Source: Thermoplasmata archaeon (GTDB lineage Archaea > Thermoplasmatota > Thermoplasmata > Thermoplasmatales > Thermoplasmataceae). Taken from it: 35,215 nucleotides of DNA. Location: assembly GCA_021802055.1 (NCBI GenBank), contig JAKAAY010000017.1, positions 1 to 35,215 of the forward strand, read 5' to 3'. A program made the position numbers and the translations under genes. This document shows positions 1 to 35,215 of the stretch, in pieces (within the stretch, counting starts at the first letter, position 1; every line of letters begins with the position of its first letter). A model generated the notes under the pieces. That model saw only the letters and a program-made list of their open reading frames with translations, was not told where the DNA came from and made no database searches.

Positions 1-408
1 AAGCCTGTTCCAGGAATTAATTGCGATGATTGCCCATGTGAGGATTACAATTTGTTCCGGGGAGAAGTGTTTTAGAAGATCATCATAATACGCATCGTTA
101 TCGCGGGACTCGGAAACCAGGGTGACTGCTTCGGTCCAGGCCAGTGCTGCCCTTTCCTTGTCCGTGTATTGCGGGCATTCCCACCAGGCACTGAGAAGTG
201 CAATGCGTTGAACTGTCTCTCCATCCAGGAGGGCGTCTTTGGAATGCATGTCAAGACACCATCCACAGCCGTTTAGCTGAGATGCTCGAATCTTAACGAG
301 ATGTAACAATCTGTGGTCAAACCCGGACGCCGAGATTTCCCTTTCAAGCAGTCGAAGTGACCTCAACATTTCTGGTGCAAATTTACCATACTCAAGCCGC
401 GGTTCCAT
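1..408 (-). CDS. AhpD-like carboxymuconolactone decarboxylase family protein (3' end outside window)
   Basis: The reading frame is open from the ATG at 408 down to base 1 (136 residues) and continues outside the window. It shows the AhpD-type redox motif: Cys48-Gly-Trp-Cys51-x-x-x-His55, in the stretch NGCGWCLDMHSKDA. It continues with an alpha-helical region typical of the family (ERAALAWTEAVTLVSES). Family members are small all-helical proteins that use the CxxC/His triad for peroxide or disulfide chemistry; the substrate here cannot be read. A TATA-like box (AAAATTTATT, 431-440) lies 27 nt before the ATG, so the mRNA is probably leaderless. Family assignment is firm from the motif, exact function is not. 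Confidence 0.85.
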   Translation of the reverse strand, partial: MEPRLEYGKFAPEMLRSLRLLEREISASGFDHRLLHLVKIRASQLNGCGWCLDMHSKDALLDGETVQRIALLSAWWECPQYTDKERAALAWTEAVTLVSESRDNDAYYDDLLKHFSPEQIVILTWAIIAINSWNRL

Positions 409-430
409 CTTGTTTGATTATGTGGCTCAT

Positions 431-440
431 AATAAATTTT
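431..440 (-). promoter_or_regulatory. TATA box of AhpD-like gene
   Basis: AAAATTTATT on the minus strand, centred about 27 nt upstream of the ATG at 408. This is the spacing expected if transcription starts at the start codon. Confidence 0.55.
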
Positions 441-471
441 CAGAGTTTACCATATTTTGAGCAGGAAAGTC

Positions 472-498
472 CCACTGAGCTTGCGATGGAGGGGATGT
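472..498. repeat. 27-bp direct repeat, copy 1
   Basis: This segment matches 2928-2954 at 24 of 27 positions in the same orientation (differences at positions 12, 16 and 23). It lies between the AhpD-like start and the tRNA methyltransferase stop. The shared 3' end, GGAGGG(G/T)ATGT, resembles right ends of archaeal IS200/IS605 (TnpB-type) elements as I remember them. No transposase gene is present in the window. Confidence 0.6.
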
Positions 499-517
499 CA
501 TAAGCTCGTTTTCAAGG

Positions 518-1489
518 CTAGCGAGTGAGGGTGATAAAATGCCTGGTAAGAGATCGGTGCTGCCTTACAGAAATTACTTCCGCAGACCGGAAGTGGCTTT
601 CCGCAATTTTTAGCACTTCTAAGGTTGAGACGGCTATGCTGCACTTTTCTCCTGAGTCCAGTAAAGAGGCGAATTTCTCAAGTGACATTGAGTAGAGTTG
701 TTCGATATCATAGGTCCCTGCTGAAGAATTTCTTCCATATGGTAGATCCGTGGCAATCCCGTTGATCTTCTCATCTGATTTCAGATCGAGGAAGTCCTTG
801 TTATAAAGCTTGTAATCAGATATGCTCATGTATTTCAGATTGAGTTTCACCCCCTTGAACATTTTCAGCGAAATGTCATTCCCGATGATCCTGTAGCCAA
901 GTTTTGCTGCCTCAATCAGTATGCCTCCTGTTCCACAGAACGGATCCAACACTACGGCTCCTGGTTTGAGAGAGAGGGAATTGACCATAAATCTGGCAAA
1001 CTTGGGGTGCATTGAAACAGGGGAAAAGAATGGCCTCAGAGGCGCTTTTCTGGCCTCCATTTCGTTTCTGTCTGCCTGAAATTCCAGTATGCAGAGATAC
1101 CATTTCTCCGAAAAAATTGCCCTTACCACGAAGTCTGGAGAAGAGAATGAAATACGCCCCTTGCCCCCAATGATGTCTCCGATTTGGGATTCTGTGACAC
1201 TGGACGGAGTGTCGTTATGGCTTATTCTGACATGGAATCTCCCTGGGGGAAGGATTGTACTCCTAAGCTCATTGATGTCCTCCGCCTCTGTTAATATTCT
1301 TGAAGCATATCTCAAGAATGACAACCTCTTGGCCGGCTCAATGTCCCCCCTTATCTTAGCTATCCAACCGTTGAAAAAATCTATGGAAAATGTGCCGTAA
1401 GCGGTCTGAACCGACCTGAGTTCGAGCTGCACAGCCTCTGGTGCTTCCTTGCTGAACTCCAGAATATATCTGGCGCCTGAATCATTCAT
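518..1489 (-). CDS. tRNA (guanine(10)-N2)-methyltransferase, Trm-G10/Trm11 family
   Basis: This 323-residue protein probably methylates N2 of guanosine 10 in tRNA, using S-adenosylmethionine. The N-terminal part (about residues 45-135) fits a THUMP RNA-binding domain. The family signature RPFFSPVSMHPKFARFMVN follows at about 153-171. Then comes a Rossmann methyltransferase with the SAM-binding motif DPFCGTGG (182-189) and the catalytic motif DLPYG (248-252), a variant of the DPPYG-type N-methylase motif. Its ATG overlaps the TGA of rpoL in an ATGA, so the two are translationally coupled. The order regulator - rpoL - trm suggests a transcription/translation housekeeping unit. Assignment to Trm-G10 rather than another THUMP methylase rests on the combined motifs. 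Confidence 0.88.
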   Translation of the reverse strand: MNDSGARYILEFSKEAPEAVQLELRSVQTAYGTFSIDFFNGWIAKIRGDIEPAKRLSFLRYASRILTEAEDINELRSTILPPGRFHVRISHNDTPSSVTESQIGDIIGGKGRISFSSPDFVVRAIFSEKWYLCILEFQADRNEMEARKAPLRPFFSPVSMHPKFARFMVNSLSLKPGAVVLDPFCGTGGILIEAAKLGYRIIGNDISLKMFKGVKLNLKYMSISDYKLYNKDFLDLKSDEKINGIATDLPYGRNSSAGTYDIEQLYSMSLEKFASLLDSGEKCSIAVSTLEVLKIAESHFRSAEVISVRQHRSLTRHFITLTR

Positions 1490-1788
1490 CAGGAATTTGT
1501 CTTGATTTTCTTGATTTCTCTGGCAAGTTCTTCTGATAACGTATCGTAGCTCTTGGACATCTTTCGGATAGCTCTCTTAACTGCAGCCTGAGGCTTGCCA
1601 GTCTTCACCTTCACGTAAATTTGCGGGTTGTCAATAACGGGATGTTTGATGTAATACCTGGCCTCTTCTACCTGATCATCCTTCAGAATTTCTTCGACCA
1701 GGGGCCTAAGCAAAGTGTTGTCGTAATTGACCATCTCAATTGTAATGGTGTTTTTCTCCTTCGAGACTACCCTGAATTCAGCTTCCAT
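1489..1788 (-). CDS. rpoL: DNA-directed RNA polymerase subunit L (Rpo11)
   Basis: Rpo11 pairs with Rpo3 to form the assembly platform of archaeal RNA polymerase, equivalent to eukaryotic Rpb11. The family core is clear: a strand ending NTITIEM, then the NTLLRPLVEEIL helix, the stretch YYIKHPVIDNPQIYVKVKTG, and a C-terminal helix. The frame is open back to an ATG at 1842, but I choose the ATG at 1788 (99 residues). It gives the usual family length, and a TATA box at 1811-1818 places the transcription start almost exactly there, so translation from 1842 would lie upstream of the transcript. The stop overlaps the start of the tRNA methyltransferase gene. Confidence 0.92.
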   Translation of the reverse strand: MEAEFRVVSKEKNTITIEMVNYDNTLLRPLVEEILKDDQVEEARYYIKHPVIDNPQIYVKVKTGKPQAAVKRAIRKMSKSYDTLSEELAREIKKIKTNS

Positions 1789-1810
1789 CAATGCTCGGAT
1801 TGTGTTGCAA

Positions 1811-1818
1811 TATTTATA
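1811..1818 (-). promoter_or_regulatory. TATA box of rpoL-trm operon
   Basis: TATAAATA on the minus strand, centred about 26 nt upstream of the ATG at 1788. It supports a leaderless mRNA and decides the rpoL start. Confidence 0.65.
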
Positions 1819-1847
1819 CCCTATGTGGGCAAAGAAGTTCAATTCTT

Positions 1848-2870
1848 TCAGGAATTGTTTATCAGTCTGATGATACCTTCCACGTTCTGAATGGATTTGG
1901 CCTGGACTGCCGCAAACACGTTCTCTTCTCCAAAGAGGAGAACGGCTTCATGATACAGGTTATATACGTCGGGATAACCTGTCGTCCAAACCAGCAACAC
2001 AATGGTGTTTTCCTCTGTCGTCCTATTAAGAATTACTCTCCCTCCCAGACTGCTGTTGGTTGATATAGTGCGAATTATGCGCTGCATTTCGTGAGGCTTG
2101 CACTTGATCAGGAAAACTGCCAGGGAAGAGTCAAACACCAGTGAGTTGACCTGCGTAGGCTCCATGGTAATGATGCCACTACCGGCGATTTCCATGAAAA
2201 ACTTCTTCACATGCGCCCTTGAAAGCCCTGTGTTTGTTGCGATGGTGTTGATCTTGCAGGTTGGATCCTTCAATACCTCAGTAAGAACCGTTCTAACCCC
2301 TTTTCTTAATTTTCCATCATAGGACTGGAGTTTTCTGTATTTTTCAATCAATCTTTCACCTGGGGGCGGGAGTTTTCGAGCAACGTTCAATATCCTGATC
2401 TCCGGATGATGCTCCTTGATCCTGCTTAACAGGGATGCCATATCATCGCTGCTCTTCTGGTAGTATTCAATTGAACCTCCGGAAATCAGGTCCCCGTTGG
2501 GGGACACCATGAGACCCCTGTGAAACGTATTAACATGGTCGAAACATGGATCTTCAAATGAAAACGTGTCCATGCTTAGGGGACTCGCTGCCACCAGTAT
2601 CCGAAATTCTTCCAGACCGAAAGCCCTGCCATCCAGATTTGCTCTCACTCTGAGACAATTGCCTAGTTTCTGGATCTTGTTCATTATATAAGTCTTGGAA
2701 ATTCCGTTTGAGCTGAGCTGCAGCTTACCACTCTTTATCTTGTCTGAAATCGTGCTGTAAATCCAAAAGGGGGAAGGGCGTCTCCTCGGCGTGTCTGACT
2801 CAGATGAACCATACATGTCCCACGGCGCATAGTGGAGGAGTCTGATTATTTCCACATCTAACTGATCCAA
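1848..2870 (-). CDS. Two-HTH Lrp/AsnC-like transcriptional regulator
   Basis: This protein begins DQLDVEIIRLL, typical of the first helix of Lrp/AsnC-type winged helices. A second helix-turn-helix lies near the middle (KINTIATNTGLSRAHVKKFF). The C-terminal half is alpha/beta and may be a ligand-binding or dimerisation domain. The frame is open to a TTG at 2912, but a TATA box at 2895-2902 lies inside that extension. The TTG at 2870 falls 27-28 nt after the box and starts directly at the first helix, giving 340 residues. No ATG fits unless residue 33 of the long form is used, which would cut the helix. Target genes are unknown; it lies just upstream of rpoL with a separate promoter between. 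Confidence 0.7.
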   Translation of the reverse strand: MDQLDVEIIRLLHYAPWDMYGSSESDTPRRRPSPFWIYSTISDKIKSGKLQLSSNGISKTYIMNKIQKLGNCLRVRANLDGRAFGLEEFRILVAASPLSMDTFSFEDPCFDHVNTFHRGLMVSPNGDLISGGSIEYYQKSSDDMASLLSRIKEHHPEIRILNVARKLPPPGERLIEKYRKLQSYDGKLRKGVRTVLTEVLKDPTCKINTIATNTGLSRAHVKKFFMEIAGSGIITMEPTQVNSLVFDSSLAVFLIKCKPHEMQRIIRTISTNSSLGGRVILNRTTEENTIVLLVWTTGYPDVYNLYHEAVLLFGEENVFAAVQAKSIQNVEGIIRLINNS

Positions 2871-2894
2871 GCAAATCTCTACCGTTCCTTCTGT

Positions 2895-2902
2895 TATAAA
2901 TT
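2895..2902 (-). promoter_or_regulatory. TATA box of the two-HTH regulator
   Basis: TTTATAAC on the minus strand (within CTAAAATTTATAACAG). It is 27-28 nt upstream of the TTG at 2870. Confidence 0.55.
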
Positions 2903-2927
2903 TTAGGGTCAACCATCGTCAAAAAAG

Positions 2928-2954
2928 CCACTGAGCTTACGACGGAGGGTATGT
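2928..2954. repeat. 27-bp direct repeat, copy 2
   Basis: Second copy of the element at 472-498 (24/27 identical, same orientation). It lies upstream of the two-HTH regulator, so the two copies bracket a 2.4-kb three-gene block. Confidence 0.6.
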
Positions 2955-2986
2955 TAGATTCATCCCCATGTTCAGGAAACCCCAAA

Positions 2987-3038
2987 AAATGCAGAAAAAA
3001 GGTTATAATACATGGCTAGGATTCAGCAAATGCAGAAA
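2987..3038. promoter_or_regulatory. Twin AAATGCAGAAA direct repeats around the SQR promoter
   Basis: An identical 11-mer AAATGCAGAAA occurs at 2987-2997 and 3028-3038, 41 bp apart (about four helical turns). One copy is just upstream of the TATA box at 3003-3010 and the other lies over the predicted transcription start near 3030. The placement fits a regulator binding two sites; no regulator is identified. Confidence 0.4.
3003..3010 (+). promoter_or_regulatory. TATA box of the SQR-DUF1641 operon
   Basis: TTATAATA on the plus strand, predicting transcription from about 3030 with a leader of about 35 or 80 nt, depending on the start codon used. Confidence 0.5.
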
Positions 3039-3111
3039 GGGCGAATATCAATGCGTTTAGCGAACGATGGTTGCAGTGGATTGCTTCTGGTCTTCTGGGA
3101 GAAATAAAGCT

Positions 3112-4248
3112 ATGGTGGACAGACAGAGGGTTCTGGTCATCGGCGACGGATTAGGCGGACTTTCATTTGCTAACAAGTTAAAGCTCAAATCCACAAACGC
3201 AGAAATCAAGGTTGTAGGAAAGTCACCAAAACATTACTACAAGGCGGACGGGCTCCAGATACCATTTCAGCTCAAGAATTACAGACAAAGTGTCAAGAAC
3301 GTTAGATTTCTGCTTCATGACTCTATCGAATATCTTAGAGATGAAGTGATCAGGATCAACCCGCGACAGAAAACTGTCAACCTTGGATCGGGTAGAACTG
3401 ATTACTACGATTACCTGGTAATTGCGACAGGTGCCAGATTAGCTACGGAGGAGATACCCGGGTATGACGGCGAGGCAAAGCACTTTTATGATCTGCAACA
3501 CTCGATGGAGCTGGAACTGATAATTAAAAAATTCAACGATGGCAATTTGGTAATCACAGTACCTGATACCCCGTATCAGTGTCCGCCCGCCCCTTATCAG
3601 TTTGCTATCCTGGCGGACGAGTATTTCAGCAAGCGAAATCTGAGGGGCAGGATTTCTATCACTTTCCTCAGCCCTTACAAAACATTGTTCCCGCTTGCTG
3701 CAGTATCTGAGAGGATTGAATCGATATTCGAAGATCATAACGTGACTTTTAAGACCGGGTTCAAGACAGTCAGTGTTAACCAGAAGAACAAGGAAGTCCT
3801 TTCTGAAACTGGGGACCACGAGAATTATGGACTTCTAGTGATGATACCGCCCCATCGCGGTCAGTCTTTTATATCCGATTCTGGACTGCCTGGGGAGCAC
3901 GGTTTCGTGAATGTTGATCCCAGTACTCTGCAGGTCAAGGATGCTCCAGGAGTTTTTGCCATAGGTGATGCAGCGCATCTCGAGACAGTGAAAGCGGGTA
4001 GCGCCACACTACACCAGGCCGAGACCGTTTCTGATATAATCTCCAATGAACTTGGTTCTGATTATCCTGTTAGACCATACGACGGTAGTGCCACCTGTCT
4101 GTTGTTTGCTGGAGACAAAACGGGCGCACGCTTGAGCACTTCATACGCAGGCGGAACCACTATGTCCAATCCAGACAGGCTGGGTTTTTATTTGAAGAAA
4201 ATTGATTCAGACCTGTATTTTTCGTCTTTGATCAGGGGAATGTCCTGA
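3112..4248 (+). CDS. Sulfide:quinone oxidoreductase-like FAD flavoprotein
   Basis: Proteins of this family oxidise sulfide at FAD and pass electrons to membrane quinone. The N-terminus holds the FAD dinucleotide-binding motif (VLVIGDGLGGLSFA), followed by YLVIATGA and the second FAD motif VFAIGDAAH. The SQR-type motif PYQCPPAPYQF carries Cys157, and Cys329 lies in GSATCLLF. The third cysteine of classical SQRs, near residue 128, is absent. Numbers are from the ATG at 3112 (378 residues), chosen because the FAD motif then begins at residue 7 and GGGAG lies about 10 nt upstream. An ATG at 3067 would add 15 unconserved residues. The DUF1641 gene follows 11 nt later. Substrate (sulfide, polysulfide or other) is not proven. 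Confidence 0.85.
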   Translation: MVDRQRVLVIGDGLGGLSFANKLKLKSTNAEIKVVGKSPKHYYKADGLQIPFQLKNYRQSVKNVRFLLHDSIEYLRDEVIRINPRQKTVNLGSGRTDYYDYLVIATGARLATEEIPGYDGEAKHFYDLQHSMELELIIKKFNDGNLVITVPDTPYQCPPAPYQFAILADEYFSKRNLRGRISITFLSPYKTLFPLAAVSERIESIFEDHNVTFKTGFKTVSVNQKNKEVLSETGDHENYGLLVMIPPHRGQSFISDSGLPGEHGFVNVDPSTLQVKDAPGVFAIGDAAHLETVKAGSATLHQAETVSDIISNELGSDYPVRPYDGSATCLLFAGDKTGARLSTSYAGGTTMSNPDRLGFYLKKIDSDLYFSSLIRGMS

Positions 4249-4259
4249 GGTGTCAAATA

Positions 4260-4736
4260 ATGAGTGAAAAAGCAAATGTTGAAGGATCAGACAAAATTGA
4301 AGAGTTTCTGACAGTCATAACGGAGAACGGAGCTTCCCTGGAGCCTGTTCTGGATGCTTTAATAGCCATCGGGAGGTCAGGTGTCCTGGAAAGACTGGGT
4401 AATGTAATTAAGGAGTTTTCGGCTACAGACCCCACTTATCTTCTGGGGATGTTTAGCTCAGAAGAATCCCTTAGGGGAATGGCGAAACTCCTGGGCCTGT
4501 TTTCATCGCTCCTGGCTGCGGCAGGGAGTGAGACATTGACGGATATCGTGAAGACCGTTGCATTCAATTCAGATTCCATATCAGATTCCATGGTCACTGG
4601 GGCCAAAAATCCTGACAGATTCGGGTTGATGAAGATGATGTCCACGATGAAGGATCCTGATTTTGCTTCCAGCCTCACTGCAATGATCAACGCACTCAAG
4701 ATCGTGGGAAAGCTCTTGAGGAACGTTGAACAGTAA
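4260..4736 (+). CDS. DUF1641 family protein, SQR partner
   Basis: This 158-residue, mostly helical protein ends with a segment typical of DUF1641 (GLMKMMSTMKDPDFASSL, then ALKIVGKLL). DUF1641 genes are frequently next to SQR-type flavoproteins, as here with an 11-nt gap, so a role with the oxidoreductase is likely (membrane attachment or complex formation). There are no clear transmembrane segments and no cysteines, so it is unlikely to be redox-active itself. Molecular function is unknown for the family. Confidence 0.75.
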   Translation: MSEKANVEGSDKIEEFLTVITENGASLEPVLDALIAIGRSGVLERLGNVIKEFSATDPTYLLGMFSSEESLRGMAKLLGLFSSLLAAAGSETLTDIVKTVAFNSDSISDSMVTGAKNPDRFGLMKMMSTMKDPDFASSLTAMINALKIVGKLLRNVEQ

Positions 4737-4751
4737 CTGTCATTGTAAGCC

Positions 4752-4759
4752 ATATATAT
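4752..4759 (+). promoter_or_regulatory. TATA box of osmC-family gene
   Basis: ATATATAT within CCATATATATCG, centred about 27 nt before the ATG at 4782, which predicts a leaderless mRNA. Confidence 0.55.
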
Positions 4760-4781
4760 CGAGAGTCAATATGAGGACGTC

Positions 4782-5237
4782 ATGAAAGTCTCATTCAGGT
4801 TCGACAAGGAAAAAGGATGGGTAACGGATGTTCCCGATAGATCCAAGGTATATATCAAGGATTCAATAGTTGAAAGGCCTGACCTCTTTTCGTCAAACGA
4901 GCATCTGGCTCTTGCCATGGGTTCCTGTACCAGTTCAGACGTCATTTCAATATTCAAGAAGATGAAGGCCGAATATACCTCCTTCAGATGTGAGGTGGAT
5001 GCAGATAGAGCCACTGAACACCCCAAGACCATAACTAAAGCAGATATACACTATATAATCGACGGAAATGTCACAAAGGAGCAGGCCTATAAAGCAATCG
5101 GCCTTTCCCTTACCAAATACTGCAGCGTTTCGATCCTTGCAAGACGCGGTGGAACTGCACTTACGTTCAGCCTCACGCTAAATGGTGAAAGGCTGTCCAA
5201 TCATCTTGCGCCTGAGCAGGCAGTGCAGACCTCATAG
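4782..5237 (+). CDS. OsmC/Ohr family protein
   Basis: This 151-residue protein has the two conserved cysteines of OsmC/Ohr thiol peroxidases: Cys49 in AMGSCTSSDV and Cys114 in LTKYCSVS. Such proteins reduce organic hydroperoxides through this cysteine pair. The helix after Cys49 and the ADIHYIIDG strand fit the fold. It has its own promoter and is probably transcribed separately from the SQR pair upstream. The last 6 bp overlap the convergent threonine synthase gene. Whether it is an Ohr- or an OsmC-type enzyme cannot be decided here. Confidence 0.85.
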   Translation: MKVSFRFDKEKGWVTDVPDRSKVYIKDSIVERPDLFSSNEHLALAMGSCTSSDVISIFKKMKAEYTSFRCEVDADRATEHPKTITKADIHYIIDGNVTKEQAYKAIGLSLTKYCSVSILARRGGTALTFSLTLNGERLSNHLAPEQAVQTS

Positions 5238-6251
5238 ATTCTTGAGCCCATTTCCGGTAAGGATGATCAGTGCTCCAGCCTCTGCTCCTGCCTTATTCCA
5301 GGCTGCGGAAGCAACCGCAGAACTAAATTCTGTGAGGACTCCTTTCCCCGCAAGGTCTCTATGCGCCTTTATTATTTCAGATTCTGAAACAGCGATGCAG
5401 TCCAGCATGTGAGCGTATCTCTTCATAATCATCCCCCTCAGGGGGGAATTTATGGTCACTAGGGCATCGGCAATCGACCTTACGCGGCCAGTCTCAACAG
5501 GAGTTCCCCTTAGATCCCTACAGAAAGGTGCCATTAACTCCGGCTGGGATATGACCAGTGATGGCAGACGGTCAATGAGTCCTGAATTCATAAGGTGGAT
5601 AAATCCCTCCGCAAGTCCTGAAAGGAGAGTCCCCGCCGATGTGGGAACGAAGATCTTTTGGGGCAGGTTCTTTCCAAATTGCCCGTAAATTTCATAGGCC
5701 AGAGTCCTGATTCCATCGCGGAACTCCGGCATGTATACGTGGCTGGCATAAATCCCCCGACCATGCTGGGCAGCAACGGCAACCTGCTCCCTGGATCCTT
5801 CAATGCGATTGATGTCTGCGCCATAGGCCTCTATCTGGGAAAGTTTCTGCCCCGCCGTTGAAGATGGCACATAGATCTTTACAGCAAATCCGGCGGAACG
5901 GCCGTATGCAGCGACCGAAGCGCCTGCATTGCCGGAAGAATCTTCACATATGGACTCTATGCCAAGTTCTTTCTTCACCTGTGCCAGGTATGATATCATA
6001 GTCCTTGTTCCTCTGTCCTTGTAAGAGAAAGTTGGCTGGAGGTAGTCCAGCTTGAGATATGCCTTCCCCATGCTGACAACCGGAGTTATGATCTCGCCAA
6101 GCGTCAACCATTTCCTTATGTAGGGAAAATTCTCTTCAATTTTATCTCTGAAGGGAAAATCCGGGAACATGTGGAATATTCCGCCGCACTCTGTGCATCT
6201 GAATTCCACCCCTTTTCTTTCTTTCCCGCAGCTGAAACACGCCGGTTTCAT
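5232..6251 (-). CDS. thrC: Threonine synthase (PLP-dependent fold type II)
   Basis: The 339-residue protein probably converts O-phosphohomoserine to threonine. It starts with a zinc-ribbon-like pair (CFSC at 5-8 and CTEC at 19-22), common in archaeal threonine synthases. The PLP lysine is Lys78 in FSYKDRGT. The motifs EDSSGNAGAS (phosphate/amide loop), PTSAGTLLSG (PLP phosphate loop) and ILTGNGLKNL at the C-terminus all match. It is somewhat short for the family. A related fold II activity such as threonine dehydratase is less likely given the zinc ribbon and the GNGLKNL ending. A weak TATA box (TTTTAACT, 6273-6280) lies 25 nt before the ATG. Confidence 0.85.
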   Translation of the reverse strand: MKPACFSCGKERKGVEFRCTECGGIFHMFPDFPFRDKIEENFPYIRKWLTLGEIITPVVSMGKAYLKLDYLQPTFSYKDRGTRTMISYLAQVKKELGIESICEDSSGNAGASVAAYGRSAGFAVKIYVPSSTAGQKLSQIEAYGADINRIEGSREQVAVAAQHGRGIYASHVYMPEFRDGIRTLAYEIYGQFGKNLPQKIFVPTSAGTLLSGLAEGFIHLMNSGLIDRLPSLVISQPELMAPFCRDLRGTPVETGRVRSIADALVTINSPLRGMIMKRYAHMLDCIAVSESEIIKAHRDLAGKGVLTEFSSAVASAAWNKAGAEAGALIILTGNGLKNL

Positions 6252-6375
6252 GAGAAGCCATAACGCACTGACAGTTAAAAGTAAGCAACGGGAACTGCCC
6301 GCGGAATCCGGTTATCAATTTCCCCTTTATCCTGTACTCCGTGCAAAACATATAAATATATTATCATGGTTACTA

Positions 6376-6384
6376 TTATAATAT
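6376..6384 (+). promoter_or_regulatory. TATA box of the smc operon
   Basis: TTATAATAT on the plus strand, centred about 30 nt upstream of the ATG at 6410. It predicts a start at or within a few nt of the ATG. A second AT-rich box (TATAAATATATT) lies near 6352-6363. Confidence 0.5.
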
Positions 6385-6409
6385 CTGACACTTGTCAGAC
6401 GTGTTCATC

Positions 6410-9400
6410 ATGTACATCGAATCGCTGGAACTGGATAACTTCAAGTCGTTCGGATTCAAGAAAATCCTTCATTTCAAGAAGGGTTTCACCATAATAAGCG
6501 GCCCTAACGGGAGTGGAAAGAGTAACATAGGAGATGCTTTTCTTTTTGTCCTCGGCACGAGGTCTTCGAAGACCATAAGAGTGGACAGGCTCTTTGAACT
6601 CATACACAAGCCTTCACAGGACCAGAAACAGAAGAACTACTGCAGAGTAAGCATAACCATAGATTCTGAGCAGGAGAACCTTCCGGAGGACGCACGAAAG
6701 ACAAAGATTACCAGAGAGCTGGTAAGAGAAGGGGAAGAATACAAAAGCAATTATTATCTCAACGACCAGAGGGTCAAGAAATACGACATTGAGGACTACC
6801 TGCAGAGGGTTCAGCTCCTCCTTGATTCATACAGCTTTGTCCTGCAGGGTGATATAAACAATATTTTCAAGATGACCGGCATGGAGAGAAGAAAACTTCT
6901 GGAATCCATTGCAGGAATCGAGAGCTATAACATACAGATAGAGAAGGCAAAGAGTGACATTGACGGCATAATGAACAATCTCAGGACCATAGAGACCCTG
7001 AGAGTCGAGCTTACTCAGAGGGTGGAATCCCTAAAGTTGCAGAAAGAGGATGCCCTTAACTACAACAGGTATGTTGAGGAGATCAACAACCTCAATGCCA
7101 CGATCCTCAAGCGTGAGTTGATGGGGCTGAGCACACAGATTGAAGCCCTTAAACGCCAGGCTGTTGAAATAGAGAGAAACGAGAATGAACTGAAGCAGAA
7201 AAGACAGGAGATTTCCACCTGCATCGAGTCCAATATTGCGAGAATCAGGGAAACGGAACGAAGGAAGGAGAGGATTTCTGGCCAGGAACTCAAGGATATC
7301 ACTGACAGAGTAAACGCCGTTCGAATTAAGAAAGCAGAAGACCAGATCAGGAGATCAAACCTGGAGGACGAATCCGGGAAGCTGGAATCGGAAAAGGCTA
7401 ATTTGGAAACCGAAGACGGGGAAATATCCGGGAGGATTGTGGAACTTGAAAACCTGAAGAGTGAGAATAATGCGCGTTCCACTGAACTCACAGAGAAGGT
7501 CAGGTTCCTGGAAGGAGAGCTTAAAAAGATCTCCTCTGAGGGAGACGAGATCAGCGAGGACATTTTCAAAATGCAGACGGACCTCAAATCGTCTGATGAC
7601 CGGATCACATCACTCAACAGGGAAATAGAGAAGATCGTTCAGGAGCAAAAATCCACTGAATCCACGAAGGAGAAGAAAATTACAGAGCTTGCAATGCTTG
7701 AGACCCAGAAGGGCGATCTGGAGTTTGAGGCCAAGGATGCAAGGTGGAGACTAAAGCAAATCAGCGAAGTAATGGTCACGCGTAAAGCCGATCTCGAAGC
7801 GGCCAACTCCAGATTTATAGAACTCCGCAGGCTTATTTCTGAAAAGACGAGGGAAAAGGATGCCCTGGTGAAGAGGATGATGCAGGAGAACTCAGAATAT
7901 GAGAGGATATCCCACATGGTCTCTTCCCAAAACCCGACTTCAAGACCGCTTCAGGCAATCTACCGTGCGACTTCATCGGGTGAAATCACCGGGGTCATCG
8001 GGAAGCTGAAGGAATTGATCTCCTTTGACGAGAAATTCCGAAGCGCAGTTGAAGCCTCTGCAGGTGCCAGACTCAATGCACTTGTTGTGGAGGACGATGG
8101 CGTAGCAGAGAAGTGTCTGTCCATACTTAAGAGGGAGCGCGCGGGCAAACTCACTTTCCTTCCCCTTAACAAGGTGGTTACGGGAAGACCCAGAGGTAAG
8201 GCCATTCTCATCAGGAATTCCGGAGAGAGCCTGGGATATGTGTCGGAGAACATCAAGTACGACGGCAAATATGAAAACGTGATATGGTACTGTTTTCAGG
8301 ATACCCTCATAATGGCCGATGTCACCTCTGCAAGGAAGAACATGGGAGGAGTCAGGCTTGTTACCCTTGACGGAGATATCTTTGAGACCAGCGGTGCCAT
8401 AACAGGAGGATTTATTGAGAGAGCTGGCGATCAGGCCTCCCTGGAGCAGAAAGCATCCAGGCTGTCTGCATCAATATCGGAAATAAGCGCAAATGTGGCT
8501 TCTCTTGGCGATGAATTATCCAGACTCCAGAACGAAATGCAGGAGGCTGGCACCAGAATCGCAGAACTTTCCAAAACGGAGGGTGAAAGCGGTTCACAGA
8601 CCTCGTCATACAGCGAAATCATAAAGTCTTCCGAAGATAAGATATTGTCCATTTCCGGCAGGATAACGGAACTTAAAAGAGAGATCGAGCTCCTGGATTC
8701 CCTGGTCCTTACGTTTGAGAAGAAGATCGGGGACATATCTGTGCAGATTGATCAGGAGAACAGCACCAGATCTGCCATATATTCAAAGCTTGAAAAAATC
8801 TCACCCGAACTCATAGCAAGAAAGAAGGAAGTTTCAGACAGGCTTGATTCTGCTAGAACAGATGCTGCCAGCATTCTCGTGGAGATCAATAGACTTACCA
8901 CAGAGGAAAGCGTCGTGAAACGAAGAAAATCTGAAATCTCCAGAAGAATCCAAGAAATTACAGTAAGACTGAAGGAAATTGCAGTCCTTGACCAGCAGAT
9001 TGCTGCGATCATGCAGGAGAGTATGGCTGAACTGGAAAAACTCAAGCTCCTGGAAGAACAGATAGACTCGAGAAACAAAGAACTCAACAGAGAAATTGAG
9101 AAACTCAGCGGGGAGAATAAAACCTACAATGCTACGGTCGACGACATAAATGTTCAGCTATCATCACTTCATGACTCGCACCTCAGCCTCAATATCCGCG
9201 TCGGAACCCTCGGTGATAAATACGCCGAGACCGAGGCTAAGATGGCGGAGGCCAAAGGCACACCACTGGAAACGGATATGACCTCCGCACAGATGAAGGC
9301 CCGCATCACTTTCATAAACGAGGAAATCGAAAAGATGGGGCCCATAAATCTGAGGGCCATAGAGGATTACGACCACGAAAGAGATAATCTTGAGAAGATG

Positions 9401-9967
9401 AACATGGAGATCGGGCAGCTCAACGATGAAAGAACAGAGCTGGAGAGCCTCATGGACAAGCTGAATGAACAGAAAAAGGTTATATTCCTCAGGCTTGTCA
9501 GCAACATTAACGAGAGAATGCAGTCAATATATTACGTACTCTCAAACGGAGGAGAAGCACGCCTTGAGATTTCAGATGAGAATGACCCTCTGAATGCAGA
9601 GGTGTTCATTAGCGCAAGGCCCAAAGGAAATAATTTCAACAAAATTGAACTGCTCAGCGGAGGCGAGAAGAGCGTAACGGCACTTGCATTTATAATGGCA
9701 GTGCAGAGAATCAGTCCATCCCCGGTGTATTACCTTGACGAAATCGACATGTACCTCGATGGAACCAATGCGGAGAGGATAGGCAAAATGTTCATGGAAA
9801 ACTCCTATACGGCCCAGACGATCGTTGTGACCCTGAAGAGATCACTTCTAAAATACGCAAATCAGATGATCGGGGTAACGAGCTTTGATGGCGTCAATAC
9901 TGAAATATTTGAGAAGGAGATCAAGGAAATGGGAGACGTGAAAGAGGAGGAATCAAATGCAAGTTGA
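6410..9967 (+). CDS. smc: Chromosome segregation protein SMC
   Basis: This 1185-residue SMC ATPase forms the coiled-coil core of the archaeal condensin that organises and segregates the chromosome. Walker A is GPNGSGKS (31-38). Two long coiled-coil arms flank a hinge at about 523-668 (from EITGVIGKLKELI to GAITGGFI). The C-terminal head carries the ABC signature LSGGEKS near 1081 and Walker B VYYLDEID near 1105, followed by MYLDGTNAERIG as D-loop. The ATG at 6410 is preferred over a TTG at 6392 because the first strand of SMC heads starts there and the promoter spacing fits. The scpA gene overlaps its last 11 bp, so the two are co-translated. Confidence 0.97.
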   Translation: MYIESLELDNFKSFGFKKILHFKKGFTIISGPNGSGKSNIGDAFLFVLGTRSSKTIRVDRLFELIHKPSQDQKQKNYCRVSITIDSEQENLPEDARKTKITRELVREGEEYKSNYYLNDQRVKKYDIEDYLQRVQLLLDSYSFVLQGDINNIFKMTGMERRKLLESIAGIESYNIQIEKAKSDIDGIMNNLRTIETLRVELTQRVESLKLQKEDALNYNRYVEEINNLNATILKRELMGLSTQIEALKRQAVEIERNENELKQKRQEISTCIESNIARIRETERRKERISGQELKDITDRVNAVRIKKAEDQIRRSNLEDESGKLESEKANLETEDGEISGRIVELENLKSENNARSTELTEKVRFLEGELKKISSEGDEISEDIFKMQTDLKSSDDRITSLNREIEKIVQEQKSTESTKEKKITELAMLETQKGDLEFEAKDARWRLKQISEVMVTRKADLEAANSRFIELRRLISEKTREKDALVKRMMQENSEYERISHMVSSQNPTSRPLQAIYRATSSGEITGVIGKLKELISFDEKFRSAVEASAGARLNALVVEDDGVAEKCLSILKRERAGKLTFLPLNKVVTGRPRGKAILIRNSGESLGYVSENIKYDGKYENVIWYCFQDTLIMADVTSARKNMGGVRLVTLDGDIFETSGAITGGFIERAGDQASLEQKASRLSASISEISANVASLGDELSRLQNEMQEAGTRIAELSKTEGESGSQTSSYSEIIKSSEDKILSISGRITELKREIELLDSLVLTFEKKIGDISVQIDQENSTRSAIYSKLEKISPELIARKKEVSDRLDSARTDAASILVEINRLTTEESVVKRRKSEISRRIQEITVRLKEIAVLDQQIAAIMQESMAELEKLKLLEEQIDSRNKELNREIEKLSGENKTYNATVDDINVQLSSLHDSHLSLNIRVGTLGDKYAETEAKMAEAKGTPLETDMTSAQMKARITFINEEIEKMGPINLRAIEDYDHERDNLEKMNMEIGQLNDERTELESLMDKLNEQKKVIFLRLVSNINERMQSIYYVLSNGGEARLEISDENDPLNAEVFISARPKGNNFNKIELLSGGEKSVTALAFIMAVQRISPSPVYYLDEIDMYLDGTNAERIGKMFMENSYTAQTIVVTLKRSLLKYANQMIGVTSFDGVNTEIFEKEIKEMGDVKEEESNAS

Positions 9968-10763
9968 GGATATTATCAAGAGCGTGGCAGTCCAGGGATC
10001 GCTCCTCGACCTTGACACGGACCTCTACCAGAACATAATAAGTGAGAGCCGCAGGAGCGCAGTCCCGCAGGATGACGTGCTTTCGAGGATCATCTCAAAC
10101 ATAGTGAGACTTTGCGAATCTGGAGCCGTGGATCCCTGGTATATCGACATCAACGGCATTTCCAGAATACTATCATCAATGATTGATGAAAACTTCAGTG
10201 ATTTTGCGCAGGCAGGGTACCTGATGTGGCAGGCCTGGCACATTCTGTTCAAGAAATCCGAAAAGCTCATCAGTGACGCAGACTGGAAGAGAACGGTGGA
10301 ATCTGAAGAGGTGGACTTCAGCGCCGATACCCTGGATCCTGTTTACACGGACGTGGAGATAACCGGGATAAACGGATCCCCGGTGATTGGAGTGAGGGAG
10401 CCTGTCCAGCACAGGGAGAGGAGAAGAATCCTCATGGTGGAACTCCTCGAGGCCATTCGGAAAGCTTATTATTTCAAGCGAGACAGAAAAGATCCTGTAC
10501 AGATCGTCGAAGCTCCCCGGGAGATCGACATAGACGGCATTGTAAACAACCTTAACGCTGAGGAGCCGGAGCGGGAGATAGAAAAACTCCGTGCCGATAT
10601 AATGTCACTAAACCTCGAGAGATTTTCCTTTAGAGAACTCACATTTGCTTCCACCATGGATCCCCCAGCGATTTTTCTCTATCTGATGTTCCTCGCAAGA
10701 AACCACATTGTAAAGCTTTCGCAGGAATCAGCGTATGGTGAGATATGGATCGCCCTGGTGTAG
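9957..10763 (+). CDS. scpA: Segregation and condensation protein A (kleisin)
   Basis: ScpA is the kleisin that bridges the two SMC heads. The 268-residue protein has the N-terminal helical domain (SLLDLDTDLYQNI, then SGAVDPWYIDINGI), a long acidic middle, and a C-terminal winged helix (FLYLMFLARNHIVKLSQESAYGEIWI) typical of the family. A strong Shine-Dalgarno GGAGG lies 7 nt before the ATG inside smc. No scpB gene follows in this window. The next gene overlaps its last 19 bp. Confidence 0.92.
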   Translation: MQVEDIIKSVAVQGSLLDLDTDLYQNIISESRRSAVPQDDVLSRIISNIVRLCESGAVDPWYIDINGISRILSSMIDENFSDFAQAGYLMWQAWHILFKKSEKLISDADWKRTVESEEVDFSADTLDPVYTDVEITGINGSPVIGVREPVQHRERRRILMVELLEAIRKAYYFKRDRKDPVQIVEAPREIDIDGIVNNLNAEEPEREIEKLRADIMSLNLERFSFRELTFASTMDPPAIFLYLMFLARNHIVKLSQESAYGEIWIALV

Positions 10764-11017
10764 ATAGCGGGGCATGGCCCGGAAAGACCTTCATCAGCGC
10801 CTCGGATCTTGCTGAATACTCTTACTGCAGTACCCAGTGGTACATGGATAAGATGGGATACCAGCGTGACGAGAGGGCTAACACGAGGATGGTGACTGGC
10901 CGCCAGATGCATCAGGAACTGGGTACAAGAACAAGGAACTCCAGATCTATTCTCAGGATCGGATCCCTTCTGTTACTTGTTTCCATCGTGCTTCTAGTCA
11001 TCATGTTGCTGGCATGA
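10745..11017 (+). CDS. Cas4-like nuclease, chain A: Fe-S cysteine, active-site His and one TM helix
   Basis: This 90-residue protein matches only the N-terminal part of Cas4/RecB-type PD-(D/E)XK exonucleases. SASDLAEYSYCSTQWYM carries Cys28, the position of the first Fe-S ligand, and GRQMHQELG carries His56, the motif I histidine. It then ends in one hydrophobic helix (73-90), preceded by Arg-rich residues that would stay in the cytoplasm. The catalytic Asp, Glu and Lys are missing here and lie in the next gene, whose ATG overlaps this stop (ATGA). GGTGA precedes the ATG, which lies inside scpA. A frameshift in one longer gene is the alternative; the clean ATGA junction and the helix on each side favour two real chains. 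Confidence 0.75.
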   Translation: MDRPGVDSGAWPGKTFISASDLAEYSYCSTQWYMDKMGYQRDERANTRMVTGRQMHQELGTRTRNSRSILRIGSLLLLVSIVLLVIMLLA

Positions 11018-11535
11018 ACTACCTCTTTCTGGGAATTACAGTGGCCATTCTTCTGATTTCCTTAATTCTGCTTATCACCGGCTTTAGACGCAATGCAAGA
11101 GATGCGGTACCAACGGGGTCCATGGTATATGGTGACCTGCATTCCAGAGGCACCACCATGCGTTCCCACACCTACGGGCTCTCCGGAAAGCCTGACATGG
11201 TCGTGAAATCGGGGAGGAACCTGATACCGTATGAATACAAGAACACGGATACGGCGAAACCTCGAGATGGGCACCTGGTGCAGATGGGGGCTTATTTCCT
11301 GATTCTGGAGGACCTGAATCCTGGATTGAAGGTACCATATGGAATAATTAAGTACAGGAATTCGGCATTCAAGGTGCCAAATTCCGCACAGTTGAGGGGT
11401 AAGGTACTGTATGTGGCAGACCAGATCAGGAACAACACCGGCGAACCAAAGAGAAACCACGAGAATCCCATGAAGTGCATGCCTTGCTCCTTCAGGGAAA
11501 TATGCACACAAAGCTTAATTATATTGCAGAGGTGA
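11014..11535 (+). CDS. Cas4-like nuclease, chain B: TM helix, PD-(D/E)XK core and Fe-S cysteines
   Basis: The 173-residue protein starts with a hydrophobic helix (3-23) followed by RRNAR, which predicts the rest is cytoplasmic. The nuclease core follows: Asp61 in GLSGKPDMVV, Glu74-x-Lys76 in IPYEYKNT, and Gln90/Tyr94 in HLVQMGAYFLILED. Next come PYGIIKYRNS and the three-cysteine cluster Cys155, Cys158, Cys164 in KCMPCSFREIC. These are the motifs of the Cas4 family of Fe-S exonucleases, except for the His and first Cys, which are in the gene just upstream. There is no CRISPR array or other cas gene in the window, so a CRISPR role is not indicated. The smc-scpA context suggests DNA end processing or chromosome maintenance at the membrane. 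Confidence 0.78.
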   Translation: MNYLFLGITVAILLISLILLITGFRRNARDAVPTGSMVYGDLHSRGTTMRSHTYGLSGKPDMVVKSGRNLIPYEYKNTDTAKPRDGHLVQMGAYFLILEDLNPGLKVPYGIIKYRNSAFKVPNSAQLRGKVLYVADQIRNNTGEPKRNHENPMKCMPCSFREICTQSLIILQR

Positions 11536-11545
11536 TGCCCTCCCG

Positions 11546-12583
11546 ATGGACCCATATGCCCTCCTGACCAGGGGAACGTCAGAGGTAATTACCGAAGAAG
11601 AGGCGAGAACCCTTATAACTCGCAAATTCACGGGATACATCGGTTTTGAACCATCCGGAATACCGCATATCGCCCTCGGGTTGCTTTGGCCCAGGAAAAT
11701 TGCTGAAATAGTTGATGCAGGCTGTGAAATGACTGTTTATCTCGCGGACTGGCACGCCATGGTCAACGACAAGCTCGGACGCGACATGGGCAGAATAAGG
11801 GCCAGTGGCAGGATTTTTGAGAGGGTAATGAGGAGAATGGGTGTACCGGACGGAGTCAAGTTCATCTGGGCCAGCGATGTACTTGACGACCCGGAATACT
11901 GGAAGATGCTCCTCAATGTGGCAAAGAATTCCAGCCTCAAGCGTCTTGTGAGGGCACTGCCCATAATGGGAAGAAGCGAAACCGACGCCAACCTCGATTT
12001 CAGCAAGTACATATACCCCCTGATGCAGGTGACTGACATATTCTTCCTTGAGTTTGATCTGGCCCTGGGTGGAATGGATCAGAGACATGCGCATATGCTT
12101 GCCAGGGATATAGCCGATAAGATGGGAATGAAGAAGGTCGTGGCCATCCATTCCCCCCTCATCTCCAGCCTCAAGGGCAGGGGGAGAATGGACCCGGTCT
12201 CGGATCCCAGTGCCATAAAGATGTCCAAGAGCGATGTCAGTTCCGGAATTTTCATGTTTGATAGCCCCGATGAAATAAGGCGGAAGATATCGGCATCATT
12301 CTGCCCCGCCCAAACCATTGCTGAAAACCCCGTTGCGGACATATTGAAGCTTGTGATTCTTCCAAGGTACCCGCAAGGGATAACCATTTCCAGACCGGAG
12401 GGCAAGGGAGGGCCCATACATGTCAGCGATGAGGCAGCCTTTTCGCAGATGTACAGTTCTGGCGGCATTCACCCTGCGGACCTGAAGACTACCGTGGCAG
12501 ATTACCTTGTTGAACTTCTGGAGCCCATGAAGGCCCTTGGGGAAGAGCTCCGATCAGACATTGATACTGTCCTCTCCAGATAA
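11546..12583 (+). CDS. tyrS: Tyrosyl-tRNA synthetase
   Basis: This 345-residue class I enzyme charges tRNA-Tyr. The archaeal/eukaryotic TyrRS signature GYIGFEPSG begins at residue 30, with the HIGH-equivalent reading PHIALG (40-45). That is closer to the PHVA form of animal enzymes than to the HLGH of methanogens. Further motifs are YLADWHAMVND, YPLMQVTDI and GGMDQRHAHMLAR in the active site, and KMSKS at 225-229. No separate anticodon-binding extension is present, as in archaeal TyrRS. GAGGTGAT lies about 10 nt before the ATG, and the gene is the last of the smc operon. Confidence 0.95.
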   Translation: MDPYALLTRGTSEVITEEEARTLITRKFTGYIGFEPSGIPHIALGLLWPRKIAEIVDAGCEMTVYLADWHAMVNDKLGRDMGRIRASGRIFERVMRRMGVPDGVKFIWASDVLDDPEYWKMLLNVAKNSSLKRLVRALPIMGRSETDANLDFSKYIYPLMQVTDIFFLEFDLALGGMDQRHAHMLARDIADKMGMKKVVAIHSPLISSLKGRGRMDPVSDPSAIKMSKSDVSSGIFMFDSPDEIRRKISASFCPAQTIAENPVADILKLVILPRYPQGITISRPEGKGGPIHVSDEAAFSQMYSSGGIHPADLKTTVADYLVELLEPMKALGEELRSDIDTVLSR

Positions 12584-12920
12584 CCACTGATCAGGCACAG
12601 CCTTCCGGGTTCACGCACCTCCAGCCGCTGAGGCACCTTGCAAGGCTTTCAAATGCCATCACGATCAATTCCCTTCTGCATGGAACTTAAGCCGGGTCAG
12701 CATTCATTAAGCCAACTTGCGTGGTATGGATAACGATGCGCGGGATCTCACAGGTAATTCCGGATTTGTCCCACCGGGCATATGGAAGATAGAATTTTCC
12801 AGTGCATCCGCGGAAGCATACTATTAAGGCGCATGCAGTTCCTGATACCTGTTCCCCATCACCCCCATGGATAGGTTTATGCGGAGGGGATGAGATGAAT
12901 TAAATCCGCTTAAATGCCTC
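12584..12920. other. Intergenic region between convergent tyrS and fen1
   Basis: This 337-nt stretch has no convincing gene. It holds a short hairpin CTCCT-AAA-AGGAG at 12918-12930 that covers the fen1 stop codon and could help termination. It also holds a 22-codon minus-strand ORF (12591-12659) with three cysteines, too short to accept as a gene. I see no RNA gene. Confidence 0.5.
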
Positions 12921-13937
12921 CTAAAAGGAGTCGAGGCTGCTTTGTGTACGGCTCTTTGATGATTTCAGAATTGAATCCGCATAGGGCTGCACCCTCTGGG
13001 CTGAAAATGAATGCTTCTCACAGAGGAAGTCCATAAGCTTATCCAAATCCGGCGGTATGAACTGCAGATCCTTTACTTCCACATAGGGAGGGTTCCTGAA
13101 GAGGTCTCTGATCAGTTCGTAATTATCAATGGTAACATTCTTTGCTGCCAGGACTGCCTCCAGGCTTCCATATTTTTTTATGAGTGCCAGCGCACTTTTC
13201 GGACCAACCCTTTTCAGTCCTCCGTTGAAATCGGTGCCAACCATCATGCCGATGTCTATGAGCTGATCCCTGGTAAGTTGATGGCGGGCTAGAGTTGCTT
13301 CAAGATCAATTTCTTCGGGTATGACGTTGACGTAAATGCTTCTCCCGGGGAGTTTCCTTCTCCCCGTGAACGCAAAATTTCTGTAAAGCTTCCTCGCCCC
13401 GAAAAGGAGACAGTCGAAGTCCTGTGAAATTACGCCATCTGCTAATCCTCTTGCCGACATCTCCGAGGCCTGGGCTTCACCCTCTGATGGAGCCTGGACG
13501 TGTGGAAGTCCCATGTAAGTGAGAAGTTCCTTCACCTCCTGAACCATCGCAGGGGTTATGTAATTCACTCTGGCTGAAAGCGATCTTATTCTTTCGGTAT
13601 CGCCCTCTTCAATGGCCGCTTCAAGCTCAAGTCTGCTCTTTTCCTTTATTCGCCGCCTCTCTTCGATTGTCCTGTTCTTGAGTTCCGAGGGCTTGCCATC
13701 GAACACATATATGGGCTTTATCCCGTTTTCCAGCATGGATGTGGTCCGGTAAAATACGCCGGACAGATGGGATGTTACGTTTCCTTCGTTATCCATAAGT
13801 GGAGTCCCGTCCGGCTGGCGGATGCTGCTAAGGAACTGGTATATTATGTTGTATGCATCCAAAGCCATGACCGAACCCGAATGATCCTTCAGGCTGGTGC
13901 TTTTCCTTTCCACAATATCCCCGATATCTACACCCAT
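12921..13937 (-). CDS. fen: Flap endonuclease 1
   Basis: FEN1 removes 5' flaps in lagging-strand maturation and repair. The 338-residue protein starts MGVDIGDIVERK, the usual archaeal FEN1 start. It has the metal-binding and active-site segments ALDAYNIIYQFLSSIRQ, YVFDGKP, APSEGEAQAS, VISQDFDCLLFG and GTDFNGG, and the helix-hairpin-helix region KRVGPKSALALIKKYGS. It ends TQSSLDSF, a PCNA-interacting peptide. An ATG 15 nt upstream (13952) is in frame; I prefer 13937 by family length and because a TATA-like box (13961-13968) lies about 27 nt away. radB is upstream on the same strand. Confidence 0.95.
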   Translation of the reverse strand: MGVDIGDIVERKSTSLKDHSGSVMALDAYNIIYQFLSSIRQPDGTPLMDNEGNVTSHLSGVFYRTTSMLENGIKPIYVFDGKPSELKNRTIEERRRIKEKSRLELEAAIEEGDTERIRSLSARVNYITPAMVQEVKELLTYMGLPHVQAPSEGEAQASEMSARGLADGVISQDFDCLLFGARKLYRNFAFTGRRKLPGRSIYVNVIPEEIDLEATLARHQLTRDQLIDIGMMVGTDFNGGLKRVGPKSALALIKKYGSLEAVLAAKNVTIDNYELIRDLFRNPPYVEVKDLQFIPPDLDKLMDFLCEKHSFSAQRVQPYADSILKSSKSRTQSSLDSF

Positions 13938-13960
13938 CCTGTTTACATCCATTCCTGGGA

Positions 13961-13968
13961 ATAAAACC
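13961..13968 (-). promoter_or_regulatory. TATA-like box of fen1
   Basis: GGTTTTAT on the minus strand, about 27 nt before the ATG at 13937. It is a modest match to the archaeal TATA consensus. Confidence 0.4.
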
Positions 13969-14067
13969 TTTGTTGTCCCTGCTGTTCTGGAATTCAGGCG
14001 GAACTGTGCGGAACATCAGATGTCCCCGAGACCGTGAAGTTTCAGGGCCGGAAATTCCAGATCAAGG

Positions 14068-14766
14068 TTACTGCTCACAGCTTATCCCAAAATCCGTGAG
14101 TCTGAAGGGCACACCGGCATCCTCCTTGATAGATCTGTGCTTGATGACCGACAGCCTCCTCTTTCCACCGGGAATCCGTTCTATTCTGTAAATTGCCTTC
14201 ATGACATGGTCTATGATAAACCCCCCGAAGGGCTGAAGATTTCCTGATTCAATGTCCTGGTATATCTGGTTCGTTATGAGCACAGGGATACCGGTTCGGG
14301 AACACAGTGAATTCAGGGCGCCGAGTTGCTTCTGCATCATAGAGGTTCGCCCCTGAAAATCGTTGCTCTTCTCCAACCTGAAATATTCTGTGAATGAATC
14401 GATGATCACGAGGCCCGGGTTTTCCATTTTCTCGATCAGCTTTGGGAGCCTGATGATTGATAGATCCTGATCTTCGAGAGACGTGATCCTGTAGACAACA
14501 AGATTTCTTAGTTCCTCAGTATTGCCGCCTGAAACCTGCCCGAGGCGTTCGATGGAGATGCCTTCGGAATCCATGTATAGTACGGAAAGGCCAGATTTCA
14601 ATGCCGAAAGAGCATACTGCATGCAGAGATTGGTCTTCCCTGCGCCACCCTCACCGTAGATCTCGGTGATGATCCCACTTTCAACCCCCCCGCATGTCAG
14701 CTCATCTATGCAGGATATCCCCGTGGGGAGTTTCTTGGGAATTGCTGCAGTATCTACCTTGTCCAT
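14068..14766 (-). CDS. radB: DNA repair and recombination protein RadB
   Basis: RadB is the short euryarchaeal RecA/RadA paralogue that supports recombination. At 232 residues it is the ATPase core only, without the N-terminal HhH domain of RadA. Walker A is GEGGAGKT (38-45). Walker B is LVIIDS (119-124). The NQIYQD region and the PFGGFIIDHV segment fit the family. It lies 21 nt after the HAD phosphatase gene on the same strand and about 130 nt before fen1. Confidence 0.93.
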   Translation of the reverse strand: MDKVDTAAIPKKLPTGISCIDELTCGGVESGIITEIYGEGGAGKTNLCMQYALSALKSGLSVLYMDSEGISIERLGQVSGGNTEELRNLVVYRITSLEDQDLSIIRLPKLIEKMENPGLVIIDSFTEYFRLEKSNDFQGRTSMMQKQLGALNSLCSRTGIPVLITNQIYQDIESGNLQPFGGFIIDHVMKAIYRIERIPGGKRRLSVIKHRSIKEDAGVPFRLTDFGISCEQ

Positions 14767-14787
14767 GTTCCTTCCTGCGGTTACCTA

Positions 14788-15444
14788 TCAGGCGAGGGCT
14801 AAAATCCTTTCCACCACCGAATAGAGGTCGTTGGATGTTATTACGTAATCTGCTGCCTCGCTTATGGAACTTTCCCTGGGGTTGAATGCTATCCTGGTGC
14901 CGCTTTGGCGAAACATGGATATGTCAAAGGGGCTGTCTCCAACCGACGCTGATTCTTCTAAGCTTATGCCTAGCGATTCCTGAACTCCTCTTATGATGAT
15001 ATCCTTCCTGTCCGGAATCACATGCGGGATGCCGTCAGGGATGATATTCCCGTTGGCGTCTGCCAGGATCTCGTTTGCATAGACCATATCAAATATGAGG
15101 CCGCTGTTGAGGATGTCAGCAAGCCATGAAATCCCCCCGGACACTATGACGGACTTTATGCCGTTGCGCTTAAGTTCTTCAATTGCGGGAGATACGTTGA
15201 ATCTTTCCCTGATATGGCTGAGCATTTCAGTGACCTGATTCTTCGTGAACTGCCCAACCTTATCGAGCCACAGCTGGATGTCCTTCTGCATGAATTCCCT
15301 GTATGTGATCCTGCCGTCAAGCCAGGAATCCCTGTTGATTGAGTTGTCCACCCCTATTCTTTCGTGGATATACTTCCAGCTGCTGGGATGCTCCGTAAGG
15401 ACACCATCCATGTCCCAGAGCACAAGCCTTATCTTTCCTGCCAT
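14788..15444 (-). CDS. HAD-superfamily phosphatase, SerB-like
   Basis: The 218-residue protein has all HAD motifs: DMDGV with nucleophile Asp11 and Asp13, SGG (motif II) in VIVSGGISWLA, Lys in PDRKDIIIRG, and the acidic motif GDSPFDISMF. The helical cap (about 20-85) and overall layout resemble phosphoserine phosphatase and related HAD enzymes. The substrate is not determined. It is the first gene of a probable operon with radB, and no metabolic link between them is evident. Confidence 0.85.
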   Translation of the reverse strand: MAGKIRLVLWDMDGVLTEHPSSWKYIHERIGVDNSINRDSWLDGRITYREFMQKDIQLWLDKVGQFTKNQVTEMLSHIRERFNVSPAIEELKRNGIKSVIVSGGISWLADILNSGLIFDMVYANEILADANGNIIPDGIPHVIPDRKDIIIRGVQESLGISLEESASVGDSPFDISMFRQSGTRIAFNPRESSISEAADYVITSNDLYSVVERILALA

Positions 15445-15847
15445 ATCTGTTTCCCGGATTTTCTCATCTGCTGAGAATTAAGGTCACGAAATTGATCCAT
15501 GGCATTAATCTCTTTTCCTTTGAGGAAAGTTTTGCATATCATGGCGGAAATGATCCGGAAATATATCATTCTGCACTCAACAGGTTTCAGTGTCTGGCCA
15601 TGCTGCTGCCATAAATATACCGTATCGGACTCCACGTTGAATGCGTATTTTTACACTGATCTGACCATGAGAGCCACCGGGCATGCGATGTGGATGAATT
15701 TCGAAATGCCTGACATGGAGGGGAAGCATGTAAATTTCATTTGAACCACGAAAAAACTTCATTCTATGCAAGAACCACGAATGACACGCCACATCGCTCC
15801 AAAGGAAGCGCATGCAAACGCTAAATCCCATTGCCGGATCAGGAGTC
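15445..15847. other. Intergenic region between divergent HAD and epimerase genes
   Basis: About 400 nt without an accepted gene. It contains a perfect 6-bp hairpin (TTTCCT-TTG-AGGAAA, 15514-15528) and several AT-rich TATA-like boxes, for instance ATAAATATA near 15612-15620. It also contains a direct repeat GAACCACGAA about 27 nt apart (near 15743 and 15770). An open frame at 15499-15744 has odd composition and no family features. Confidence 0.4.
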
Positions 15848-16663
15848 ATGATTACCATCGGGAACACTGCAGATTCAGCCTCCATAGATCCCAATGGGGC
15901 TTACATTCGCTCCCTGTCCCTGGGATCAAAGATCGTATTGATGGCTGCTCCAGACGAAAAACAGACTCACGGTGGTTGTGCCCTTCTCTCACCATTCGCG
16001 AACCGCATAAGAAGGGGGATCTATCATTTCGACAACCACACCTACAATATCCCCCATAATAATGGAGAGAACGCCATCCATGGGTTCCTCAAGGATCAGG
16101 TATGGGAGGTCATCAGCCTGGAAGACTATAGTGTAGTACTAAGCAACTCAATGGAGAACAGCTTCTATCCCTCCAGGCTTTATTCCACTGTCCACTATTC
16201 CGTTGGGAGAGGCCAATTCAAGGTGTCGTACAGCGCAACCAACGGCGGTGAAAAGCCTGTACCCTTCATGCTGGGTTTCCATCCCTACTTCAGCGTTGGC
16301 ACAAGCTGGAGGTTCATTGGCTGCAGAGAGGCAAAGGAGCTGAACGTTGAGGACAGATATTTCCCGGATGGCACCTTTGAAAATATTGACATGGGGTCCA
16401 TAGACTGTCGGAATGCCACGCTTGACAATACATTCTTTTGCAGTGAAGACCTTATTTTGGAGTCTGAATGGTTCAGTCTGCGCCTGACCAGGGAAAACAT
16501 GCCATACCTGCAGTTGTACAACGGCGCATACTGCCGTGGCTTATCCCTGGCAGTGGAGCCTATGACCGGTGCACCGGACTGCTTCAATAATGGCATGGGC
16601 CTCATTGTTATGGAGGCAGGCCAGACTTTCACCGGCGGGTTTTCCGTCACACTGGTTTCATGA
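15848..16663 (+). CDS. Aldose 1-epimerase (mutarotase) family protein
   Basis: This enzyme family interconverts alpha and beta anomers of sugars. The 271-residue protein shows NGAYIRSLSL near the start and GGCALLSPFANRIRRG (substrate-binding loop). The catalytic residues are in HGFLKDQVWEV, GFHPYFSVG (catalytic His) and AVEPMTGAPDCFNNG (catalytic Glu). The ATG at 15848 has GGAG 4 nt upstream and gives the normal family N-terminus (MITIGN). An ATG at 15812 would add 12 residues. Whether it acts on glucose, galactose or a sugar phosphate is unknown. Confidence 0.85.
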   Translation: MITIGNTADSASIDPNGAYIRSLSLGSKIVLMAAPDEKQTHGGCALLSPFANRIRRGIYHFDNHTYNIPHNNGENAIHGFLKDQVWEVISLEDYSVVLSNSMENSFYPSRLYSTVHYSVGRGQFKVSYSATNGGEKPVPFMLGFHPYFSVGTSWRFIGCREAKELNVEDRYFPDGTFENIDMGSIDCRNATLDNTFFCSEDLILESEWFSLRLTRENMPYLQLYNGAYCRGLSLAVEPMTGAPDCFNNGMGLIVMEAGQTFTGGFSVTLVS

Positions 16664-16707
16664 GACCATCATAAGGGGATTTCCATATGCCAGCACCATC
16701 GCTGACT

Positions 16708-16715
16708 ACATATAT
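16708..16715 (+). promoter_or_regulatory. TATA box of the M20 peptidase gene
   Basis: ACATATAT, centred about 25 nt before the ATG at 16736. It implies a leaderless mRNA. Confidence 0.55.
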
Positions 16716-16735
16716 GAAAAATATATCCTTCCCGT

Positions 16736-17932
16736 ATGGGCATATCCCTCCCGGATGACGACAGAAAATTTGTAATAGAGCTCGCAAAGCGTATCATTCC
16801 CATAAAAGCCATCTCCCCTTTCTCTGGGGGTGAGGGGGAATCGAAGAGAATTGACGAGCTTGAAAAGATATTGAACGAACTTGGATTTCCAAATTATGAA
16901 AGATATGATACCACTGATGATAAGGGATTCATAAGATCGAACCTTGTATGCCAGGTTGGGTCGCAAGCCAGGACTTTATGGTTGATAGCACATGTGGATA
17001 CTGTCCCCGAAGGCGACGCAAACCTTTGGACGCACCCCCCGTTCAAGGCGTCAGTTGAGGGCTCGAGAATCTATGGGAGAGGGTCCGCTGACAACCTTCA
17101 GGCCGTCTTTACGTCACTGCTGATCCTGCGCAGAGCGGATCCTTCCAGAATGAAGTATAACCTGGGCATAGCGCTGGTTGCAGATGAGGAGATGGGGAGC
17201 CGGTACGGCATCCAGTACCTGCTGACAAGGAACATTTTCAAGAAGACTGACCTCTTCATCGTTCCTGACTGGGGGGTTCCGGACAGCCTGCAGATAGAGG
17301 TTGCGGAAAAGAGCATACTGTGGCTGAAATTTACCATTCTTGGAAAGCAGGGCCATGCAAGTACTCCCGACGAAGCTGTGAATGCTACCAGAGAGGGGAT
17401 GAGGTTTATGCTTGAACTGGAGAAAAGGCTGAATGAAAAGTACAGTGATTCTGATCCCCTCTTCAGCCCGCCTGATTCAACATTCCAGATCACCATGCAT
17501 GGAGCCAATGTCGCAAACATAAACACCATACCGGGAAAGGACGATTTCTCACTGGACTGCAGGATACTCCCAAGATATGATCTGGATATGGTGATTGATG
17601 AGATTGACACCACCATAAGGAGTTTTGAGTCTTCCTCAAGGGCAAGAGTGAAGAGAGAGATCATCCAGAGAGAGCAGTCGCCTCATGCGACCTCCAGCGA
17701 ATCAGAAATTGTGGTGGGGTTGGTGGAAGCCATCAAGAAGGTAAAGGGGAAGGAGCCAAAACTCATTGGCATAGGAGGGGGGACGTGTGCTGCATTTTTC
17801 CGGCACCAGGGAATGGATGCAGTGGTCTGGAGCACGGCCTTCAACGATGTGTATCATCAGGCCGACGAGTTCTGTGAAATTGATCATGTACTTGGGGATG
17901 CCGCAGTAATTTCAGAGATGCTCAGAGCATAA
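16736..17932 (+). CDS. M20 family metallohydrolase (ArgE/DapE/carboxypeptidase type)
   Basis: A 398-residue zinc hydrolase. Metal and catalytic residues are visible in LIAHVDTVPEGD (His and Asp), GRGSADN (bridging Asp), VADEEMGS (catalytic Glu pair) and the late His in VYHQADEF. The dimerisation domain is inserted in the middle with the family motif GKQGHASTPDEAVN. Relatives remove acyl groups from amino acids (ArgE, DapE) or cut dipeptides; the sequence does not decide between them. It is transcribed alone and ends 6 nt before the convergent NMNAT gene. Confidence 0.85.
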   Translation: MGISLPDDDRKFVIELAKRIIPIKAISPFSGGEGESKRIDELEKILNELGFPNYERYDTTDDKGFIRSNLVCQVGSQARTLWLIAHVDTVPEGDANLWTHPPFKASVEGSRIYGRGSADNLQAVFTSLLILRRADPSRMKYNLGIALVADEEMGSRYGIQYLLTRNIFKKTDLFIVPDWGVPDSLQIEVAEKSILWLKFTILGKQGHASTPDEAVNATREGMRFMLELEKRLNEKYSDSDPLFSPPDSTFQITMHGANVANINTIPGKDDFSLDCRILPRYDLDMVIDEIDTTIRSFESSSRARVKREIIQREQSPHATSSESEIVVGLVEAIKKVKGKEPKLIGIGGGTCAAFFRHQGMDAVVWSTAFNDVYHQADEFCEIDHVLGDAAVISEMLRA

Positions 17933-17937
17933 AGAGA

Positions 17938-18450
17938 TCATTCCCTGTCGGACTGTGAAAGGTCCCTGAGCCGGTTGACGCCATCTATTTCATCGATCAC
18001 GGCTGCCACCTGCGGTGGCACGTCTGAGCGCCAGTTCTCTCCATTCAACATCTTATCCCTTATGCGTGTGCCGGACCAGCTCTCCCGGTTAAGCAGCGTG
18101 AGGGAATGCACATCATAATGCTTCTCTGCAAAAAGCCTCTTCACCAGGGGGTTGTTGGTGTATACCTTTGTGAACTTCGGGGTCAGGGATTCCACGTGAG
18201 CTACCCAGAGCGGGTTAGAATTCACGTCCTCAATGGGCACAAGGTAGAAGTCGTAAATCTTCTCCGCCTCGAGGGAACTTGAAATCATCAGGTGTCTCTC
18301 TCCAGCAGTGAAAGGATCGTTCAGGGTATGAGAATACTGGGCGCTTCCAATCCCTATGATTATGGACCCGGACTGCTTGAGTATTGACTTTATTATTTCC
18401 AGATGACCCAGGTGGAACGGTTGAAACCTTCCAACTATGAGCGCTCTCAT
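17938..18450 (-). CDS. Nicotinamide-nucleotide adenylyltransferase, archaeal type
   Basis: The enzyme makes NAD+ from NMN and ATP. The 170-residue protein begins with the nucleotidyltransferase motif GRFQPFHLGH (7-16), which contains the (H/T)xxH signature. The second conserved motif is SWSGTRIRDKM, equivalent to ISSTxxR. The length and GRFQPFH motif are those of archaeal NMNAT. A TATA box at 18474-18482 lies about 28 nt before the ATG, so it has its own leaderless transcript apart from dphB. Confidence 0.93.
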   Translation of the reverse strand: MRALIVGRFQPFHLGHLEIIKSILKQSGSIIIGIGSAQYSHTLNDPFTAGERHLMISSSLEAEKIYDFYLVPIEDVNSNPLWVAHVESLTPKFTKVYTNNPLVKRLFAEKHYDVHSLTLLNRESWSGTRIRDKMLNGENWRSDVPPQVAAVIDEIDGVNRLRDLSQSDRE

Positions 18451-18473
18451 GTTGCATACGTGAATCGGTCTGC

Positions 18474-18482
18474 TAATAAATT
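18474..18482 (-). promoter_or_regulatory. TATA box of NMNAT gene
   Basis: AATTTATTA on the minus strand, about 28 nt upstream of the ATG at 18450. Confidence 0.5.
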
Positions 18483-18502
18483 CTTAATGACTGGGGGGTG
18501 AA

Positions 18503-19264
18503 TCATGCCCTGTCTCTTCTGAACGGGCTCATGAACCTTTCCTCCTGTTCTGAGGGATGAGAGGGCAGTACGAGGCTTACGGGATCATCCAGCTTAACCC
18601 CGGAAATCTCAGAGAACTCAGTGCATACGGCTTTCTCATGCTTGGTACCCATTTTAGAAATAGCACAGATAATGCGGCTGGAGGTGAATATGCCTTTTTT
18701 CTCAACTTCTTCCATCCTGGTAAGAATTGAAACCGCCTCCCCTATGGACATGTTTCTGCCATCCTTCAGATCCAGGAGCAAAAGCGTGTGCAGGTCGTTG
18801 CTGAAGTTCCGGTATATCCTCCGGTATACGCTTATGGGAAAGAATTTCTCGGTGGTAAACGGGATGGAGACTGGCGGGCCCATCCTGTAAAGAAAAAGCC
18901 CAAGATAAAGCGGGCCGTAAAGCGCTATGGATGCATTGGGAAAAACCTTCACCTCTATGCCTGAAATTCTGGCTTCGTGAATAAGCTCGAAATGCGTCGT
19001 GGCAGAAAGCGGATCACCGGAGACCAGAATGCAGAGCCTGCTGTCCCTTGCCATCACGATTATTCCGGAGTGATTCTCCAGTAATTCCCTCTCTGCAATA
19101 CTGACGTCTTTTCCCGTGGCTTCTGCGATCTCGCGGGCAAGTCCCTCCTGGATAATCGATGTATATGAGTCCAGATAGATCCTGTCAGCAGTCTCCATGA
19201 ATTCCAGGGCTCCACGGGTGATGGAATTCAACCCGTCAAGACCGAGGCCTATCAGGACAAGCAT
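18503..19264 (-). CDS. dphB: Diphthine synthase
   Basis: DphB trimethylates the precursor of diphthamide on elongation factor 2, using S-adenosylmethionine. The 253-residue protein has the tetrapyrrole-methylase-like fold signatures MLVLIGLGLDGLNSITRGALE at the N-terminus, then YLDSYTSI, VSGDPLSATTH and the segment NASIALYGPLYLGL. Later parts TLLLLDLKDGRNMS and PSHPSEQEERFM are also typical of archaeal diphthine synthases. It starts 5 nt after the enolase stop, in the same operon. Confidence 0.93.
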   Translation of the reverse strand: MLVLIGLGLDGLNSITRGALEFMETADRIYLDSYTSIIQEGLAREIAEATGKDVSIAERELLENHSGIIVMARDSRLCILVSGDPLSATTHFELIHEARISGIEVKVFPNASIALYGPLYLGLFLYRMGPPVSIPFTTEKFFPISVYRRIYRNFSNDLHTLLLLDLKDGRNMSIGEAVSILTRMEEVEKKGIFTSSRIICAISKMGTKHEKAVCTEFSEISGVKLDDPVSLVLPSHPSEQEERFMSPFRRDRA

Positions 19265-19269
19265 TCAAT

Positions 19270-20481
19270 TCACTGGAAATCTTCCTCGATCCTGACAAGT
19301 TCGTTGAGCTTTGCCAGTCTTTCTCCCCCAATGGTGCCGGTTTTTATCATGTGGGATCCAAATGCTATGGAAAGATGCGCCAGGAAGTCATCGTCTGTTT
19401 CACCGCTTCTGTGTGAAATCACGGTCTTCCATCCGGCCTGATCGGTCACGTCCACCGCATCCTGGGTAAGAGACAGCGAACCGATCTGGTTCACCTTGAT
19501 AAGTACAGCGTTTGAAGCGGACATTTCAACCCCCTTCCTGATCCTGGTGGCGTTTGTAGTATAGAGATCGTCCCCAATAATCAGGGCCCTGTCTCCAACA
19601 GCTTTGGTGACTGCAGCAAATCCCTCAAAATCGGTTTCCACCATGGGATCTTCCAGGAAGGAGAAACCGTGTTCCTTCACGAGTTCAACAGCATAGTCGA
19701 TCTGTCCAGCCTGATCAAGCTTCCTTGACCTGTAGACGTAATGCCCGTCTTTGTAGAAAGATGTCGCTGCAAAGTCGCAGCCGTAAATTATGCTGATCTT
19801 CTTCTCCGCCGATATTTCCCCGACTGCGCTCTTGAGAATTTCGATGGCTTCCTCGTCGCTGATGCTCGCTGTCCATGCCCTCTCATCCCCGACTCCAACG
19901 CTCTGGTCCTTCAGTTTTTCCTGGAGTTTGGATCCGATTCTCTTGTGCACCAGCACATTCGTGTAGATGGACTCGTAAATGGACTTCCCCTTTGAAGATA
20001 CCAAAAACTCCTGTATCGTGGTACCGTTCCGGGAATGTTTACCGCCGCCGATGACGTTTCCAATGGGCATGGGAAGTTTCCTCTTCAGAGCCCCGCCGAT
20101 GTACCTGTAAAGCGGGATTCCAAGCACGCCTGACACCGCTTTTGCGTTTGATATCGATAGAGCGGTGGACAGGTTACCACCCATGTTGGAGAAGTTGCCG
20201 GAACCATCCAACTCATCAAGAAGCTGATCGAAGCCCCTCTGATCCGCGGAGTTGAAACCGATAATATTCTTCCTGATCCTGGATTCAAAGAATTTGATGG
20301 ATGCATCAACACCTTCCTTTGGAAACGGAGGTACTTCAGTTGCCCCTGTACTTGCTCCCGATGGTGCCGAAGCCCTTCCCATTGCATAAGGCAGGATTAT
20401 CTCAGTTTCTACCGTCGGATTGCCCCTGGAGTCAAGCACCTTTCTTACTCTGGTATCTATTATCTCGTAGTCCCCTGTCAT
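19270..20481 (-). CDS. eno: Enolase (phosphopyruvate hydratase)
   Basis: Enolase interconverts 2-phosphoglycerate and phosphoenolpyruvate in glycolysis. The typical segments are [26 protein letters not shown] (mobile loop), [16 protein letters not shown] and IIGDDLY (magnesium ligands), KVNQIGSL (catalytic Lys) and [12 protein letters not shown]. The frame extends to an ATG at 20586, but a TATA box at 20503-20510 lies about 26 nt before the ATG at 20481. That start gives 403 residues and the usual N-terminus; the longer form would also overlap the upstream gene. dphB follows 5 nt later. The loop after GASTG (EVPPFPKEG) differs from the common EALELRD. Confidence 0.95.
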
Positions 20482-20502
20482 GAATTGTGATCTATTCTCC
20501 GG

Positions 20503-20510
20503 ATAAATAT
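20503..20510 (-). promoter_or_regulatory. TATA box of the eno-dphB operon
   Basis: The minus strand reads ACATATTTATCC here, centred about 26 nt upstream of the ATG at 20481, in the 38-nt gap after the carbonic anhydrase stop. It decides the enolase start. Confidence 0.6.
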
Positions 20511-20519
20511 GTACCACAT

Positions 20520-21038
20520 TCAGAGCTTGGTTAATTTTCTGTACCTTTCCGCGAATGTGTTGTAATTTAACTTGTAGTCCTCCCACAGTTTCTTGTATTT
20601 CTCGTCCACGCTTCCTATAATTTTTGCTGGAACACCAACCGCTATGGCCCCGTCGGGTATTTCCGATTTGCTTTTAACCACCGCCCCTTCTCCCACTGCC
20701 GCCCATACCCCTATATTTGCGAAGTCAGAGACTACGGACTTCATGCCGATGACAGCCCAGTCATGGATGGTTCCTGTGTGTATAACTGAAGAGTGTCCAA
20801 CAGTAACGTGGTTTCCTATCTCCGTTTTCTCGCCAGGGCGCGCGTGGAGGACGCAGTTATCCTCTATTGCGGTAAAGTCACCCACTTTTATGGTTCCATA
20901 GTCGCCCCTGAGAACTGCTCCCGGGCCTATCCATGATTTATCACCAATCTCGACTTCTCCTATCACTGTGGCATTTGGAAATATGTAAGCACCCGGAGAG
21001 ACTTTTGGCTTTCTTCCCTCGAATTCGTATAACGGCAT
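20520..21038 (-). CDS. Gamma-carbonic anhydrase-like hexapeptide protein
   Basis: A left-handed beta-helix protein of about 172 residues made of hexapeptide repeats (for example [20 protein letters not shown]). The three metal-binding His positions of gamma-carbonic anhydrases are present: one in CVLHARPG and two in [14 protein letters not shown]. The end ([15 protein letters not shown]) is that of the YrdA/PaaY/CaiE group, so carbonic anhydrase or a related metal enzyme is likely, but many such homologues have no proven activity. In-frame ATGs occur at 21146, 21059 and 21038. I use 21038 because [13 protein letters not shown] matches family N-termini; a TATA-like TTTATGTG near 21075-21082 would give a leader of about 15 nt. 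Confidence 0.82.
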
Positions 21039-21192
21039 TGAACGGGATCGTGCTTTCATATTTGGTTTTGGCGCACATAAATCTTCATGTTGTTGGTTGA
21101 CCGGCCAAGTGATTACCAGCGAAGTCCCATAATAGGCTCTTTTCAATGCACAGAATGCGTGTTTCCCATGTAAATGTGGTAACCTGAGACAA

Positions 21193-21200
21193 TATTTATA
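21193..21200 (+). promoter_or_regulatory. TATA box of the ABC transporter operon
   Basis: TATTTATA on the plus strand, predicting transcription from about 21222, some 10 nt before the ATG at 21233. Confidence 0.6.
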
Positions 21201-21232
21201 ATGGTAACGGATAAGATTCCGGTCTTCGGTAC

Positions 21233-22087
21233 ATGGAATTTTCCCTGAAAAGAGCGTGGGCGGTTTCTATTTACGAATTCAAATGGGACGTGAAGAAGAG
21301 CAAGGTCATTTTTGCACTGGGGTTGGTCGTTACCATTGCAATTCTTGGGGCCATCTCTTACAGGACATTCGCTGGGAACAGCGTGTCATCGGGCACCGGA
21401 TACCTTTGGGACAGTATCATCGTCGTCATAACCAACGATTTCCTTTCTGGAGTCTTCCCCATGGTTCTTGGAGGCCTTATAGCAGTTGATTCACTGGCAT
21501 GGGAGTTCGATAAGGGAACCATTCTGCCTCTGATGGCACAGCCACTGACAAGGGCTGAGATATATTTTGGGAAAGTGCTTGAAAAATTTCTGGTGCTGCT
21601 GGGGATCTCATTACTCATAGTGGGGATCGTCCTGGGACTGGCTGAAGCTGTAGCCGGTACGCAGAATTACCTGTTATGGACGGTTCCGGTCGCACTTGCC
21701 TTCATGCTGGAATTGATGGTTTTCGCGTCTCTGTCAATATTCCTCGGCTCGATCATAAAGTCATCAGGATTTACCATTATCGCACTCCTGGCAGCCTTCT
21801 TTGCTTTGCTGATCGCAACAATCATTGCGCAGATAAAACTGGGTTTCCAGTTATGGATTACCTTTGTTCCGCTGGCCAATGTCAACCTGATACAGGGTTC
21901 GTTGAATGCATACTTTCGCAACCCTGCAGCAGAACTCCCGGTTAATTACAATGTTGGAGGCGTATCCGGAGTGTCCTACGTCCCTGCCTCTCTTGTTCTG
22001 TCTTATTCACTCCTGGGCGTTTTGCTGAGTATCGTTATCTTTATTGCTATGGGTTATGCGGTGTTTCGGAAGTCTGAGGTCCGGTGA
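21233..22087 (+). CDS. ABC-2 type transporter, membrane permease
   Basis: The 284-residue protein has about six hydrophobic segments: near 29-46, 60-84, 116-140, 150-172, 178-200 and 254-278. It resembles the ABC-2/NosY-type permeases. The cytoplasmic motif KGTILPLMAQPLTRAEIYFGK after the second segment is typical of this group. Together with the ATPase encoded 6 nt downstream it should form an exporter; the cargo (drug, lipid, peptide, polysaccharide) cannot be read. Confidence 0.85.
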   Translation: MEFSLKRAWAVSIYEFKWDVKKSKVIFALGLVVTIAILGAISYRTFAGNSVSSGTGYLWDSIIVVITNDFLSGVFPMVLGGLIAVDSLAWEFDKGTILPLMAQPLTRAEIYFGKVLEKFLVLLGISLLIVGIVLGLAEAVAGTQNYLLWTVPVALAFMLELMVFASLSIFLGSIIKSSGFTIIALLAAFFALLIATIIAQIKLGFQLWITFVPLANVNLIQGSLNAYFRNPAAELPVNYNVGGVSGVSYVPASLVLSYSLLGVLLSIVIFIAMGYAVFRKSEVR

Positions 22088-22093
22088 CTGGCA

Positions 22094-23062
22094 GTGAGCG
22101 CTATTCTCGAAGTTAAATCACTGCGGAAAATATACGGCAATGACGCCGGGGTTACAGAGGTCAACATGTCCGTCGAGGAGGGAACCATTCACGGTTTTCT
22201 GGGTCTCAACGGGTCGGGGAAGACCACAACGATGAAGTGCCTGCTAGGTCTGTTGAGAATCGACGCAGGTGCAATTTATTTCCAGGGGAGGCAGGTTGAT
22301 CCCACCGCAGTTTCTTATAAATCAAGGACAGGATTTTCACCTGAATTACCTTCGTTCCCTCCATATCTTACGGGGCTTGAAGTCATGCAACTCTACGGCA
22401 GGATGAGGGGACTGAGCGGGTCCAGGAGAAATTCAGAATCGCGCGATCTGCTCAGGAGAGTGGGGCTGGATGGTGCAGAAAATAAGCGGGTTGGAAAATA
22501 CAGCAGAGGCATGCAGGCCAAGCTGGGCGTGGCAGTGTCCCTTATCAACGAGCCGGATCTGCTGATTCTGGATGAGCCCACATCCGGCATGGATCCTGGT
22601 GGTGCAGCAATTATAAGAGATATTCTGAGGGAAACCGTAAGGGACGGATCGACAGTGCTGCTTTCCTCGCATCTTCTCTTTGAGGTTCAGAGCATCTGCA
22701 GGAACATAACAATAATCAACAGAGGCAGGACCTTGAGGGAGGGGACTGTGAAGGATTTGATTCAGGGATCAGGCAATACCACCGTATATATTGCTGAATT
22801 CAACAGCATTTCCGACGCCCTTCTAAGGTCCGTTGAGGGGCTGGGAGGAGTCTCCGGGTGCACTGTTTCAGATCCGGGCAGGATTAGAGTGGAGGTGACT
22901 GGCGATACGGACATAAGGGAGAGCGTCGCGAGAATTGCGATGAACCATGGCTCGTTGATGCTCTCCTGCATCAAACAGGAAATGTCCCTTGAAGAACTTT
23001 TTCTGGAACTGGTCAGCGAGGATACAGCGGGAAGAACCACCCAGTCAACTACCAACAGCTGA
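22094..23062 (+). CDS. ABC transporter ATP-binding protein
   Basis: The 322-residue ATPase starts at a GTG (MSAILEVKSLRKIYGN). Walker A is GLNGSGKTT (37-45). The signature is a variant, YSRGMQAKLGVA, common in ABC-2 exporters, and Walker B with D-loop is LLILDEPTSGMDP. A switch His follows in LLSSHLLFEV. The C-terminal 90 residues are a regulatory extension as in DrrA/CcmA-like ATPases. It is co-transcribed with the permease upstream, 6 nt away. Confidence 0.92.
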   Translation: MSAILEVKSLRKIYGNDAGVTEVNMSVEEGTIHGFLGLNGSGKTTTMKCLLGLLRIDAGAIYFQGRQVDPTAVSYKSRTGFSPELPSFPPYLTGLEVMQLYGRMRGLSGSRRNSESRDLLRRVGLDGAENKRVGKYSRGMQAKLGVAVSLINEPDLLILDEPTSGMDPGGAAIIRDILRETVRDGSTVLLSSHLLFEVQSICRNITIINRGRTLREGTVKDLIQGSGNTTVYIAEFNSISDALLRSVEGLGGVSGCTVSDPGRIRVEVTGDTDIRESVARIAMNHGSLMLSCIKQEMSLEELFLELVSEDTAGRTTQSTTNS

Positions 23063-23092
23063 AGCACGTTGGCTTGTAACTGGGGGATCGAA

Positions 23093-23230
23093 ATGACCAA
23101 AAATAGCACCCGCTACAATAGGCTGGTGATTCCACTATATTTGCTCCCGGAACCGCTTGAGAAACCGAAGTGCGAAGACCCATGCAACCTCCCCCGTGGA
23201 AGATCCTGTGCCGGGGGGATTCAACCGTGA
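23093..23230 (+). CDS. Possible 45-aa Cys-containing small protein
   Basis: A short ORF (MTKNSTRYNRLVIPL at the start) begins at an ATG preceded by GGGGG 6 nt upstream, a good Shine-Dalgarno site, 30 nt after the ABC ATPase stop. Its C-terminal half has three cysteines in KCEDPCNLPRGRSCAGG, spaced so that they could bind a metal. It fills most of the gap before the convergent kinase gene. No family is recognised and there is no independent proof of expression, so it may be spurious. Confidence 0.35.
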   Translation: MTKNSTRYNRLVIPLYLLPEPLEKPKCEDPCNLPRGRSCAGGIQP

Positions 23231-23246
23231 GGGCACTGCTGAAAGT

Positions 23247-24143
23247 TTAGTGACCATATTCTGTATATTCGCCTAATCTAGCCAGCAGGCTTTCTGCAGT
23301 AAGGTCAATATTCAATATTCCCGTTTCAACTGCCCTTGAAGCCGCCACCTGCCCAAGAAAAATCGATTCATGCATATTGAGGTTCTTCCAGAGACCCATG
23401 TATAATCCGGCCCTGAACGCATCCCCTGCACCTATGGTATCAAGGGGTTTAGACGCCCTGACAGAATCCTGGTGATGTAATCTGCCGTTAAGGGAGTAAT
23501 CAACACCGCTGGGCCCTGCAGTAACTATCACAGTTGGGGTGAGATTCCATAAGGCGTCCGGAGGAATTCGAAGCAGCTGCAGAATCACCTCAGATTCGTG
23601 CGAGTTGACAATGAGCATTCCTGAATTCTTGATGGCCCTCATCAGCAGGTCCGGAGGATACCTGAAACTGACCTCCTGTCCCGGATCAAGAACTACGGTG
23701 CTATCCTTTCCTGTCTTCATCTCGATAAACCTGTCCAGAGGGCCGGTTGAAAAATGTACGTATCTGTATTGGCTGAGGCCGGGATTTGACCTTCCAGGAT
23801 CCCAGTTCTCCATGGGGCCCTGATGCATGAAATACTGCTGGTTTAAGCCATCAGTAACTATGTAACACATGGGGCCACGCGTATTGCGCGAGACCGATAT
23901 GTGCTCAGTGCTGATTCCCTGCTCTGAAAGATACTTCATGTATCCCGCATGGGTTTCCTCAGAAACCGCACTGAACAGATCAAATGGCACGCCAAGCTTG
24001 TGGGCCACCATGGCAAAGTTCCCTGCTGTTCCGCCGAAAATATTGTTGATGCTGTCTATGTTTGATGATCCTCCGGGGTTTATCTTACTGGTTCTAAGGA
24101 CAATGTCTATGTTGAGGTGGCCGAAGTAAGCAAGGAATTTCAT
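23247..24143 (-). CDS. PfkB/ribokinase family carbohydrate or nucleoside kinase
   Basis: A 298-residue kinase of the ribokinase fold. The N-terminal glycine-rich region NIFGGTAGNFAMVAHKLG and the C-terminal signature LDTIGAGDAFRAG (catalytic Asp and anion hole) are clear, with NSHESEV and VIVTAGPSGV in between. PfkB kinases phosphorylate sugars, sugar acids or nucleosides; the substrate is not evident. A TATA-like box (GATATTATC, 24166-24174) lies about 27 nt before the ATG, so it likely has its own promoter although it follows the regulator gene. Confidence 0.88.
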   Translation of the reverse strand: MKFLAYFGHLNIDIVLRTSKINPGGSSNIDSINNIFGGTAGNFAMVAHKLGVPFDLFSAVSEETHAGYMKYLSEQGISTEHISVSRNTRGPMCYIVTDGLNQQYFMHQGPMENWDPGRSNPGLSQYRYVHFSTGPLDRFIEMKTGKDSTVVLDPGQEVSFRYPPDLLMRAIKNSGMLIVNSHESEVILQLLRIPPDALWNLTPTVIVTAGPSGVDYSLNGRLHHQDSVRASKPLDTIGAGDAFRAGLYMGLWKNLNMHESIFLGQVAASRAVETGILNIDLTAESLLARLGEYTEYGH

Positions 24144-24165
24144 TCCATCATGTATTTCTCAGCAG

Positions 24166-24174
24166 ATAATATCT
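24166..24174 (-). promoter_or_regulatory. TATA-like box of PfkB kinase gene
   Basis: GATATTATC on the minus strand, about 27 nt upstream of the ATG at 24143. Confidence 0.45.
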
Positions 24175-24193
24175 ATTTCATCGTACCTGATTT

Positions 24194-24814
24194 TCAATGT
24201 CCGGATACTTCAAGAAACCTATCCACTATGAAATTCACTATCTCCACGGGAAGGGATAGTTTTGCAGCTGTAGCATCGGAGTCGAGGGTCTCGATGTAAG
24301 TTTCGAGGATGCGCCTTGTGGTTGAGTCGGTTGAACTTCTGTTTATTACTGATTTCAGGGCATAGATCAGTGAGTCCTTTTCCTTCAGCATGGATTCCCT
24401 TTCTGCCATTATGCGGCCGATCGACTTATCAACTTCCCTTAGCCGGTTTACCATGGATTTTACACTTTCCTGGGCTTTGATATCTTCCGGCTCCATGTCG
24501 AATTCCAGCGGATATCTTCGTATGTCAAAAAAGTTCCTTGAATAGTCTACCACCAGGGTGGAAAATCCAGTGGGCCTGTACATCTTCCTCGCTGCTCCTG
24601 AATTGGATGGCAGAAGTCCCTGTGAAATGATGAGCTTGGCCTCTTCCAGAATTGCCAGATGCTTGTTTATTGCCTGCTGTGAAACACCGATATTCCTGCT
24701 GATCTCGAGTGCATATGATCTATCAGAAATGAGGCTCCTGAGAATCTCTCTCCTGGTTTCGTTCTCAAGAGCGGCTATGAAATATTCAATGTAGTCGTCG
24801 CCGTATTCCACCAT
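24194..24814 (-). CDS. ArsR-type winged-helix regulator resembling heat-shock repressor Phr
   Basis: The 206-residue protein has an N-terminal ArsR-like winged helix (ALENETRREILRSL, then EISRNIGVSQQAINKHLAIL, then EEAKLI) and a long C-terminal helical part. Length, the ETRRxIL start, the HLxILEEAxLI wing region and a late ILETYIE helix agree with Phr, the Pyrococcus heat-shock repressor, as I recall its sequence. It lies 21 nt after hsp20 on the same strand. The promoter of that pair carries a perfect palindrome, so this protein is the natural candidate repressor of hsp20 and of itself. The link is inferred from similarity and position. Confidence 0.75.
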   Translation of the reverse strand: MVEYGDDYIEYFIAALENETRREILRSLISDRSYALEISRNIGVSQQAINKHLAILEEAKLIISQGLLPSNSGAARKMYRPTGFSTLVVDYSRNFFDIRRYPLEFDMEPEDIKAQESVKSMVNRLREVDKSIGRIMAERESMLKEKDSLIYALKSVINRSSTDSTTRRILETYIETLDSDATAAKLSLPVEIVNFIVDRFLEVSGH

Positions 24815-24835
24815 ACGCTCTCTGTCGCGACCTGC

Positions 24836-25393
24836 TCACTCTATGCGGATCTTCTTGCCGCCCTGTTCGTCCTTCCTCTGCTTCTGAAGGACCAGGTCAA
24901 GGATTCCGTTTGTGAATTTTGCGACCGTGGAGTCGACCATTATTGGTGATTCAAGTTCCAGTGACTTGTAGTAGCTCCTGTTCCCATCCTTTACCGATAC
25001 CGTTACCCGGTCCTCCGTGACTTTCAGGTCTATGTTATCCTTGGATATCCCGGGGAGTTCAACTGTAATGTAGATCTTTTCCTTGTCCTCGGAAATATCG
25101 GTCATAGGTTCTCTCACACCCTGATCAAGATCCACGGAAGGTCCAAGGCGGCCCTTTTCCCTTTCCGGAATGTTTCCAAATTCCTGGAAGTGGGGTTTGC
25201 CGTCAGGTCCAACCCTGAAGCTGAACCCATATACATATGGCTCGTTGGGCATATCTCCCATGTTCTTCTTCATGTTCGCAAAGATCCTCATCATTCTCTC
25301 GTTCAGCTTCTTGAAGTCGAAGTCGAACCCTCCGAAGAAGTCGTCAAAGAAGTCCTCATCCCAATCATCATCGTAGTTTTTCCTGTGTGCCAT
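24836..25393 (-). CDS. hsp20: Small heat-shock protein Hsp20 (alpha-crystallin family)
   Basis: A 185-residue chaperone that holds unfolding proteins. The alpha-crystallin domain runs roughly from residue 90 to 175, with ITVELPGISKDNIDLKV and FTNGILDLVLQK, and the C-terminal IxI-type motif is KKIRIE. The N-terminal arm is unusual: very acidic and rich in Phe and Asp (DDDWDEDFFDDFFGGFDFDF). The ATG at 25393 is chosen over 25438 because GGTGAT lies about 6 nt upstream, and the longer form would run through the operator and the predicted transcription start. The regulator gene follows 21 nt later. Confidence 0.92.
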   Translation of the reverse strand: MAHRKNYDDDWDEDFFDDFFGGFDFDFKKLNERMMRIFANMKKNMGDMPNEPYVYGFSFRVGPDGKPHFQEFGNIPEREKGRLGPSVDLDQGVREPMTDISEDKEKIYITVELPGISKDNIDLKVTEDRVTVSVKDGNRSYYKSLELESPIMVDSTVAKFTNGILDLVLQKQRKDEQGGKKIRIE

Positions 25394-25403
25394 TTTATCA
25401 CCT

Positions 25404-25426
25404 GTTGACAACTTATGGTTGTCAAC
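25404..25426. promoter_or_regulatory. Perfect palindromic operator of hsp20
   Basis: GTTGACAAC-TTATG-GTTGTCAAC: two perfect 9-bp arms with a 5-bp spacer. It lies between the TATA box (25444-25451) and the hsp20 ATG (25393), over the predicted transcription start near 25421. A protein bound here would block RNA polymerase, as expected for repression of hsp20. Confidence 0.75.
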
Positions 25427-25443
25427 TAACGATGGCATACCTC

Positions 25444-25451
25444 TATTTAAA
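25444..25451 (-). promoter_or_regulatory. TATA box of hsp20 operon
   Basis: TTTAAATA on the minus strand within GGTAAAATTTAAATAGAG. It predicts a start near 25421 and a leader of about 28 nt with a Shine-Dalgarno site. Confidence 0.6.
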
Positions 25452-25603
25452 TTTTACCACGACCCGTTTCCGGTTTTGTGTGGCATGCACTGGAGCAGGA
25501 TTTGCCATCCCACAAGATAACAGGTTATTATGACTCAGGGGACTTTTTTCTCTCCATTTAGCGGAATTCATTGGAACCGAGGAGAACTGCGACCGGTTAT
25601 TGT

Positions 25604-27079
25604 TCAACTCTTTTCACTGAAACCGGAGTTCCCCAAGGCAGATGACGCGACGTCCGACCCGCTGTTCTCTCCTTTCCTGTAAGCCCAGATGTAGATCAGG
25701 ATAGATATTATGAGCATCAATGCAGACATGTAGAAGACCAGGTGAACAGATGTAAGGAAATCAGAGTAAGAGAAGTCCCCTATGCCTGATGATGTGCCTG
25801 AAAAGATCAGGTCAAGCGTAGTTCTTGGCGTTGTTGCACCCATGAAGAGAAATGCCAGACCTATGCTCAAGGTATTTCCAATGTTTACGAAAGTGGTGCT
25901 GATTCCAGAGGCAACTCCTCTTTGGTGCGCTGGAACAGAATTCATTATGGAAGACCTGTTGGGAGATGCAAAAAAGCCCATACCACTTCCAATCAGCATG
26001 AGAGGGAAGAGTACCTGGAGACTCGTTATTGTTTTACCAATGCCTGCCATAATAAGGAACCCCGCAGCGGAAAGTGCAAGGCCAAGTATTACAAATGACC
26101 TGAACCCGTATCTGTCCGATAGGGAACCGCTTATTGGCCCTGCAATGGACAATGATACAGACATGGGGATCAGGAAAAGACCCGCATCGAGTGGGCTAAG
26201 TTGCATGAGAGGGCCCTGAAGGTAGAACACCATGACCAGGACGAATGAACCACGCGATAGAGCGTTTAGAAATATCGTCTCGTTTCCAGCGTCAAAGATG
26301 CGATTGCGAAACAGGGTCAGGTCAAACATTGGGTTAGGGGCTTTTTTCTCCGCCCTGACAAACATCCAGAAACTCAACAGAGAAAAAACGATCATTATGG
26401 CAGTAAGTTCATCACTCAGGCCTGTAACAGCGTTGAGTGTTATGCCAAGAAGCAGTATGATGAGACCAAGTGCGAAAAATACGTTTCCATTCACGTCTAT
26501 CCTATGCTCCAAGGATGGTTTAGAAAGCTCCTTGAGCCTGAAGTGAGCCCATGTCGTCGCGAATATCCCTATGGGAAGATTTACCAAGAAAATAGACTGC
26601 CAGCCTATCGTAGTGGTGAGTATGCCTCCGATTACAAGACCTGCAACTGATCCTACCACTATTGATACCTGATTTATTCCCAGCGCTTTGCCGCGTTCAT
26701 TTGGCGGGAAAGCATCTGTTATGATCGCAGCACTGTTCGAAAACAGGAATGCCGCCCCGGTTGCCTGTATAATCCTGAAACCAATAAGCTGGTCTGCGGT
26801 CTGTGATATGCTGCACAGCCCAGATCCTATTGTGAAAACCGCAAAGCCAATGTTGTATAACTTTACCCGGCCGAATAGGTCCGAAAGCCTTCCAAAATTC
26901 ACAAGAACAGATGCGATCACAATCTGGTAGCCAAGAATAACCCACAGCACGTTGAAGGCGTTCATTCCAGGGAGACTGTGACCGATGGTTGGAAGTGCTA
27001 TTAGTACAATGTTTGTGTCCAGAGAAGCCATCAAAACTCCAAGGGTGGTATTGCTCAGCACAGTCCATTTGTATTCCAT
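25604..27079 (-). CDS. MFS drug exporter, DHA2-like (14 TM)
   Basis: The 491-residue protein has about 14 hydrophobic segments and the DHA2 features: an early SLDTNIVLIALPTI helix, MFS motif A in GRLSDLFGRVKLY, and a motif C-like GSVAGLVIGGILTTTIGW in TM5. The group exports drugs or toxic compounds with proton antiport; the substrate is unknown. It lies on the same strand as hsp20 but upstream of it with a 165-nt gap holding the hsp20 promoter, so it is a separate unit. Confidence 0.9.
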   Translation of the reverse strand: MEYKWTVLSNTTLGVLMASLDTNIVLIALPTIGHSLPGMNAFNVLWVILGYQIVIASVLVNFGRLSDLFGRVKLYNIGFAVFTIGSGLCSISQTADQLIGFRIIQATGAAFLFSNSAAIITDAFPPNERGKALGINQVSIVVGSVAGLVIGGILTTTIGWQSIFLVNLPIGIFATTWAHFRLKELSKPSLEHRIDVNGNVFFALGLIILLLGITLNAVTGLSDELTAIMIVFSLLSFWMFVRAEKKAPNPMFDLTLFRNRIFDAGNETIFLNALSRGSFVLVMVFYLQGPLMQLSPLDAGLFLIPMSVSLSIAGPISGSLSDRYGFRSFVILGLALSAAGFLIMAGIGKTITSLQVLFPLMLIGSGMGFFASPNRSSIMNSVPAHQRGVASGISTTFVNIGNTLSIGLAFLFMGATTPRTTLDLIFSGTSSGIGDFSYSDFLTSVHLVFYMSALMLIISILIYIWAYRKGENSGSDVASSALGNSGFSEKS

Positions 27080-27254
27080 TTACGCAGTATCATTCTCCCG
27101 GACGCATACACACACATTCTCTTTCTGAAAGTGGACGACCAGCGGCTTTCAGCATCGATTAATCGTGATTGTACACGTCAAGAAATATCTATTGGATTAA
27201 CTACACAAGTATCAGGGGAGGAAAAAATGAATGGCCCTGGCAGATGTTTGCCTT

Positions 27255-27440
27255 CTATTCCTTGGAACCCAGACCTACCACCATGGACATTACGAACAGC
27301 ACGAATCCAACCAGCACAATGATCTCGATATAGAGTTCTTGCACTTCCACCCCAAAGTGAAGGAAAAATGCCATTATAAGCATCAAAAATGAACCGACAA
27401 AGAAAAGTGGGTACCTGTACCTTGCTGCATTTTCACTCAT
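27255..27440 (-). CDS. Two-TM small membrane protein of the sdh operon
   Basis: A 61-residue protein with two transmembrane helices (about 11-30 and 37-57) and charged ends. It starts 10 nt after the sdhC stop with GAGGTG just upstream, so it belongs to the succinate dehydrogenase operon. It may be an extra small membrane subunit of the complex, comparable in size and position to small accessory subunits of some bacterial SDHs. No family match is recognised and there is no conserved haem His in the helices. Confidence 0.65.
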   Translation of the reverse strand: MSENAARYRYPLFFVGSFLMLIMAFFLHFGVEVQELYIEIIVLVGFVLFVMSMVVGLGSKE

Positions 27441-27450
27441 TCATAACACC

Positions 27451-28176
27451 TCATATTGCAAATTTCAGGAAAGTAAAGTCTACAGGAAGGCCAACCATTA
27501 ATGCCCTTATGTAAAGATCTACGCCAACAACAATAATAAGGCTGATAAATGCAAACTGCTCGTGGTACCTGTTCAGGAAGGACTGCCCATCATAGAGCTT
27601 CTTCATGGTCTTACCTCCCAGAGAACAGCTGAAACAGTCTAGCTGCCCTCTTACGAATACATGCCTGAATGCATGGCACGAAATAGTCCATAGAGTGAGA
27701 AGAAGGGCGTTGACAATTAGCAGTATGCTTCCCAGTCTCAATACAAAATAGCCTGGTTCGTAGAAGAGCGAGACCCCAAAGTCATAGTAGAAAAATGGAA
27801 GTATGGCTATTCCAACGTAAAGGAAGTACCTGTGGTAGTTATTCAGCGCAAAAAATCCCTTTTCTCCGCTGTAACCACGTGTTTCGCCGTTCTTCCCTTC
27901 CCTGATTCCAGTAGCACAGGCCTGGGGATGCTTGAATACATGCCGGTAGTAATCCTTCCTGTACGCATAGCAGCTTAGCCTGAAAGCCGCAATGAGAGGA
28001 ATGACCAGCAATGTCGGCGAATAGAACGGATCGGTATAGCCCTCGAATGTACCTGTGACAGGGAACCATGTAAGTGCTCCAAGCGACATTATCAACAGAA
28101 TTACGAAACTCCAGAATCTCCAATTCAGCTCTGTAAACTCCGGGAACCAGCCCTGCTTTCTCTCTGTTTTGAACAT
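27451..28176 (-). CDS. sdhC: Succinate dehydrogenase membrane anchor subunit
   Basis: A 241-residue membrane protein with about five TM helices (near 22-42, 53-70, 118-136, 142-168, 205-228). Conserved-looking segments include CYAYRKDYYRHVFKHPQAC, NNYHRYFLY, TISCHAFRHVF and RYHEQFAFISL. They resemble the single-chain anchor of actinobacterial Sdh1-type enzymes rather than the SdhC/SdhD pair of E. coli. Several His residues (for example in NYHRYF and SCHAFRH) are haem-ligand candidates. It should carry electrons from SdhB to quinone. The start follows the sdhB stop directly (TAAATG). Confidence 0.82.
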   Translation of the reverse strand: MFKTERKQGWFPEFTELNWRFWSFVILLIMSLGALTWFPVTGTFEGYTDPFYSPTLLVIPLIAAFRLSCYAYRKDYYRHVFKHPQACATGIREGKNGETRGYSGEKGFFALNNYHRYFLYVGIAILPFFYYDFGVSLFYEPGYFVLRLGSILLIVNALLLTLWTISCHAFRHVFVRGQLDCFSCSLGGKTMKKLYDGQSFLNRYHEQFAFISLIIVVGVDLYIRALMVGLPVDFTFLKFAI

Positions 28177-28920
28177 TTATTGCCACCTGCTTCCTCTGAT
28201 CCTGTGTATAAGCCTCCCAAGGGGATCATAAACATGATCTACTATTCTTTCCTTCTCCGGGATAATTGCATTATCGGTTATCTTGATGTCCTCCGGGCAG
28301 GTCTCCTGGCAGCATTTTGTGATATCACAGTATCCGAGCCCGCCGTCGGAATGCATGAAGTTTGACCGATCTATTCCATCCAGCGGATGCATGTCCAGTG
28401 AGGCTATTTTAACCACATGCTTGGGACCAACGTAGTCTGAATTGTGCTCTCTTATGACATGGCATACGTCCTGGCAGAGGAAACACTCTATACACGTCCT
28501 GAACTCCTTGCTTCTTAGAATGTCACTCTGCTGCATCAGAAACGGAGTTGGCGTATCCTTTTTGGGTGTGAATGGAGGAATCTTCCTGGCAATCTCGAAG
28601 TTGTGAGACACGTCTGTGACCAGGTCCTTCACCACCGGGAAAGCCCTCATGGGTTCGATTGTGATCTTGTCCCCCATGCTTTCCACCCTTGTTTTACACA
28701 TTAGTTTTGGCCTGCCGTTAATCTCAGCAGCACAAGATCCGCACCTTGCGGCCTTGCAGTTCCATCTAACACCAAGTGTAGGATCGATATTCTGCTCAAC
28801 GTAATGCACTGCATCGAGTACAACCATCCCTTCCTCAACTGGTACCTTGAACTCATCAAATCTGGTTTCCGCGCTCACAGATGGTTCAGATCTCTTTATC
28901 CTCAGGACAACTTCATGCAT
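28177..28920 (-). CDS. sdhB: Succinate dehydrogenase iron-sulfur subunit
   Basis: A 247-residue electron-transfer subunit. The N-terminal [2Fe-2S] domain has NCKAARCGSC with a later Cys in KLMC. The C-terminal domain has CIECFLCQDVC for the [4Fe-4S] centre and CDITKCCQETCP for the remaining Fe-S centre. The ATG at 28920 is preferred over the GTG at 28932 because GGAAGGTG lies about 9 nt before it. The start overlaps the end of sdhA, so the two are translated together. Confidence 0.93.
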   Translation of the reverse strand: MHEVVLRIKRSEPSVSAETRFDEFKVPVEEGMVVLDAVHYVEQNIDPTLGVRWNCKAARCGSCAAEINGRPKLMCKTRVESMGDKITIEPMRAFPVVKDLVTDVSHNFEIARKIPPFTPKKDTPTPFLMQQSDILRSKEFRTCIECFLCQDVCHVIREHNSDYVGPKHVVKIASLDMHPLDGIDRSNFMHSDGGLGYCDITKCCQETCPEDIKITDNAIIPEKERIVDHVYDPLGRLIHRIRGSRWQ

Positions 28921-30646
28921 TGGTCTTTTCACCTTCCAAAAGTATTTCCTGCAGTTCCTTTGGCGGTTTCATAACTGGCTCCATATTCATCTTTATCTGC
29001 CCATTCTCGAGCCTGAAAACTATGTTTTTCAGGAATTCGTCATTGGTGCCCGGGTAATCACTCCTGGTATGCGCACCCCTGCTTTCCTTCCTCTCTATTG
29101 CAGCACGGACCAGGAGTTCCGCGTTCTGAATCATGTTCTGGAGTTCCAGGCATGCAATTAGGCCCGGGTTGAACCTCACTCCTCCAGCGACCCCTATCTT
29201 GTCCAGTTTACCTTTGATCTGGTTAATGACTGCAAGCGCATCGTTGAGATCCTTCTCGTTTCTCACAATACCGACTTTGCTGGACATAGCTTGCCTAAGC
29301 TGTTCGATTAACTCGTACGGGTTGGTTGGATTCTTCTTGCTGGTGAACGCTTCAATTCTTTCTATTTCATCATTTATCTCTTTTTCGTCGATTGTTCCCA
29401 TTCTGGCGCTGTCTGAATAGTGACTGGCCCCCAAGCCCGCCCTTCTTCCGAAGACAAGCAGGTCAGTCAGGGAGTTCCCCCCAAGCCTGTTAGCGCCATG
29501 TAGACCACAGGCTGCCTCACCGGCAGCGAATAGGCCAGAAACGTTGGTTGCTTCTGTTTCAGGTTCAACTTTGATCCCGCCCATGTGATAGTGAACCGTT
29601 GGCGCCACCTCCATCTTTTCCTTCGATATGTCAACCCCGGCAAAATCTTTGAACTGATTGTACATTGATGGGAGTTTGTCCATTATGAATTTGTAGCCCT
29701 TATGCGTGATGTCCAAGTATACTGCTCCATGCTCAGTTCCACGCCCTTCAGTTATCTCCCTGTATATACACCGGGCCACAACGTCCCTTGCATCCAGTTC
29801 CTTCTTCTTGGGAGAGTATCTAAGCATGAATCTTTCGCCTTCCTTGTTCAGGAGAATGCCTCCTTCCCCTCTTACACCCTCCGTAACGAGGAGTCCTCTA
29901 ACCGATGGAGGCCACACCATTCCTGTTGGGTGAAACTGCACCATTTCCATGTCCCTGAGTTCTGCACCTGCCCTGAAGGCTATTGCCAATCCATCTCCCG
30001 TTGACTCCCATGAATTTGACGTAACCTTGAATAGCCTTCCTAGTCCCCCGGTAGCAATTATCAGCGCTTTGCACTGGAATACATAAAAACGGCCCTCCCT
30101 CATGCTGAATCCTATTGCGCCCTTGACCTTACCATCCTCAGTGACAATTTTAGTCACGACCACTTCGTCCAGAATGCGAGTGTCGGTGTGAAGGACCTTG
30201 TCCTCCAGCGTCCTTATGAGTTCTAGTCCCGTCTTGTCACCCACGTGGCAAAGTCTCCTGTAGGTGTGTGCACCAAATGCTCTCTGAAGTATCTTCCCGT
30301 CAGCAGTCCTGTCAAAGAGGGCACCGAACCTTTCAAGTTCATAAACTCTGTCTGCCGCTTCCTTGGAGAAGATCTCCACCATCTTCCAGTTGTTGATGTA
30401 TACCCCTTCAATATATGTGTCAGCGAAATGGACCTTCCAACTGTCCTGCTTATCCACATTGCCCAGGGAAGCCGCCATGCCCCCCTCCGCCATAACTGTA
30501 TGTGCCTTACCAAGTATGGACTTGGAGACGATGACCACTGACTTTTTGTTCTCACTGGCCTCTATTGCTGCCCTAAGCCCAGCCCCACCTGCACCAATAA
30601 TCAAAACGTCGGATTCGACCTTGGAATATTCGTGATTTGAAGCCAT
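28913..30646 (-). CDS. sdhA: Succinate dehydrogenase flavoprotein subunit
   Basis: A 577-residue FAD protein that oxidises succinate to fumarate in the TCA cycle. The N-terminal FAD motif is DVLIIGAGGAGLRAAIEA. His49 in GKAHTVMAEGG is at the position of the covalent FAD attachment. Active-site segments follow: MVQFHPTGM, RYSPKKKELDARDVVAR, HYHMGGIKV and HGANRLGGNSLTDLLVFGRRAG. A TATA box at 30676-30682 gives a start a few nt before the ATG. It is the first gene of sdhA-B-C plus the small TM protein. Confidence 0.95.
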   Translation of the reverse strand: MASNHEYSKVESDVLIIGAGGAGLRAAIEASENKKSVVIVSKSILGKAHTVMAEGGMAASLGNVDKQDSWKVHFADTYIEGVYINNWKMVEIFSKEAADRVYELERFGALFDRTADGKILQRAFGAHTYRRLCHVGDKTGLELIRTLEDKVLHTDTRILDEVVVTKIVTEDGKVKGAIGFSMREGRFYVFQCKALIIATGGLGRLFKVTSNSWESTGDGLAIAFRAGAELRDMEMVQFHPTGMVWPPSVRGLLVTEGVRGEGGILLNKEGERFMLRYSPKKKELDARDVVARCIYREITEGRGTEHGAVYLDITHKGYKFIMDKLPSMYNQFKDFAGVDISKEKMEVAPTVHYHMGGIKVEPETEATNVSGLFAAGEAACGLHGANRLGGNSLTDLLVFGRRAGLGASHYSDSARMGTIDEKEINDEIERIEAFTSKKNPTNPYELIEQLRQAMSSKVGIVRNEKDLNDALAVINQIKGKLDKIGVAGGVRFNPGLIACLELQNMIQNAELLVRAAIERKESRGAHTRSDYPGTNDEFLKNIVFRLENGQIKMNMEPVMKPPKELQEILLEGEKTNA

Positions 30647-30675
30647 ATAAAACTTAGTGGTATATTCCGAGATAA

Positions 30676-30682
30676 TTTATAA
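30676..30682 (-). promoter_or_regulatory. TATA box of the sdh operon
   Basis: TTATAAA on the minus strand, about 33 nt before the ATG at 30646. Confidence 0.55.
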
Positions 30683-30750
30683 CTTTCTTCGAAGATCGCA
30701 GGGTGATTCACGTCAAGGCGGTGATCCTGCCGATTTTCTGTACAACAGCG

Positions 30751-31254
30751 TCAGTCCTCCCCAATCTGTGCCCATGCGTATTCTCCCAGTATGTTCTTTA
30801 TATCATCAACGGGAAGAGCCAGCTGTCTTACTGGCATATTGCTCTCCACCAGCATCAGTTCTGCGAGATCATCCGGATAACCATCGTTGTAAATTATCTC
30901 TTTGATCTGGGCATTTATGAGCATCTTGGAACAGACCACACACGGGTAAGTAGTCGAGTAAATAACGCCACCTGCTATGATTGAACCATGTACAGCGGCC
31001 TGAATGATTGCATTCTGCTCAGCGTGAAGTCCCCTGCATAATTCATGTCTCTCTCCCGAAGGAATGTTCAGATCAATTCTTACGCATCCAACCTTATCAC
31101 AATTGGCCATGCCGGAAGGCGGACCGTTGTACCCGGTTGCAATTACGTTCCGGTCTTTCACGATCACAGCTCCGACCTTGCGCCTTATACAGTTTGACCT
31201 AGACGCTGCAAGGAATGCCATTCTCATGAAGTACTGGTCCCATGTAGGTTTCAT
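30751..31254 (-). CDS. Deoxycytidylate (dCMP) deaminase family protein
   Basis: A 167-residue zinc-dependent deaminase, likely making dUMP from dCMP. The zinc and catalytic motifs are LHAEQNAI (His and Glu) and [10 protein letters not shown] (two Cys). Family features [20 protein letters not shown] and the extra Cys/His segment around CDKVGC and RHELCRG support dCMP deaminase over cytidine deaminase. The ATG at 31254 is used rather than 31293 since a TATA box (31277-31285) lies 27 nt before it and [10 protein letters not shown] is the usual start. Confidence 0.88.
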
Positions 31255-31276
31255 AAAGACAACATATCCGGCCACA

Positions 31277-31285
31277 TTAAATAAA
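31277..31285 (-). promoter_or_regulatory. TATA box of dCMP deaminase gene
   Basis: TTTATTTAA on the minus strand, 27 nt upstream of the ATG at 31254. It decides the start codon. Confidence 0.55.
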
Positions 31286-31356
31286 TTAACCACTCCCTTA
31301 CCTTTCCTTCAGCCGCATGTTGAAATGCAGGGAGGTGCAGATCGTCGAGTTTCCGG

Positions 31357-31364
31357 TTTATATA
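31357..31364 (+). promoter_or_regulatory. Strong orphan TATA box
   Basis: TTTATATA within GGTTTATATAATATAC is the closest match to the archaeal consensus in the window. It predicts transcription from about 31386, yet the next accepted gene starts at 31544 and has its own box (31512-31518). Confidence 0.5.
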
Positions 31365-31385
31365 ATATACTGTTTAGAACAGCGG

Positions 31386-31480
31386 GTTTTAGAATTTAAC
31401 TACAGCAAATGAAAACCGGGGGAACATGCATGAACTTTGTTCCTTTAAGGGAGTGGAAATCCACCTGACTCCCTGTTAAT
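31386..31480 (+). ncRNA. Candidate small RNA or 19-codon ORF behind the orphan promoter
   Basis: The region predicted to be transcribed from the orphan box ends in a nested hairpin at 31449-31473: GGGA/TCCC outside, GTGG-AAAT-CCAC inside, followed by TGTTAATAA. It also contains a 19-residue ORF (31409-31468, starting MKTGGTCMNF) without a Shine-Dalgarno site. Either a small RNA, a tiny peptide, or an alternative leader of the glycosyltransferase mRNA would fit. No known RNA family is recognised. Confidence 0.3.
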
Positions 31481-31511
31481 AAGCGTTCATATATCATTAT
31501 ATCCATCGAAG

Positions 31512-31518
31512 TTATAAT
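31512..31518 (+). promoter_or_regulatory. TATA box of the glycosyltransferase operon
   Basis: TTATAAT on the plus strand, 29 nt before the ATG at 31544, giving a nearly leaderless mRNA. Confidence 0.5.
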
Positions 31519-31543
31519 CTCAAACGGACTTCGGTGCAGGTTA

Positions 31544-32659
31544 ATGGATATGCCTAGGGTGCTCTCTGTCAACGAGGCTTTCTTCCCACATGAAGGAGGT
31601 GCCGAAAAGAGGGCGTATGAAATACTCAGCAGGCTGGGTAAACGAGGTTTCGATGTCTCTGTGGCCACGAATCCCTTTCCAGGGAAAGAAGAAGTGCAGG
31701 GACTGGACATTGAATATATAACCAACCTGAAGGAGAGCAATTATTTCAAGAAAAATTCACGCAGGCTCTTGGGGGTCAACCATTTTTCTTCCAGCGTGCG
31801 GAAATATGTGCGGGATCACAGGAGAGATTTTGACATATTCAACTTCGATGAATTTCCACTTATTCATGCACTGAAGGGAGTCAGGGAACTCACTGACAGA
31901 AAGACCGCTTTTTTCACATGGCATGAAGTGCTCAGGCAGTTCTACGCAGAGAAGGGTTTCCCCTGGAAGATTGCAGCATCCTGGGAAAAACAGGTTTCTC
32001 AGGAGTTCAGGCATCATATTACGGTTTCGTCCACAATATCGAAACTGCTTAGCAGCATCTATTCGGTTCATGATTCCGTCGTGATTCAGAACGGAGTCAA
32101 CAGGAAGGAGTTTCAGAATTCTTATGAGAAGGAATGGGGGAAGATTGTTTACGTGGGAAGACTGGAGCCGCACAAAAGACTGGACAAAATGATTGAGATT
32201 TTCAAGAAGGAGAGCGACCTTCAGCTCCAGATCATAGGGGCAGGCAGTCAGCTGAAGTATCTAAAATCAATGGTCAACGGAAACAATAACATCAAGATAC
32301 TTGGGCATGTTGATAAGAGCCAGTTACTGGAAGAGGTCAAGCACTCATGGCTCTTCGTCATGCCTAGCTACAGAGAAGGGTTTTCCATAGCCTCGCTTGA
32401 GGCCATGGCTGCGTCGGTTCCGGTCCTCACTGTTGATAGCTCGTTCAATTACGCGGCTAATGAGATTGTGAGAGACGGATACAACGGGATAATATCCTCA
32501 GACTTCTCTGACATGATTACACGCATAAGAGGGCTTTACAAGGACGAGGATGGTTGGAGGGCAATGAGCAAGAACGCGTATGATTTCACATCGGATTACG
32601 ACTGGGATAACATAGCAGACAAACTGGCCAACCTTTACCTTTCTTCGTGGTCTGCTTGA
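31544..32659 (+). CDS. GT4 family glycosyltransferase
   Basis: A 371-residue GT-B fold enzyme that moves a sugar from a nucleotide-sugar donor. The N-terminal domain has the glycine-rich acceptor loop FFPHEGGAEKRAYEIL. The C-terminal domain has VYVGRLEPHKRLDKMI, IIGAGSQLKYL, and the EX7E motif in REGFSIASLEAMAA, all typical of family GT4. Donor and acceptor are unknown. The stop lies inside the next gene, a membrane protein, so both probably act in one surface glycan or glycolipid pathway. Confidence 0.9.
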   Translation: MDMPRVLSVNEAFFPHEGGAEKRAYEILSRLGKRGFDVSVATNPFPGKEEVQGLDIEYITNLKESNYFKKNSRRLLGVNHFSSSVRKYVRDHRRDFDIFNFDEFPLIHALKGVRELTDRKTAFFTWHEVLRQFYAEKGFPWKIAASWEKQVSQEFRHHITVSSTISKLLSSIYSVHDSVVIQNGVNRKEFQNSYEKEWGKIVYVGRLEPHKRLDKMIEIFKKESDLQLQIIGAGSQLKYLKSMVNGNNNIKILGHVDKSQLLEEVKHSWLFVMPSYREGFSIASLEAMAASVPVLTVDSSFNYAANEIVRDGYNGIISSDFSDMITRIRGLYKDEDGWRAMSKNAYDFTSDYDWDNIADKLANLYLSSWSA

Positions 32660-34185
32660 GAAGGTACCTGGAAATTTCCCTAGTTTTCAGCATATCACTG
32701 CTGATAAGGCTCCTGATCTTCTTTCCGGGACATATTCCTACAGGTGATGTTGCTCAGTACGCAACCTTTGTCAGGGAGATCTCACTGAACGGAGGCGGCA
32801 TTCCATCCACCAATACGCTCTACATGCCTGGTAGCGATTACATCTATCCGCCACTTCTCTTTTTGGGTGCATATTATATAGGAGATTTTGCGGGTTTATT
32901 TGGGCCTCTTGGCCCTGATTTTTACATTAACACGTTATTCATAATGGCTGCGGTATTCAGTGCCCTGTGTTCCGCTTATATCTACCATAAGGTCCGCAGG
33001 GATGGGGAAAGTACCAGAAATTTCATTTCTGCGTTCATCGTCTCAGCATTCAGTATAGATCTTTATACACTCACATGGGGTGGATATCCCTACATCTTTG
33101 CTCAATTCCTTCTGGTGTTATTGTTATTCCAGCTGGATGGCAGGGGATCCAACTCCAAGAGGTGGATCATAATTTCTTCGGTTCTTGCCGTCCTAATCGC
33201 ATTCTCCCACGATCTGACCTATTTCCTTATGATCTGGCTTCTCATAGTAATTACGGCCTATGATCTTTACAGGAGAAAATTTCAGGTAGTTTACCGGATG
33301 ATGATCATAATCGCGGCTGGCCTGATCGCGGGGATCATCTGGTGGCTTCCTAGGGTTTCGTTCGTCATCAGTGCGTTGTTTCTCACCCAGGGATCCGCAA
33401 TCGGCCCAATTGTCCCCATAAACAACATTTTCCCTATTATACTGGCAGAGGTTCCCTTTTCAATCCCGCTGGTATTCATAGCCATATTCGTTGCAAGAGC
33501 ATTTTTCAGAAAGGAGCTTGCAATAAAGGCCGACCCTTTCACACTGAGTTTTGTTGCATGCTTCATTGGTTTGGTGTTCCTTCCATTTGACGAGACGGTA
33601 GTTGCCAGAATTGCCCTTTACGCTATTTTCCTGATAATGATCGTTCTGCTCAGAGCCATGTACCAGTTTGACTTTACTGGATCGGCTGTATCTTCCAGGG
33701 TAGGAAGAGGACTCAGAAAAAAATGGAAGATAGTCTCAGTACTCATCGTATTGCTCTTCCTGCTTCTTCCGGTTCAATATCTAAACGAACAGCAGTCTAT
33801 CCATTACTATTCTTCCGGGTCGTTCCAGTATGATCCTGGCCTGGTACATTGGGCCGAGACTCACATGGCGGGCAAGGTGGTGGTAGCTCCGAGCATAGGC
33901 GAGTACATTTCAGCGGTTTCAGGGGCGAAAGTGATTATATACAGCGGGTATTTTGTTGGAACTGTAGAGATGGAGTTGCGGAATGCGGGGGCTGGGATAA
34001 TCCTTATGTCCGGCAGTAACTCCTCCCTGACCAACGTGACAGATTATCAGGTCTCATTCATAATTGTTCCGAACTACATGGTAAATACTACAGTGGACGG
34101 GAAATATTATGTGTCATTCTCTCCGGCTTACTATGAATTTGTTGAGAGATTCTCGTATTATACTGTCTATCAGACGAAAGTGTAA
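32647..34185 (+). CDS. Multi-spanning membrane protein, GT-C glycosyltransferase-like
   Basis: The 512-residue protein has about ten to twelve TM helices up to residue 375 and a soluble, probably external C-terminal domain (about 378-512) rich in Tyr, Ser and Asn. The first external loop contains an acidic motif (HIPTGDVAQYATF) and later YPPLLFLGAYYIG, which fit GT-C enzymes that use polyprenol-phosphate sugars. I recognise no specific family. The start is a GTG at 32647 or a TTG at 32656, the latter overlapping the TGA of the GT4 gene; neither has a good Shine-Dalgarno site. Translational coupling with GT4 is likely. Confidence 0.7.
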   Translation: MVCLRRYLEISLVFSISLLIRLLIFFPGHIPTGDVAQYATFVREISLNGGGIPSTNTLYMPGSDYIYPPLLFLGAYYIGDFAGLFGPLGPDFYINTLFIMAAVFSALCSAYIYHKVRRDGESTRNFISAFIVSAFSIDLYTLTWGGYPYIFAQFLLVLLLFQLDGRGSNSKRWIIISSVLAVLIAFSHDLTYFLMIWLLIVITAYDLYRRKFQVVYRMMIIIAAGLIAGIIWWLPRVSFVISALFLTQGSAIGPIVPINNIFPIILAEVPFSIPLVFIAIFVARAFFRKELAIKADPFTLSFVACFIGLVFLPFDETVVARIALYAIFLIMIVLLRAMYQFDFTGSAVSSRVGRGLRKKWKIVSVLIVLLFLLLPVQYLNEQQSIHYYSSGSFQYDPGLVHWAETHMAGKVVVAPSIGEYISAVSGAKVIIYSGYFVGTVEMELRNAGAGIILMSGSNSSLTNVTDYQVSFIIVPNYMVNTTVDGKYYVSFSPAYYEFVERFSYYTVYQTKV

Positions 34186-35141
34186 CCTTCATTGGCCCAA
34201 GGTGCCGGGGCATGTTCATTGTTCCATGAAAATGGATGTGATTCAAGTTGTACAGCCCGTTGACCCTACCACCGAGCTTTACCCTTATGAAAGAAATATC
34301 AGCAACAAATATTCAAATTGTCAGAGAGCGTAGAGTTAGGAGTTTTTACCTCCTCGCAATATGAATGATTTCTTGGCAGAGTGTGACTGCGGCGCCTATA
34401 TCCGATCCCTGTTCTCGTTCACCGCCACTCGTGGACTGGCCCCCACTGACCATGTCCTCCTGACCCATGACCTTCTCGGCACGCCTTATTTACCCCGGAA
34501 CAGAGTGGTTGCACTCTTATCGTTTGCCTCTTTCAGATGTTCCTTACTCCTCTCTCTGACCACATCGACTTAAACCTGTACCGGATAAACAGGTCCTTCA
34601 ACACACCCCCCATATGTGTGTTGCAAACAACATCATACTTCCTCAAACTTGACTTCGGACCTTCCCTTCGTTGTCCACAGAGCGGAGTCATATACATATG
34701 CCCTGAGAGCCATACCTGTAAATACTTCTCCCTCACTTTCTGATCCTTAATGAGCATGCCCTTTGAATAGGATTGCTTCGTGCGTCTCCAGACAGTTTAT
34801 TGCCATGAATTATATTGCATTACCGGATTTCTGATCTACGGATGTAACTGCTTCCTGGCATTCCCAGAACCCACATGGCTGCAAATGCGGACTCGGCATG
34901 AACATTATTATGGACTTTAGTCGTTACAGGCTTTGACCATTCCAAATAGCGTGAGTTATGAGTCATACAAGGGCACTGCAGGTTACTGTTCAGATTTTGA
35001 GGCTGGACATGGAACAGTGATTCATGTAAACTAGTTTTTATAGTAATCTGCCCACCATAACTGAAATTGTTTCGTAAAGAGTGAGGGTATCTATGAAACT
35101 GCTGGTAATTTTAATTAGTATACCGGTTATCACCTGGAACA
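34186..35141. other. Long stretch without a convincing gene
   Basis: About 950 nt before the tRNA. There is a short hairpin (AGGAG-TTTTTAC-CTCCT, 34338-34354). Three overlapping open frames (34361-34573 plus, 34537-34743 plus, 34533-34757 minus) show no family features or Shine-Dalgarno sites. The minus frame (with GQRREGPKSSLRKYDVVC) could be a gene remnant but is not recognised. The last 100 nt are AT-rich and hold possible tRNA promoter elements (TTTTTATAG near 35034, TTTTAATTA near 35109). Confidence 0.4.
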
Positions 35142-35214
35142 GGGCTCGTAGTCTAGTGGTTATGATACCGCCCTTACAAGGCGGTGGTCACCGGTTCGAA
35201 TCCGGTCGGGCCCA
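35142..35214 (+). tRNA. tRNA-Val (anticodon UAC)
   Basis: A complete cloverleaf: acceptor GGGCTCG (35142-35148) pairs with CGGGCCC (35207-35213), discriminator A at 35214. The anticodon stem CCGCC/GGCGG encloses loop CTTACAA with anticodon TAC at 35175-35177. The T arm is ACCGG-TTCGAAT-CCGGT. There is no intron, and CCA is not encoded (the next base is T). Confidence 0.95.
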
Positions 35215-35215
35215 T

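Follow-up and report, generated by a model that had tools for sequence, protein, structure and literature searches.

Cas4 proteins (DUF83, PF01930, TIGR00372) are PD-(D/E)XK nucleases, characterized by the residues D, E-x-K and Q, a GxxxH motif, and four iron-sulfur (Fe-S) cysteines, one of which is N-terminal, whereas the other three form a C-terminal C-x2-C-x5-C motif. Each consists of one soluble polypeptide, as in SSO0001 (4ic1), Pcal_0546 (4r5q) and the type I-C protein (8d3l), and the solo members stand outside CRISPR. In Dna2 and AddB, a Cys-ligated Fe-S cluster is found around the nuclease. In Synechococcus, a solo Cas4-like nuclease makes RSF1010 plasmids less readily transferred or maintained (PMC10653904). 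The main text of a study by Hudaiberdiev et al. (2017; PMC5704561) makes no mention of transmembrane or split forms, of SMC, or of Thermoplasma, and no description of a two-chain or membrane-bound Cas4 was found in the open literature searched, the coverage of which was incomplete.

The gene pair described here, encoding chains A and B, shares with Cas4 proteins the PD-(D/E)XK and GxxxH motifs, the arrangement of one plus three cysteines and, by AF2 and Foldseek, the predicted fold. Unlike Cas4, it consists of two chains, with a transmembrane helix flanking the cut on each side, and is predicted to be membrane-anchored. The fold is also common to the nuclease domains of Dna2, AddB and MGME1 (Foldseek matches), from which A/B differs in its two chains, its membrane anchors and the absence of a fused helicase, no helicase being present in either chain.

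The window analysed is an entire contig of 35,215 bp, from a 1.48-Mb archaeal genome that clusters with MAGs of the class Thermoplasmata. The two open reading frames, reported in the preliminary description to be linked by an ATGA, were found at the positions given in Table 1, A beginning within scpA with an overlap of 19 nt. Overlaps of 4 nt between A and B recur in several orthologues and in plasmid pairs from Planctomycetes. Beyond the tyrS-like gene lie fen1 and radB (names assigned from sequence), on the opposite strand. Homologues of B were found in 35 of the 61 genomes searched. In another 22 family genomes, and in six more from a search of the class, A and B lie as two distinct open reading frames in the interval from scpA to tyrS. 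Split pairs thus occur in 28 other family genomes, representing 12 genera, and also in two other families.

Table 1. Features of the gene row containing chains A and B, in window coordinates.
Feature	Position	Strand	Remarks
smc	6392..9967	+	Pfam SMC_N E 1e-62, hinge 5e-24; heads the conserved gene row; relatives have the same order
scpA	9957..10763	+	Pfam SMC_ScpA E 0.005, weak; position upstream of A conserved in the family; overlaps smc and chain A
Chain A, predicted N-terminal half of Cas4-type nuclease	10745..11017	+	90 aa; orthologues in 28 other family genomes
Cys28 codon (A), putative first cluster ligand	10826..10828	+	invariant in 39/39 pairs
His56 codon (A), GxxxH motif	10910..10912	+	35/39 pairs; absent only where B lost E-x-K
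Transmembrane helix of A, residues 72-90	10958..11014	+	mean hydropathy 3.06 over 19 aa
ATGA, A stop / B start overlap	11014..11017	+	probable translational coupling
Chain B, transmembrane helix, then predicted C-terminal half of Cas4-type nuclease	11014..11535	+	173 aa
Transmembrane helix of B, residues 4-22	11023..11079	+	mean hydropathy 2.91 over 19 aa
Putative catalytic stretch of B	11194..11283	+	Asp61 11194-11196, Glu74 11233-11235, Lys76 11239-11241, Gln90 11281-11283
Cysteine triad of B, C155-x2-C158-x5-C164	11476..11505	+	invariant in 39/39 pairs
tyrS-like, tRNA synthetase class I (W/Y)	11546..12583	+	Pfam E 1e-37; downstream neighbour conserved in the family
tRNA-Val (TAC)	35142..35214		extreme end of the contig

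In profile searches, both chains matched Cas4 models. B matched the Pfam Cas4 model with 37.3 bits (cut-off 22.7; E 4e-9). On the NCBIfam cas4 model, which has 180 positions, A covers positions 1-50 (E 2e-5) and B covers positions 60-179, with scores, each chain taken singly, of 24.6 and 57.9, respectively, against a cut-off of 65. The two chains tile this one model, and the gap of 10 positions between them is the site of the transmembrane helices; the PADLOC Cas4 models gave the same tiling. A profile of 21 B chains matched residues 102-205 of the Cas4 protein 8d3l (E 4.6e-9), and the top match of a profile built from 25 A chains was to residues 3-67 of the same protein, although at E 0.63 this is not significant alone. 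Together, these alignments indicate that A and B are the two halves, in order, of one Cas4-type nuclease, in which the transmembrane helices replace about 10 positions.

The residues predicted to form the nuclease site are likewise divided between the chains. A carries Cys28 and Gly52-x3-His56, and B carries Asp61, Glu74-x-Lys76, His87, Gln90, Tyr94 and Cys155/158/164; those residues that the preliminary description lists are all in the stated places. Its proposal that two chains jointly supply a Cas4-type site and the Fe-S ligands is supported by these motifs. The full set D, E-x-K, Q and GxxxH is thus present in A plus B jointly, as are the four cysteines (A C28; B C155/C158/C164), and the pair may be expected to bind a Cas4-type Fe-S cluster and to have nuclease activity. 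The same description had placed the pair outside CRISPR, which is borne out by the absence of Cas1 from the window genome (96% complete; 9 of 14 control genomes were positive), so that a CRISPR component could be ruled out. PADLOC did not assign A/B to a known defence system, returning only Cas4-type models and models of Cas1 fused to Cas4 (the single-chain form described below additionally matches DruK), and searches of phages and viral contigs, carried out in view of a possible viral origin, gave zero matches.

Almost every pair examined has one transmembrane helix at the end of A, just before the stop codon, and another at the beginning of B; the B helix of L053 went undetected since the start of this B was placed too late. 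In the window, the A helix is preceded by four Lys/Arg within 15 residues and followed by none, and the B helix is preceded by none and followed by three within 15 residues. Across the pairs, one to six Lys/Arg precede the A helix and two to eight follow the B helix, on the nuclease side in both cases, and the outside ends are nearly devoid of them. Under the positive-inside rule, flanks rich in Lys/Arg are read as cytoplasmic. The placement of the helices and the charge bias fit a hairpin made of two pieces, the nuclease halves both lying in the cytoplasm, in agreement with the earlier proposal that each chain is anchored at the cut.

For structure prediction, A and B were modelled through L040, a natural same-frame pair in which the TGA was read through as Trp. 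The AF2 model (pLDDT 78, pTM 0.64) had Cas4 as its best fold (E 3e-7). Among PDB folds, the model of a single-chain relative, L063 (pLDDT 86, pTM 0.75), matched Cas4 and Dna2 best, with MGME1 lower. Cas4 proteins were the top Foldseek matches of both models, with TM-scores to Cas4 of only 0.3-0.5. The alignments were shallow, and confidence in the L040 pair was lowest at the Cys-bearing residues 28-32 and 230-234. The models are thus favourable to a Cas4 fold for the pair, but the joint Fe-S site, for which structure prediction had been proposed as a check, was not resolved in these low-confidence regions.

The reading that we consider quite probable is that A and B are translated separately but in a coupled manner, and assemble on the cytoplasmic side of the membrane into one nuclease of the Cas4/Dna2 type. 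One transmembrane helix would bring each chain into the membrane, and the two helices would pair as a hairpin without an outside turn. Pairing would set the A half (Cys28, GxxxH) against the B half (Asp61, Glu74-x-Lys76, Gln90 and the three cysteines), whereby the metal site and the four-Cys Fe-S cluster would be completed across two chains.

The gene row invites the alternative that A/B is a partner of SMC-ScpA, acting as a membrane nuclease in segregation or, together with SMC, in defence, in the manner of the Wadjet/MksG nucleases. The other 28 genomes of the family that were examined all keep the order smc-scpA-A-B-tyrS, with overlaps or near overlaps, and partnerships between SMC proteins and nucleases have been reported (PMC10586767, PMC10123090). 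However, near-complete genomes of at least four genera possess smc-scpA without A/B, and the homologues outside the family, split or single-chain, are not found beside smc-scpA. Among the split pairs of other families, L053 and L208 adjoin a gene that we take to be PAC2-like, and L054 adjoins a DUF2240 gene. Operons can also persist by inheritance without functional coupling, and the adjacent tyrS is equally conserved. The Wadjet/MksBEFG systems are defined by an MksG/JetD-type nuclease and a dedicated SMC operon, whereas the A/B nuclease is of the PD-(D/E)XK Cas4 type and its SMC context does not extend beyond the family. The link is thus lineage-specific, and the neighbourhood suggests co-expression rather than a shared machine. 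The operon is kept within the family, but the functional coupling to SMC-ScpA put forward in the preliminary description is not supported as stated, and neither is the role in chromosome segregation drawn from the scpA overlap. We regard an SMC partnership as unlikely. In the scpA-tyrS interval of one genome (G006), a 79-aa open reading frame on the minus strand (L160), with a transmembrane stretch, no cysteines and no match to B, is likely a remnant after the loss of A/B.

That A and B have a single active site in common is best supported by residues that were lost together. Among the 39 aligned pairs, Asp61 of B is invariant, and His56, Glu74, Lys76 and Gln90 are retained in nearly all; 35 of the 39 have every ligand and catalytic residue. 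In the other four (L048, L212, L213 and L214), the histidine of A and the E-x-K of B have disappeared together, with Gln90 altered as well in L048, and one-sided loss, of only the A histidine or only the B E-x-K, was found in none of the 39. The association (Fisher p 1e-5) reflects no more than two independent events in the phylogeny, in two lineages, but joint loss across two genes is as a shared catalytic site predicts. The four pairs keep all four cysteines, at least the L213/L214 pair is under purifying selection, and they are apparent pseudo-nucleases with function retained. These same pairs favour the view that catalysis is not the main function, and that A/B is an Fe-S membrane protein with a structural role or a DNA-binding sensor; the retention of every catalytic residue in 35 of the 39 pairs argues against this view, to which we assign a low probability, somewhat below that of an SMC partnership.

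To judge from comparison of the orthologues, the division into two genes is genuine and not an assembly error. The junctions include ATGA and TTGA overlaps, overlaps of 1 nt and 7 nt and small gaps, and in L040 and L035 the two chains directly abut at an in-frame TGA or TAA; all three relative frames (0, +1 and -1) are represented, and stop and start codons differ. With junctions so varied, and in all three frames, no single indel, slippery site or read-through accounts for the split. Programmed frameshifting or stop read-through might nevertheless be supposed to join A to B, with a single chain as the working enzyme, and L038, L041 and L047 lack an ATG, GTG or TTG start for B at the junction. 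Two of these three have a CTGA overlap, possibly a non-standard start. A regular start codon for B lies only a few bases from the stop of A in most pairs, the stops include TGA, TAG and TAA, and the three-frame junctions have no slippery sequence in common, which makes a joined product very improbable. The preliminary description had proposed to ask whether orthologues are separate or fused and preceded by smc-scpA: in the family, A and B are separate and smc-scpA precedes them, and in place of fused orthologues and an indel at 11014, the orthologues examined are split, in three frames. That a frameshift from sequencing or assembly divided a single-chain gene, as single-chain homologues across the class might suggest, is virtually dismissed by the split state of every family orthologue examined, closed single-contig genomes included, by the three relative frames and differing stop and start codons, by the annotation of two genes in RefSeq on complete Planctomycete and Bacillus plasmids, and by the position of the split forms in a clade apart from the single chains. 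Nei-Gojobori dN/dS ratios are low for A and B and comparable to that of scpA, in a set that includes one decayed pair, so that the two chains are both under purifying selection.

A match to the B profile was obtained in 277 of 400 genomes of the class, although Cas4-like proteins of other kinds may account for weak matches. Beyond the split clade, the homologues are mostly single proteins of about 330-345 aa (e.g., L063), with the same motifs and about four transmembrane helices between the same two halves, at the same break point. A tree of 62 rows contained three strongly supported groups, namely the split pairs of archaea, those of Planctomycetes and the single chains of archaea, and both archaeal forms coexist in three genomes. 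The single chains, being a separate clade with about four transmembrane helices, explain the fold and give no sign of a frameshift; they also differ from A/B in that their neighbours are not smc-scpA. When the tree was rooted on six CRISPR Cas4 proteins, the split forms were basal and the single chains nested, with weak support and long branches, so this order is tentative. A broader scenario, which we consider possible but rather doubtful, is an old and widespread membrane Cas4 lineage that requires both of its chains, the active site and the Fe-S cluster forming only upon transmembrane pairing, and that perhaps serves as a membrane gate for DNA; the two-chain form may be ancestral, and the single-chain form with four helices may represent re-fusions. 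Among the single-chain relatives, L065 and L066 retain E-x-K, their loss being confined to the GxxxH histidine.

The split between A-helix and helix-B occurs at the same place in bacteria, with the cysteines and catalytic motifs kept. Complete plasmids of the Planctomycetes Singulisphaera acidiphila and Paludisphaera borealis carry a split pair with a 4-nt overlap, and three Bacillus subtilis plasmids carry one, two of which were examined (L223, NZ_OX419581.1, 4676-5414, with the two genes at 4676-4921 and 4926-5414; L227, NZ_OX419568.1, 4798-5536). The Bacillus A chain is related to that of the window (hhalign probability 98%), and the B chains are 35% identical. Unlike the archaeal pair, these are plasmid-borne, with methylase, MobF relaxase or helicase genes as neighbours. 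Near the Planctomycete pairs L221, L222, L185, L191, L107, L110 and L182 there is a gene for a MobF relaxase (at four loci) or for a DNA methyltransferase, and the two B. subtilis pairs have a helicase gene upstream and an hfq gene downstream. In RefSeq, the plasmid pairs are named as a hypothetical protein and a PD-(D/E)XK or Dna2/Cas4 domain protein.

The neighbours vary by lineage (scpA, PAC2-like, DUF2240, LTD-PLD and plasmid genes), and context thus does not point to a single substrate. The bacterial pairs near MobF relaxases, methylases or a helicase, the LTD-PLD neighbours and the Synechococcus Cas4-like precedent would be best accommodated by a nuclease that is tethered to the membrane and acts on DNA arriving or retained there. 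More tentatively, A/B may trim or degrade DNA ends brought to the membrane, in all likelihood those of incoming or mobile DNA, rather than serve SMC-ScpA, as the plasmid pairs and the Synechococcus precedent suggest. If the proposal is correct, the division of an active site and its Fe-S ligands over two membrane chains would be an unusual control of DNA cutting through membrane assembly, and would assign a definite location in the cell to part of the large set of solo Cas4 proteins whose role is unknown. Annotation hides such enzymes by naming one half as hypothetical and the other as Cas4-like. With the plasmid pair of B. subtilis, the question can be put to the test in a species in standard laboratory use.

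Two kinds of neighbour recur at the archaeal single-chain loci. In seven of them (L062, L063, L143, L155, L156, L157 and L158), a gene beside or near the single-chain gene encodes a protein that looks exported and combines a lamin-tail domain, a PLD domain and a transmembrane stretch at the C-terminus (LTD-PLD). In L139, L144, L145 and L150-L154, the single-chain gene is adjoined by one for a TPD-motif protein (PF14811 in L139), in the company of glmS-like and nucleotidyltransferase-like genes.
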